DNA from: Rugalucina vietnamica
Lineage: Eukaryota; Mollusca; Bivalvia; Lucinida; Lucinidae
Assembly: GCA_964017185.1 (NCBI GenBank)
Contig: OZ024873.1
Location: 45,246,760 to 45,310,759, forward strand
Direction of reading: 5' to 3'
DNA length: 64,000 bases
This document shows, piece by piece, positions 1-64,000 of the stretch (positions are counted from its first letter, which is position 1; each line of letters begins with the position of its first letter). The notes below the pieces were generated by a model. It was not told the origin of the DNA and did not search any database. It worked only from the letters and a program-made list of their open reading frames with translations. The position numbers were made by a program, and so were the translations under genes.

Positions 1-17
1 CGCCAATAAAACAAAGA

Positions 18-733
18 ACCAGAGGACCAATGGTCATGTTAACGCTCACCTGAGATCTGCTGCTATACCAATATACATGTTTGAATATTATGGTATTTAA
101 CCCCAGTGCAGGGGCAGATGAAGCCCATTTTCTTTTTTCAGAATAATCAATATTCTGTTCATTTGCCAATTTCTTGTTGGCTTTTCCCTTCAAATGACAT
201 TTTAACAGTTGCATGGGCAACCCATGTTGACCTTGCAATAAACTGGGTCAAGGTCATCACAGGGTCATGATTTATATAATCATTGTAGTACTTTAGCCAT
301 CGATGCTTCACGCCAAGTTTCATGGAAATCTGTCTGTTGGTTTCAGAGAAGAAAATTTTGAAGGGTTTTTACCATATATGGGCATGGCGGCCATCTTGGT
401 CATGTGACCTAGATTATTAATATATACATTGGTTCCCCCATCCTATAGATGCTTCACATAAAATTTGGCTTTAATTGGCCAAGTGGTTTCAGAGGAGACG
501 ATGTTTGAATATTATGGTAATATACATGTATATTGCCCCGGGTTGGGGGCATATGAGCCCTTGGGTCCAATTGTTTTTTCAGAATCATTAATATTCAGTC
601 CTACTGCCCATTTCCTGCAAGATGGTCATAATAAATGACTTTTTAAAAGTTTTCCCAATTTAAATGCATTGGCAACCTATGTTGACCTTGTCATAAAATA
701 GGTCAAGGTCATCACAGGGTCATGATTTATATA
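18..733 (+). repeat. Helentron-like interspersed repeat, left part (copy 1)
   Basis: Begins with CCAGAGGACCAATGG and GCTCACCTGAGATCTGC, the head shared by the copies at 24361, 41980 and (divergent) 45052. The body is built of ~450-bp internal units that recur through the window, each with a paired AGGTCAAGGTCA / TTGACCTTG segment and a GGGCATGGCGGCCATCTTGG segment. The copy is split by the transposon at 734-3657 and resumes at 3658. No protein is encoded. Helentron affinity is inferred from the termini and the nested insertions described at 19499 and 41980. Confidence 0.6.
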
Positions 734-3657
734 TGGGTCATTATCAAAAAATGGAGCAATCCAGAAAGGCAAAACGAAAAAAATTAGTTGTCCATTTTTT
801 CTTTTTTAATGGGATAGTTTTATTAACAAGAGCATATAGAATATAGAAATAAAATATGCCGAGTTTAACTGAACAAATAGTGCACCAGCATTAATTCATT
901 GTATGGCACCCTTGAAAAAACATCAGTGCTGTCACGAACAAACTTTCTTGCGTAAAACGCTCATTTGATAAGACTTCCCCAATCTGGGGCATATATAACT
1001 TGTCACGAACAATAGTTCACACAAACCTTAAATACTTTCAATGAATTAACGGGGAAGAGATCTTCAATGAAAATGCACATACTGTGATTTGATCTGTTTC
1101 TTAAACGCTTTATTTTTGTAGACATTATCTTGTGGGATTAAACCAAAAATAAGTTCTGCTAAACGTTTACCATTTCAGTATAGTATCATAACATACCAAA
1201 AGCAATTACTTTTATATGATGCGTTTTAAGTATTTTAAATAATTATGACCGTGACAGCACTGATATCGTGACAGCACTGACGTTGTCGTGACAGCACTGA
1301 TAATTATCCGATCTCGCCTTTTTCATTCCAATGTGTACGGAAATGATTAATATCTGACCATTTACCGATGAGCTTAGGGGCAGTGACTCACTTAAGGTAG
1401 CAACCAACGAAGCCTTTGCTGTTGCTCTAACCAGGGACACCTTTTGCGTAGATCCAATGCTAAAAAAACAAAACATGTTCGCTTCACGCAAACCAAACGC
1501 GATGTAACACGTAAAGCGCAGTAGAAGCGCTGTTCATCTTAAGCAGCAGCATGAGAAAATGTGTCTTTGGGGCTTTCGACCAGGTCTGAGACAACCAGGA
1601 TAGTTCACGACAAAAGACCGCATTAAATTTAGGACCCTATCACGGATTTTAGGGAGCTGGGTAGCAGGGCCATTTTGTTTGTTTGTGTTTCTGTTGGGGC
1701 TTAACGTCCCAGTCAACAATTTTTTAGTCATGTCGGGACGGAGCCAACGCTTCCTGAGTTTAACCAGTACTGTAGGGAATTAATGTGTCTTGCCCAAGGA
1801 CACATCACGGTGACGCCTGTGGTGATCGTACCCAGGACCTCTCGATTCGGAGTCCGACGCTATACCAATACGCCACCGCGCTCCCCACGGCCATATTGTT
1901 TTCAGGGAGCTTGGGAAAACTGGAAAACAATTGAAGGGAATTGAGGATTACTAGAAGAGAACACTCTTGGTTTAAGGAAGCTGGGAGCAAGGAAAAGATT
2001 TTTAGGGAGGTAGGGAGAAAGGTCATTTTTCTTTTAGTGAGCTTGGATCTAATACCTCCTTGGATGGGCCTCAACTTTAGGTTAACTTGCAGCTGAGCTG
2101 CACATTTGCTTTCACATATATCCCATTAAATCCCACTTTTATGTAGTGACGTATACAGGGTAAAATGAGGTACACAATGTTACTGCTTTTTGTTTCTAAA
2201 ATTTGACAATCAGATATATTTTTTTCTTCAATTTTTAAAGCTAAAAAATCTCTGTATATTGCATGGGTAACACATGGTAATGGTATGCAACATACAAACA
2301 CACTGAAAGACACATGCGTCAGAAAAGGTTAAAATTTTCGTATTTTCATTTACCATAGACCCCTAGTGTGTATATTACCGGGTCCCTTTTTTCGAGGTGT
2401 ATGCATTTGGTAGGTTTTACGGCACACCCGTACTTGCATTACCCCGAGTTGCCCCTCCCACCCCTCGAGGAAAGGGATGGCGTTTTAAACAAAAAAGGCG
2501 ATTTTTCCGTATAAAGTTGGGGCTTAAAATGTCTTTTTTTTTTTTTTTTTTTACTGAAAAGGGGTAATCTAATTTGGAATGGACCGCCAAAAAGGGCATT
2601 TATCGCGCGACATACACAAACTGTCTAAATATCATTATGGGAGTACCACCCCCGGGGCTATTTGTTTACCGTGGTCGACGAAGCATTTTGAATTTGTAGT
2701 TTTGTATCACCCACACACAGTCACACGCCTCAAACGATTTTCAAAGCGATATGAGTTGGCCACTTCTGGCTGCTGCTGGCGTTAGTAGCTGAGACCCTCT
2801 GGTGAAAGGCGACCTAACTCTTGTCAGCCTAGGAAATTACCTGAATCCACACCTGCTGACAGAAGTCAACTCAGTGCTGTCACATCATTACTGTCACGAC
2901 CGTGACAGCACTGATCCGTGACAGTACTGAGTTTCACACAGAAATTTAATTCTAGTGACTAACGACAGAATGCAGGATGAAAACTTTGCATGTCTATTCT
3001 TACTGCTCCTAAGTTGAAATTCAGTCATGGTTTTAAAATGTATGTGATATTTACAATAAGCGGCAAAATGCGCGTGATAGGACTGATGCTTGTAAAATTC
3101 CCACTCCAATTCTGACATGTCTTTATGGTATAGCAACGGAGTAATGCAATTTGTTCAAAAGTTTTTTACCGTAACTTCTTCAGCTTGGTGTCGTCTACAA
3201 AACGCGATTGTTTTGATCCGGGAAAATGATTTGTAACTCTGGTCAAAAATCGATTTTCAATAACTGTGACAGCACTGATACGTTTTCCAGGGACAACACT
3301 ATATATGTGCCCCCACCCTTAAATAGCACTTTATATATCATAAGATTTTTGAATTTGACTTCAATAACATTCTATGCAATAGATGGTCACAGAAAATGTG
3401 ATTTCTGTCAAGCTTCTTTTGCAATGGAAACAAATATAACTACTTACCCTGACCCAGGGACACGGTAAAAATCGATAAAATAGCACTTCTAGCATCTCTT
3501 TTTTGCAAATAACGTACTCGGAAACGTGGAATCGCGTGTGGTTCTAGTAAAGCACCGCGGAAACTAATATTATACACGGAAAAAGCAAACCTCGGACATC
3601 GCGCTTGAGAGAAAACCATCAAGGACAAGGATTGCTCCATTTTTTGATAATGACCCA
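734..3657. mobile_element. 2.9-kb TIR DNA transposon inserted in a repeat, TA target duplication
   Basis: Both ends carry the same 29-bp inverted repeat starting TGGGTCATTATC and ending GGAGCAATCC, with no mismatch. TA lies on both sides (732-733 and 3658-3659). The interrupted host repeat is known uninterrupted elsewhere (for example near 45780, GATTTATATATACATTG), so the insertion is exactly defined. No transposase reading frame is visible, so this is a non-autonomous element. Inside are at least eight copies of GTGACAGCACTGA or close variants, in both orientations, and an older SINE (about 1676-1888). The TA duplication suggests a Tc1/mariner-like or other TA-targeting transposase, but the superfamily is not established. 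Confidence 0.8.
1676..1888 (-). mobile_element. tRNA-derived SINE (family with GTTGACTGGGAC tail), reversed
   Basis: Read on the minus strand it starts with a tRNA-like head (GGTGGCGTATTGGTATAGCG, then GTCCGACTCCGAATCGAGAG) and a degenerate B box before ATCACCACAGG, and runs into the tail containing GTCCCGACATGACT and GTTGACTGGGACGTTAAG. The same family recurs at 41844 and 44625. It lies inside the TA-flanked transposon. Confidence 0.65.
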
Positions 3658-4388
3658 TATACATTGTAGTACTTTAGCCATAGATGCTTCATGCCAAGTT
3701 TCTTTGAAATCGGTCTACCTGTTTCGGAGAAGAAGATTTTTGAATGTTTTTACCATATATGGGCATGGCGGCCATCTTGGTCTAGAGCTCGATTATTTAT
3801 ATACACATTGACTCCCCAATTCTATAGATGCTTCACATAAAATTTGGCTTTGATTGACCAAGCGGTTTCAGAGGAGAAGATGTTTGAATATTATGGTAAT
3901 ATACATGTATATTGCCACTGAGTGGGGGCATATGAGCCCCTGGGGTCCAATTTCTTTCAGAATCATTAATATTCAGTCCTACTGCACATTTCCTGCAAAA
4001 CTTTCACTTTAAAGTTTTCCCCATTCAAATGCATTGGTGACCTATGTTGACCTTGCCATAAAAAAGTCAAGGTCACCACAGGGTCATGATTTATATACAC
4101 ACTGTAGTACTTGAGTCATTGATACTTCATGCCAAGTTTCATTGAAATCAGTCCACCGGTTCCGGAGAAAAAGATTTTTGAAGGGTTTTACCATATATGG
4201 GCATGGCGGCCATCTTGTTCATGTGACCTTGATTATTTATATACACATTGGTTACCCCTTCCAATTGATTCTTCACATAAAATTTGACTTTGATTGGCCA
4301 AGCGGTTTCAGAGGAGATGATGTTTGAATATCATGGTAATGTACATGTATATTGCCCCGGACTGGGGACACATGAGCCCCTGGGGTCC

Positions 4389-4451
<63 letters not shown>

Positions 4452-4935
4452 CATTAATATTCAGTCCTACTGCCCATTTCCTGCAAAACGGTCATTTTAA
4501 ATGACATTTTTAAAGTTTTCCCCATTCAAATGCATTGGCGACCTATGTTGACCTTGCCGTAAAATAGGTCAAGGTCATCACAGGGTCATGATTTATATAC
4601 ACATTGTAGTGCTTGAGCCATTGATGCTTCATGCCAAGTTTCGTTGAAATCGGTTCACCGGTTCTGGAGAAGAAGATTTTTAAAGGTTTTTACCATATAT
4701 GGGCATAGCGGCCATCTTGGTCATGTGACCTGGATTATTTATATACACATTGGTTCCCCCTTCCTATAGATGCTTCATATAAAATTTGGCTTTGATTGGC
4801 CAAGCGGTTTCAGAGAAGAAGATCTTTGAAAATGGTGGACGACGACGACGCCGACGGACGGACGACGGACGGACACCGGATCATGGCCATCCTATAAGCT
4901 CACCTTGTGAGCCTAATGGCTCAGATGAGCTAAAA
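3658..4935 (+). repeat. Helentron-like interspersed repeat, right part (copy 1)
   Basis: Continuation of the repeat broken at 733. It contains two more internal units, a ~57-bp T homopolymer (about 4390-4446), a GACGGACGGACG simple run near 4850, and the terminal hairpin GCTCACCTTGTGAGCC...GGCTCAGATGAGC followed by an A run. This tail matches the copies ending at 26239, 43658 and 47025. Confidence 0.6.
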
Positions 4936-5042
4936 AAGAGAGTGGTAACATACAAACATGGTTAACAAGAAGCAATAAAACATAATTACGATACAAGTTA
5001 GTGCAAGTACATGCATTTAATCAAGTAAATATACCATCATAT

Positions 5043-6364
5043 TGTGGCGATTTCAGAATCTAACCCCATGGTTTTGCATAAGTATGTCCTAGTGTTGTGG
5101 TTGTATTTATCTTTTTCGGTTGAAAACGAAAGTAGAAATCTAATTTTTGATCAATTTCCCGTTTGCTAGACGCTTACAGTTGGAAGACGCTCATTACTAG
5201 GTATATGGACCGTTGTGCAAGGAACGTCCGTTTGCACACGACGCCGCTAGATGGCGCGTGCTCCACCACTATAAAAGCACGAGTTCGCACAGTTTTGGTT
5301 AGTTGTAAGCTGACCGCCAAAGAAGCAACATTAAAAGTAAATAATTTGTAGGGAATAACTGGAGTCAACAGATAGGACTTTAGGCCAAAATATATAAGTA
5401 TTAAAACTGTTCATGACCATAGGTGCTAGATCGCCAGGTGGAGTGAACAGTAAATACAAAAATATTAGCTGCCTGGGTCGTATCTGTTCTGGGTATTCCC
5501 AAGTGTAGTGAACTGGATAGTGGTCCAGTAAAAGCTGAAATAGTGTTCTCCGTACTATTGCAACTTGGGTGGTCTGAGGCTTGATAACTTTGTTGAACTA
5601 TCCTGGATGGTTTGGGGTTTTAGGGAGGTTTCGTTGGGTAGGTCTGGGGTGCTCCAGACGCGGTTGAAAGAGGAGGCTGTGAAGGAGAGTTATACAGGGG
5701 TAAACAGCTGGGACTTTAGGCCAAAGCTGCCTGGGTCGCAGTTGTCCTGTATATCTCTCAGTGCAGTGTTTGGACAGTGGTCCAGGTGTCATAGAGACAG
5801 TGGTCTCAGCTCTGAGACAGTGGTCTCAGAGGACAGTGATGGCGGACAGTGGTCCTAGTGCGGGTTTAGCCTCATGAAAGTAACATAGATGGGATGAATG
5901 ATAGATATGGTTATGATGTCTCTACAACGCTTGGGTAGTTTCAAGTCAGAGTGGTCTGGACTGGTCTGAAAGACCAGTGGAACGTTCTTATATATCGTTA
6001 TAAACATTCAGTTATGATTGTTAATAAAGGGCCATGAACCTTATCAAGACCTAGGGCGAGGGTTGGGATCCCGTAAAACCGGTTTAAGCCCCCTAGTAAT
6101 TGTATTACTAACCGTTCCAAGGCGGTGCTCTTGGTATGGTTCATGCCTGTCAGACCTTTCGAAGGGTCTTATTTAACTTAGTATTGGTTGAAGTCGATTT
6201 GAGTGACCTATTTCATTTCTTAGGTCAATTTTGCTATATGATTATTGTGTGGTGGCAGTATTTGTTTAAATGAGTAAAGTCATGGTCGCATTCAATGGTC
6301 GACCATGCATAAGTTTTGTTATCAGTAGTCTAGCCAGTCGGTTACGCTCGCTCGACACGTTACA
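5043..6364 (+). repeat. 5' LTR
   Basis: This 1322-bp LTR carries a TATA box at 5270-5276 (CTATAAAAGC) and a polyadenylation signal AATAAA at 6023-6028. It differs from the 3' LTR mainly by an 18-bp stretch near 5371-5388 that repeats the wording AGGACTTTAGGCCAAA found further along the LTR. Short internal repeats with GACAGTGGTC occupy about 5770-5860. Small open frames in it are duplicated in the other LTR and look non-coding. Confidence 0.88.
5270..5276 (+). promoter_or_regulatory. LTR TATA box
   Basis: TATAAAA in the context CCACTATAAAAGCACG, upstream of the likely transcription start. The same box is at 7004-7010 in the 3' LTR. Confidence 0.6.
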
Positions 6365-6368
6365 AAAT

Positions 6369-6386
6369 TGGTGGCAGCGGTGGGAT
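6369..6386 (+). other. Primer-binding site for tRNA-Leu
   Basis: TGGTGGCAGCGGTGGGAT lies 4 bases after the 5' LTR and is the exact complement of the conserved 3' end of metazoan leucine tRNAs (ATCCCACCGCTGCCACCA). Confidence 0.85.
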
Positions 6387-6764
6387 AATGACAACTGCCG
6401 GACAGGGGTTGCCTTACCCACATAGTATCAGATTTAGTGAGGATATCGGATGAGATCATTATTATCTGGGACCTTCATTTCTTCATTTTATAACTACATT
6501 TTGGTTAAAGATGCAAAGTCACAACTTCGTTTGTCTAAAAAAAATTTCTTTCGGGCTATTGCAAAAGCCATATGTCAAATGGCATTTTTCTCGAAATGGT
6601 TATATTGTTCAAATGCTTTGGCATTTTTTTTATGATTCAGACTTATGTTCAATTGAATGGTAGTGATTTTTTGCTGTGGAACATGTACTTTTCGAAACTG
6701 GTTTGGCCTTTATTTTGTCTATTTTCGGTGGATTATATTTTAAATTCGGGACGAATTTTGACTA

Positions 6765-6776
6765 AGGAGGGGGTAA
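6765..6776 (+). other. Polypurine tract
   Basis: AAGGAGGGGGTAA directly precedes the TGTGGCG start of the 3' LTR, the expected site of plus-strand priming. Confidence 0.7.
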
Positions 6777-8080
6777 TGTGGCGATTTCAGAATCTAACCC
6801 CATGGTTTTGCATAAGTATGTCCTAGTGTTGTGGTTGTATTTATCTTTTTCGGTTGAAAACGAAAGTAGAAATCTAATTTTTGATCAATTTCCCGTTTGC
6901 TAGACGCTTACAGTTGGAAGACGCTCATTACTAGGTATATGGACCGTTGTGCAAGGAACGTCCGTTTGCACACGACGCCGCTAGATGGCGCGTGCTCCAC
7001 CACTATAAAAGCACGAGTTCGCACAGTTTTGGTTAGTTGTAAGCTGACCGCCAAAGAAGCAACATTAAAAGTAAATAATTTGTAGGGAATAACTGGAGTC
7101 AACAGATATATAAGTATTAAAACTGTTCATGACCATAGGTGCTAGATCGCCAGGTGGAGTGAACAGTAAATACAAAAATATTAGCTGCCTGGGTCGTATC
7201 TGTTCTGGGTATTCCCAAGTGTAGTGAACTGGATAGTGGTCCAGTAAAAGCTGAAATAGTGTTCTCCGTACTATTGCAACTTGGGTGGTCTGAGGCTTGA
7301 TAACTTTGTTGAACTATCCTGGATGGTTTGGGGTTTTAGGGAGGTTTCGTTGGGTAGGTCTGGGGTGCTCCAGACGCGGTTGAAAGAGGAGGCTGTGAAG
7401 GAGAGTTATACAGGGGTAAACAGCTGGGACTTTAGGCCAAAGCTGCCTGGGTCGCAGTTGTCCTGTATATCTCTCAGTGCAGTGTTTGGACAGTGGTCCA
7501 GGTGTCATAGAGACAGTGGTCTCAGCTCTGAGACAGTGGTCTCAGAGGACAGTGATGGCGGACAGTGGTCCTAGTGCGGGTTTAGCCTCATGAAAGTAAC
7601 ATAGATGGGATGAATGATAGATATGGTTATGATGTCTCTACAACGCTTGGGTAGTTTCAAGTCAGAGTGGTCTGGACTGGTCTGAAAGACCAGTGGAACG
7701 TTCTTATATATCGTTATAAACATTCAGTTATGATTGTTAATAAAGGGCCATGAACCTTATCAAGACCTAGGGCGAGGGTTGGGATCCCGTAAAACCGGTT
7801 TAAGCCCCCTAGTAATTGTATTACTAACCGTTCCAAGGCGGTGCTCTTGGTATGGTTCATGCCTGTCAGACCTTTCGAAGGGTCTTATTTAACTTAGTAT
7901 TGGTTGAAGTCGATTTGAGTGACCTATTTCATTTCTTAGGTCAATTTTGCTATATGATTATTGTGTGGTGGCAGTATTTGTTTAAATGAGTAAAGTCATG
8001 GTCGCATTCAATGGTCGACCATGCATAAGTTTTGTTATCAGTAGTCTAGCCAGTCGGTTACGCTCGCTCGACACGTTACA
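6777..8080 (+). repeat. 3' LTR
   Basis: This 1304-bp LTR is essentially identical to the 5' LTR apart from lacking an 18-bp segment. It has TATA at 7004-7010 and AATAAA at 7739-7744. Such identity implies a recent insertion. Confidence 0.88.
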
Positions 8081-9853
8081 ATATTATAGTTGGGGAACCG
8101 AAATCGCGTATCTTGCAAAATGACAAACAAGAAATATCTTTAAAAAAGATAATCGGCGTGCTTTAAATGGATGTGGGTTATAGTATGTTCTGCGTTTTGA
8201 CTCGAACATAATATATTGTGTGGTCAGACCCTAAAACATTTTAAAACACTTCATGTAATAGGCAACCTTACTGGAAAATAGTTTAGTTTGTTTTGGTTTG
8301 ACGTCCTGTTCAACAATTTTCAGTCCTCTTTCTGAGAATGCTTCACATGAAGTTAGATTTTGATTAGTTCTGTGGGTTATTAGTACAAGAACTTTAAAAT
8401 TGTGGATGAAGCCAATAGATGCTAAGGCATGGTTTACTAAAAACTCACCTGATGAACTTTCGGCTCTGGTGAGCTAAAAATGTCGAAACGTTGCTAGACT
8501 ATAAGCTTAGCCTTGGCAGCTCAACACATGTGCTTATAACTGGAGATATGTGATGGAGCTGAGCTATCAAAAATTAAACGTATTACCAAAATGTAGCAAA
8601 GTAGCTACCAGAAGTGAGTGTCCTAACAATAGTTAACTGCTTTCTGTACAAATTGTTCTTGAATAAAAATGTTTTCATAACAAAGCTCTAAATTCATATC
8701 TTAAGGGATTAAATTAAGAATGTTACTTGAAGATTAACATAATGCATAGAAATGAAAATTTTCAACATATACGCATAAAAAAGGTCAATACATTGTGTTT
8801 ACTATTTTGAATAGCCGACCCCTGGGCTTTACTACCTTTGCCATGGCATAAAGTCAACATATAGTACAGATTGAATCATTCTGAAGTACAGTTAAATTGT
8901 GTTCCGTACGATGGGATGGCCTAGGTCAGGGACTCACATAGGTATGCTCTATGCTTATAGGTCACTGCCCCAGTGCCAGCACACTTTACTCATTTCTACT
9001 TCTATTCACCCCTGTCTTTGCTTCAGAACATCCACTGGTGATTTCTATATATTCTAATCATAGAAACCTCTGAACAGTGGCCCCTTTGCTATCCTAACCA
9101 CCATGGGAAGTCAATTTTACTATACTAAGATAAAATTTATCATTTACAAACTATAAATTTGTCTCCAGAAGTACATTTTATGCAGATAAAATACAGTTAA
9201 AGCACTCAGAGCTACGGTATAATGTCCATTCCGGTAGTCCATTTCGGTAAAGGAACGCACCCGGAAATCCTCATGACGATCTCGTCTAAATCTCGCGGCT
9301 CGTCTAAATCTCGCGGCTAATTTACATATGACCCATAATTTGTCCAATGAAATAGCGCCAATGAAATTAGGTCAATACTTAGCTTAGACGGCTCACGCCG
9401 AAAAAATTGCACCCGACTTTGATATGGCTGAATTTTTGTATATTGGTAGCCTGAAGAGTGCTTGATATGGAACCTTTGTATAGAAATACGCTGCGAATTG
9501 CATTTCGATAAAACAGTGCATTTTGTATGGAACGCCGTTGATGTGTCTATAATAATTATCTTTCATGCACACTCGCTTTGTGAGAACGCGTATGATATTG
9601 TACACTAATTTTGAACCTAGTACAATGCTCTTAATTATCATCTAAGAACTTTGTGAGAACTAAAAATGCATTTAAAGGTATGGGCAGCCGTTTGTCATCC
9701 AGACTTTAGTGAGCTGTTATTTCAAGGTATTTTCACGTTTTAAACTTTGTTTATAGCTCACATGAGCCGTCCGGCTCACACGTTGAGCTTATAGAATAGG
9801 CAAATACCCAACATTCGATCACCAATCAGTCGTTCGTCCGTCGTCGTCCATCA
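8081..9853. other. Gene-free stretch with repeat relics
   Basis: No convincing coding region. About 8286-8330 is a reversed SINE tail (TTTGACGTCCTGTTCAAC). About 8331-8476 is an eroded Helentron-like end with a hairpin terminus. An 18-bp tandem duplication (CGTCTAAATCTCGCGGCT) lies near 9290-9320, and an isolated terminal hairpin (GCTCACATGAGCCG...CGGCTCAC) near 9757. The remainder shows nothing I can name. Confidence 0.5.
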
Positions 9854-11215
9854 CTTTAGCTCACCTGAGCCGAAGGCTCATGTGGAGTTTATAGGATGGT
9901 ACTCGAGCCGGCGTACGTCTGTGCGTCCGGCCATATTTACAAAGTTCTCTCCGAAACCACTTGACCAATCAAAGCCATACTTTATAAAAAAAAATAAATA
10001 GTAGGCGATGATCAGGAAATGGACACAAACACAAAGAGATTCCAACTCCGAAAAACCGAGATGGGGAAAAAACAAAATCAGCAATCAGGTACTCATACTA
10101 AGAAAACTTGACATATCGTAAGCCGTTTCCAAAAAGGCGGCAACTCAGTTACCCAAACTTAACTAAAATAATGAAGACGTACGTAAGGAGCTAAAAGCAC
10201 AAAAATTCAAACCCAAGACATAACACAATAAGAACCACCACAGAAGTGTCGCCTTGGAACGATCAACTGGCGGACTTAAACTAGTTTAACAAGATCCTAA
10301 CCTCACCCTCAGTTTCTGCAGTGATTCACAACTTCTAGTTAATTGTTCGGTCCTCGTGGTAAAAATCTAACTCGTCAATGAACTCGTCAAATTTATTTTA
10401 TTTGAAGCATCTATATGAGGAAGAGGAACCATTTTGTATACAAATAGTCCAGGTCACATGACCAAGATGACCGCCATGTCCATATATGGTTAAAAAGCCT
10501 TCAAAATCTTCTCCGAAACCGATGAGCCGAATTCAAAGAAATTTGACATGAAACACTGAGGACTCAAGTACTACAATGTATATATGAATTATGACCCTGT
10601 GATGATCTTGACCTATTTTACGGCGAGGTCAACTTAGGTCGGATAAGCATTGAAATGGGGAAAATGTTAAAATGCCATTTAAAGGGAAAACCTTGCAGGA
10701 AATGGGCAGTAGGACTGAATACCAATGATTCTGAACATAAAATCTGACTCCAGGGGCTCATTTGCCCCCACCTCGGTACAATATACATGTATGTATATTA
10801 CCAATATTCAAACATCATTTCCTCTGAAAGCGCTTGGCCAATCAAAGCCAAATTTCATAGGGAGCATCAATAGGAAAGCAGAACCAATATGTGTATAAAG
10901 TCCAGGTCACATTCCCAAGATGGCCTCCATTCCCATATAAAAAAGAAAAGAAAATAAACAACAACAACAACAACAACAAAAAAAAAAAAACTTCTTTTCT
11001 CCAGTGACCGTTCTCTCTAACTCTCAGGTGAACAGTCGTTGCTTGGGCTACTTGTGAAAGATCTTCTCTTTTGAAACTGCTTCGTCAATCAAAGACGAAA
11101 TTCATGTCGGGCATCCTTAGACAGGGAGAACCAGAAATTGTATACAGTGGCCAGGTCACGTAACCGAGAAAGACGTCATGTCAAGATGAACCTTTAAAAT
11201 TTTCTTCAGAAGCGT
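9854..11215 (-). repeat. Helentron-like interspersed repeat, reversed and eroded
   Basis: Starts with the terminal hairpin AGCTCACCTGAGCCGAAGG and contains the family's TTGACCTATTTTACGGCGAGG and CCAAGATGGCC segments in reverse orientation. About 400 bp of unrelated sequence (roughly 9980-10390) interrupts it, and an (AAC)n microsatellite with an A run lies near 10956-10990. Confidence 0.5.
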
Positions 11216-12522
11216 ATTATAAATTAAATCGACTGCAGTCACGCCACTTGAGGTTGATGGGAATTATATATGTATATAGAGAAAAACAACAAAGCAGGAT
11301 GTGTTGTATATTTGTTTGAATTGATGCTTTACGTCCCAGTCAACAGCTAAGGTCATGTTGGGACGTCGTCTCCATTTTTGGGGACTTATACTCAAAGTGA
11401 GAATGGCATTACATCCAACAAGTGTTTGAAATATAACCATCCAACTAAGCCACAAAACGCTTATACGTATGGATGGTTTGACTTGAATCGCGTTTCCTGG
11501 GCACCAGAGCGGTTAACCAGTAATCAGATGATCAGTCATTAGTATATATAAGCTTTGCCTGGAGGCACAAGCAGCCCATTATTTTTCTTTAGGCCTCAAC
11601 GGGCAGGGTCCCACTGACTTAACTTTTTCCTCTGGGTATATATAGAGACAAAAAACAAAGCAGGATGTTTTAGAGATTGATACAACTTACCGTATTGTTT
11701 TTATCTCCTTTCTGCTTTTTCATGTAAAGTAACAGCAAAAAAATAAAAAGGGCAATACACACACGGTATTTTTCCACAACCTGACTCTCAATTAATGCCG
11801 CAGGTTTGTTAAAAAGAGAACGTGATTATAATACTCACAAACACCATTCTGACGATGCACGGTGTTCAAACTCATCAAATTTGTAGGACACAAAAATTAT
11901 GTTAAAAAATGTCTTTTTGAACAATTTTGTGGGAAAACATCAAAAACTTATCAATCTGAATTCTTTTAGCTATTACTGACTTAAACACATTTAGAAATAA
12001 ACATAAAATGCGCTTTCGAGCAACAAATGCATTTTAGATGGACTCAGAGGCAAATAATTGTAAAGGTAAAACTGCAAAATCGGGGCTCGCTCAATCAAAT
12101 GTCTATAAAACGACAACCACTGCATGTAAAGAACCATCCTTGATACGATTGTTGATACAGATGTTAGTCATTATATCTGCCAAATTTTAGCCGATTTACT
12201 TAATTCCGGTAGAAGTTATTTGATAGTTTATCAATCTTATTTTTCACAAGTAACTAATGGGCTACCGTAGAAAAACGCATGCTGTGTTGTTATGCAAGTC
12301 GATCGTGATTTCTATACAGTGGTTTCAGATACCCAATATAATTACCTTTTCAACCATATACAATTTAGCCGTATTATTTTCGGGTGCAAGGGTTAGCCAA
12401 AATCTCTCCTTGGTTCCCCAACTATTATGTTCCTAAATTTCGTCTGTTAAATGCAAAGTATATATTGGAAAGATTATTCATTAATTTCCTAGATTTTGAT
12501 TGAAGAATGCTTTTGAATTTAG
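11216..12522. other. Gene-free stretch upstream of the TIR receptor exons
   Basis: Contains a reversed SINE-tail fragment (about 11320-11365, TTACGTCCCAGTCAAC). A ~35-bp direct repeat ending CAAAGCAGGATG occurs near 11267-11300 and again near 11634-11665. Earlier receptor exons may lie here or further upstream, but none could be recognised. Confidence 0.4.
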
Positions 12523-12910
12523 GTATGGAGGGCCAACTACAGTAGTAGGCTGGCAGATATTTCCTTCGAAGGTCAATATAGAACGGACAAGCCAAAAGAA
12601 AATGAAACTCATTCTCGACGACAATGCAAAAAGCACCGATTCTTTCATGTCTAACATTTCTTGGTGTAGTAACGGACTACTTAAACTGCGTAGACATTGC
12701 CTTCGAACTTGCCAAATAAAGTTGTAGCGCCCTTTTTGATAGATGGTCCTGCAGAAGAGGTCACGTGGTATCTATGGGTGGTTGGAGTCTGCGCAGTCGT
12801 CCTGGCAATTCTGCTCGTCACTATGGCACTGGTTCCCTACCTACTGTGGAGGCGGCGTGTTATCCTGGTGATGAAACTGGTCCACTACTTCCAGAGCTAT
12901 GAAGATGACG
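12523..12910 (+). CDS. Receptor exon: Ig remnant plus transmembrane helix
   Basis: The acceptor is TTTTGAATTTAG. One frame reads YGGPTTVVGWQIF (Ig B-C strand pattern G-P-T-x-V-x-W); a second reads VVTDYLNCVDIAFELA (Ig F-strand Y-x-C pattern); a third reads VVAPFLIDGPAEEVTWYLW, then a hydrophobic helix of about 24 residues (VGVCAVVLAILLVTMALV) and the basic stop-transfer WRRR. The two frame switches fall near 12650-12665 and at the A-rich AAATAAAG near 12713-12720. The donor is GACG|GTAACC at 12911. The transmembrane part and its junction to the TIR are intact. Confidence 0.65.
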
Positions 12911-15700
12911 GTAACCAGCTCATTACGAAACCACGCCCGTGCAATATACAGAGATTTTTAGAGCTGCAAAATTAAAATGGAGAAAAACTTATTACATTTT
13001 TGGATATTTTTTTCTTATTTTTGCGAAAACATATATCGTGGGTACACGTTAGAATCGCGGCCCCGCCGAGAGGTTCTGACGGTTACATGTACCCACAATA
13101 TGTGTTTTGAAGCAAAATAAGAAAAATATGTATACTCCTGTATACCCCTGTTTTACCATAACGTAAAAGTGGGATTTAACTGGTATGGGGGTATATATTA
13201 CATGGACATGTTTTCCTGTTGTGTTTTTGTTCGCTACGCACAACCCTTGTCAACACTAATACTTGGCGCTCCACATTATTATATATACTGAGCTTAACAG
13301 ATAACGCAACACGGTTATGGCATGTTTTTCGCATTTTAATGTTACGTAAGATGGTCTACCCGACATATGATGGTCAGCAATCGCCAATGAATAAATTAAG
13401 TACAACGGTTTTGGCTTTCTAGGTATGGGTCACTGAGCTCGAATCTGATTGGCCAAAACGGTTAGCCCCCTGAGAGATTCTGGAAGTCAATTTAAACACA
13501 AATGGCTTCTTTATGGATCACCCAATGAGATTCGATGGGGTAATTGCAATTTGGCTTCCATTTGTACCCAAAATTTCAAATCAAAGTTTACATCATTGAA
13601 AATTGAATGTTTAATACTGAGCATTCCATTGAACACAATAGAAAATGGAATTAGTGAAATATTCTATTGGCGAATGTTTTAAACGAAACTTTTGTGAAAA
13701 CGTGTTCATGCCTTCATTTAGCATTGTCAGAAAACACAATAGCATCCAATTGTTGGGTCATGAACGTCTATAACAAATGTTAAAATGTGAGTAAACTTGA
13801 ATGGTTGGGAGTAAAATGAGTCTTCAACTCTGCTTAAAATTGAGCAAAATTGATCGTTTGTCAGTAAAATCATTCATTGTCTAAAGTGGGACAGGGGTAA
13901 CCCTGAAAACCGACACTAATTTCTAGGGTACGAATACACGTCACATGTCGCATTCTGGAAAATCACAATGCATTTCATTTTTTGCCAAGACCCTATCTCT
14001 GAAAAATGTTTAATTTCTTGAGACGCATAACACAGAATGTTACAAACAAGATCTTATGAGATGTGTCGATCGTCCGGCAATCTAATTCATTGGAGGAAAA
14101 GTCCATTTGATACTATTCTTCTGAATAACAATAAAAATAAACCGATGCTGCGTTATAAGTTTGGCTCTGTATATATATAAACTGCTCACTTTTGCGTTTG
14201 AGAGATAGGAATCAGTTTGTGGCATTGTAGATCTACTGACGTTGTAGCTTACCCGTTTGAATTGTAAACCTGACTAGTTCCATATGAATAATGTACTTCA
14301 ATTTCAGACGACCGGATCTGGGATGCCTTCGTATCTTATAGAGCCACTCCACGGGACGAGTCGTTCATAGTTCACACACTGCGTCCAAAGTTGGAAGAAG
14401 AACTTGGCTTCAAGCTATGCCTTCATTTTAGAGACTTTATTCCTGGTGCAAGTAAGCACTAGTACATACACCCCCAGGGCTACATGTATATTTGTTTGTT
14501 ATTTAATAGCAGTCTGGGATCACAATACATGTATGTCCATTACCCTTTTCATTGTTATCCTATGTGTATTGAATTATTTTGCAAATTAACATTTGAATCT
14601 TCGAATCTTCAAAAAAATTGTTTCGTCGCCACCTACCGCATCTTTTGCATTGTCTGAGAATGGTCAATGGCGTTTAATTTCATATATATGTATATGCTAA
14701 TTTGCTAAGATTCCGAGGCGAATTAATTGGCCACAAGAAACTAAAATAAATCTCGCTGGAGATGCTGTCGAAAGTCTATTGTCTGCAAGATTTTCAACGA
14801 TATTCTTAATTTAGTTCTTTATCAGTTTTTGTATTTAACAAGACTGTCGCTGCAAAGCACATGGATAAATGGTCATTCATAATTTACATTTTACTAATTT
14901 TCCCCATTCAACTGCATGGGCAGCTTATGTTGACCTTGCCATAAAATAGGTCAAGGTCATCCCAGGGTCATTTTATATAATTTTGGTCTGTTGGTAGAGC
15001 TCCTCTACCTGATGTTTCATGCCAAGTTTCAAAATTATAGACCTTGCATATCGTCAAAAATGTCTACAAGTGCTGAACAGTGTTACCCACATTTCCTGCA
15101 TTTCTTGCAGCTATATCTGACAACATCATCAGGGCAGTGAAAGAGAGCAGGCGGACAATACTTATCATTTCACCAGAATACATACAAAGCGAGTGGACCA
15201 AACTAGAGTACGAAGTCGCGCAACAGGAAATGTTGAGACGGAAGCAGAGAATCATACCGGTGCTGCTAGACGACATCTCCCAGAATAAATCATCCATGGA
15301 TCCTACACTGAAAAACATTCTATCCGCGGTTACGTATCTAGAATGGCCAAACGACAATTCTGACGAAAAGAAAAGCGAAAAATTCTGGAAAAGATTACAA
15401 TTATCCTTACCAAAGAAAAGAATAAGTTCAGAGACACATAAAGTGTCAGAAAGTTATCGCAAAATTGACGATACAATTTCCACTAAATATCAAAATAAGA
15501 ATAACTTTTCGAATGGTTTTGTAAACAACACAATTGGCAGTGACCCGGATGCTGATTACGACACGATTCCAGCAGATGAATATGATACGATAGATGAAAA
15601 GGCGATGGATGGCATTGAAAACGCTAAAAATAATTCTCAATTGAAATCTAATCATACCACAATTGAAACACGGTATATAAGCATCCTTGAGGATAACTGA
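12523..15700 (+). CDS. Ig-TM-TIR receptor (IL-1R/SIGIRR-like), 3' half of gene
   Basis: Three exons are seen: 12523-12910 (partial Ig domain, stalk, transmembrane helix), 14308-14451 (first half of TIR) and 15111-15700 (second half of TIR and tail). Both introns are GT...AG and interrupt codons after the first base; the joins restore an unbroken reading frame. TIR box 1 is WDAFVSY, box 2/BB loop is LCLHFRDFIPGA, and box 3 is KFWKRL, as expected for a signalling TIR that recruits MyD88-type adaptors. Ig-TM-TIR order matches IL-1R-family and SIGIRR-like proteins rather than LRR-bearing Toll receptors. 5' exons (signal peptide, start codon) are not identified. The Ig exon seems to need two +1 frame changes, so this copy may be a pseudogene or contain assembly errors. 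A TLR-like origin is less likely because no LRR C-cap is visible before the membrane span. Confidence 0.75.
12976..14307. other. First seen intron of the TIR receptor gene
   Basis: The intron (from 12911) contains the palindromic GGGTAC repeat (13028-13110) and a following TATACCCC inverted segment. Otherwise AT-rich with no exon that I can support. Confidence 0.45.
14308..14451 (+). CDS. Receptor exon: N-terminal half of TIR domain
   Basis: Acceptor TTCAATTTCAG and donor A|GTAAGC. It codes for DDRIWDAFVSYRATPRDE... through HFRDFIPGA, that is beta-A (box 1) to the BB loop with the R-D-x-x-P-G signature of signalling TIRs. The Pro of the BB loop, whose loss inactivates mammalian TLR4, is present. 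Confidence 0.9.
14452..15110 (+). other. Intron of the TIR receptor gene with repeat fragment
   Basis: GT-AG intron of 659 bp. About 14865-15060 is a fragment of the Helentron-like repeat, including TTGACCTTGCCATAAAATAGG and TCAAGGTCATCCCAGGG. Confidence 0.7.
15111..15700 (+). CDS. Receptor exon: C-terminal half of TIR domain and tyrosine-motif tail
   Basis: The acceptor CATTTCTTGCAG gives T-ISDNIIRAVKESRR, followed by TILIISPEYIQSEW, RIIPVLLDDI and the box 3 region EKFWKRLQLSLP. A serine/asparagine-rich acidic tail of about 95 residues follows, with YDTI twice (DADYDTIPADEYDTI) and YISI eight residues from the end. The stop TGA is at 15698-15700. Codon use and frame are intact throughout this exon. 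Confidence 0.9.
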
Positions 15701-15715
15701 TCAAACTTTTTTCAG

Positions 15716-16941
15716 TTGTTTGCTTCTGACAATCAATGGAGTTTCGGATTTCAGTGTCCAAAACTCATGATCACTCACTTTCCTTTGTATTTTCCTGTTG
15801 AACAATCTCCAAAAGAAGAGTGGACTTTGAATCATGTCCCCATCGAATTAGAAGATGATATATTTAATAACTTGAAGATATTTGTTCTTCTATACGCTGA
15901 TGACACGGTAATTTTGTCTGAATCATCTTCAGACTTACAAGAAGCTTAATTTAGATTTGCACGCCTCTTACTGTAGAATTTGGAAGTTGGAAATTAATAA
16001 CACGAAAACAAAAGTAGTAGACTCTAGTTTTTTTCCAAGGGTAGGATGCCAAACTATAATTTTACTATGAATATAAATACCTAGGAGTTCTGTTTAGTAG
16101 AAGCGGTTCGTTTCTGGCCATGAAAAATACATTGCTGATCAAGCTAAAAAAAGCTTTGTTTTGTCTTTTAAAGAAAGCAAGATCACAACTATTACCTTTA
16201 GACATACAGTTGGAATTATTTAATAAATTAATCAAACCTATTCTTTTATATGGTTGCGAAATTTGGGGTGTTGGTGATTTGAGCATAACTGAGCAAGTGC
16301 AGTTAAAATTTTTGAAACTTAATGTTCAGAAAAGCACGCCTAACTGTATCTTCTATGGAGAAACCGGTGTGATGCCCTTGAAACTAGATATACAGAGTCG
16401 CATCGTAGCGTACTCGTATACAAAGCATCCAGAAATAAATAACTTATCTTCTATGTTGTAATGGTTCGCAAAATCATATTATGAAAACAGACAGCGATCA
16501 CACAATTCGTAATATTCTTATCAAGTGTGATTGTAGTGGTATATGGGAAAACCATCCTTTTCTAAATAAAATATGGTTAGTAAAAACTATTAAGCAAAGA
16601 TTGTCTGACTTATTTATAAATGAATGGAGAACGGAGTGTGACGAAAAATCATCTTGTACTTTTTATAGAATTTTTAAGACGAATTTTGGTTTTGAAACAT
16701 ATCTAACTTCAATTCCATTTAAGCATCGAAACTATTTAATCAAATACAGACCGCGAAATCACAAATTACAAATTGAAACTGATCGTTGGGGAAAAAAACA
16801 CCGCGGGAAGTAAGCCTTTGTCATCTTACTATAGAAAAGAAATCGGTGACGAATTCCATATGTTATTATCTTCGAGAGTATATATTTCAAGTCATGTGTC
16901 ACTATATATAATCTTATGACGGAATTAACTGGAAGTGGCAT
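15716..16941 (+). pseudogene. Non-LTR retrotransposon (LINE) fragment, reverse transcriptase 3' part
   Basis: A 5'-truncated, frameshifted LINE starts within about 100 bp of the receptor stop codon. It has the RT catalytic motif FVLLYADDTVILSES near 15887-15930, then a YLGVLF motif and the thumb-region motif LYGCEIWGVGD at 16248-16280. Further on is a C-terminal stretch ending in a zinc-knuckle-like LCHLTIEK...GDEFHMLL near 16815-16870. At least three frame breaks rule out function. The pattern is of the L2/CR1-like RT type common in marine invertebrates; exact clade unresolved. Confidence 0.75.
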
Positions 16942-17209
16942 TGCGCGAATTCGCGCGCATAAGTTTCTTACACACCCAGTCTAACGTTGACGACGGTGAA
17001 ATGTCCAAACACCGTTAAAACGGTAGTATCGCTCCAAAATTTTGATGGATGCGAACGAATTTCTTGTTTTCTTCAATGTTATATGAAGTAAAAAGCGCAT
17101 CTGGTAGAGAATTAACTTGACTTTTCATTTCTGCTTGATTGAAAAGCTGCTTTTGTATAATTTCTCAAAACATTCGATCCGAAGTTGGGGCAAGGTTTAT
17201 TCGGCTCCC

Positions 17210-18073
17210 TGAATTCTTTCAAAGTATTTCTAACTAAAGATAAAATCAAGACAAAAATATTATTACACCGGTAAACGGAAATGGCAAGTGATGCATACTC
17301 GAATTAGAACTAACAGTAGTGCACTAAATACCGACCTGTTTAGGAAAAATATTGTTGACACTGCTTCTTGCACATGCGGAGCTATCGAAAATGCATATCA
17401 TTTTTTCTTTATGTGTGGTAGATACACAAATCAGCGTAATGAGTTATTTCATGATTTAGATTTCATACCGCACTTAAGTCTCAATTTGTTGTTGTACGGC
17501 GATGTCTCAAAAAGTTCGAATCTTTGAAGCTGTACAGAAGTTTATTGAAAGATCCAGGCGTTTCATTAATGTTAATCATGAAATACATCTTTCTTTAAAT
17601 AATAAAATAAAGATACGTTTTCAGCATTTTGCTTATTTAGAAAGAGTCTCGTCTTTTATTTTTTTTTTCTGATAGTGGTATTCTGTGATGGGATCATCAT
17701 TGTCTTGTGGGGATCAGCTCGTGTTTTTTTTTTCCCCTAACATTCTCTCTTGCATACGTTTGCTTGTTCTTTCTTTATCTCTTCAACCTGTAAGTCTCTA
17801 TTACCTTTTGAGTATATTTTGCTTCTTGACTTTTCATTGCTAGCTACCTTCCTTTAATCTCTAGCTATCTCTTCGCTTTTAGTCCTTAATATTATTTATA
17901 CTTTAATATTTCAGTTATTAGTTTGTAAATTATCCGCCATAAAATTCACAATATTTCATGCATTAAGGAGATGAAGGAGATAAGCTACTTGTAGCTTTCG
18001 TTCAAATCCTTTGATATTCACATATGTTGTATTTGTGGTTATTGTACTAATGTTTAAATTAATAAATATGTTT
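17210..18073 (+). pseudogene. Second LINE 3' fragment with 3' UTR
   Basis: 17288-17527 codes for the C-terminal part of a LINE ORF2 with the Cys/His pattern CTCGAIENAYHFFFMC and GRYTNQRNELF. The frame breaks at 17527 and continues as FEAVQKFIERSRRF. A T-rich 3' UTR runs to about 18073. It differs from the fragment just upstream and probably represents another element. No functional ORF remains. Confidence 0.65.
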
Positions 18074-18221
18074 AAACCAAGGTTTATTCGGCCGATTGCT
18101 ACAGGAACGGTTCGTATTTTCCAAAGTATGCACAAAATGTAAGCAAACGAGCATTTTGCAAATACTTTTAGGCAAGATTGTGGGACGTTTTCATCGTTTT
18201 CGATTAAATCCCCCCCCCCCG

Positions 18222-18257
<36 letters not shown>

Positions 18258-18593
18258 GGAAGGATTTTATTTTATGGCAAAATGCACAGGAAGAATTTTA
18301 TGGCAAAAAGAAAAAGCAGCACCGGTTACGACGGTACCAGAATTACCTATATTGTTGGATAGATGGGCATTCTAGCTTTACAAGATGCGGATTTTGTTAC
18401 TTTTTCATGTCCTGCTTCTGCCTACAAGGTGTCGCAAAACGTAGCCGCTACAAAAAAAAGCAGCCACACATTAGCGTTTAAGCAAAACGCGCGCCGGGCA
18501 TTTTGACAAATGTAAAATTCAACATAGTCAAAAGACATAATTAGTAGTGATTTTCGAAAAAGTCCATAGACTTCGGCTTACGATGTGTTTTTA
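18074..18593. other. Non-coding stretch with C/A homopolymer
   Basis: A C10 run followed by about 30 A residues lies at 18210-18251. The following ~40 bp holds a partial duplication around GCACAGGAAG...TTTTATGGCAAAA. No gene recognised. Confidence 0.4.
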
Positions 18594-21500
18594 GCTCACC
18601 TTAGCCGAAGGCTCACAGGTGAGCTTATAGTATAGTGGTCGAGCCGGCGTCCGTGCGTCGTCCGTCGTCGTCAACATTTTCAAACGACTTCTCCTCTGAA
18701 GCTGCCAGGCCGAATCTTTTCGTATTTCACATATAGCATCTAGAGGTGGGGGGAACGAATATTTATGTTATTTTTTTTTCTCGATCGGATAAGAACTCTG
18801 GTTCTATGGCAGCTTATGCTTCCCATAGACTTATAATGGAAAAAAAGTGAAAATTGCCTATTTTTGCCGTCTTGTTTGAGATATTTGAATTTTGTTTTTG
18901 CAGAAATGTTTATTGAGTAGTCCTCTACGTTTCATGTGACTTTCGTCCTAATCCTTTCTTTTGATTGGTTGCAGCAGGGACAGTAGATTTTATAGATCAC
19001 TGGTTGCAGGGGCCCCAGATAGGGCAAAATTTTGAAAAACATTCAAAAATCTTCTTCTCAGGAACTGTCAAGGGGATTAAGCCTGTACTTTGTATACATG
19101 TTCATGACAGTGGCCTCTACATAATTTGTGTTTTTTTTTTTTTTTTTTTTTTTTTTTATTCCAGGTGGATAAGAACTCTGGTTGCTATGGCAACTGAAAG
19201 TTTCCAATGACTTATAATGGGAAAAGTGGAAATCGGCTATTTTTCCGCTAAAATTGCAGACACTTTGAATTTTGTTTTTGCAGAAATGTTTATTGAGTGT
19301 TTGACGTTTCTTGCGAGTTTTATCCTAATCCTTTATTTTGATTGGTTGCTGGGGCCCCATAAAGAACAAAATTTTGAAAAAAAAAAAAAAAAAAATCAAA
19401 ATTCTTCTCCTCAGAAACTGTCAATTGGGTGAATCCTGTACTTTGTATACATGTTCCTGACAGTAGCCTCTACATAATTTGTGTTTTTAGCTCACCTGAG
19501 CCGAAGGCTCATAGGTGAGCTTATAGTATACCCATGCTCCGGCGTCCGTCCGTCCGTCGTCCACAATTTCAAAGATCTTCTTCTCTGAAACCGCTGGGCC
19601 TATTGTTCTCATATTACACATACACCATCTACAGGTAGGGGAAAGAATAATTGTGTTTTTTGTTTTGATCGGATAAGGACTCTGGTTACTATGCTAACTT
19701 ATGCTTCCCATAGACTTATAATGGAAAAAAAGTGAAAATTGCCAGTTTTTGCTGTCTTGTTGATATTTGAATTTTGTTTTTGCAGAAATGTTTATTGAGT
19801 AGTCCTCTACGTTTCATGTGACTTTTGTCCTAATCCTTCATTTTGATTGGTTGCAGGGGCCCCATATAGGGCAAAATTTCGAAAAACATTCAAATATCTT
19901 CTTCTCAGAAACTGTCAAGGGGATCAAGCCTATACTTTGTATACATGTTCCTGACAGCGGCCTCTACATAATTTGTGTTTTTTTATTCCAGGCGGATAAG
20001 AACTCTGGTTGCTATGGTAACTTAAATTTTCCATAGACTTATAATGGGAAAAGTGGAAATCGGCTATTTTTCCGCTAAAATTGCAGACATTTGAATTTTG
20101 TTTTTGCATAAATGTTTATTGAGTAGTGTTTGACGTTTCTTGTGAGTTTTGTCCTAATCCTTTATTTTGATTGGTTGCTGGGGCCCCATAAAGGGCAAAA
20201 TTTTGAAAGAAAAAAAAATTCAAAAATCTTCTCCTCAAAAACTGTCAAGTGGATGAATCCTGTACTTTGCATACATGTTCCTGACACTAGCCTCTACATA
20301 ATTTGTGTTTTTTTATTCCAGTCGGATAAGAACTCTGGTTGCTATGGTAACTTTAAGTGTCCATAGACTTATAATGGGAAAAGTGGAAATTAGCTATTTT
20401 TTGAAAACTATTGCAGCCTGAGATCTGAAAAGTGGTAGATGCAAACAACTAATGGATTAGATGAAGGTATATAATTAATTTAGGTCAAGGTCATCTCTTG
20501 ACCTTGGCCGGTCTGTCATCCATGCACACTTTTCAAAGATTTTTTTCTCTGAAACCACTTGGCCAATCAAAGCCAAATTTTATATGAAGCATCTATAGGA
20601 AGTGGGAACCAATGTGTATATAAATACTCCAGGTCACATGACCAAGATGGCCGCCATGCCCATATATGGTAAAACCCCTTAAAATATCTTCTCCAGAACC
20701 GGTGAACCGATTTCAACGAAACTTTGCATGAAGTATGGACGACTCAAGTACTACAATGTATATATAAAACATGACCCTGTGGTGACCTTGACCTATTTTA
20801 TGGCAAGGTCAACATAGGTCGTCAATGCATTTGAATGGGGAAAACTTTTAAAATGTCATTTTAAGTGAAAGTCTTGCAGGAAATGGGCAGTAGGACTGAA
20901 ATTTAATGATTCTGAAAAAAAAAAATGGATCCAGGGACTTATCTGCTTTTAAAATGTTATTGAAGGGGAAAATCAGCAGGAAATTGGCAAATGGACAGAA
21001 TATTGATTATTCTGAAAAAAAGAAAATGGCCCAAGGGCTTCATCTCTGCCCCTGCACTGGGGTTAAATACCATAATGTTCAAATATGTTTATTGGTATAT
21101 GAAGCAGATCTCAGGTGAGCGTTTACAGGACCATTGGTCCTCTGGTTATTCCAGTCGGATAAGAACTCTGGTTGCTATGGTAACTTTAAATTTCCATAGA
21201 CTTTTAATGGGAAAAGTGGAAATTAGCTTTTTTTTTTGAAAACTATTGCAGCCTGAGATCTGAAAAGTGGTAGTATAGATGCAAACAACTAATGGATTAG
21301 ATGAAGGTACATGTATATGATTAATTTAGGTCAAGGTCATCTCTTGACCTTGGCCGGTCTGTCATCCATGCACACTTTTCAAAGATTTTTTTCTCTGAAA
21401 CCACTTGGCCAATCAAAGCCAAATTTTATATGAAGCATCTATAGGAAGTGGGAACCAATGTATATATAAATAATCCAGGTCACATGACCAAGATGGCCAA

Positions 21501-21845
21501 CATGCCCATATATGGTAAAAACCCTTCAAATATCTTCTACTCCAGCACCAGTGAACCCATTTCAACGAAACTTTGCATGAAGTATGGATGACTCAAGTAC
21601 TACAATGTATATATAAAACATGACCCTGTGGTGACCTTGACCTATTTTATGGCAAGGTCAACATAGGTTGTCAATGCATTTAAATGGGGGAAATTTTTAA
21701 AATGTCATTTTAAGTGAAAGTCTTGCAGGAAATGGGCATAAAGAACTGAAATTTAATGATTCTGAAAAAAGGACCCCAGGGGCTCATCTGCTTTTAAAAT
21801 GGTATTGGTATATGAAGCAGATCTCAGGTGAGCGTTTACAGGACC
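18594..21845 (-). repeat. Helentron-like repeat, outer copy of a nested pair
   Basis: Starts with the terminal AGCTCACCTTAGCCGAAGG hairpin at 18594 and is interrupted at 19498/21146 by a second copy. It resumes with ATTCCAGTCGGATAAG and ends near 21845 in a degraded GGTGAGCGTTTACAGGACC. Internal units contain GGATAAGAACTCTGGTTGC and TGACCTTGGCC. The uninterrupted order (GTGTTTTTTTATTCCAG) is seen inside the inserted copy near 19975-19990 and 20306-20320. Confidence 0.65.
19499..21145 (-). mobile_element. Helentron-like element nested at a T|T site, 1647 bp
   Basis: The plus strand reads AGCTCACCTGAGCCGAAGG ... GGACCATTGGTCCTCTGG. The flanks are GTGTTTTT on the left and TTATTCCAG on the right; 5 + 2 T residues equal the 7 T of the empty site, so there is no target duplication. 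Subterminal inverted repeats (CTCACCTGAG near the left end, CTCAGGTGAG near the right) and the terminal hairpin with a GAGCC/GGCTC stem fit Helentron-associated non-autonomous elements. No Rep/helicase is encoded. Confidence 0.65.
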
Positions 21846-22364
21846 GTCTTGTCTTGGTAAAGGTACCTAATGGTCAATTTATTTTTCCACCTCGGCCTTT
21901 GGAGTGGGAATTTCTGATTGCGCCATTTCCTGGTCATTGTCTTTTAGTCACTAAATGTGACATTTCAGTGCATTTTCATATGCAATAAAATTATCCTGGT
22001 CAACATATACTCACCCAAAGTTCTAAGCGCAGGTCATCTTCAAAGGAGATCTACTGACAAGATGGGAAAAGTCCCTAAATGCCTAAAATTGTTGGGTAAA
22101 TTTCTAAAACACTTAATTTAAGCAAATTTTTAAAACATATTTTGTGTGTATTATTGTTAATTGTACAAAAATGGATTTGGCAGCATTTCAAATTCCCAAA
22201 TTTCAACAGGTAGAGATAACTTGATTGTTTGTACCTATCCAAATATGTAAAATTTCTTACACATGCAGCTTAAGTTCATGGAGCAAAACAATAGTTTCCT
22301 ATGTATTTGACTGCAAGTTGTTGCTATAAATAGATGCAACATTGATATTGACGATATAAACCTG

Positions 22365-22527
22365 GACCCAGTTGTTCAAAGCATCGTTAGCTTAACGATA
22401 TCGTTAAGACATAAATTTGTTAAGCAAATCTCAGGTAAAGTAACAAATACACTGTTATTTTTTGTTGAAAAAATGTGAGAATCCTTTGCAGTGCACTAAC
22501 GACGTCGTTAGTTTTGAACAACTGGCC
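22365..22527. mobile_element. MITE with CAGTTGTTCAAA inverted ends
   Basis: The left end (CCCAGTTGTTCAAAGC) and right end (TTTTGAACAACTGGCC) are inverted copies. A second inverted layer of CGTTAG / CTAACG motifs lies inside (near 22385 and 22497). Too short to code; a typical foldback MITE. Confidence 0.65.
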
Positions 22528-22627
22528 CCAGTTGTTTTGGTTTTCTTGTTATTGCGCACGCGCATCTTGGAACATGTTTTAATGACATTCTGCTTCCAGT
22601 CACGCTTAAATACTTGTTCCACGGTCT

Positions 22628-22752
22628 GGTGAACATTGTCCCCCCAACCCCTAGACCCGGCTTCTCGCTACTAAACATATATTGTATAATATATATATAT
22701 GTCTCCAGTAAAAAGGATTTGTTGGGTCTAGGAGGGGGACATAGTTCAAAAC
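22628..22752. repeat. Imperfect inverted repeat with AT microsatellite loop
   Basis: The arm around GAACATTGTCCCCCC...CTAGACCC is echoed in reverse by GGGTCTAGGAGGGGGACATAG. (AT)n at about 22686-22701 forms the loop. Confidence 0.45.
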
Positions 22753-24360
22753 TAAAAAATAACAATGGTCCCCATTTTTTAATTTTCAATCGGAAATAAA
22801 ATGACATTAGAATAGGTTCCAATGAAGTACAACAATTAGAGCAACAACAACAAAACCAAAACTGGCTTATGTTGACAACATCAATTTTAAGGCATGCATG
22901 CAAAGTCTTCTGGGATAGCTCTGGGACAAAAGTGGCACATTTCTGTTAAGTTAACTTTAACTTTTGATCATTGTAAGTATATGTGATTTGTGTTGCATTT
23001 ATGCCTCTTAGCAGAATTTACAAACTGAACAGTTTATAGTCAATTTTTGCTTTGTACAAATGTATTTTGTTGCCAAATGGCACATGAAATGTGTGTGTGT
23101 TTTTTTTTAAATAGAAATACTGATATTTCTCAGAAAAGCAATATAAGGATTTTTATAAGCCAGTGCCTCTGTCCTTTTTATAAAACATGCCCATAAGTTT
23201 GAATTTTAAATTTAAAAAATGAGAATTCTTATTTACTTCGCATAACCCTTTATATATCATACAAATGTCAAACTGAAAATTCAGATAAAAACCACCAGAA
23301 AGCATGATGGCTGTTTGACACGTTTCATCTGATCAAAACAGGATTTTCAAAATTCCCTGATTTTTCCTTGATTTTCATAAAATGTTCAAATTCCCTGATT
23401 TTTCCTTGCAGGGAATTTTTTATCATCATTTTCCCTGTTTTCCACAGTCTGTGGCCACCCTGAATAAACAAGGTATTTTCATTGAAATCCATGCAAGTGT
23501 TTTCAAGTTGATAATTTTTTGACAATTTTCGGGCAACGCCACTTTTAAACTCTGAGTGACTTCTTCAAATGACTTTTCTTTTCGATATTTTTAAAACTTT
23601 CAAATGACACCAAAATAATAAAACTATGTTGGCCAGAAGAGGCGGGATTATTTTTCTTCTAAATATGAAATGCAGTAAAGCCTATTGACTGTACGTCAGA
23701 AGCACGACGGAAACACGTTAGAAACGCAAATACGTGCGTTCTGTATGCCTGGAGGACGTTGATGTAGATCGGTGCGCGTCCAGCAGCGCCTTTGGGATCT
23801 ATACATTTTTAAGCATATCGGACGTGTGTCTTCAATGATATGTTATGAGTTCCTTACGCGTTACATGGCGTTGAATACGCTTTGAACGTGTTTGGCGCGT
23901 CTCTTAGGCACGTCAGTGTACGCTACATGCGCGTTCCGAGTTTACCACAAATTGGTTTAGGCGCTTGTTGAACGCTTCAGTAATGGCCCAAGCGTGTATG
24001 ATACGTGCGTTACTGGACGTTCAATGGCATAACACAAACGTACTCCCAAAATTTTCAGCACGTTCATGGTGTTGAGATTTTTTTATATGTCCGGCACACG
24101 CCTGAGTTGCATGCGAATGTGTGTCTGCTAATTGAAGAAGCAAATTCATTTTTACACATCCAAAATCTTCAGGTATTGGGATTTTTAATACACCCGGCAC
24201 GCGTTTGTCTTATACATTATTACGTGACTGCACTTTCAAACTGAAAGATATACCCGATTCGCACGTTGTTTTTTTTTTTTGCATAATAAACTATAATAAG
24301 CAGTCATCTTGATTTTAAATGTATATGCTGCTCTTTGAACTGGGTCTTTGAAATGTTAAA

Positions 24361-26239
24361 CCAGAGGACCAATGGTCCTGTAAATGCTCACCTGAGACCT
24401 GAGATATATACATGTACCAATAAACTTGTAAGACTAGAATGGTACAATGCATGTATATAACCCTAGGGCAGGGTCAGAATAACTCCTGGAGTCAATGTCT
24501 TTTTCAAATCATAAAAATTCAGTCCATTTGCCAATTAACTGCAAGTTTTGTCCTTCAAATGACATTTTAACAATTTTCTCCATTCAAATGCATGGGCGAT
24601 CTAAGTTGACCTTGCCGTGAAATAGGTCAAGGTCATCCCAGTGTCATGATTTATACAAATTTTGTAAACCTCCGTTCCTTAATGCTTCATGCCAAGTTTC
24701 AAAATCATAGGCCTTCTGGTTCTGAAGAAGATTTTTTAAAATTTTTGCTATTTATAGCCATGGTGGCCATCTTGGTCATATGACCTTGACCATTTATATA
24801 AAGTTTCATTTCCTCTTCCTAAGGATGCTCCACATAAAGTTTGGCTTTGATTGGCTAAGCAGTTTCTGAGAAAAAGCTGTTTGAATATTATGGTCAGCTA
24901 CATGTATATATAGCTCCGGGGGAGGGGCAGACAACCCCCTGGGCCTAAAATATTTTCATAAGCATAAATCTTCTGTCCATTTGCTCATTCCTAGCAAGTT
25001 TTCTGTCATTACATGACATTTTCCTATTTTTTTCCCATTCAAATGCATGGGCGACCTAAGTTGACCTTGCCGTAAAATAGATCAAGGTCATCCCAGGGTC
25101 ATGATTTATATAAACTTTGTAGAGCTCCATTCCCAGATGTTTCATACCAAGTTTCAAAATCATGGGCCTTCTGGTTCTGAAGAATAAGATTTTTAAACGT
25201 TTTTGCTATTTATAGCCATGGCGGCCATCTTGGTCATGTGACCTTGACCATTTATACAAACTTTCATTCCCTCTTCCTAAGGATGCTCCACAAAAAGTTT
25301 GGCTTTGGTTGGCCTAGCGGTTTCAGAGAAGAAGATGTTTCAATATTATGGTCATATACATGTATATAGCCCCGGGGCAGGGGCAGACAACCCACTGGGC
25401 CCAAAATATTTTCTTAAACATAAATCTTCTGTCCATTTGCTCATTTCTAGCAAGTTTTCTACCATTTAATTACATTTTCCTATTTTTGTAGAGCTCCATT
25501 CCCAGATGCTTCACACCAAGTTTCAAAATCATAGGCCTTCTGGTTCTGAAGATTTTTAAACGTTTTTGCTATTTAAGCCATGGCGGCCATCTTGGTCATG
25601 TGACCTTGACCATTTATATAAACTTCATTCCCCCTTCCCAAGGATGCTCCACATGAAGTTTGGCTTTGATTGGCCTTGCGGTTTCAAGAAGAAGATGTTT
25701 GAATATTATGGTCATATACATGTATATAGCCCTGGGGCAGGGGCAGACAACCCCCCGGGGGCTAAAATTTTCCATTAACATTAATCTTCTGTCCATTTGC
25801 CTATTCATAGTTAGTTTTACCCATTAAATAGCATTTTACCATTTTTTCCCATTCAAATGCATTGGCGACCTAAGTTGACCTTGCCGTAAAATAGATCAAG
25901 GTCACCCTAGGGTCATGATTAATATAAACTATGATGAACCCGCGTCCCCGATGCTACATACCAAGTTTCGTGGAAATCGGCCCACTGGTTCTGGAGAAGA
26001 AGATTTTTAAAGGTTTTTGCTATTTATAGCCATGGCGGCCATCTTGGTCATGTGACCTGGACCATTTATATAAACTTTCGTTCCCCCTTCCTAAGGATGC
26101 TCCACATGAAGTTTGGCTTTGATTGGCCAAGCGGTTTCAGAGGAGAAGATCTTTGAAATTGTGGACGAAGGACGACGGACGGATGCCGGAGCATGGGTAT
26201 ACTATAAGCTCACCTGTGAGCCTTCGGCTCAGGTGAGCT
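24361..26239 (+). mobile_element. Helentron-like element, near complete, 1.88 kb
   Basis: Head CCAGAGGACCAATGGTCC and tail GCCTTCGGCTCAGGTGAGCT, with A runs on both sides. Several internal units of roughly 450 bp each contain TTGACCTTGCCG, GTCAAGGTCATC-type segments and GGCGGCCATCTTGG. A GACGACGGACGGA run precedes the terminal hairpin. No ORF of note. Confidence 0.65.
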
Positions 26240-26244
26240 AAAAA

Positions 26245-26370
26245 ATAAACCAGACTCTCCTCTATGAGCAGTTTGTCTAATAAGTTTGCTTCATAAGTTT
26301 TACACCTCTCATTCACCCATTTTGACAAATGGCTTTCCTTAGCATTATATTTGGACGATTCCACTTTCAT
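26245..26370 (-). other. Short unassigned open frame beside the Helentron-like element
   Basis: On the minus strand a frame with coding-like composition (MKVESSKYNAKESHLSKW, later ANLLDKLLIEESLVYF) runs up to the element's A/T-rich border at 26240. It could be a remnant of a retroelement, or a 3' exon of the channel gene truncated by the insertion. No splice sites were convincing and no family was recognised. Confidence 0.2.
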
Positions 26371-26605
26371 TTTAAGTGTACCAGGGGTAATTTTATTTTT
26401 TTTTTTATTTCACTTCTGAATAAAATTCTTAAAAGCAAACAGAATAGCCCATTATGCAGCCTCACACCTTGGGCTATACCATTGGCCTGTGTCCCATGAG
26501 TTAGTGGCAATTAGATAGTGACACAAAAACTGGTTCAATCTTTTATTATAAAAAGGAACTTCTTAACATATTCCTAAGCCATAATTTTAGCATTTAAAGT
26601 TAAAA

Positions 26606-26965
26606 TACCGTATTCGTTCTAATTAGCACACAGTGCGGTTAACTTTTCAAAATAACTTAAAGTTAAGGTAACAAAATACCGTTCTAATTAGCGCACACTA
26701 TGAAGGAAAACTACTCATCAAAATGCTTAAATAACAACGTCAAATCTATCAATGGTGATGTCATTCAAGTATTCAAATTGTTTGAAAGTAGTTTTCTATC
26801 ATTTAAGGTTCAGTTTTAATGCCTCTAATGCGGTATTAAAGTGTAGAATTAGTGTAAAATACCAATATACTATTCAAGCAGTGTGCGCTTATGCATATAT
26901 TTTTCAGAAAATACTGGGGTGTGCGCTTATTGGAGCATGTGCGCTAATTAGAACGAATACGGTAT
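26606..26965. mobile_element. MITE with long TACCGTATTCGTTCTAATTA inverted ends
   Basis: The first ~26 bp (ACCGTATTCGTTCTAATTAG...) return inverted at the right end (CTAATTAGAACGAATACGGT), flanked by TA, as in Tc1/mariner-type MITEs. Internal short inverted motifs with GCGCACA/TGTGCGC. A related eroded copy is at 28083. Confidence 0.75.
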
Positions 26966-28082
26966 ATCAAAATACTCTAAAAAATGTCTTCAGAAATGGT
27001 CAAAAATAGACAAAAAAGTGCAAAATGTGCTCTATCTTGGTTCTTCTGCGCAGCAACGCTTGTACGATAAATGAAGTACTTGTTCTGGTTTTCAAAAGAC
27101 AAGACATATGGCTGTTTTCAGGAATAGTTTACTCACCTACATTCCAAAATTTTTATCAAAATTTGAGGCCAAAAACAGGCCTTAAACGCCCTAGGCCTTT
27201 TAACACTTTTACTGCCACCAACGACTGTAGTCGTTTTTATTGTTCACAGCCACCAACGACTGTAGTAGTTTTACTTATGGGTATACATCCCCGGTTATAG
27301 ATGAAAGTTCTAAAGAGAGGTAAATGTATTGTATATCAGATTTTTCAGCAAAAAAGTCCTTTCCAATGACATATGATATGGGCATATATCTATAAATATA
27401 ACATTTAATTAAATAATTTAATTACTCAATAATAAATTAAGAAAAATGATTTTTTTTTTTTTTTTTGAGAGAGAGACATGGCAGTGAAAGTGTTAAAATG
27501 CAATAGGATTGCAAAAAGAATATGCTTGATATAATTTTCTGGACGGAATCTTTGAGATAAGCCACATTTTAAGAAAACTCCAGCGAGCACTTTTCTCAAA
27601 CATGACAAACCTTTATATCACAACTAACATTCATATATGGCGAAGAAAGTTCAGTCTGGGCATCTATCAAATCAAGAGATTCTGCTGTGCACTTCATGCA
27701 GTATTTCTTATAATAGAGCTATCAATGACATTTAAACAGATACCATGGCTTACATCACTAGATTTATGGGTTATCTAGCTAAATTTGATCATTCACCTTG
27801 AATAATCTACAATTATTGACATCAATGAGGTAGATATAAGGCTTTATCTACCTGAAAAACTGATATTGACCAAGGCCGCAGGCCGAGGTGAATATCACTT
27901 TTGAGGGTAGATACATCCTTATATCTACCAAAATCAAAGTCAATACTGTTTTAATGTTTATTTTATATTTTCATTAAAACAAATAAATAAACAAAATCAT
28001 AACAAATGTTAAAGAAGCCTACATAATGAGGAGCAATTGACTGAAAGATAATTTTGTTATTTCTTAATAAAACCTACTAAAT
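26966..28082. other. Gene-free stretch
   Basis: Contains a duplicated CCACCAACGACTGTAGT motif (27218 and 27252), a T-rich run at 27450-27466, and a palindromic region (about 27825-27930) around TAGATATAAGGCTTTATCTACC and GGCCGCAGGCC. No exon recognised. Confidence 0.35.
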
Positions 28083-28410
28083 TTGTCCTAATTAGCGCAC
28101 AGTGCGCTTAACTTTTCAAAATAATCTACAATTAAGGTAACAAAATTATATCGTTCTAATAAGCGCACACTAGGAACCAAAACTAAACATGTCAAAATAA
28201 TCAATGATGATGCAATTTAAATGTTCCATTAATCAAAATAATCAATGATGATGCAATTTAAATGTTCCATTCGTTTCAAAATAGTGTTTGACAATTTAAG
28301 GTGAAGTTTTAATGCTAGCCAAAATGTGTGCGCTTATGCACATGTTTTTCTGAAACGGCCAAGGTGTGCGCTGATTGGAGCATGTGCGCTAATTAGAATG
28401 AATACGGTAT
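28083..28410. mobile_element. Second, eroded copy of the TACCGTATTC MITE
   Basis: The left end is degraded (CCTAATTAGCGCACAGTGCGC); the right end GCTAATTAGAATGAATACGG is preserved. A ~38-bp internal tandem duplication (AATCAATGATGATGCAATTT) lies at about 28198-28271. Confidence 0.65.
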
Positions 28411-28761
28411 GTTATGGGTACTCATAAGAATCACCACGATGAGGCAATTCCAATGAGTACCATCAAGATAGGTTCTTATGAAAAATAAACAAAGTTATCC
28501 CCTAATTATCACCAAATACACCTCATTATCTAGTGCTTTGTTTACCTGTAATAGTGTGTTACTGCAAAGCATGTAGATTTCATGCACTGAACTGAGTTCA
28601 GGCTATTTATAGCTTGGCAGGTTTTATACACATACATCAGATCATGCTAATTTCACAGTGATGCTATTTTTAGGTACTCAGGAGGTTAATATAAATGTTT
28701 GGAAATTATACAGAAAACTGTCAAAATGATTAATCTCCAGGAACTGGTTTGAAGCAAATAC

Positions 28762-29036
28762 CGGCCCCGATAGCTCAAGTGGTAGAGCGTACGCTTCGGG
28801 ATCGGGAGGTCGCAGGTTCGATCCTCGGCCGCGCCATACCAAAGGCGTAAAAAATGGTACTGGTTGCTCCCTTGCTGACGCTCGCAATAAAAGGGTAGTT
28901 CCAGGAAGATACAGGAAGGCAGGTAAGTATCTGTTAAGGATATTTGTTATGTCGCATAATAGCTCATGAGCTAATGTTGTCTGTTAAAAACGCGACGTTA
29001 AATAAAGCTTCTTTATCTTTATCTTTATCTTTATCA
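28762..29036 (+). mobile_element. tRNA-derived SINE with CTTTAT repeat tail
   Basis: The head is tRNA-like, with an A box (TAGCTCAAGTGGTAGAGCG, 28771-28789) and a B box (GGTTCGATCC, 28815-28824). The body ends in GCGACGTTAAATAAAGC, a wording shared by many invertebrate SINE/LINE 3' ends, followed by (CTTTAT)n at 29011-29035. The promoter is internal RNA polymerase III type. It is not a functional tRNA, because the acceptor stem does not pair. Confidence 0.8.
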
Positions 29037-29126
29037 AATATTAGGATTTATTTAAACTGAGCCAATCTGGAGACAGGATTTTCTTCAGTCATATAACAAA
29101 TAATCGTATTTTCACACAGTAATAAA

Positions 29127-29359
29127 TGAGCCATGGCACAAGAAAACCAACAATCTACATATGCGAAAACAAAGGTGCAGATCAGCTGTGCAGTTACTGC
29201 ACAGCTGATCAGAGCCTTTGTTTTCGCTACACGGATAGTACAATTCCTCCTCTACTTATACCCAAAATTTCAAGCTTCTTGCTTCTGTGGCTGTACAGGC
29301 CAATTTGTGTCAGGCCTGGTCAGAAACCCAAATTGTTGGTTATCTCCTGCACAGGCTCA
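29127..29359. mobile_element. Hairpin MITE family H, copy 1
   Basis: Ends TGAGCC... and ...GGCTCA. The centre is a palindrome (AAAACAAAGGTGCAGATCAG...CTGATCAGAGCCTTTGTTTT) with loop CTGTGCAGTTACTGCACAG. The rest has the family's CTGTACAGGCC and TGTCAGGCCTGGTCAG segments. Non-coding. Confidence 0.75.
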
Positions 29360-30067
29360 AATATAGTTTAAGCATATTCTGATCAAATCCTTTCATGCAT
29401 ATCCATAGAATAATACCATACTTTACTTTTTACATAACTTTGTTCAGCTTTCTATGGTTCTTGCCTGGTGGACAAGAGGATGATCATTTTATTTGTTATT
29501 ATGCTAAAAAAATACATGACTTTAAGCATATTTACATCTGAGCAGCTTGGCACATTATATAATCACAATAAAAAATATACATGACTATTATCTATTTTCT
29601 TTGCATTAATATTAGGCACAGTAAAATTATCTGACGGTGGCATGGTATGGTGTTTGCACTTTGCTAATAAATAGAAAATTATGTTTGAAGGTACTCTCTT
29701 ATGGAGAGAAAAATATTATGTTACTGCTACCAAAAAATTCAGAGCATAAAATACAAACAGGGAGCATTCGAAAAAGTTTGAACGAAAAATAATGCATTTA
29801 ATCCCTGCACAACAATATTGAGGTGGGGCTTGATTGTAAGCATGTTAGCATAATGTAAACTAATTGAGCTTAAAAAGCAAAAGATAACAAAAAATATTTG
29901 CACATAAAACAGCATGAGAAAAAAAGAACAAATATAAAGCTATACCAATGAATTGGATAAAATATCACATACTGTCTACAAAAGAAAAATTTGAATATTC
30001 TAAACTATAATAAAGGCTATTTTATAAACACTAACTATCACAGTCAGTAGCTTCAGATACTCTCAAA

Positions 30068-30285
30068 TGAGCCACATCATGAAAAAACGCTTTATGCCTG
30101 TGCAAAAACAAAGACCCAGATCAGAACTGCCCAGCTGATCAGCCCTTTATATTTGCTCCACAGGTAGTACAAATCCTCTTCTTCTTAAATCCGAAATCTT
30201 CATGCCTTTTTCTGAACTTGTACAGGCGGGTTTATGTCCGACCTGGTCAGAAACCCTGAAGTCTGGTTTCTCACGTCGTGGCTCA
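30068..30285. mobile_element. Hairpin MITE family H, copy 2
   Basis: TGAGCC at the left, GGCTCA at the right, with a degenerate central palindrome (ACAAAGACCCAGATCAG...CTGATCAGCCC). Confidence 0.65.
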
Positions 30286-30635
30286 TATTATAAGGAATGC
30301 TTTTTTTATTTTTACTTCATGGCAGCCATCTTCCCATAATCCTCTTTACAAAAATTACTTGACTATCACATGACAAAAATCACATGACATATGCATAGAG
30401 TTTTACAAAAGACATAGTGAGAAAAATTTGCTAGAAAGTATTTTTTTGGAAAATATTCAAAGAATTATTACATAGAAGCATATCATATACTGTAGATAAA
30501 TATCTTTTCACATTGGAAGTCATTCAAAAATATCTCTTTAAGCCAGTTTAATGTGAATGGGAGATGTTTCCACGAATAAGGTATCACATTCTTTTATGCT
30601 GTTGAGTGGCTATGGTCTGGATCTTGAATCTGAAA

Positions 30636-30656
30636 AAAAAAAAAAAAAATAAATTA

Positions 30657-30700
<44 letters not shown>

Positions 30701-30728
30701 TTTTTTTTTTTTTTCTAAAAAAAAAAAA
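30636..30728. repeat. Poly-A / (AT)n / poly-T microsatellite
   Basis: A runs, then about 15 AT dinucleotides (30665-30695), then T and A runs. Confidence 0.9.
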
Positions 30729-30973
30729 CAAAACATTTTTACTTACAAAGTAGAGAGTGTAGAGAGCATCTTAGGGACAGAGAGAGCGTGTGTGTGTTTG
30801 TGTGAGGGGGGGGGGATGTTTTAAGCCTGGATTTTTATTTGTATGAACATGTAACATACATAAAAATTAGCCATGTCCTGTCTTGGTCCTGGATATTTTT
30901 TAAAATCTCACCCTTGCATAAAAAAACCCCAAAAACAGATGGTTTCTCCCTTAAATGAGAATCAATTCCTTAC

Positions 30974-31089
30974 CATGCCCACATCTGGTTGTACTATGGC
31001 AGTCTGTAGAGCATCAACTGGCATATACTGTTGAGTAGATACTTCTAGCACTGGCTGACCTGTAGAGGGGGAGGGGGCAAACAGTCCAC
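30974..31089 (-). CDS. Channel exon: C-terminal tail, last one recognised
   Basis: After a ~24-bp polypyrimidine run ending TTTTAG it encodes GLFAPSPSTGQPVLEVSTQQ then YMPVDALQTAIVQPDVGM, with donor ATG|GTAAGG. It ends in phase 0 with an intact donor, so at least one more exon exists to the left. Confidence 0.75.
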
Positions 31090-34000
31090 CTAAAAAAAAA
31101 AAAAAAAAAAAAAAATATTTTGCTATATGTCTATTGTATATAACCTTAATATAATAAAGCTTCACTTACAACATGGACCTCAAAGATAGCGTTACTAGAA
31201 AAAGTGCCTTGAGAGGCACGCATATCCCCGGCTGGTAGCACCTCCGCCCCAGCCCACAGCCCCCGGCATGCCCATCCCTGACACATAAGGGGGGAGGGGT
31301 GTAGTAGAATGACAGATCTATTTTAGAGCAGTATACAGAGCTGACTTGTCAGTATACTCAATCTAGGACTTGATCGCAAACATTGAGGGTCAGATCCTTG
31401 GTCCTAGATGGAAAACAGAATGTCATTCTTTAATTATAATAATGAAAATAAAATAAATACAATATAAGATGTCCTAGATCTTGACCTCTAGCACTACTCT
31501 GGTTATGGCCCCTAGAGTTTAATGTCATTAGGTACTTAGCAAAGCTTATAGAGTACCTATGGTCCGAGTATGAATGATTTCTAAACAGGGTTGTAAAGAA
31601 AAGAACAGAAAATACAATTTTTAAAGAAGTTCTAGATTTTGACCTCCCACCCCCCCCCCCCTCCACCAACGAACCCGAAAGTCTGATCCAAACCTGGTTC
31701 CTATGGTCTAAGTATGAATACTTTCTGACAAGACTTTGTGGATGTCAAGATATAGACTTAAAGAAAATTTATCATGGTATCTATCATATTATAAAGGTAT
31801 CCTAGAAGCTGAACTCTAGCCCCACCCCAGGGGATGATATCCAGAATTCAGTGCCATGCAATGAAAGCAAACCCTACAGGGTATCTACGATCTAAATAGA
31901 ATTATATTCCTATGATTGTTTATTAAGATATGGACTTAGAAAAGAAACATTAACATTGTAAATATCACATTTTAAAGGTGACCTAGATATTGACCTCTAG
32001 CCCCACCTCTCGGCATGGACCCTGGGGTCCGAACTAATGGAAACAAAGCAATCTCTATAGGGTACCTATAGTCTAAATAGGAATGGTTTCTGATGGTTTG
32101 TTCATGAGATATACACTACTAGAGAAACTTTAACTAAAACTTTGACAAATTCCATGAACGTTCCAGAATTAGGAATGAACTAACAAACAAACAAATACAC
32201 GAACGAACACACGAACAGACGAACGGAAAAGCGAAAACTATACACCTGTCGGCATAAATGCCAGGGGTATAATAATGAGATTGACCTGTATCTAGTCAAA
32301 AGCTACCTTTCAATGTATACAGTCTCTTACAGGAGGGGGTATTCCTCGATGAGAGAATGTTGACTCAATTGACATGTCTTCCTCCAATATTATTGCATAG
32401 TTATTTATTTCATTAAAAACAGTATTATCTTTATTATATTCTTTTATAATATTAGCCTTTCGCAAAACCATCTTTTTTGCCTATGCCAAAACAAAGCCGC
32501 AGATCAGCTGTTCAGTAAGTGCGCAGCACAGCTAATCAGCACCTTTGTTTTTTGGCTATACAGATAGTACAATTCTTCTACTACTTACATCAAAACTTTC
32601 AAGATTCCAGCCTTCTTCTGTGACTGTACAGGCCAGTTTGTGTCTGACCTGATTGGAAACCCTGAAGACCAATTTTCTCGCATCAAGGCTCATTTAAGAA
32701 ATGAAATTAATTTTTCTGATGTTCATGGAGCTATGAACCACAGTGGGTCGCGTGCAAAGTGAATGAACCTCGAAGGGGTTCATGTAAGCTTTGCTAGCGA
32801 CCCACTATGGTTCATAGCTCCATGAACATCAGAAAAATTAAACTCATTGCTTATATTTACATTTTTTTTCTCGCTATCGCTTGTTGAAAAATTATCAAGG
32901 CCATCAAATTTATAAGCAAATAGAGCATTTACACACAATGTGTGTTGAAACAGTGGAACGGTGTTGACGACGTCATGACGTTTACAACGCCCAATCACAT
33001 TGGTGAGAGTCATGGTTTTTCGTGACATCAGCATTAATTATGTGGCGTCGCGATGTTGTTCATGCAACTATGAATCACATTTTAATTCTATAGGTTCATT
33101 TAAGACTTTGCATCAGAAATGTAAATATATAATTAACATTTGTATTACCTTGCATTGGTCCCTTCATATAGACTTCCCCGGGCAGAGGGTCATCAATTAG
33201 GGAGTCTGGACCTAGGGAACTTTTCTTCTTCTTTTTAGGGGCAGATCTGTGGGGTCTTGATGTGGACCTGAAACAGAATTTTGAATGTTTACTTACAGTG
33301 TAGTTCCATAATGTTCTGAGGCTTGAAACATTTCCAGTCGTAAACAATGAAATTAACACCAAATGATAAACCTAAGAAAACATGCAGAAAGAATGACAAA
33401 CAAATACATTCCTTTATCAGCTTGATCCGTACAAGAAATTTACATTCTAGAATGTGGTTGATCTATTTATTATAGTCAATGTCGAATGGGCACAAAAAAT
33501 CGTCCCGTGAGAATTTCATGACAATTTGTGACGACCTACCTTAAATCAAACTTTGGGGCATATGCAACAATTTAAATCAGTTCGTCTCCCTGAGACCCGC
33601 GTCTGGGCTGAAATATGACATCATCAAAATGGCGACCAGCGCATTCATAATATGCATTTTAAACAATCATTTTCATACTATGCTTGTCAGATAAAAATGA
33701 TTTCCAGCTTCTCACTGTTTTTAAATGGGTGGATTTTACCAATTGTATTTATAAAAGCTATTTTAGCACAAAAAGTATCTCTCACAAGGAGCATAGCACT
33801 AAAGATATGAGCCACGTCACGACAATATCTGCACACAAAGTGCCAAATTATACATAGTACACCGGGAGCTAATTTGACCTACCTTGCATTCCCAAGACAT
33901 TTTTATGGGTGCCAATCATTTACTGGCATCCCAGAAATGCAAAAACAAAAATGTCCCCAAAGATAAAATCAAATGCACTATGAAACAATGCACGGTTTCC

Positions 34001-37000
34001 ATGGTAACCGTTAACGTGATTCTTGAGGATAGGGGTATACATACAAAATTGATCATATCTCCACCGTCACTTATATTAGATTATTGAAAATGGTCTCATT
34101 TTAAAGCTTAGACATAGCCCTTTCTTTTTATTGTAAGTAATGCAAAATTTCTAATTAGCATATATATTAATTTTCATGAGAACATGCAAAATGGCAGAAA
34201 AATCTTTAAAAATCCATAAATGAAGTAATTTCAGGCCCAAGCTGTCGTTCTGACACTTGATTATTTAACCAGTAACATCATATGACGAATTTATTGATGA
34301 CCTGGTCCTATATGATAATTATTTCATTTGTATATTCATAAATATTAGTAAAATTGCCAAAAAGTGAAGAAAAACAAAAGAAAAAAAATATATACATTGC
34401 AAGGTATACTGGATAGGTTATAAGATCCAATCTATCTTGCATCCCTGGGACAAATTCTCAAGACTGTCAGTGTTTTCAGAGGGACAACCTTAATGCATAT
34501 ATATTGTCATCAGCAATGAAACAACATTTGCATGATGTAAAATTATATATTTTCCACACCACTCCTCTTGCGATTCTAAAGAATAGGATTTTCCTCCTAA
34601 AATACTTATATCCCACCAATAGAATGCTCTAGAGTACTATAATTGATTTGATAAAGATACATTAACCAAACAATTTAGCCTACAAAATGACTTGTATCTT
34701 GGCAGTCAAAAGTCATATGGTGCTGAAAAATGACACCAAATCATGGTGTCTATGGCATTATTATACCATTATTACTATAAAGTATGGGTCATTTGTGTTT
34801 TAGTTTTAAGAATTTTAACAAAACTTTTTGAATTTAGAGAAAATATACAGAACAACTAAGGGTATGCGGGTTACTGAAAGAACTAGGGAGCTATAATTTG
34901 TAATAAATGATTGCTAGGACAATGTTCTGTAACCATATTATCCGATATATAAAGTAAGAAAAAGAGTATAACTTAGATCCTTGAAGAGCAGTTAACATAT
35001 AAATGAGAAAATATGGGTCATACCGCGGTTTCCAGCTATTTTTCTTGTAGATATATTGATATTAATGAGATCTTAATAAATAATAGCACCATCAATGAAA
35101 CATGAAGGGGTACACCAACAATATTGCTTATATCTCAGCTGCCTATAGCCGTGGAGAACTCAAAATGGCATCAATCTATTGCTAGGACAATGTTTTATTA
35201 TCAAGTGCTCAGATGTATAAATCATGCTTTCTGGCAAGCAAGATTTAATAAATTTTGGTGAAGCACAGCCTTCCATTTTCATATTTTTCGAAACTTTATG
35301 TAACTGTCAGAAAAGTTAATAACATGTGGTTAAGCTATCATGCTGCATGGCATTAGTGCATTCTCCTATCATTCTATTGGAACCATTTTCAGCATTCTAA
35401 TGATATTGTCAGCTGAGATATGAGCGATTTTCTTTGATGTACCCATTTTTCTCTTATTTATGAAGATCTCAGTAATATCCATACGACAAAAAATAGCTGA
35501 TTATATCGTTACAGAACATTGTCCTAGCAATCATTTGATGCCAATTATAGCTATTCTACGTATACCCCCTTAATTGTTCCGTATTCCCAACCCACTAAAT
35601 TCAAACGGCTTTGTTGATATTCTTAAAACTCATGAAACTAACACCAAATGACTCGTAAATTGTAGTTCAGGATGTAATAATATTGCCCTAGACACCATTT
35701 GATGCCATTTTCAGCAATATAGGACTTTTGATTGCCTTCATACAAGTCATTTTGTAGGTTAACCCATTTTTTTTTCATTGTCTTTTCTCTAAAATTTCTT
35801 TAGTTTTCATTAAAATTCATGATATTGGAAATCAGATTATTCTTATATATCACTTCAGGACCATAGTACATTGTCATAGCATTCATTGAATACCTCTTTT
35901 AGCATCCTGGGTTGATAAACAGCTCTGGTACAAGCGATTTTGGTACATATACCCCCTATTGTTCCACAATTCTTCTCCATTTTTAATGTCTTTATTTTAT
36001 TTATATTTTTTTTTTATTATTATTTTGTTAATTTTCATGAATAAGTGAATTCAGAGCTTTAAATATGAGGTATAAAGGTTAAATTGTTCAGTTCATGCAT
36101 CACTATCAGACTAATTATAGTATTCTAGAGCATTCTATTGGTGGAATATGAGTATTTTTTGTAAGTACACCCTATTCTTTAGAATTGCATGAGAGGGGTG
36201 TAAAACTAAGCAGTTTTACATCATGCAAATGATTTTGTTGCTGAGGACAATATTTGATGGCATTAAGGTGGTCCCTCTGACAACATTAACAGCCTTGAGA
36301 ATTTGTCCCAGAGATGCAAGTTAGGCCATATAACATATGCAATAACTTGCAATTGTTATAGTTTTCCCCTCGTTTTTCCTCACTTTTTTACATTTTATTA
36401 ATTTCATGAATATGTAAATGAGGTAATCTTCATAAAGGGCCAGTTCATCGATAAATTTGTCATATAATATTACTGGTTCAATAACAAAGTGTCACAATGG
36501 CAGTTTGGGCCTGAAATTAGTTCATTTATGGATTTTAACGACTTTTTGTCATTTTTCATATTTTCATTAAAATTAATGAATATGCAAATTAGATGATTTG
36601 CATAACTTACCATAAAAATAAAGTGCTATGTCTAAGCTTTACAATGAGACCAAGTACAGTAGTCTAGGATAAGTCAAAATGGAGATCTGATCAATTTTGT
36701 ATGTACACACCCATGCTCAAGAATCTCGTTAACAGTTGCCATGGAAACCATGCATTTTTTCATAGCACAATAGAGTTTATCTTTGAGGACAAAAATTCTT
36801 CGTATTTCTTTGGTCCCAAGGAATGATTCGGGGCAACCATGAAAAATTGTCCTGGGGGTACATAAAATTAGCTCTTTAAGTTGTGGGCGTTTTTTTTTTT
36901 TTTTTAAGAAAAATGTATGTCCAACGTATGCACGAACGAACGTATGACTAGATAAAGCAATATCATTTAACCCATCGACTTAATTTGTCTATCGTATGTA

Positions 37001-40000
37001 TGATAAGATGCATTTCATACATTTTCTTCGCAAAAAAAAGGGCAATAATGCGATGTTTTCAAATGATTTTGATGGAAATACGAACAATTCATATATAGTC
37101 AGATAGCTGCCATATTGATGACGTCATAAATCGACTCTGACGTGGCTGTAAGTGCAACGAACAGGTTTAATGTTATACATGTACCCCATAGATAAGTTTT
37201 ATATAGGTCGCCATAAATCGTCAAAAAAATCGCACGAGATTACCATTCCACATTGACTATTACCCATAATTCATGTTTTCAGTAAATATATTTATATCAC
37301 TGAATGCCACAATTTTTTTTTACTTGAAAACAAGTGTGACTACTAAATCCTGAATAGGCATGCTGGCAAGTAATTCAATCCAAAGTTATCTACAGCTATC
37401 TGACACTCACCCTTCCATAGAATACCCATCTCTGCTGTGTGGTCCTGAGCCCGGGTACATAGTGCCATCATCAGCCTGCATCAGGGCTGCAGTCATACCA
37501 CTGACACCCCCTGATCCTGGTCCTGGTCTACCCTGCCCACCATGACCATTCAGGTCCAACAGCAATGACTTGATTATCTAGAAACAAATAGCATGCAGTA
37601 CACAATAAAATGAGCCTCGACATGAGAAAACTGGTCTTCGGTGTTTCTGACCAGGTCGACACAAACCAGTCTGTACAGCCTCAGAAGCAGGCTAGAAGCT
37701 TGAAATTTCGGATTTAAGTGGAAGAGAAATTGTACTATCAGTGCAGCAAAAATAGAGGCACTGATCAGCTTCACAGTTACTGGTTTTCTCACGATGCGGC
37801 TCAAATATGCAAATATTATACCAGGAATTGAAAAAGTGATTTCAAGGACCTGACTAAAGCTAGTATCTCACTGGCATGTGAATTTCTCGTGACTGTTTTG
37901 CAAATTCGCACAACATTTGTGTGAGTGTCACATGAATAATACACGAAATATTTCGTAGGACTGTCGCGCGACGTTCGTGCGAGTGTCGCGAACCTGTTGC
38001 TGCAAAATTTTACCATGCGAAATTTTCGCGACACTCGTACGAATGTCGTGCGAGTGTCCTACGACGGTCGCACAACAGTCTTGAGAAAACATGCAAACAC
38101 CTCGCGACTATCTGGCGAGAAAATCAAACTAAGCGACATTCGTACGAATGTCGTGCGACACTCTCACGATTGTCGTGCGACTGTCACACGAATGAAAATG
38201 AAATTAAGCTACATTCGTAGGAAAGTCGTGAGACACTCTTTCAAAATTAGTCCGAAATTCGCGAATTAGTCGCATAATTGTCCATTCAATGAGACTGCAA
38301 TGTGAAAGTTGTGTTTATATCGTTAATCTTTGTCGCGAAATAGTCTCAAACTATTTGCGAACTAGTCTCCAGTTGTTGCATTCCAATGAGATAGGGGCTT
38401 AAGCACTTTCTAGGTATCATTTTATGCAATTTTTAGGAACTGAAGCATATATTTAACATTTGAGTCTCAAGTCCTGGGCCCTGTTGCATAAAACTTGATT
38501 AACTCTTAATTGCAGGTTAAAGTTCCAATTAACTTAATGACAGCTTTATTCCTGCTGCATTTTTGTCTATGAAAATCAACACTAGTGTATTCTTAAAGCT
38601 GCCATTAGCTAATGTAGCTCCAGAGGTACTTTAAAAAAATTGTTTTATGCAGCAGAAAATTAATGCCATCTTTACTAAGAGAGTTTTTGAACTTAATGGC
38701 AACTTAGGGTTTAAAGACAGCTTAAGTTCATGCAACAGGGCCCAGCTGATATGTACCACATCAAAACGCAAACTTGAGAATGATATTTTTTGATGTGGCT
38801 AACTGTAGTAAGATATTATACACATATCTTCCATGGCTAAGAGCCTAAGATACATGTACATGTTTCTTGGAAGTTTGGTACCAGTTTCAATTTTTTGAAA
38901 CCTTTGTAAATACAAACATTTGAGCCGCCCCATGGGAAAACCAACAATCTGCATAGGCGAAAACAAAGGCGCAGATCAGCTTCGCGGTAACCGCGAAGCT
39001 GATCAGCGCCTTTGTTTTCGCTACACGTATAGTACACTTCCTCTTCTTCCTAAATCCAAAATTTCAAGCTTCTAGCCTGCTTCTGTGCTTGTACAGGCCT
39101 GTTTGTGTCGGACCTGTACGGAAACCACAATGTTGGTTTTCCCACAAGGTGGCTCATTTGTTAGACTACCTTCAAGTCCCTCTTAAACTTGTCCATCATC
39201 TGATGTTGCTGTGCCTGTATCTGACCTATCTCTGTCTTCAGTTCATTCCTCAGAGTCTGAATAGATGAGTTGAATGTACTCATGTTGACCATCTTACCAC
39301 CAGGTGAGTTCTTTCTAATAGTTGCTTCCTCTTCTCCTTCTTCTTGGAGTTGTTCCTAAAATAAGGGAACTTGTAACACCACAGGACATTTACATTCTAC
39401 AAGCTAAAAAATTGTCCAAATTGCCATAAAACCCCTTCTTCTGAGTCGCTGAGTGTAGCGAAGCATTAGCTATGCTCAGCGAATCAGAAATGGGGTTTCT
39501 AGGAACATTGCGGCTATTTGTTCTGCACACTAAATGTCAATGTCCTGTGGTATGATGCATCAATTTGTATTGATGATTATATTTGTATAAAACATTGCTG
39601 AAATACCAAGATAATCATATATGAGCCTGTGAGTGAGAAAACCAACAATTTGTGTTCTGACCAGGTCCGATACAAACGGGCCTGTACAGTCACAGAAGCA
39701 GACTGGAAGCTTGAAATTTCGGCTTTAAGTAGAAGAGGGATTGTACTATTTGTGTAGGGAAAACAAAGGCGCCAATCAGCTGTGCAGTTACTGCACAGCT
39801 GATCTGCACCCTTGTTTTCACCTATGCAGATTGTTGGTTTTCCCATGCGGCGGCTCATATTGCACTTTTCTTCGAATTTCAGAAAATGAATAAGAAAAGG
39901 AGGTAAATAAGTCTTTACTTTGTTCATTTGATTTAGTGCTTTTAAAAAATCTTCTGAAAGCAGCAAAAGTCAATTTGTTGGAACCATAAAACTCATTCTA

Positions 40001-43000
40001 ACCAGACATTACCAGGACAGCCAAACCACTGTCTGATACTAAAATATATCTTAGGTCTTGATCACCATGCAATTTAGTAACAGGTGCAACTCATAAACAA
40101 TTCATTCCCATATTTTTCTACTGAAAATTCTTATTTCTCTTGTGCCCAAGATAGTATTACCCCTATGATCTTTAGAGCCAGTTTTGAGAGATCAAACTTG
40201 TCACACTAGAAAGATATGCTGATCACTAGCATTGTAGACACACACCGCTAGGATGAATGTATGAAAAATGTTAAAACTTAAAAGATGAGACCGCAATGAC
40301 AGAACAATTTGCTTTTTTTGTGTGTGTGTTTATTTATGATTGTGTTTATAGAAAAATCTAAATCTATATCAGTGGAATGTTACAATGGACTATTAATGAA
40401 ATGTTAAATTAGCTATATATGATACCTAACTAATGTAAAGGTTTTGGTATAGATCAGATGCTTTCAATTTTCTTTGTAACCAATGAAACACATTTCATGC
40501 ACATTACTGTTCATATTTTTACATATTGTTTTTAGCAATGTCTTAAAATGTGAAGCTTTACCACCAAATCAAATGTTTTCAGTGATAACTTGAAGAAACA
40601 CTCAGTGAAAACTTAACTGAAAAGTGTTTGTGCCTTTCAGATTTTGAAGAAAATTAAAAAAGAGAAAAATCACAAAACCTATGCATACCTTCCACCTTCC
40701 GTTAGTCAGTGGCTTGAAGTTCTCATCAAAGGACTTAGGAGCAAAAGGAATCAACCTATTAGCACTTTACCCAAGATAGGAAGGGATGAGGATACAGAGG
40801 AGGTCATTAATACACCAGAGGACCGATAGTCCTGAGAATGCTCATCTGAGATTTGGTCTTAGAAAAATGACATTTGGCTTCAGTCATTCTAGTCAATGTT
40901 AAAAATAACTTTGACCATGAATACTCACATGACTTCATTAACTTAGAAAACTGCGTGTGCATAGACTTTGCCCCAGGACAGGGGCAGACAAACCCTAGGG
41001 GCTAATTTTTTCACCAACATAAATATCCTGTCCATTTTCCTATTCCCAGCAAGTTTTTCCCCAAATTATTGGCTTTACTTTCCTCTTTTATTGCACACCA
41101 ATGGGTCGGACCTCAGAAAGACGTGAGAATCCAATGGGCGGTCTGCTTTAATAGGAGTAGGAAATGTCATTTCAATAAAGCATCAAAACTTCAGACATTT
41201 AGACATATTTGAGCCACAACGAGAAAACCGGTCTTCAAGGTTTCTGACCTGGTCTGACAAAAACCAAGCTGTACAAGCACTGAAGATGGCTAGAGGCTGG
41301 AAATTTTGGAATTAGAAAGTAGAGGATTTGTACTATCTGTGTAGTGAAAACAAAGGTGCTGATCAGCTGTGCAGTTATAGCACAGCTGATCTGCGCCTTT
41401 GTTTTCGCATAGGGAAAATCCAGTTTTCTCATGACACATCTCATATCACTGTTAGCTAAAGTTTGGGTCAATAGTTTAAGAGGTGGTTCATTTCAGAGGT
41501 TTTGAAATTAACTATGATCTAGACAAATGCTACTTCAAATTTAGCTATTTATACATTAATTAGTATCTTGCTGCAACCTTTGGAAGTTGTTGCTGCAACC
41601 TTAGAAGTTATATCAGGATTTCATAGCCTTCACCATTGTGAAACTGAAACTTCAAACAGCAGAGTTTCTTTCAAGATATACTACCTTAAGCTGTCCCTAA
41701 TGAGAATGACAGAAATGTGAAACTGTGATACCATGATTTGTTTGTTTGTTTTCTGTGATCAAATGTTCCTGTTGACTCTATATTGTACAAAATTTAACAC
41801 CTGTTTTAATGTCAACGTTCAATGTGATGAAAAATTATTCATAGGAAGCACGGTGGCGTAGTGGTAGAGCGTCCGACTCCAAATCGAGAGGTCCTGAGAT
41901 CGATCCCAACAAAACACATTAACTCCCTACAGTACAGGTTAAACCCAGAAAGCGTTGGCTCCATCCCGACATGACTGAACCAGAGGACCATTGGTCCTGT
42001 AAACGCTCACCTGAGATCTGTTTCATATACCAATAAACATATTTTAATATTATGGTATTTAACCCCAGTGATGGGGGCAGATGAAGCCCTTGGGCCATTT
42101 TCTTTTTTCAGAATAATCAATATTCTGTCCATTTGCCAATTTCCTGCTGATTTTCCCCTTCAAATAACATTCTAAAAGCAGATGAGCCCCTGGGGTCCAT
42201 TTTTTTTTCAGAATCATTAAAATTCAGTCCCACTGCCCATTTCCTGCAAGACTTTCACTTAAAATGACATTTTAAAAGTTTTCCCCATTCAAATGCATTG
42301 ACGACCTATGTAAACCTTGCCATAAAATAGGTCAAGGTCACCACAGGGTCATGATTTATATATACATTGTAGTACTTGAGTCATCCATACTTCATGCAAA
42401 GTTTCGTTGAAATCGGTTCACCGGTTCTGGAGAAGAAGATATTTTAAGGGTTTTTACCATATATGGGCATGGCAGCCATCTTGGTCATGTGACCTGGATT
42501 ACTTATATACACATTGGTTCCCACTTCCTACAGATGCTTCATATAAAATTTGGCTTTGATTGGCCAAGTGGTTTCAGAGAAAAAAATCTTCGAAAAGTGT
42601 GTATGGACGACAGACCGGCCAAGGTCAAGAGATGACCTTGACCTAAATTAATCATATACCTTCATCTAATCCATTAGTTGTTTGCATCTACCACTTTTCA
42701 GATCCCAGGCTGCAATAGTTTTCAAAAAATTTCCACTTTTCCCATTATAAGTCTATGGAAATTTAAAGTTACCATAGCAACCAGAGTTCTTATCCGACTG
42801 AAATAAAAAACACAAATTATGTAGAGGCTACTGTCAGGAACATGTATACAAAGTACAGGATTCATCCACTTGACAGTTTCTGAGGAGAAGATTTTTGAAT
42901 GTTTTTTTTTTTTTTTTTCAAAATTTTGCCCCTTATGGGGCCCCAGCAACCAATCAAAATAAAGGATTAGGACAAAACTCGCAAGAAACGTCAAACACTA

Positions 43001-46000
43001 CTCAATAAACATTTCTGCAAAAACAAAATTCAAATGTCTGCAATTTTAGTGGAAAAATAGCCGATTTCCACTTTTCCCATTATAAGTCTATGGAAACTTT
43101 AAGTTGCCATAGCAACCAGAGTTCTTATCCGCCTGGAATAAAAAACACAAATTATGTAGAGGCCACTGTCAGGAACATGTATACAAAGTACAGGCTTCAT
43201 CCCCTTCACAGTTTCTGAGAAGAAGATTTTTGAATGTTTTTCAAAATTTTGCCCTATATGGGGCCCCTGCAACCAATCAAAATGAAGGATTAGGACAAAA
43301 GTCACAAGAAACGTAGAGGACTACTCAATAAACATTTCTACAAAAACAAAATTCAAATATCTCCAACAAGACAGCAAAAACTGGCAATTTTCACTTTTTT
43401 CCATTATAAGTCTATGGGAAGCATAAGTTGCCATAGCAACCAGAGTCCTTATCCGATCAAAACAAAAAACACAATTATTCTTTCCCCCTACCTGTAGATG
43501 GTGTATGTGTAATATGAGAACAATCGGCCCAGCAGTTTCAGAGAAGAAGATCTTTGAAATTGTGGACGACGGACGACGGACGACGGACGACGGACGGACG
43601 GACGACGGAGCATGGGTATACTATAAGCTCACCTATGAGCCTTCGGCTCAGGTGAGCTAAAAATTGTTGACTAGGACCTTAAGCCTCAAAACAAACAAAC
43701 AAAAATTATTCCTCTGTCATCAACTTTTCATAAATTTTTAACATTAAAATGCCTTTACAATCAAGTAGATGCTTTCAATTTGTTTTGAATTTCTTAGAAT
43801 CTCACTATGTTGAATCACCTCCATCTCACTGTGAATCTCTGTACTTTATCAAAATCACATACACAAGTTAAACATTGAGCACTTCAGCTAGCTATGAACA
43901 ACTCACCTGTCATTGACTTACAATTAATAAGTGATAAAAATGCTATAAAAACTTATAATTTACCCTAAATACTAGTTAAATTTTTTCTCTCTCATTTTTA
44001 CATCCTTTCAATGGTCTTCAATATTAGTTTAGCTCATATGAGATGGGAGAATCCCCCCAAAAAACCACCTGGCACACCCTCAAGCAGAACTTGGCCTGTC
44101 TCACATATGCCCCATGTGAGGCTGAAACCCACACTGGACACAGCAGTGAGATAATTGAATGATTAAGAGGAATCAGTGACCTTAACTACTGAGTCAGTCA
44201 TGAGAGCCGCCAATTTGGTATTTTAGGTAGAGCAAGCACTTTTTGGTATTGTATGAGTATCTATGACCTGTGAAAAGCGTGCCCTTTAAGACTTGAGCCT
44301 TCGCATGAGAAAAGCAACAATTTGCATATGCGAAAACAAAGGCTCAGATCAGCTTTGCAGTAACTGCGAAGCTGATCAGTGCCTTTGTTTTCACTACACA
44401 GATAGTATAATTCCTCTACTTTCTAAATACAAACTTTCCAGCCTCTAGCCAACTTCTCGTTTTGTGTCTGACCTGTTCTAAAACCACATTGTTGGTTTTC
44501 TCATGAAGTTGCTCACTCACCAGAGCTGATTTTTCTTCATCTTCCATTCCAAACTGGTCATGCCATTTCTCCAACAGATCATCCATCTGGTCCTGAAATA
44601 GTACACATTCAGTATTATCATTGTTTATTTGCTTGTTTTGAGGTTCAACATCCCAGTCAACAATTTTTCAGTCATGTCGGGAGATAGCCACCGCTTCCTG
44701 GGTATTAACCAGTGCTCTGGGTAGTTAGCATGCATTGCTGAGGTACACAACATGGCAGCTGTAACAATGTGTCGCTGGTGGGGATTGATCCCAGGACCTC
44801 TCGATTCAGGGTCTGATGCTCTATCACTATGCCACTGCCCCCCACACCCCTTATAAGAGATCCACATCACGATAACATGTCCATATAATGTCCTTATACC
44901 CCACTTTTATATAGCAAATTTGGGGTATACCTATTTTTTGTTGTTTTGCTTCGAAAACATAGATTGTGGGTACTCGTTAGAACCGCCTTGCCGAAGCAAT
45001 TCTAATGTGTACCCATAATCTATGTTTTGACCAAAAATAAGAGAAATACATGAGGACCAATGGTCCAGTAAACGCTCACCTGAGTCTGCTGCATATACCA
45101 ATAAACATGTTTGAATATTATTGTATTTAACCCCAGTGCAGGGGCAGATGAAGCCCTTGGGCGGTTTTCCTTTTTTCAGAATAATCAATATTCTGTCCAT
45201 TTGCCAATTTCTTGGCTCTTGCTGGCTTTTCCCTTCAAATGACATTTTAACAGTTTTTCCCATTCAAATGCATGGGCAACCCATGTTGACCTTGCCATAA
45301 ACTTGGTCAAGGTCATCACAGGGTCATGATTTATATATACATTGTAGTACTTTAACCATGGATGCTTCACACCAAGTTTCATTGAAATCAATCTATTGGT
45401 TTCAGAGAAGAAGATATTTGAAGGGTTTTTACCATATATGGGCATGGCGGCCATCTTGGTCATGTGACCTAGATTATTAATATACACATTGGTTCCCCCA
45501 TCCTATAGATGCTTCACATGAAATTTGGCTTCAATTGGCCAAGTGGTTTCAGAGGAGAAGATGTTTGAATGTTATGGTAATATACATGTATGTTGCCCCG
45601 GGGTGTGGGCATATGAGCCCTTAGGTCCATTTTTTTCAGAATCATTAATATTTAGTCCTACTACCCATTTCCTGCAAGATTTTCACCTCAAATGACTTTT
45701 TAAAAGTTTTTCCCATTCCAATGCATTGGCGACCTATGTTGACCTTGTCGTAAAATAGGTCAAGGTCACCACAGGGTCATGATTTATATATACATTGTAG
45801 TACTTCAGCCATTGGTGCTTAATGCCAAGTTTCTTTGAAATCGGTCCACCAAATTCGGAGAAGAAGATTTTTGACGGGTTTTTACCATATATGGGCATGG
45901 CAGCCACCTTGGTCATGTGCACTAGATAATTTATATATACATTAATTCCCCCATTCCATAGATGCTTCACATAAAATTTGGCTTTGAGTCGCCAAGTGGT

Positions 46001-49000
46001 TTCAGAGGAGAAGATGTTTGAATATTATGGAGATATACACGTATATTGCCCCGGGGTGGGGGCAGATGAGCCCCTGGGGTCCAATTTTTTTCAGAATCAT
46101 TAATATTCAGACCTACTGCCCATTTCCTGCAAGACTTTCACTTTTAATGACATTTAAAAGTTTTCCCCATTCAAATGCATTGGCGACCTATGTTGACCTT
46201 GCCGTAAAATAGGTCAAGGTCATCCTAAGGTCATTATTTATATACACATTGTGGACCTTGAGTCACTTATGCTACATGCCAAGTTTCAAGATCCTAGGCT
46301 TTTGGGTTCTGGAGAAGAAAATTTTTAAAGGTCTTTACCATATATGGGCATGGCGGCCATCTTGGTCATGTGACCTGGATTAGTTATATACACATTGGTT
46401 CCCCCTTCCTATAGATGCTTCATATAAAATTTGGCTTTGATTGGCCAAGCGGTTTCAGAGGAGATGATGTTTGAATATTATGGAGATATACATGTATATT
46501 GCCCCGGGGTGGGGGCATATGAGCCCCTGGGGTCCAATTTGTTTCAGAATCATAGATATTCAGCCCTACTGCCCATTTCCTGCAAGACTTTCACTTTAAA
46601 TGACATTTTAAAAGTTTTCCCCATTCAAATGCATTGGCGACCTATGTTGACCTTGCCGTAAAATAGGTCAAGGTCATCTTAAGGTCATTATTTATATACA
46701 CATTGTGGACCTTGAGTCACTTATGCTACATGCCAAGTTTCAAGATCCTAGGCCTTTGGGTTCTGGAGAAGAAGATTTTTAAAGGTTTTTACCATATATG
46801 GGCATGGCGGCCATCTTGGTCATGTGACCTGTATTATTTATATATACATTGTTTCCCCCTTTCTATAGATGCTTCATATAAAATTTGGCTTTGATTGGCC
46901 AAGTGGTTTCAGAGAAGAAGATCTTTGAAATTGTGGACGGACGACAGACGGACGATGGACGGACGGACGCCGGATCATGGCCATCCTATAAGCTCACCTT
47001 GAGAGCCTAACAGCTCAGGTGAGCTAATAAAAAAATTTCCAATGAAATTTTCAATTTTTACAAATGTAAAAAAATCATGGGCGTGTTTTCATAAAGATAT
47101 CGACATAGAGTGAATGATCTAGAGATGTTGAATAAAGAATACGTGGGTGATCCAAGAAGTAATGCGAACACAACTGTATTTTACTAACCAACGCAGATAC
47201 ATTTAAATAATTTGGCATGTGTACACGTGTATATATGTGCAGTAATTAGGTGTAATGTCATGAAGTTTGGATGACGAATTGAGATTTAAGGAATGTTTGA
47301 TTTGTCGACCCGAAGTCGACATGGACGCGAAATTGACTGAAAACGTCAATTTTGTTAGGGGTACGGGGAAAGATTTTGTGCTCCAATTTATTAAATTGAC
47401 ATTTATATACATACAAATCATATAAGTTGTGTTATATATGCCTTATGTTTGGAAATAATAGAGAAACCGAAATGCAAAGATCAGCAGGGACTATTCTATG
47501 TTGCCTAGCAACGGCATCTAACAAAAATATCACAATTTCCACGAAGTACGACAAATACCTATAATTCGTGCGTATATTTGACTCCGATCAGATTGTAAAT
47601 ATCGATATTTATGCCCACAGCCTATCACAACGAAGAATTTCTATTCAAAAAATGAATATTGTATGGAATTTAAACTTTTTGGTTAAGTAGAATGGACGCT
47701 GATGAAAATGCGGAGATTTTGAGAGATGAAAATTGACTCAAATTCTAGGGGGTACAGATAGCCAATCCTCAATAATTTGCGTTGTGTTAAACCCATAAAG
47801 GTATGTGCTGTAAACCTATTCAAGGGATTATTGTACTTTGGAATAAAACGATTATTGACGTTATTGTGCTTTGTATATGCAACTGCAGTGCATAAATAAA
47901 ATCCATTTTAATCGTGGCCAAGGTCGTTTACCTTGCATTCTCTTGTTGCTAGGCAACGAGGGTTGCTATGTGATTCAGTCAAAATAGCAATTGGATCTGG
48001 AAAATTCGATAATGCATCATAATTCTGATGTAAACTATCTTGAAAAATGGCAATGGTGAAAGAAATTACACATGAGTTCGCATTACTTCTTGGATCACCC
48101 TCGTATGCTTATTTTCCTCAATTTCCAAGCAAACTGTACATTCACAAACCTTAATTTGTAGAGTAGCTTTCTTCAAATCTTCCCCACCTTCTTCTGTCAT
48201 ATCATCATCATAGAATTCCTTGTATGGGGAGCAATTCTGTTCAATATAGTCGAGAAATTTGTTCTGTGAGCTGTCGCTCATGCCGTCCCAGAAACCCAAG
48301 ATCATTATGGCTTTTTGCATCACAGCATTGGCTTGACAGTTATCATACACTCTGAAATGGATCAGGAACTTATGCACCAGTCATTTGTAACCACACCCCC
48401 ATCCCCCCCCCCCCCCACACACACAGCATTGGCTTGACAGTTATCATACACTCTGAAATGGATCAAGAACTTATGCACCAGTCATTTGTAACCACGCCCC
48501 CACCCCCCCCCCCCCCACACACACACAGCATTGGCTTGACAGTTATCATACACTCTGAAATGGATCAGGAACTTATGCACCAGTCATTTGTAACCACGCC
48601 CCCACCCCCCACACACACAGCATTGGCTTGACAGTTATCATACACTCTGAAATGGATCAGGAACGTATGCACCAGTCATTTGTAACCACCCCCCCACCCC
48701 CCACACACACACACAGCATTGGCTTGACAGTTATCATACACTCTGAAATGGATCAGGAACTTATGCACCAGTCATTTGTAACCACGCCCCCCCCCCCCCC
48801 ACACACACACACAGCATTGGCTTGACAGTTATCATACACTCTGAAATGAAATGGATCAGGAACTTATGCACCAGTCATTTGTAACCACCCCCCCCCCACA
48901 CACACACAGCATTGGCTTGACAGTTATCATACACTCTGAAATGGATCAGGAACTTATGCACCAGTCATTTGTAACCACACCCCCCCCCCACACACACAGC

Positions 49001-52000
49001 ATTGGCTTGACAGTTATCATACACTCTGAAATGGATCAGGAACTTATGCACCAGTCATTTGTAACCACACCCCCACCCCACCCCCCCCACACACACACAG
49101 CATTGGCTTGACAGTTATCATACACTCTGAAATGGATCAGGAACTTATGCACCAGTCATTTGTAACCACACCCCCACCCCCCCACACACACAGCATTGGC
49201 TTGACAGTTATCATACACTCTGAAATGGATCAGGAACTTATGCACCAGTCATTTGTAACCCCCCCCCCCCCACACACACACAGCATTGGCTTGACAGTTA
49301 TCATACACTCTGAAATGGATCAGGAACTTATGCACCAGTCATTTGTAACCAAGCCCCCACCCCCCCCCCCCCACACACACACAGCATTGGCTTGACAGTT
49401 ATCATACACTCTGAAATGGATCAGGAACTTATGCACCAGTCATTTGTAACCAAGCCCCCACCCCCCCCCCCAACACACACACACAGCATTGGCTTGACAG
49501 TTATCATACACTCTGAAATGGATCAGGAACTAATGCACCAGTCATTTGTAACCACGCCCCCCCCCCCCCCCCACACACACACACAGCATTGGCTTGACAG
49601 TTATCATACACTCTGAAATGGATCAGGAACTTATGCACCAGTCATTTGTAACCACGCCCCACCCCCCCCACACACACAGCATTGGCTTGACAGTTATCAT
49701 ACACTCTGAAATGGATCAGGAACTTATGCACCAGTCATTTGTAACCACCCCACCCCCCCCCCACACACACAGCATTGGCTTGACAGTTATCATACACTCT
49801 GAAATGGATCAGGAACTTATGCACCAGTCATTTGTAACCACCCCTCCCCCCCCCCACACACACAGCATTGGCTTGACAGTTATCAAACACTCTGAAATGG
49901 ATCAGGAACTTATGCACCAGTCATTTGTAACCACACCCCCCCCCCCACACACACACAGCATTGGCTTGACAGTTATCATACACTCTGAAATGGATCAGGA
50001 ACTTATCCACCAGTCATTTGTAACCACACCCCCACCCCCCCCCACACACACACAGCATTGGCTTGACAGTTATCATACTCTCTGAAATGGATCAGGAACT
50101 TATGCACCAGTCATTTGTAACCACGCCCCCACCCCCCACCCCCCCCCCACACACACACAGCATTGGCTTGACAGTTATCATACACTCTGAAATGGATCAG
50201 GAACTTATGCATCAGTCATTTGTAACCACGCCCCCACCCCCCCCCCCCACACACACAGCATTGGCTTGACAGTTATCATACACTCTGAAATGGATCAGGA
50301 ACTTATGCACCAGTCATTTGTAACCACACCCCCACCCCACCCCCCCCCCCACACACACAGCATTGGCTTGACAGTTATCATACACTCTGAAATGGATCAG
50401 GAACTTATGCACCAGTCATTTGTAACCACACCCCCACCCCCCCACACACACAGCATTGGCTTGACAGTTATCATACACTCTGAAATGGATCAGGAACTTA
50501 TGCACCAGTCATTTGTAACCCCCCCCCCACACACACACACACAGCATTGGCTTGACAGTTATCATACACTCTGAAATGGATCAGGAACTTATGCACCAGT
50601 CATTTGTAACCAAGCCCCCACCCCCCCCCCCACACACACACACAGCATTGGCTTGACAGTTATCATACACTCTGAAATGGATCAGGAACTTATGCACCAG
50701 TCATTTGTAACCAAGCCCCCACCCCCCCCCCCCAACACACACACACAGCATTGGCTTGACAGTTATCATACACTCTGAAATGGATCAGGAACTAATGCAC
50801 CAGTCATTTGTAACCACGCCCCCACCCCCCCCCCCCCCACACACACACAGCATTGGCTTGACAGTTATCATACACTCTGAAATGGATCAGGAACTTATGC
50901 ACCAGTCATTTGTAACCACGCCCCACCCCACCCCACACACACAGCATTGGCTTGACAGTTATCATACACTCTGAAATGGATCAGGAACTTATGCACCAGT
51001 CATTTGTAACCACCCCACCCCCCCACACACACAGCATTGGCTTGACAGTTATCATACACTCTGAAATGGATCAGGAACTTATGCACCAGTCATTTGTAAC
51101 CACCCCTCCCCCCCCCCCACACACACAGCATTGGCTTGACAGTTATCAAACACTCTGAAATGGATCAGGAACTTATGCACCAGTCATTTGTAACCACACC
51201 CCCCCCCCCCACACACACACAGCATTGGCTTGACAGTTATCATACACTCTGAAATGGATCAGGAACTTATGCACCAGTCATTTGTAACCACGCCCCCACC
51301 CCCCCCCCCCCACACACACAGCATTGGCTTGACAGTTATCATACACTCTGAAATGGATCAGGAACTTATCCACCAGTCATTTGTAACCACACCCCCACCC
51401 CCCCCACACACACACAGCATTGGCTTGACAGTTATCATACTCTCTGAAATGGATCAGGAACTTATGCACCAGTCATTTGTAACCACGCCCCCACCCCCCA
51501 CCCCCCCCCCACACACACAGCATTGGCTTGACAGTTATCATACACTCTGAAATGGATCAGGAACTTATGCATCAGTCATTTGTAACCACGCCCCCACCCC
51601 CCACCCCCCCCCCCCCACACACACAGCATTGGCTTGACAGTTATCATACACTCTGAAATGGATCAGGAACTTATGCACCAGTCATCATTTGTAAACACAC
51701 CCCCCCCCCCCACACACACACACAGCATTGGCTTGACAGTTATCATACACTCTGAAATGGATCAGGAACTTATGCACCAGTCATTTGTAACCACACCCCC
51801 CACACACACACAGCATTGGCTTGACAGTTATCATACACTCTGAAATGGATCAGGAACTTATGCACCAGTCATTTGTAACCACACCCCCACCCCACCCCCC
51901 CCCACACACACAGCATTGGCTTGACAGTTATCATACACTCTGAAATGGATCAGGAACTTATGCACCAGTCATTTGTAACCACACCCCCACCCCCCCCCAC

Positions 52001-55000
52001 ACACAGCATTGGCTTGACAGTTATCATACACTCTGAAATGGATCAGGAACTTATGCACCAGTCATTTGTAACCCCCCCCCCACACACACACACACACAGC
52101 ATTGGCTTGACAGTTATCATACACTCTGAAATGGATCAGGAACTTATGCACCAGTCATTTGTAACCAAGCCCCCACCCCCCCCCCCCACACACACACAGC
52201 ATTCGCTTGACAGTTATCATACACTCTGAAATGGATCAGGAACTTATGCACCAGTCATTTGTAACCAAGCCCCCACCCCCCCCCCCCAACACACACACAC
52301 AGCATTGGCTTGACAGTTATCATACACTCTGAAATGGATCAGGAACTTATGCACCAGTCATTTGTAACCACGCCCCCACCCCCCCCCCCCCCACACACAC
52401 ACACAGCATTGGCTTGACAGTTATCATACACTCTGAAATGGATCAGGAACTTATGCACCAGTCATTTGTAACCACGCCCCACCCCCCCCCACCCCACACA
52501 CACAGCATTGGCTTGACAGTTATCATACACTCTGAAATGGATCAGGAACTTATGCACCAGTCATTTGTAACCTCCCCACCCCCCCACACACACAACATTG
52601 GCTTGACAGTTATCATACACTCTGAAATGGATCAGGAACTTATGCACCAGTCATTTGTAACCACCCCTCCCCCCCCCCCACACACACAGCATTGGCTTGA
52701 CAGTTATCATACACTCTGAAATGGATCAGGAACTTATGCACCAGTCATTTGTAACCACACCCCCACCCCCCCCCACACACACAGCATTGGCTTGACAGTT
52801 ATCATACACTCTGAAATGGATCAGGAACTTATGCACCAGTCATTTGTAACCACGCCCCCCCCCCACACACACACAGCATTGGCTTGACAGTTATCATACA
52901 CTCTGAAATGGATCAGGAACTTATCCACCAGTCATTTGTAACCACACCCCCACCCCCCCCCCACACACACAGCATTGGCTTGACAGTTATCATACTCTCT
53001 GAAATGGATCAGGAACTTATGCACCAGTCATTTGTAACCACGCCCCCACCCCCCACCCCCCCCCACACACACAGCATTGGCTTGACAGTTATCATACACT
53101 CTGAAATGGATCAGGAACTTATGCATCAGTCATTTGTAACCACGCCCCCACCCCCCACCCCCCCCCCCACACACACACACAGCATTGGCTTGACAGTTAT
53201 CATACACTCTGAAATGGATCAGGAACTTATGCACCAGTCATCATTTGTAAACACACCCCACCCCCCCCCCCACACACACAGCATTGGCTTGACAGTTATC
53301 ATACACTCTGAAATGGATCAGGAACTTATGCACCAGTCATTTGTAACCACGCCCCCACCCCCCAACCCCCCCCCCCCCCCACACACACAGCATTGGCTTG
53401 ACAGTTATCATACACTCTGAAATGGATCAGGAACTTATGCACCAGTCATTTGTAAGCACGCCCCCACCCCCCACCCCCCACCCCCCCACACACACTGGCA
53501 TTGGCTTGACAGTTATCATACACTCTGAAATGGATCAGGAACTTATGCACCAGTCATTTGTAACCACGCCCCCACCCCCCACCCCCACCCCCCCCACACA
53601 CACACACAGCATTGGCTTGACAGTTATCATACACTCTGAAATGGATCAGGAACTTATGCACCAGTCATTTGTAACCACGCCCCCACCCCCCACCCCCCCC
53701 CACACACACACAGCATTGGCTTGACAGTTATCATACACTCTGAAATGGATCAGGAACTTATGCACCAGTCATTTGTAACCACGCCCCCACCCCCACCCCC
53801 CCCACACACACAGCATTGGCTTGACAGTTATCATACACTCTGAAATGGATCAGGAACTTATGCACCAGTCATTTGTAACCACACCCCCAAGCCCCCCCCA
53901 CACACACAGCATTGGCTTGACAGTTATCATACACTCTGAAATGGATCAGGAACTTATGCACCAGTCATTTGTAACCACGCCCCCACCCCCCACCCCCCCC
54001 CCCCCCACACACACACAGCATTGGCTTGACAGTTATCATACACTCTGAAATGGATCAGGAACTTATGCACCAGTCATTTGTAACCACGCCCCCAACCCCC
54101 CCCCCCCTTACACACACACCATTGGCTTGACAGTTATCATACACTCTGAAATGGATCAGGAACTTATGCACCAGTCATTTGTAACCACACCCCCACCACC
54201 CCCCCACACACACAGCATTGGCTTGACAGTTATCATACACTCTGAAATGGATCAGGAACTTATGCACCAGTCATTTGTAACCACGCCCCCACCCCCCCCC
54301 ACACACAGCATTGGCTTGACAGTTATCATATACTCTGAAATGGATCAGGAACTTATGCACCAGTCATTTGTAACCACACCCCCACCCCCCCACACACACA
54401 GCATTGGCTTGACAGTTATCATACACTCTGAAATGGATCAGGAACTTATGCACCAGTCATTTGTAACCACACCCCCACCCCCCCCCCCACACACACACAC
54501 ACACAGCATTGGCTTGACAGTTATCATACACTCTGAAATGGATCAGGAACTTATGCACCAGTCATTTGTAACCACACCCCCACTCCCCCACCCCCCACAC
54601 ACACAGCATTGGCTTGACAGTTATCATACACTCTGAAATGGATCAGGAACTTATGCACCAGTCATTTGTAACCACGCCCCCACCCCCCCACCCCCCCCCA
54701 CCCCACACACACAGCATTGGCTTGACAGTTATCATACACTCTGAAATGGATCAGGAACTTATGCACCAGTCATTTGTAACCACGCCCCCACCCCCCACCC
54801 CCCCCCCACACACACAGCATTGGCTTGACAGTTATCATACACTCTGAAATGGATCAGGAACTTATGCACCAGTCATTTGTAACCACACCCCAAATATGGG
54901 GGCATGGTTACAAATGACTAGTGCATTAAAGCAAGAATGTATCATGATTAATGCTTTAGGTAAATTATAAAATCCAAAAGCATTTTCCATATTTCAGTGC

Positions 55001-58000
55001 TAATCCAATAGATTGATACATTATACTGTAAAAATTTATAGGCAGCAATGACTTTAATGCAAATATTCTCTACAATAAATGTTTTGGTGACTTCACCATG
55101 TGAGTACTAGAACAATAAGGTAAATAGGGGGTAAAATTGCAAAAGAATATGCTAAACTCAAATTTCTGACATCTCGTGTCCAGTATGGAGCAAACTGAGC
55201 AACAGAGATTAATTTGTCTTATAAGTGAGCCTGTGAGTGAGAAAACCAACAATTTGGATTGCGACCAGGTCCGACACAAACCAGGCTGTACAGTCACAGA
55301 AGATGGTTAGAGGCTGGAAATTTTGGATTTAGAAAGTAGAGGAATTGTTCTATCCGTGTGGTGAAAACAAAGGCAATCTGATCAGCTTCGCAGTTACTGC
55401 AAAGTTGATCAGCTTCGCAGTTACTGCGAAGCTGATCTGCGCCTTTGTTTTCGCCTATGCAGATTGTTGGTTTTCCAACATGGAGGCTCAAGTACAAGTA
55501 TTTACCTTTGGAATGTATCTGAGAGCAGAGCAATGAAGAGATTCAGGCACAGAATAGCTGATAATGCCAACCAGGATACCACCAGGATATAGGTCATCAC
55601 ACTGTCCACCTCTAACATTGTCTAATAGAATAAAAAAATTAACATTATTATCTAGAGCAAATTTGACAAAATCTCTGCTTTATAGACATTTGTCAAAGAC
55701 ATTTTGACGTTCCATGAGCTTTCTAAGTAATTGAGGTAGATGAGTTATAATAAATTATTTCAATTGTCATAACTATATCAGTTAAATGTTACTGAACAAA
55801 CAAATGCAAACCAACAAAAATACACCTTATCTCAAAGTATGGTACTGAATATAAAGGCCTTGAATGCACCTTTCTGCAACTTTGAAAAAGGACTGACCAG
55901 GAAACATCTTTGTAAATGTTTTGAACGAATGCCTTCTGCATGGAACTTTTTCATTTATTTTGCAGAAAAGATTTTTGTCCTTCACTTTTTTTTATCACTT
56001 TCAATATCAAGACTATCTAAGACTTACAGGCAGAGGGTATTCATCTACAAGGGTCATTCTATACAGTGTGAACAGAGTTTCTCCAAAGTTATTAAACTCA
56101 TCTATAGTTATCTCAGTCCTGTTGGGGTCGCCAACACTATCCGCAGGGTATTTGTTACCACCAAATATCATCCAGTATGCACAGACTGAAAACATGGACA
56201 ACAGTCATACAATGTGTAAAAGTTGTTGAACTCTTCAATAGTTATCTTTAATTCTGTTGGGATCTCCTACACTGTCAGGTTATTTGGTACTGCTGAATGT
56301 CATCCAGTACACAGACTGAAACTAGAATTGTCAGAGGATCTGACTATAGCCCCACTTCTGAGCTTTCTTCTAGGGTGAGAAAAACAATGACAGGTAACAA
56401 TCCCAAGCTAGATCTTGTTAATGTTGATACATGTAAAAAGATTGGTAAGATTCTGTCAATTCGTTCTCAAGATATTGAGCGTAAACAAAATTCCGACGTC
56501 AATCGAGGGCCGTAACTCATTCAAAATTTTGCGAAAAATGATAGGCAACAATCTCAAGCTAGATCTTGTCAATGTTGATGAGCATACAAATTTTGGTTAA
56601 ATTCTGTCAATTTGTTCTCAAGATATTGAGCAGAAACAAAATTCTGATGTCAATCAAGGGCCATAACTCTGTCAAAATTTGCAAAAAATGATTGGCAACA
56701 ATACCAAGCTAGATTTTGGCAATGCTGATGTGCATACAAAATTTGGACAGATTCTGTCAATTTGTTCTCAAGATATTGAGCGGAAACGAAATTCTGATGT
56801 CAATCAAGGGCTGTAACTCCGTCAAAATTCGGCAAAAAATGACGGACAACAATCCCAAGCGAGATCTTTTCAATGTTGGTGTGCATACAAAATTTTGTTA
56901 GATTCTGTCAATTCATTCTCAAGATATTGAGCGGAAATGAAATTATGACGTCAATCAAGGGCTGTAACTCTGTCAAAATTTTGCAAAAAAATGATGTGCT
57001 ACAATCCCAAGCTAGATCTTGTCAATGTTGATGTGCACACAAAATTTGGTCAGATTCTGTCAATTCGTTCTCAAGATATTGATCGGAAACGAATTTCCGA
57101 CGTCAATCAAGGACCATAACTCAATTAAAATTTTGAAAAATGACGGGCAACAATCCCAAGCTAGATCATGTCAATGTTGATGTGCATACAACATTTGGTC
57201 AGATTCTGTCCATTTGCTCTCAAGATATTGAGCGGAAACGAAATTCTGATGTCAATATAGGGCCATCCAAGGGCAATAACTCTTCCGAAAATTTGGGGAA
57301 ACTGACTTGCATTAATACATAAGTAGATATTGTCAATATTGATGCATATGCCATTTGGTTAGAGTCTAACAACTGGTTCTCAAGTTATGAGTGATAACAG
57401 AATTATGGACGGAATAACGGAACGACGGAAGGACAGGATGAATCCAGTATAGCCCCACTTTTTCAAAGCGGGGCTATAATAACATTTCTCCAAAGTTGTT
57501 GAACTCTTCAATAGTTAATTTTATTGTTGGGAACTCTGATAGGTGCTTGTTGCTACTACAGATCACACAGAATGCACAGACTGAAAATACCATGATTAGA
57601 AATCTGTACACAAATTATAGTATGAGAAATCTAATACATGATAAACAGGTTTGATATGGAAATTTTGACATTTAATATAGAGATCAAAAAATGATTTTGT
57701 CATTCATTAACATTTGCTAGGTCCCGAGGGGGTGTTGAAAACCGAGGGCGTAGCCCGAGGTTTTCAACACTCCCCGAGGGACCTAGCGAATGTTATGAAT
57801 GACAAAATCAATTTATTGCTATTATTGCATAAAGTCTGCACAAACGAAAGAAATAATGGTGTACGGTACTATATTTTACAGCCTCATCACATTTTCATAC
57901 ATGTAAAAGCTTTCATCTTTATGCTCACTAGTAAATTTTATCCGTCTCAACGTACATGTAGCAGTAAGATGATTGCGGCGATGAAGACAAATAAGACACA

Positions 58001-60571
58001 CACATACACACACACACAATCTCAAATAAGACATACACACAGGAAAATAGAAAAAATGACAAATTTGACCTTTGCATGAAACTTGGTGAGTGTATACAGG
58101 GCGGCCCCGGATATTAGCTCGAGGGGTTCATTTTTTTAAAGGTCAAGGTCATCGATGACCTTGACCTTTCAAAAAATGAACCCCTCAAGCTAATATCCGG
58201 GGCCGCCCTCCAACTTCCCTCCAAGTTTGGTGAAGATCAGCCCAAGGACCTGGGAGGAACAAACAGAAAAAAAACAAATTTGACCTTTGACCTCGATGAC
58301 CTTTGACCCAATTGGACCCATAAATCTTAATCAGAGATCAACCTGTATACACTCACCAAGTTTCATGCAAATCGGACCAAGGACTGCCGAGATACAGAAA
58401 TTTGACCTTTGACCTCGATGACCTTGACCTTGAAAAAATGAACCCCTCGAGCTAATATCCGGGGCCGCCCTGTATACACTCACCAAGTTTCATGCAAATC
58501 GGACCAAGGACTGCCGAGATACAGAAATTTGACCTTTGACCTCGATGACCTTGACCTTTAAAAAAATGAACCCCTCGAGCTAATATCCGGGGCCGCCCTG
58601 TATACACTCACCAAGTTTCATGCAAATCGGACCAAGGACTGCCGAGATACAGAAATTTGACCTTTGACCTCGATGACCTTGACCTTTAAAAAAATGAACC
58701 CCTCAAGCTAATATCCGGGGCCGCCCTCCACCTTCCCACCAAGTTTGGTGAAGATCGGCCCAAGGACCTGGGAGAAGTAGGGGAACAAACAGAAAAAAAA
58801 CATAAATTTGGCCTTCGACCTTGATGACCTTGACCTTTCAAAAAAATGATCCCCTCAAGCTAATATCCGGGGCCGCCCTCCACCTTCCCTCCAAGTTTGG
58901 TGAAGATCGGCCCAAGGACCTGGGAGGAGTAGGGGAACAAACAAACAGACAAACAAACAAACAGACAAACGTTGCTCAAATTATAGTATGATTCCGGGCC
59001 GACTTCAAGTTCTCATTATTAGCATGTGCTTTGCTTGGTGCCCGGTAACGAGCATAAGTAAAAGCCATGTATTAACAGGATGTGCACGCGTGAATTGCAA
59101 TATTAATAAATGGCTTTCTCTTCATTAATAAATGGCTGTTAATATCGTGTGGCACGGGTATTTATGCAATAAAGAGGAATAATATTTGCTTGTCAATATC
59201 AATACCACTATTTGCTGTATTGTTAAACCCTCAAAATACTCAAAAATCACTTGGCAGATAGCTTTATTATAACTAAAATTTATGTTGAAGATCATTTTTG
59301 CTTTGGTTGGATCAATGATCATGATGTTTTTGTTTTATGTAATATTTTTACTGGAAGTGCTATAGGGAGCAACCATATGGGATCACAATAGGCTTGGCAC
59401 TTCAGGTTTATAAACAGAAAGTATGATGCCACAAATGTGAAGATGCTGATCAGCTGTATGAAATGCAGTTACAATGTATTCAATTTCTGCATGTACTAAG
59501 ATCAATACAAAAATTGTTCAAACTTTGTTGACTACATGTATTATCAAAGTTCTAAGACCAACTTACCAAATGGAATGAAGAACTGGAGGTAGAGGAAACA
59601 AAATTTGACCACATCTACCAACATGTTACCCAACATCACAATGAATGGCCCTGAAAATATACATAAACACATACATATATACTCTATCTTTTTTCTATTT
59701 TTTTTATTATTATTTACATTGATGGTCTAAAGGTAAGGTCATGTCAAGATGGTCAGTTATCTTAAGTTTACCACACTGTTTATAGGCAAGCCTCGATTGA
59801 GAGGCAGATTACCGGTACATATATTTATTACACAATTCTTTTACTAGTCAAGCTCTTCTTGAATTATGATATATTTTTATGTATAGGCTACCTGTTGAGT
59901 TATCATGCATAGGCTTCAATCTTTCTATGAATTAAGTTAATATGACATTGCTAAGCCCTTTTGAAGAAAATATAAAAGCGTGTACAGATTAGAAGATAAA
60001 GCTCATAAATGTGTACACAGCAATGTGTCTGTTTCTTCAGTCACAGGTTAATTTAAATTTCTGCAGTAATAGCAAATCTGCCATCTGTCTGCACCCCACA
60101 TCAACAATGTCAGCCATCCTCCACCCCCACACAGACTTACCCAGTGTAGCAAAAGCTCTGATGTTCTTCATTAATCTTAGCCAGAGAAAGATCACTGTGA
60201 CAGCAGTCAGTCTTATGTGGGCTCGTGCGAGACTGTCGGAGTGGGAAGCTACATCAACAATATGGGTAATGATAACGGCCAGTAGGAAAACATAGCACCA
60301 CCAGTCAAATATGTTCCTGTGTGGAAAGAGAGAATAATCATTGTCACAGTAGGTAAGCTATATTGATGATTTGGCAGGCCCTGATTCAGTGGGGTGGCAC
60401 TCAGGCTCATGCTCCCTCCAGGTGACATACTAGCAAAATATTTTACTATGTCATAATATATATACTGGCTTCCTACTTTATCGCGGCCCTTATTTGTAAA
60501 TAGGAAAAATCAAACACACATGATCAATGATTGAAATTTATTCTACCTTAACAGTTTCCAAAATCCTTCCC
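30974..60571 (-). CDS. TRP-superfamily cation channel, eleven exons (partial gene)
   Basis: Exons in transcription order: 60571-60547, 60316-60141, 59650-59567, 56185-56028, 55621-55506, 48351-48150, 44592-44521, 39355-39170, 37577-37411, 33267-33149, 31089-30974. All have GT/AG borders and every junction phase agrees, giving about 473 residues. The membrane part reads S3 (NIFDWWCYVFLLAVI), S4-S5 linker (FLWLRLMKNIRAFATLG), S5 (PFIVMLGNMLVDVVKF...FFIPF), pore (FTLYRMTLVDEYPLP) and S6 (SAILCLNLFIALLSDTFQ) followed by RVYDNCQANAV. This is the Ion_trans fold of the TRP group. N-terminal domains (ankyrin repeats would be usual) and S1-S2 lie outside the window. The soluble tail is coiled-coil and acidic, then Gly/Pro-rich and polybasic. 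The subfamily is uncertain: TRPA- or TRPV-related invertebrate channels fit better than TRPC or TRPM. Introns are full of repeats. Confidence 0.82.
31195..32277 (-). mobile_element. Helitron-like non-autonomous element with internal tandem units
   Basis: The minus-strand 3' end is GTGCCT-CTCA-AGGCAC hairpin, a short T run, then CTAG, with T following. This is the hairpin-plus-CTRR terminus of Helitrons. The opposite end starts near TATTATACCCCTGGC with another small hairpin. About five units of ~160 bp (GGTACCTATGGTCTAAATAG, TTGACCTCTAGCCCCACC) fill the body, and a GAACGAACACACGAACAG run precedes the 5' end. It lies in a channel-gene intron. Confidence 0.55.
32462..32692. mobile_element. Hairpin MITE family H, copy 3
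   Basis: The left terminus is truncated; the body (AAAACAAAGCCGCAGATCAG, CTGTACAGGCC, TCTGACCTGATTGG) and right end GGCTCA are preserved. Confidence 0.6.
32707..32841. repeat. 135-bp palindrome with 45-bp arms
   Basis: The left arm (TTAATTTTTCTGATGTTCAT...GTGGGTCGC) and right arm are inverted copies with one mismatch that I can see. The loop contains GAACCTCGAAGGGGTTC, itself palindromic. It is a MITE-like foldback in an intron. Confidence 0.8.
33149..33267 (-). CDS. Channel exon: polybasic tail
   Basis: 119 nt between CTGTTTCAG and GTAATAC. Encodes STSRPHRSAPKKKKKSSLG then DSLIDDPLPGEVYMKGPMQ. The lysine run could bind acidic phospholipids, as in other TRP tails; that is inference. Confidence 0.78.
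33473..37259. repeat. 3.8-kb imperfect fold-back (long inverted repeat)
   Basis: The outermost left sequence TATAGTCAATGTCGAATGG is matched in reverse near 37240-37259. Further inverted matches pair about 34000-34090 with 36660-36750 (CCATGGTAACCGTTAACG versus CGTTAACAGTTGCCATGG), 34230-34290 with 36460-36520, and 34900-34930 with 35510-35540 (TGATTGCTAGGACAATGTTC inverted). Arms are about 1.7 kb with indels. No ORF. It fills most of the intron between the exons at 37411 and 33267. Confidence 0.7.
37411..37577 (-). CDS. Channel exon: Gly/Pro-rich tail
   Basis: Acceptor GTTTCTAG, donor AAGG|GTGAGTG. Encodes IIKSLLLDLNGHGGQGRPGP then GVSGMTAALMQADDG and SRDGYSMEG. It continues the coiled coil for a few residues, then is low complexity and probably disordered. 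Confidence 0.78.
37611..37803. mobile_element. Hairpin MITE family H, copy 4
   Basis: Internally deleted copy with TGAGCC...GGCTCA ends. Its left end is 33 bp from the acceptor of the exon starting (minus strand) at 37577, so it includes the likely branch-point zone. Confidence 0.7.
37853..38402. mobile_element. MITE rich in TCGTGCGA words
   Basis: The ends (CTAAAGCTAGTATCTCACTGG and CCAATGAGATAGGGGCTTAA) are imperfect inverted copies. The interior is built from diverged short repeats such as GTCGTGCGAGTGTC and its complement, and is locally CpG-rich. Confidence 0.5.
38474..38745. mobile_element. MITE with CTGGGCCCTGTTGCAT inverted ends
   Basis: CTGGGCCCTGTTGCATAAA at the left and TTCATGCAACAGGGCCCAG at the right. 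Internal subterminal inverted motifs (AACTTTAA/TTAAGTT type). Non-coding. Confidence 0.75.
38921..39156. mobile_element. Hairpin MITE family H, copy 5
   Basis: The best-preserved hairpin: 38958-39020 is a 63-bp palindrome (CGAAAACAAAGGCGC ... GCGCCTTTGTTTTCG) with a single internal A/A mismatch. It ends 13 bp from the donor of exon 39170-39355. Confidence 0.8.
39170..39355 (-). CDS. Channel exon: coiled-coil segment
   Basis: 186 nt in phase 0, acceptor TTATTTTAG, donor AAG|GTAGTC. Encodes EQLQEEGEEEATIRK, a linker with NSPGGKMVNM, and a heptad-like helix SSIQTLRNELKTEIGQIQAQ...DKFKRDLK suitable for channel assembly. MITE copy 5 lies 13 bp past the donor end. Confidence 0.82.
39622..39857. 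mobile_element. Hairpin MITE family H, copy 6
   Basis: Opposite orientation to copy 5. TGAGCC...GGCTCA ends, centre AGCTGTGCAGTTACTGCACAGC. Confidence 0.75.
39858..41209. other. Intron sequence without recognised gene
   Basis: Mostly unique-looking AT-rich intron. About 40813-41060 (CCAGAGGACCGATAGTCC ... GACAGGGGCAGAC) is a short relic of the Helentron-like repeat head. Confidence 0.4.
41210..41443. mobile_element. Hairpin MITE family H, copy 7
   Basis: TGAGCCACAACGAGAAAACC at the left; central palindrome GCTGATCAGCTGTGCAG...GCACAGCTGATC; the right end is slightly eroded. Confidence 0.7.
41844..43712 (+). mobile_element. tRNA-derived SINE split by a Helentron-like element
   Basis: 41844-41979 carries the tRNA-like head (GGTGGCGTAGTGGTAGAGCG, then GTCCGACTCCAAATCGAGAG, B box GAGATCGATCCC) and the body to CCCGACATGACTGAA. 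The tail AAAATTGTTGACTAGGACC...CAAAACAAACAAAC resumes at 43659 after 1.68 kb of inserted repeat. Intact relatives lie at 44625 and 1676. Confidence 0.7.
41980..43658 (+). mobile_element. Helentron-like element, 1679 bp, exact borders
   Basis: Head CCAGAGGACCATTGGTCC, tail GCCTTCGGCTCAGGTGAGCT, inserted in the A run of the SINE tail (CTGAA | AAAATTG), the complementary situation to the T|T insertion at 19499. Its interior is the reverse complement of the type seen at 19499-20460. No target duplication can be shown. A GACGGACGACGG run precedes the terminal hairpin. Confidence 0.7.
44294..44515. mobile_element. Hairpin MITE family H, copy 8
   Basis: TGAGCCTTCGCATGAG... to ...TTGCTCA; the palindrome includes CAGATCAGCTTTGCAGTAAC...GCTGATCAG. 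The right end is only 5 bp from exon 44521-44592. Confidence 0.75.
44521..44592 (-). CDS. Channel exon: 24-residue acidic linker
   Basis: 72 nt in phase 0 between CTATTTCAG and GTGAGTGAG. Encodes DQMDDLLEKWHDQFGMED then EEKSAL. MITE copy 8 ends 5 bp beyond the exon, so the intron's positions +6 onward are transposon sequence. Confidence 0.8.
44625..44844 (-). mobile_element. tRNA-derived SINE, reversed, intact
   Basis: On the minus strand: tRNA-like head (GTGGCATAGTGATAGAGC, GACCCTGAATCGAGAG, GGGATCAATCCC), body with CCCGACATGACTGAAAAATT, and tail GTTGACTGGGATGTTGAACC plus CAAAACAAGCAAATAAAC. Confidence 0.7.
44891..45045. repeat. Palindromic repeat with GGGTAC arms
   Basis: AAAACATAGATTGTGGGTAC at the left and GTACCCATAATCTATGTTTT at the right (44952-45029). 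A diverged relative lies at 13028-13110 (CATATATCGTGGGTACACG ... TGTACCCACAATATGTG). Confidence 0.65.
45052..47025 (+). repeat. Helentron-like interspersed repeat, near complete
   Basis: Head GAGGACCAATGGTCCAG, four internal units with GGCATGGCGGCCATCTTGG-type segments and AGGTCAAGGTCATC, a GACGGACGACAGACGG run, and tail GCCTAACAGCTCAGGTGAGCT. It lies in the channel intron between exons 48150 and 44592. Confidence 0.65.
47142..48103. mobile_element. Mariner-type MITE, 962 bp, TA flanked
   Basis: The ends CGTGGGTGATCCAAGAAGTA and TACTTCTTGGATCACCCTCG form ~28-bp inverted repeats, flanked by TA on both sides (47140-47141, 48104-48105). No transposase frame is visible, so it is a non-autonomous derivative. 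It ends 46 bp from the channel exon at 48150. Confidence 0.8.
48150..48351 (-). CDS. Channel exon: post-S6 segment VYDNCQANAVMQ
   Basis: 202 nt starting at CCATTTCAG|AGTGTATG and ending AAG|GTTTGTG. Encodes VYDNCQANAVMQKAIMIL, then an acidic helix-rich stretch (SQNKFLDYIEQNCSPYKEF, DDDMTEEGGEDLKKATLQIK). It continues directly from SDTFQR. The first ~31 nt plus the acceptor are the part amplified in the adjoining minisatellite; only this last copy is followed by a full exon and a donor. Confidence 0.9.
48321..54891 (-). repeat. Splice-acceptor minisatellite, about 66 extra copies of a ~97-bp unit
   Basis: Each unit, on the channel's coding strand, is a (TG)n(G)n tract, then GGTTACAAATGACTGGTG, CATAAGTTCCTGATCCATTTCAG (acceptor) and the first exon bases AGTGTATGATAACTGTCAAG...GCTGTG. 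The last unit merges into the real exon 48351-48150. I count 67 occurrences of the conserved block including the exon itself. The conserved 71-bp block is nearly invariant, while the C-run and CA-run vary in length, giving units of about 88-111 bp. The long plus-strand frames through it (repeats of VIIHSEMDQELMHQSFV) are artefacts of unit length and not genes. Confidence 0.95.
54864..54926. repeat. Inverted repeat capping the minisatellite
   Basis: The last unit (ATGCACCAGTCATTTGTAAC) faces an inverted copy (GTTACAAATGACTAGTGCAT) across only about 6 bp, forming a hairpin with 28-bp arms. The array ends here. Confidence 0.85.
55226..55490. mobile_element. Hairpin MITE family H, copy 9, with duplicated arm
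   Basis: TGAGCC...GGCTCA ends. The central arm is tandemly duplicated (TGATCAGCTTCGCAGTTACT twice). The right end is 15 bp from the donor side of exon 55506-55621. Confidence 0.75.
55506..55621 (-). CDS. Channel exon: S6 helix
   Basis: Encodes TMLEVDSVMTYILVVSW then LALSAILCLNLFIALLSDTF, the S6 gate region of TRP channels. It ends CAAAG|GTAAAT, splitting the Arg codon that the VYDN exon completes. MITE copy 9 ends 15 bp downstream of the donor. Confidence 0.92.
56028..56185 (-). CDS. Channel exon: end of S5, pore turret and pore helix
   Basis: Encodes VCAYWMIFGGNKYPADSVG, a polar turret with NRTEIT (potential N-glycosylation site NRT), EFNNFGETLFTLYRM and TLVDEYPLP. The conserved acidic pair of the pore motif is VDEY. 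The donor is CCT|GTAAGTC. Two decayed copies of this exon lie upstream (56226-56315 and 57482-57580). Confidence 0.9.
56226..56315 (-). pseudogene. Decayed copy 2 of the channel pore exon
   Basis: On the minus strand TTTCAG|TCTGTG is followed by sequence aligned to the intact pore exon (TACTGGATGAC.., GATCCCAACAG, GAGTTCAACAACTTT). A 2-nt loss near the start and an in-frame TAA make it non-coding. It lies about 40 bp upstream of the intact exon's acceptor. Confidence 0.8.
56322..57478 (-). mobile_element. Helitron-like non-autonomous element with ~150-bp tandem units
   Basis: The minus-strand 3' end has the hairpin GTCAGA-TCC-TCTGAC, then AATT, then CTAG before T. The other end starts TATTATAGCCCC with hairpin GCCCCGC...GTGGGGC. 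The body has about seven ~150-bp units (CAAGCTAGATCTTGTCAATG, CTCAAGATATTGAGCGG). It sits between the two decayed pore-exon copies and has the same design as the element at 31195. Confidence 0.55.
57482..57580 (-). pseudogene. Decayed copy 3 of the channel pore exon (5' part)
   Basis: After TATTTTCAG it reads CAFCVICSSNKHLSEF and TIKLTIEEFNNFGEM, an open but diverged version of CAYWMIFGGNKYP...EFNNFGET. It is cut off at the Helitron-like element before the pore helix. The acceptor is intact. Confidence 0.8.
57692..57810. repeat. 119-bp palindrome with GAGGG/CCCGAGG core
   Basis: GATTTTGTCATTCATTAACA...CTAGGTCCC at the left returns inverted at the right. The core GAAAACCGAGGGCGTAGCCC / GAGGTTTTC is also self-complementary. 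MITE-like foldback in a channel intron. Confidence 0.75.
58098..58209. repeat. 112-bp near-perfect palindrome of nuclear-receptor-like half-sites
   Basis: The arms of 56 bp differ at two positions. The centre AGGTCAAGGTCA-TCGA-TGACCTTGACCT is fully symmetric. It heads the tandem repeat that follows. Confidence 0.85.
58210..58985. repeat. Tandem repeat with ~127-bp period
   Basis: TGTATACACTCACCAAG recurs at 58344, 58471 and 58599. Each unit holds TTTGACCTCGATGACCTTGAC and GCTAATATCCGGGGCCGCC. Flanking partial units carry CCAAGTTTGGTGAAGATC. It ends in an (ACAAACAG)n run. Transposon origin is likely but ends are undefined. Confidence 0.75.
59567..59650 (-). CDS. Channel exon: S5 helix
   Basis: 84 nt between ATTTTCAG and GTAAGTTG. 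Encodes GPFIVMLGNMLVDVVKF then CFLYLQFFIPF. In phase with both neighbours. Confidence 0.88.
60141..60316 (-). CDS. Channel exon: S3, S4 and S4-S5 linker
   Basis: Acceptor TTTCCACACAG, donor GG|GTAAGTC. Encodes NIFDWWCYVFLLAVIITH, a short extracellular loop, HIRLTAVTVIFLWLRLMK (S4 with few positive charges, as in TRP channels that are not strongly voltage gated) and NIRAFATL. Confidence 0.88.
60547..60571 (-). CDS. Channel microexon (25 nt), S2-S3 linker
   Basis: Between GGCTTACAG and GTAGAA lie 25 nt reading (G)EGFWKLL(R). The two terminal bases AG join the G of the next exon to make Arg, giving FWKLLRNIFDWW, the usual approach to S3. Too short for gene finders; supported by phase and by fit to the family. 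Confidence 0.7.
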
Positions 60572-61068
60572 CTGTAAGCCTGTTATGATGAAAATTACAA
60601 GACATTTGTCAATATTTTGTGACTACCGCATTTGTGCGGCCATGTTGTTATATGCCCATGAGGCAAAAGTGACTTCTGTATCGCGGGTTTCACCTAAAAT
60701 ACGAATGCAAAAGTTTCCATGTAGGGGGATAATGTGACCTAGTAATGGCGCGTGATATCTGCCGTCCAGACGACAGATCCGGATTCGAAGAAAATGACAA
60801 AAACAGGTGTTTGAGGTACTAAGAGGACATTTTATGGGAAGGGGGTAACCAGTATTTGCAAAATACACATTATACATAATTTTTGTAAAAGTATACATTT
60901 ACTTTCCACTATTCATGACAATAAGCACATTTTTCTCTGTAACTTGGAGTAAGACATTTGCCGTGAAAGATGTCGAACGTAGAGGGGCGCTAGGCTCTAA
61001 AGTTCACGTGATATGCAAATGCCGCGATACAGTAGCTACCGTGATACAGTAGGAACTGGGTATACTGC

Positions 61069-61766
61069 ATGTTCTTACAGTCATGGGCACAAAAATAAAG
61101 TGAAGTACTTGCCAAAATCTTACTGCCAGATGTCAATAATCAGCATTTTATTATAGATTCCTATTGTTATCTTCATCACCTCCTGTTATATTCAAAACTT
61201 CTGAATTTCTTTTTTTTCTTTTTTTTTTCTTTAGGTTTTTTAAATTTATTCCCCCGTCAATTGCGAGGGAAGGGTCGGGGGTCCCTTCCACCCGCTCACA
61301 ATTCATGCAGTATAAGAAGAAAAATCTCTCTCACACTTAGCAAAATCGTCCGTGTTGATGCCCGGTGATTCGACAAGCATGTTGTGCGGGACAAGAGGCC
61401 AATGAAATATGATAGCTGTATCTCACGCCGGCCGCCATTTAGCGTGCAACACAACCACAAAATTACACCGGACATACCCTCTGCCCAACTAGCCTAGACT
61501 CGTCCAATCATCGATCATCAAAAACAGACTTCCATTTTCAGTGGGTGTTTTAAATATGTTATGAATACTATTTTGTTATCTATGCCTCATCAATTCCTAT
61601 TCCTTGTGTAAACGCCTTACAGCTAAACCGAACAAAAACGAAAAAAGTAAGACATTTTATCAGGAGAAAAGTGCTGACTGAAACATTATTAAAATCCCAC
61701 ATACAAGTTTCTTTATAGTTTACAAAGATACAAAGCGGGATCTGATAACATGTATCGCATAGATAA
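61069..61766. other. Gene-free stretch between channel microexon region and LINE
   Basis: Holds a T-rich run (61209-61236) followed by TTATTCCCCCGTCAATTGCG. No exon recognised; further 5' channel exons are presumably beyond the window. Confidence 0.35.
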
Positions 61767-62095
61767 TTATTGTTTGCCATGTACGAAGTAATCCACAAAC
61801 TTTGAGAGCAATTTACTATGTTTAAATTTGAGTAGCATAACAATTTCTGATATCTTGAGAAATTCTGCTTTAGTTAAGTATAAAAGGTCAATATATTTTT
61901 TCCTATTTTCACTGATACAATATCCGTTAAAGATTGAATAACCTATTATTGACAATATGAGGTTTAAGTCGAGATATTCATTCTGTGTTGGTTTATAACC
62001 AATTATAAGATATTTTAACTCTTTAAATGAACAAGAGAAATTACATTTTTTGAGGCTCTGATGTATATGCATCCAAAGATTTGAACCGTCGGGCA
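61767..62095 (-). pseudogene. LINE ORF2 C-terminal end, shifted frame
   Basis: Continues from FIECP in another frame (HIHQSLKKCNFSC..., YLIIGYKPTQNEYLDLN, SIIGYSIFNGYCIS, KKYIDLLY) to a stop. This hydrophobic ending follows the zinc element in L1/Tx1-type ORF2. Confidence 0.75.
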
Positions 62096-63694
62096 TTCTA
62101 TGAATAAATGGTTGTACGTTTCCACAACATGACAAAGTTCACACAGTGGGTCTTCTGTTAATTTCCATTTAAACAGAATTTGTTTACATGGTAAAATTGC
62201 ATTTATTAACTTAAATCTGTATTCTTTTAATTTATTTATTTGTATTCCTGCCATTATTGACCTGCATACCGATTCCCAATATGTATTTGACGGCGTTAAA
62301 TTAAATTTATCTATCCACAAGTTTTGCGCAATTGGTTTAACCACAGTTTTACTTTGTAAAAAGTTAAATACCAATTTATTTTGGATTAAAGTGTCGGATT
62401 TTAGTACTATTTTGCGATCATTCTTCTCGTTAGCCAAAAAGAAGCAAATTTGAGTTTGCACATTTGTATCTCTTGAGGTGCGACTTTTTAGTATGTTTTT
62501 CCAGTTTTCTGGAATCGCTAATTTGAGTTTATGAATTTCGCTGATCCAGTTTTGTCTATTATGCAGTTTTTGTAATATAAATTCCGCTTCAATTTCCCCA
62601 GTTGGAGAAATGATATCATTTATATGCATTATGCCATCGTCTATCCAGTTTTTAAATAATAGCCAGTCCCTATCATGTTTTATAAAATGATTACCCCATA
62701 TGACTTGTTTTCGTATATTGTTAAATGTTTTCGGTTCATCCATACACCACCCTCCAGCATTTACCCATGCCTCGAGTAGATTTTTATAAAATATCGGAAT
62801 CTTTATACGTTTTAGGTTTTGAACGCATCCAAAGTTCATATTAAATAGAGCGAAGTCTTTCCCATATCTAGAAAAGTAAAATTTCGGAATTATTTTCCAA
62901 TTCATGTCGTCTTGAGATATAAGCCTATTTACCCATTTTATTTGAAAAGTTTGCAGCTGTGTTTTAAGATCTACCATATTTAAGCCACCACTTTCATAAT
63001 TTTGCATCAATTGTTTTCGTTTAATTTTTTCACTCTTATCGTTCCATAGGAAATTAAATATAATTATTTCTATTTTCGAAATTATAAGCTGTGATACCGG
63101 TATACACTGAAGTAGATAGTTGCATTTTGACATGACGAGCGATTTTAGAACCACAATTTTTCCGTTAAATGTTAATTTTCTTCTCTTCCACGAATTTAGC
63201 AAATTTTGAATCTCATCTATTAGTTTATCCCAGTTGAGTTGCATACTTTCTTGCGTGTTTGTACTAAAATAGATACCCAGCGATTTGATAACTGTCATTG
63301 TAAAGTCTATGCCGTGTATACTTAGTCGATTATTTCGTCTATTTTTGCCTAAAAGCAGTCCTTTGGTTTTTGTTTTGTTTAATACCAGGCCTGATACTTC
63401 AGAAAACCGTTTAATTTCGTTAAGTAATATCGGTATAATGTTTTCTGATTCTAAAAAGATCGTAGTGTCGTCTGCCATTTGAGTTAGTTTTATTTCTTTT
63501 GATCTCCCGATTCTTATACCTCTAATATTATTATTGTTTCTTATGTTTTCTGCCATGATTTCTGCAGCGATTATGTAAAGCAAAGCAGATATCGGACAGC
63601 CTTGTCGAATTCCGCGCGATACTTCAAAACTACAAGACACCCATCCATTATTTATATTTACTATTATTGGGATGTTTGTATAACATTTTGACAA
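62015..63694 (-). CDS. LINE ORF2 piece: RT motifs B-D, thumb and C-terminus (559-codon frame)
   Basis: Motif B is SRGIRQGCPISALLY, motif C is TQMADDTTIFL (MADD in place of the usual Y/FADD; both catalytic Asp present) and motif D is GLVLNKTKTKGLLLG. The rest is the long C-terminal region typical of the L1/Tx1 clade, with the Cys/His element CELCHVVETYNHLFIEC. The last ~25 codons are out of frame; the true end continues at 61767-62095. Retroelement protein, not a host gene. Confidence 0.85.
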   Translation of the reverse strand: MSKCYTNIPIIVNINNGWVSCSFEVSRGIRQGCPISALLYIIAAEIMAENIRNNNNIRGIRIGRSKEIKLTQMADDTTIFLESENIIPILLNEIKRFSEVSGLVLNKTKTKGLLLGKNRRNNRLSIHGIDFTMTVIKSLGIYFSTNTQESMQLNWDKLIDEIQNLLNSWKRRKLTFNGKIVVLKSLVMSKCNYLLQCIPVSQLIISKIEIIIFNFLWNDKSEKIKRKQLMQNYESGGLNMVDLKTQLQTFQIKWVNRLISQDDMNWKIIPKFYFSRYGKDFALFNMNFGCVQNLKRIKIPIFYKNLLEAWVNAGGWCMDEPKTFNNIRKQVIWGNHFIKHDRDWLLFKNWIDDGIMHINDIISPTGEIEAEFILQKLHNRQNWISEIHKLKLAIPENWKNILKSRTSRDTNVQTQICFFLANEKNDRKIVLKSDTLIQNKLVFNFLQSKTVVKPIAQNLWIDKFNLTPSNTYWESVCRSIMAGIQINKLKEYRFKLINAILPCKQILFKWKLTEDPLCELCHVVETYNHLFIECPTVQIFGCIYIRASKNVISLVHLKS

Positions 63695-64000
63695 AATTTA
63701 TGAAACGGTTTCCGAATCCGAATTTTTCCAAAGTTAGATTCATAAAATTCCATTCAATCGAGTCAAACGCCTTTTGGTAGTCCAAGAATAAGAGTACCCC
63801 GTGTAAGTTGTTATCTTCGGCATAGTCGATAATGTCCTGTATTTGGCGAATACTAAACCCTATAAATCTATTTTTTATGTAACCGTTCTGATCGGTACTT
63901 ATTATTTTTGAAATTACTTTTTGCAGTCTTTGTGCCAATGTTCTCGCTATGATTTTATAGTCCACGTTTAACAAGGTTATGGGACGCCAATTGCCTAGCT
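63654..64000 (-). pseudogene. LINE ORF2 piece: RT fingers and motif A
   Basis: Reads NWRPITLLNVDYK at the window edge, RTLAQRLQKVISKII, TDQNGYIKNRFIG and motif A LFLDYQKAFDSIEW with the catalytic Asp. The frame is lost after FVKMLY, where the next piece continues as TNIPIIVNINNGW. Confidence 0.85.

Follow-up and report, generated by a model that had tools for sequence, protein, structure and literature searches.

Tandem repeats that cross an intron/exon boundary are known in amphioxus as 'mirages', described from Adh3, the globins BflGb6 and BflGb9, troponin C and PGBD5 (PMC3087553, PMC3902484). According to the portions of these reports available to us, mirage units measure 10–160 bp, undergo concerted turnover and reportedly leave normal splicing undisturbed, and the amphioxus paper calls their route of origin unclear. 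In human segmental-duplication genes, variable internal tandem repeats at exon–intron boundaries change the structure of genes and can give rise to introns; in the available text of that report, the units average 30 bp in four copies (PMC2812944). A related kind of array is provided by Tetris/TIR-220 of Drosophila virilis, in which, from the available text, a tandem array is built from the terminal region of a foldback element (PMC4079207). Among lophotrochozoans, the available sections of reports on earthworm metallothionein (PMC12783039), abalone TSSK1-like (PMC6905558) and cone snail gene structure (PMC3862624) contain intron-internal repeats, none of which crosses an exon boundary.

Here we analyse a 64,000-nucleotide (nt) window of the genome of the lucinid bivalve Rugalucina vietnamica (contig OZ024873.1), in which the start of an exon of a predicted channel gene, together with its 3′ splice site, is repeated in tandem. 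The initial annotation took this array to be a system not yet described; the amphioxus mirages prove to be the same kind of structure, with minisatellite-like tandem copies of an intron/exon boundary that carry a splice signal and part of an exon (PMC3087553, PMC3902484). New here, set against the available amphioxus text, are the lophotrochozoan host, the 66 units compared with 2–7 where counts are given (none for Adh3), and a readable, transposon-linked origin; the amphioxus arrays occur in cephalochordates, whereas the present one also has higher-order blocks and a transposon end inside its unit. Unlike this locus, the human boundary repeats, in the accessible part of that report, show no complete 3′ splice site amplified to dozens of copies (PMC2812944). 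Tetris/TIR-220 shares with this locus an array derived from a transposon end, but its repeats arise within the element, and the text at hand mentions neither a host exon nor a splice site (PMC4079207). We favour, at a probability of about 0.74, a mirage-type boundary minisatellite that was seeded by a transposon and is probably mostly silent.

Anatomy of the array and its host gene

Among the Hox genes of the host genome, one is of Lox5 type and two carry UbdA. The Lox5-type KLTGP and UbdA Hox peptides are markers that we take to be lophotrochozoan, and the host is not a cephalochordate, which is a matter of the published range of mirages and not of their structure. The egg-laying-hormone family PF02323, searched as a lineage marker, gave no match, and neither did its controls. 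The array comprises 66 tandem units of 88–111 bp (mean 98.4 bp), in each of which a CAG acceptor stands between roughly 40 nt from the end of the intron and roughly 31 nt from the beginning of exon C (Table 1). The bounds first annotated, for about 66 copies of a ~97-bp unit, were correct. TRF returned overlapping arrays with periods of 93–109 bp across positions 48500–54891. Segmentation gave 67 copies, including the authentic exon, of a 65-bp core (39 intronic and 26 exonic bases), separated by 66 GT/G-rich linkers of 23–46 nt. The cores are identical in 47 of 67 cases; the CAG acceptor is kept in all 67, and the acceptor string CTGATCCATTTCAG is exact in 65. The captured part of the exon terminates in ...GCTGTG at 48321, and the real exon starts with the last copy, at 48351. 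The array is thus built, as had been proposed, from the exon's own 3′ splice site and coding start, and exon B confronts 67 near-equivalent acceptors, that of the real exon included, in keeping with the earlier count of about 67. Chance resemblance to the exon start is contradicted by the exact first 31 exon bases in 57 of the 67 cores.

Table 1 Features of the locus (positions in the window)
Feature	Positions	Strand	Remarks
Boundary minisatellite, 'mirage'-like	48321..54891	−	66 decoy units plus authentic acceptor and exon start
31-nt exonic segment	48321..48351	−	exact in 57/67 cores including the authentic one; small changes in the rest
Predicted exon A	56028..56185	−	joins predicted A–E frame; in Ion_trans match
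Exon B, upstream exon	55506..55621	−	donor AAG/GTAAAT; channel pore/last-helix region by homology
Exon C	48150..48351	−	202 nt; starts VYDNCQANAVMQKAIM...; donor AAG/GTTTGT
Exon C authentic 3′ splice site region	48352..48369	−	GTTCCTGATCCATTTCAG
Predicted exon D	44521..44592	−	DQMDDLLEKWHDQFGMEDEEKSAL; in frame with C
Predicted exon E	39170..39355	−	EQLQEEGEEEATIRK...; 3′ end (~39170) uncertain
Decayed copy of exon A acceptor and ~100 coding bases	56219..56321	−	84/108 alignment columns identical
Second decayed copy of exon A acceptor and coding start	57485..57587	−	
Higher-order block H1	51791..53346	−	16 units; variant cores common to H2 at 16-unit distance
Higher-order block H2	50324..51790	−	15 units; shared variant cores
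Higher-order block H3	49065..50323	−	13 units; 13 mismatches/1247 aligned bases vs H2
MITE left terminal inverted repeat (TIR)	54906..54925	−	TGCACTAGTCATTTGTAACC; hairpin with first right TIR, −53.7 kcal/mol, z −10.5
Target-site duplication TAA, left copy	54926..54928	−	
MITE right TIR in first unit	54865..54884	−	GGTTACAAATGACTGGTGCA; recurs per unit; exact from TTAC on in 59/67
Last right TIR copy	48373..48392	−	adjoins authentic splice site
Target-site duplication TAA, right copy (last unit)	48370..48372	−	TAAGTTC kept in 64/67 cores

The predicted exons A–E form one open frame. Exons A, B and C together match Pfam Ion_trans (E = 1.4e-10), and an ungapped alignment with TRPV2 crosses the B/C junction (E = 6e-4); as predicted, the host gene fits a TRP/polycystin-like cation channel, in which exon C is plausibly a real exon. 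The tandem copies span a boundary of this gene, and the array ends at what appears to be the authentic boundary, within an intact predicted coding frame. A protein search of the genome for further copies of exon C found this locus only, and there is hence no array-free control inside the genome.

A MITE end forms the intronic half of the unit

The repeat is built on the end of a miniature transposon, which the initial annotation overlooked. The exon C acceptor is preceded, at a distance of 21 nt, by a palindromic element with TAA on either side; this element belongs to a family of ~300–330 bp with the TIR TGCACCAGTCATTTGTAACC and a TAA target duplication, and its end constitutes the intronic half of the unit. 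The TIR pair at the upstream end of the array forms a palindrome at 54925–54865. When the best candidates of a genome search were scored, 39 places outside the array matched the linker and the terminal repeat or intronic half, whereas the exon-bearing part of the unit matched at array places only. The latter result speaks against regarding the array as ordinary intronic repeat DNA with an incidental likeness to the exon start, a reading with which the interspersed part of the unit would agree and to which we give almost no credence.

The pattern GGTTACAAATGACTGGTGCATAAG, with at most one mismatch, has 1509 genome matches (686 + 823), a total that includes those of the array, whereas the reversed control has 0 + 0. 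Among the 100 matches listed of these 1509, 55 belong to the array and 45 lie outside it (all on C1–C5), none of the 45 within 200 kb of another. We fetched the best 20 of the 39 outside places and checked them for paired ends and flanks: 12 have paired ends, 295–338 bp apart, and 8 have none. Identical 3-bp flanks border 9 of the 12 paired copies, and the flanks of the other 3 do not match; an earlier rule that paired the nearest left end had given matching flanks in 10 of 20 rows only, because interior motifs were caught. With TIRs, a 3-bp target-site duplication and many short dispersed copies, the element has the features of a MITE. The PIF/Harbinger superfamily is recognized by its transposase and by a TWA target site of 3 bp, and the target site of this MITE mostly agrees with TWA (8 TAA and 1 TTT among the 12 paired copies).

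In 7 of the 12 paired copies, GTGTGTG occurs no more than 60 bp from the right repeat, the tract sitting just inside it; a founder GT/G tract is deduced from these sister copies, which were found with a query that itself contained the tract. Only 61 bp of the element remain at the upstream end of the array, which implies the loss of its interior or the insertion of a short form. From the GT/G tract, the units cross the original pyrimidine stretch and the CAG to reach the exon's ...AATGCTGTG. We propose that the founding duplication joined the exon's TGCTGTG to the element's (GT)n tract through a few nucleotides of GT homology, and that unequal recombination, together with slippage in the G-rich linker, would then have expanded the array. 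The TGAC of the terminal repeat, 30 nt upstream of the exon, may serve as a branch point.

Every unit offers a right TIR to the one left TIR, and the first pair is predicted to fold at −53.7 kcal/mol (z −10.5). If the lone left TIR selected among the many right TIRs by base pairing and thereby set the acceptor that is presented, the arrangement would resemble Dscam, the comparison system for docking choice. We regard such docking as very unlikely, as the first right TIR, at a distance of 21 nt, should capture the left one co-transcriptionally, the pairing is a consequence of the transposon's own palindrome, and the decoys lead to stops and offer no alternative exons.

Higher-order blocks and repeat turnover

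Variant cores recur along the array at spacings of 16 and 13–14 units (units 17/33, 18/34/48, 19/35/49, 20/36/50, 38/51 and 42/55), and mean unit similarity peaks at an offset of 16. These variants delineate three higher-order blocks, H1–H3 (Table 1). H1 and H2 differ by 12 mismatches in 1456 aligned bases, and identities among the blocks (98.8–99.2%) are slightly higher than those to the remaining array (98.2–98.9%); since they barely exceed the latter, block duplication rests on the shared variants. Concerted evolution by repeat turnover inside the cluster is thus evident, as in the mirages.

Near-identical 98-bp units rich in G homopolymers are difficult to assemble, and the size and arrangement of the array could be partly a product of the assembly, the boundary minisatellite being real and its copy number wrong. 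We consider this unlikely: the locus lies within a 76-Mb contig, and H1–H3 differ pairwise by 12–15 mismatches and many linker gaps, so the blocks are not verbatim duplicated sequence.

Choice among 67 acceptors

In constructs with duplicated splice sites, Reed and Maniatis (1986) reportedly found that identical sites compete and that exon context and position decide. Those constructs were made in the laboratory and had few sites, whereas the present array is natural and has 67. Here the full 202-nt exon follows the last copy only, as first annotated, and exon definition through the donor had been offered as the way in which this copy is chosen. That second part is weakened by our scores, which rest on crude matrices: the real exon C donor scores 0.73, whereas 67 GGG/GTGGGG sites in the array score 1.66 and three other donor-like sites 2.27–3.07. 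Because the array's donor-like sites outscore the real donor, donor strength fails to single out the last copy. By matrices of the same crude kind, 65 of the 67 acceptors have the same score and the other two score higher, which makes the decoys comparable to the real site.

In the favoured reading, the spliceosome would normally join exon B to the last copy, because the full coding exon opens only there, and the array would be removed within an intron of ~7.15 kb. Any leaky use of a decoy would yield transcripts destroyed by nonsense-mediated decay; read onward, every decoy (66/66) reaches a stop after 20–36 codons. From its sequence, the array is likeliest a young minisatellite, mostly silent and passed over by the spliceosome.

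The same stops would also suit a splicing rheostat, in which decoy use that depends on array length feeds nonsense-mediated decay and copy number tunes the channel dose, and the decoys are indeed near-perfect acceptor copies whose distance from the upstream donor is shorter than that of the real site. Against this, the acceptor positions carry no excess constraint: a selection test on the cores, of low power, counted 5 distinct substitutions in 39 intronic positions versus 4 in 26 exonic positions (p = 1.0). The variants at block spacing resemble ordinary repeat turnover, and amphioxus mirages are reported, in the available text, to leave mRNA undisturbed (PMC3087553, PMC3902484). We judge the rheostat improbable. 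Titration of splicing factors and an influence on transcription speed, both suggested in the initial annotation, are speculative roles for the array.

A wider proposal holds that transposon insertion beside a splice site is a general engine of boundary minisatellites, and that the 66 decoys exert here a heritable braking effect on the channel that depends on array length, in which a failed choice leads to a stop and loss of the transcript and the G-rich linkers, as hnRNP F/H sites or quadruplexes, favour the last copy. The linkers contain a quadruplex pattern with three-G runs in 35 of 66 cases and with two-G runs in 63 of 66. We hold this proposal improbable as a whole.

Copies could also be used successively, each as CAG/AGT and then through the donor-like GTATGA, so that the long intron is removed in steps of ~98 nt. 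The array of 66 units contains 60 instances of AGT/GTATGA, 3 bases past the acceptor, but the coding sequence of the real exon opens with these very bases, their donor score is poor (−1.16, crude matrix) and a 7-kb intron needs no 98-nt steps. Recursive splicing of this kind seems to us highly improbable.

Boundary duplications elsewhere in the genome

We screened 53 Ion_trans matches by self-BLAST (30 in L030–L059, 13 in L060–L062 and 10 in L063–L065) and found two short-period duplications across an exon end, in L062 and L064. Of these two, L062 was checked for the MITE described above and lacks it, which counts against the favoured reading. This count comes from a non-random sample of one family, for which best matches and gene-dense stretches were chosen by hand, with 1.5-kb flanks for the first 30. 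Outside this count are a repeat pair in L044, its copies separated by 2.15 kb, and another in L065 made of exon-like copies at a distance of 1.3 kb. The screen is insensitive: in an 11-kb region of the window that contains the large array it reported no copy of exon A; when run on smaller regions, it detected the second decayed exon A copy and missed the direct pair with the first.

Implications

The locus offers one concrete route to a mirage, in which a MITE inserts beside an acceptor and tandem growth then proceeds into the exon. It extends the phenomenon from chordates to a lophotrochozoan, in a gene that also bears a decayed boundary duplication. With 67 practically identical acceptors, one of them correct, it is a natural test of position, exon context and downstream signals in the choice of a 3′ splice site, and the array is relevant to models in which introns are gained from splice sites that have been duplicated.

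Structure of the array

As the initial annotation described, 66 tandem copies of the acceptor and coding start of exon C, which belongs to a predicted cation-channel gene, precede the authentic exon start on the minus strand (54891 to 48321), and their ~97-bp unit measures 88–111 bp (mean 98.4). Each unit consists of a 65-bp core, TTACAAATGACTGGTGCATAAGTTCCTGATCCATTTCAG/AGTGTATGATAACTGTCAAGCCAATG (the slash marks the splice boundary), and a 23–46-nt linker, mostly CTGTGTGTG(G)n.... With the real exon start counted, 47 of 67 cores are identical, the other 20 carrying 9 distinct substitutions and 2 distinct insertions among them; the CAG acceptor is intact in all 67, CTGATCCATTTCAG is preserved in 65 and the first 31 bases of exon C are exact in 57. 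Linkers vary far more than cores, and the reading frame is not maintained across units. On the RNA-sense strand, a three-G quadruplex pattern occurs in 35 of the 66 linkers and a two-G pattern in 63. Minisatellite instability can be linked to quadruplexes.

Probable transposon origin of the unit

Whole-genome searches spanned 1.09 Gb in 47 contigs, almost all of it in ~17 large ones. Searching with the last copy plus exon C yielded 106 matches: 67 belong to the array and exon, and the 39 at other places cover only the linker and GGTTACAAATGACTGGTGCAT region. Among the best 20 of these 39 places, retrieved for end pairing, 12 have a left and a right end paired at a distance of 295–338 bp, and 9 of the 12 paired copies have identical 3-bp flanks (8 TAA, 1 TTT); an earlier pairing rule, which caught interior motifs, had given equal flanks in 10 of 20 rows. 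In 7 of the 12, GTGTGTG is found no more than 60 bp from the right repeat, a frequency biased upward because the query itself included the GT tract. A pattern of right end plus TAAG, allowing one mismatch, has 1,509 genome matches including the array's own, and its reversed control has 0. The family is palindromic, MITE-like and genome-wide, ~300–330 bp long, with the terminal inverted repeat TGCACCAGTCATTTGTAACC, a mostly TAA target site and, just within the right end, a GT/G tract that varies. In the window, the right end lies at 48373–54884.

At the array locus, TAA (54928–54926) precedes the left repeat (54925–54906) and also comes right after the right repeats, with TAAGTTC in 64 of 67 cores. 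All that is left of the element's left end is a 61-bp palindrome that it forms with the first unit's right repeat (RNA fold −53.7 kcal/mol, z −10.5). Without the element, the intron would close with a normal-looking acceptor, ...TTGCTT-TAA-GTTCCTGATCCATTTCAG/A; the insertion point is 21 nt upstream of exon C.

Growth of the array

The exonic part of the unit, ending ...AATGCTGTG, passes directly into TGTGTGGGG, which suggests as the simplest first step a tandem duplication in which exonic TGCTGTG would have joined the (GT)n tract of the element via short homology. Later growth appears to have been partly by blocks, judging from rare variants shared at block spacing: they recur 16 units apart (units 17/33, 18/34, 19/35 and 20/36) and 13–14 units apart (34/48, 35/49, 36/50, 38/51 and 42/55). 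Mean unit similarity peaks at offset 16 (0.882, versus 0.839–0.879 at other offsets to 34). The higher-order blocks H1–H3 (16, 15 and 13 units) agree with each other at 98.8–99.2% outside gaps, slightly above their 98.2–98.9% agreement with the remaining array, so the shared variants carry the argument for block growth.

Host gene and lineage

The A+B+C peptide (exons in the table; D and E were chosen by eye among listed open frames) matches Pfam Ion_trans (E 1.4e-10) and PKD_channel (E 8e-4, under the family cut-off). A PDB search gave 136 sequences at E ≤1; among the best 60 of these, the closest relatives are TRPV2, polycystin-2 and an L-type calcium channel (E ~6e-4 to 1e-3), and the TRPV2 alignment (query 61–114) crosses residue 91, where B and C join, without a gap. 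The predicted channel assignment is sound at the family level, and the predicted B–C junction is weakly supported. The B–C intron is 7,154 nt, ~6.5 kb being array; a whole-genome protein search found no further exon C copies beyond this locus.

Five central-class Hox matches lie at 40.8–41.4 Mb of contig C12. Their flanks include a Lox5-type peptide, NIPKLTGPD, and two of the UbdA type, QAIKELNDTG and QAIKELNEQ; such peptides mark Lophotrochozoa and protostomes. A lancelet host, considered since mirages (tandem copies of intron/exon boundaries) are known there, is ruled out by these peptides.

Coordinates of exons, duplications and repeats
Feature	Position	Strand	Remarks
Exon A	56185-56028	minus	upstream, in frame with B and C
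Exon B	55621-55506	minus	upstream, in frame with C
Exon C	48351-48150	minus	202 nt, after last array copy; in frame with B, A, D, E
Predicted exon D	44592-44521	minus	downstream, in frame with C
Predicted exon E	39355-~39170	minus	downstream, in frame with D
Unit repeat, 453 bp	45228-46937		3.8 copies, 87% matches; intron downstream of exon C
Decayed copy 1, exon A acceptor + ~100 coding bases	56321-56219	minus	84/108 columns; score 93
Decayed copy 2, exon A acceptor + coding start	57587-57485	minus	score 64, without shuffle control
L062 (G000:C4:35005001-35014000)	6385-6451/6451-6517	plus	66-bp tandem duplication, 91% identity
L064 (G000:C8:49230001-49238000)	618-491/459-332	minus	90.6% of 128 bases identical
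Open frame, 560 residues	62015-63697	minus	RVT_1 + zf-RVT matches; probably LINE-type element

Splice-site choice

On a crude scoring matrix, the acceptor scores equally in 65 of 67 copies, the real one included, and slightly higher in two; the shared score is near that of exon A and below that of exon B, and 22 of the 645 AGs across 12 kb of nearby DNA score at least as high. The TGAC of the terminal repeat, whose A precedes the exon by 30 nt on a hand count, would be a fair branch-point candidate. Exon definition through the donor, proposed initially as selecting the last copy, is not borne out on this matrix: the real donor, AAG/GTTTGT, is weak (0.73) and falls below the donor-like sites of the array, 67 GGG/GTGGGG at 1.66 and three others at 2.27–3.07. 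The one feature still favouring the last copy is that it alone opens a 202-nt coding exon. All 66 decoys (the upstream units), if chosen and the transcript read on, lead to a stop after 20–36 codons. G-runs are reported to enhance or silence a pseudoexon (PMC3606458), so the sign of the linker G-runs here could be either. The cores carry 5 distinct substitutions over 39 intronic positions and 4 over 26 exonic ones; this low-power test showed no intronic over exonic conservation, as expected for a young neutral array.

Other boundary duplications

The two decayed exon A copies, upstream of exon A, flank a 151-bp tandem repeat (56382–57264). The score of copy 1 compares with 30 for the best of 300 shuffles, and copy 2 has a self-BLAST E of 5e-8; the pair represents an older boundary duplication in the array's own gene. 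A sample of 53 Ion_trans matches from other places (30 + 13 + 10) contains two, L062 and L064, with a short-period duplication across exon end and donor. In L062, another cation-channel gene, the exon 3′ end and donor are doubled, CTGGATTTCATCATTGTCCTT/GTAAGC then CTGGATTTCATGATTATACTT/GTTAGC, and no MITE-like element was found near the duplication. In L064, a pore exon, presumably sodium-channel-like, has its final ~120 coding bases, along with its GTAAGTA donor, repeated directly downstream; the copies share the residues MVFRIL to NFIVS, one open frame spans both, and both exon ends are perhaps used. From these two loci and the exon A copies, boundary duplications seem recurrent in the R. 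vietnamica genome, and not always with the MITE-like element. Exon-like copies in L065 (G000:C7:9999001-10006000; 4422-4580 and 5790-5924), 1.3 kb apart and 79% identical, form an ordinary tandem pair of exons that may be mutually exclusive.

Discussion

The initial annotation knew of no described system of this sort; boundary arrays are in fact already known as the mirages of amphioxus (PMC3087553, PMC3902484). In amphioxus, PGBD5 has 2 or 7 × 60 bp and 3 or 6 × 108 bp boundary repeats, depending on assembly, troponin C is a further case (PMC3902484), and boundary repeats are reported for human duplicated genes (PMC2812944). In Caenorhabditis elegans, an intronic minisatellite is tied to alternative splicing, with no boundary array described in the passages covered (PMC4039745). 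Among the titles and abstract openings listed by searches of open-licence PMC text, none describes a further boundary array outside chordates, and three reports on lophotrochozoan genes describe, in the parts available, intronic repeats only (PMC12783039, PMC6905558, PMC3862624).

The decoys could have a regulatory role, but most likely the array has no function or a minor one. The locus is real and striking: a mirage seeded by a transposon and much enlarged, in an animal branch new to the phenomenon.
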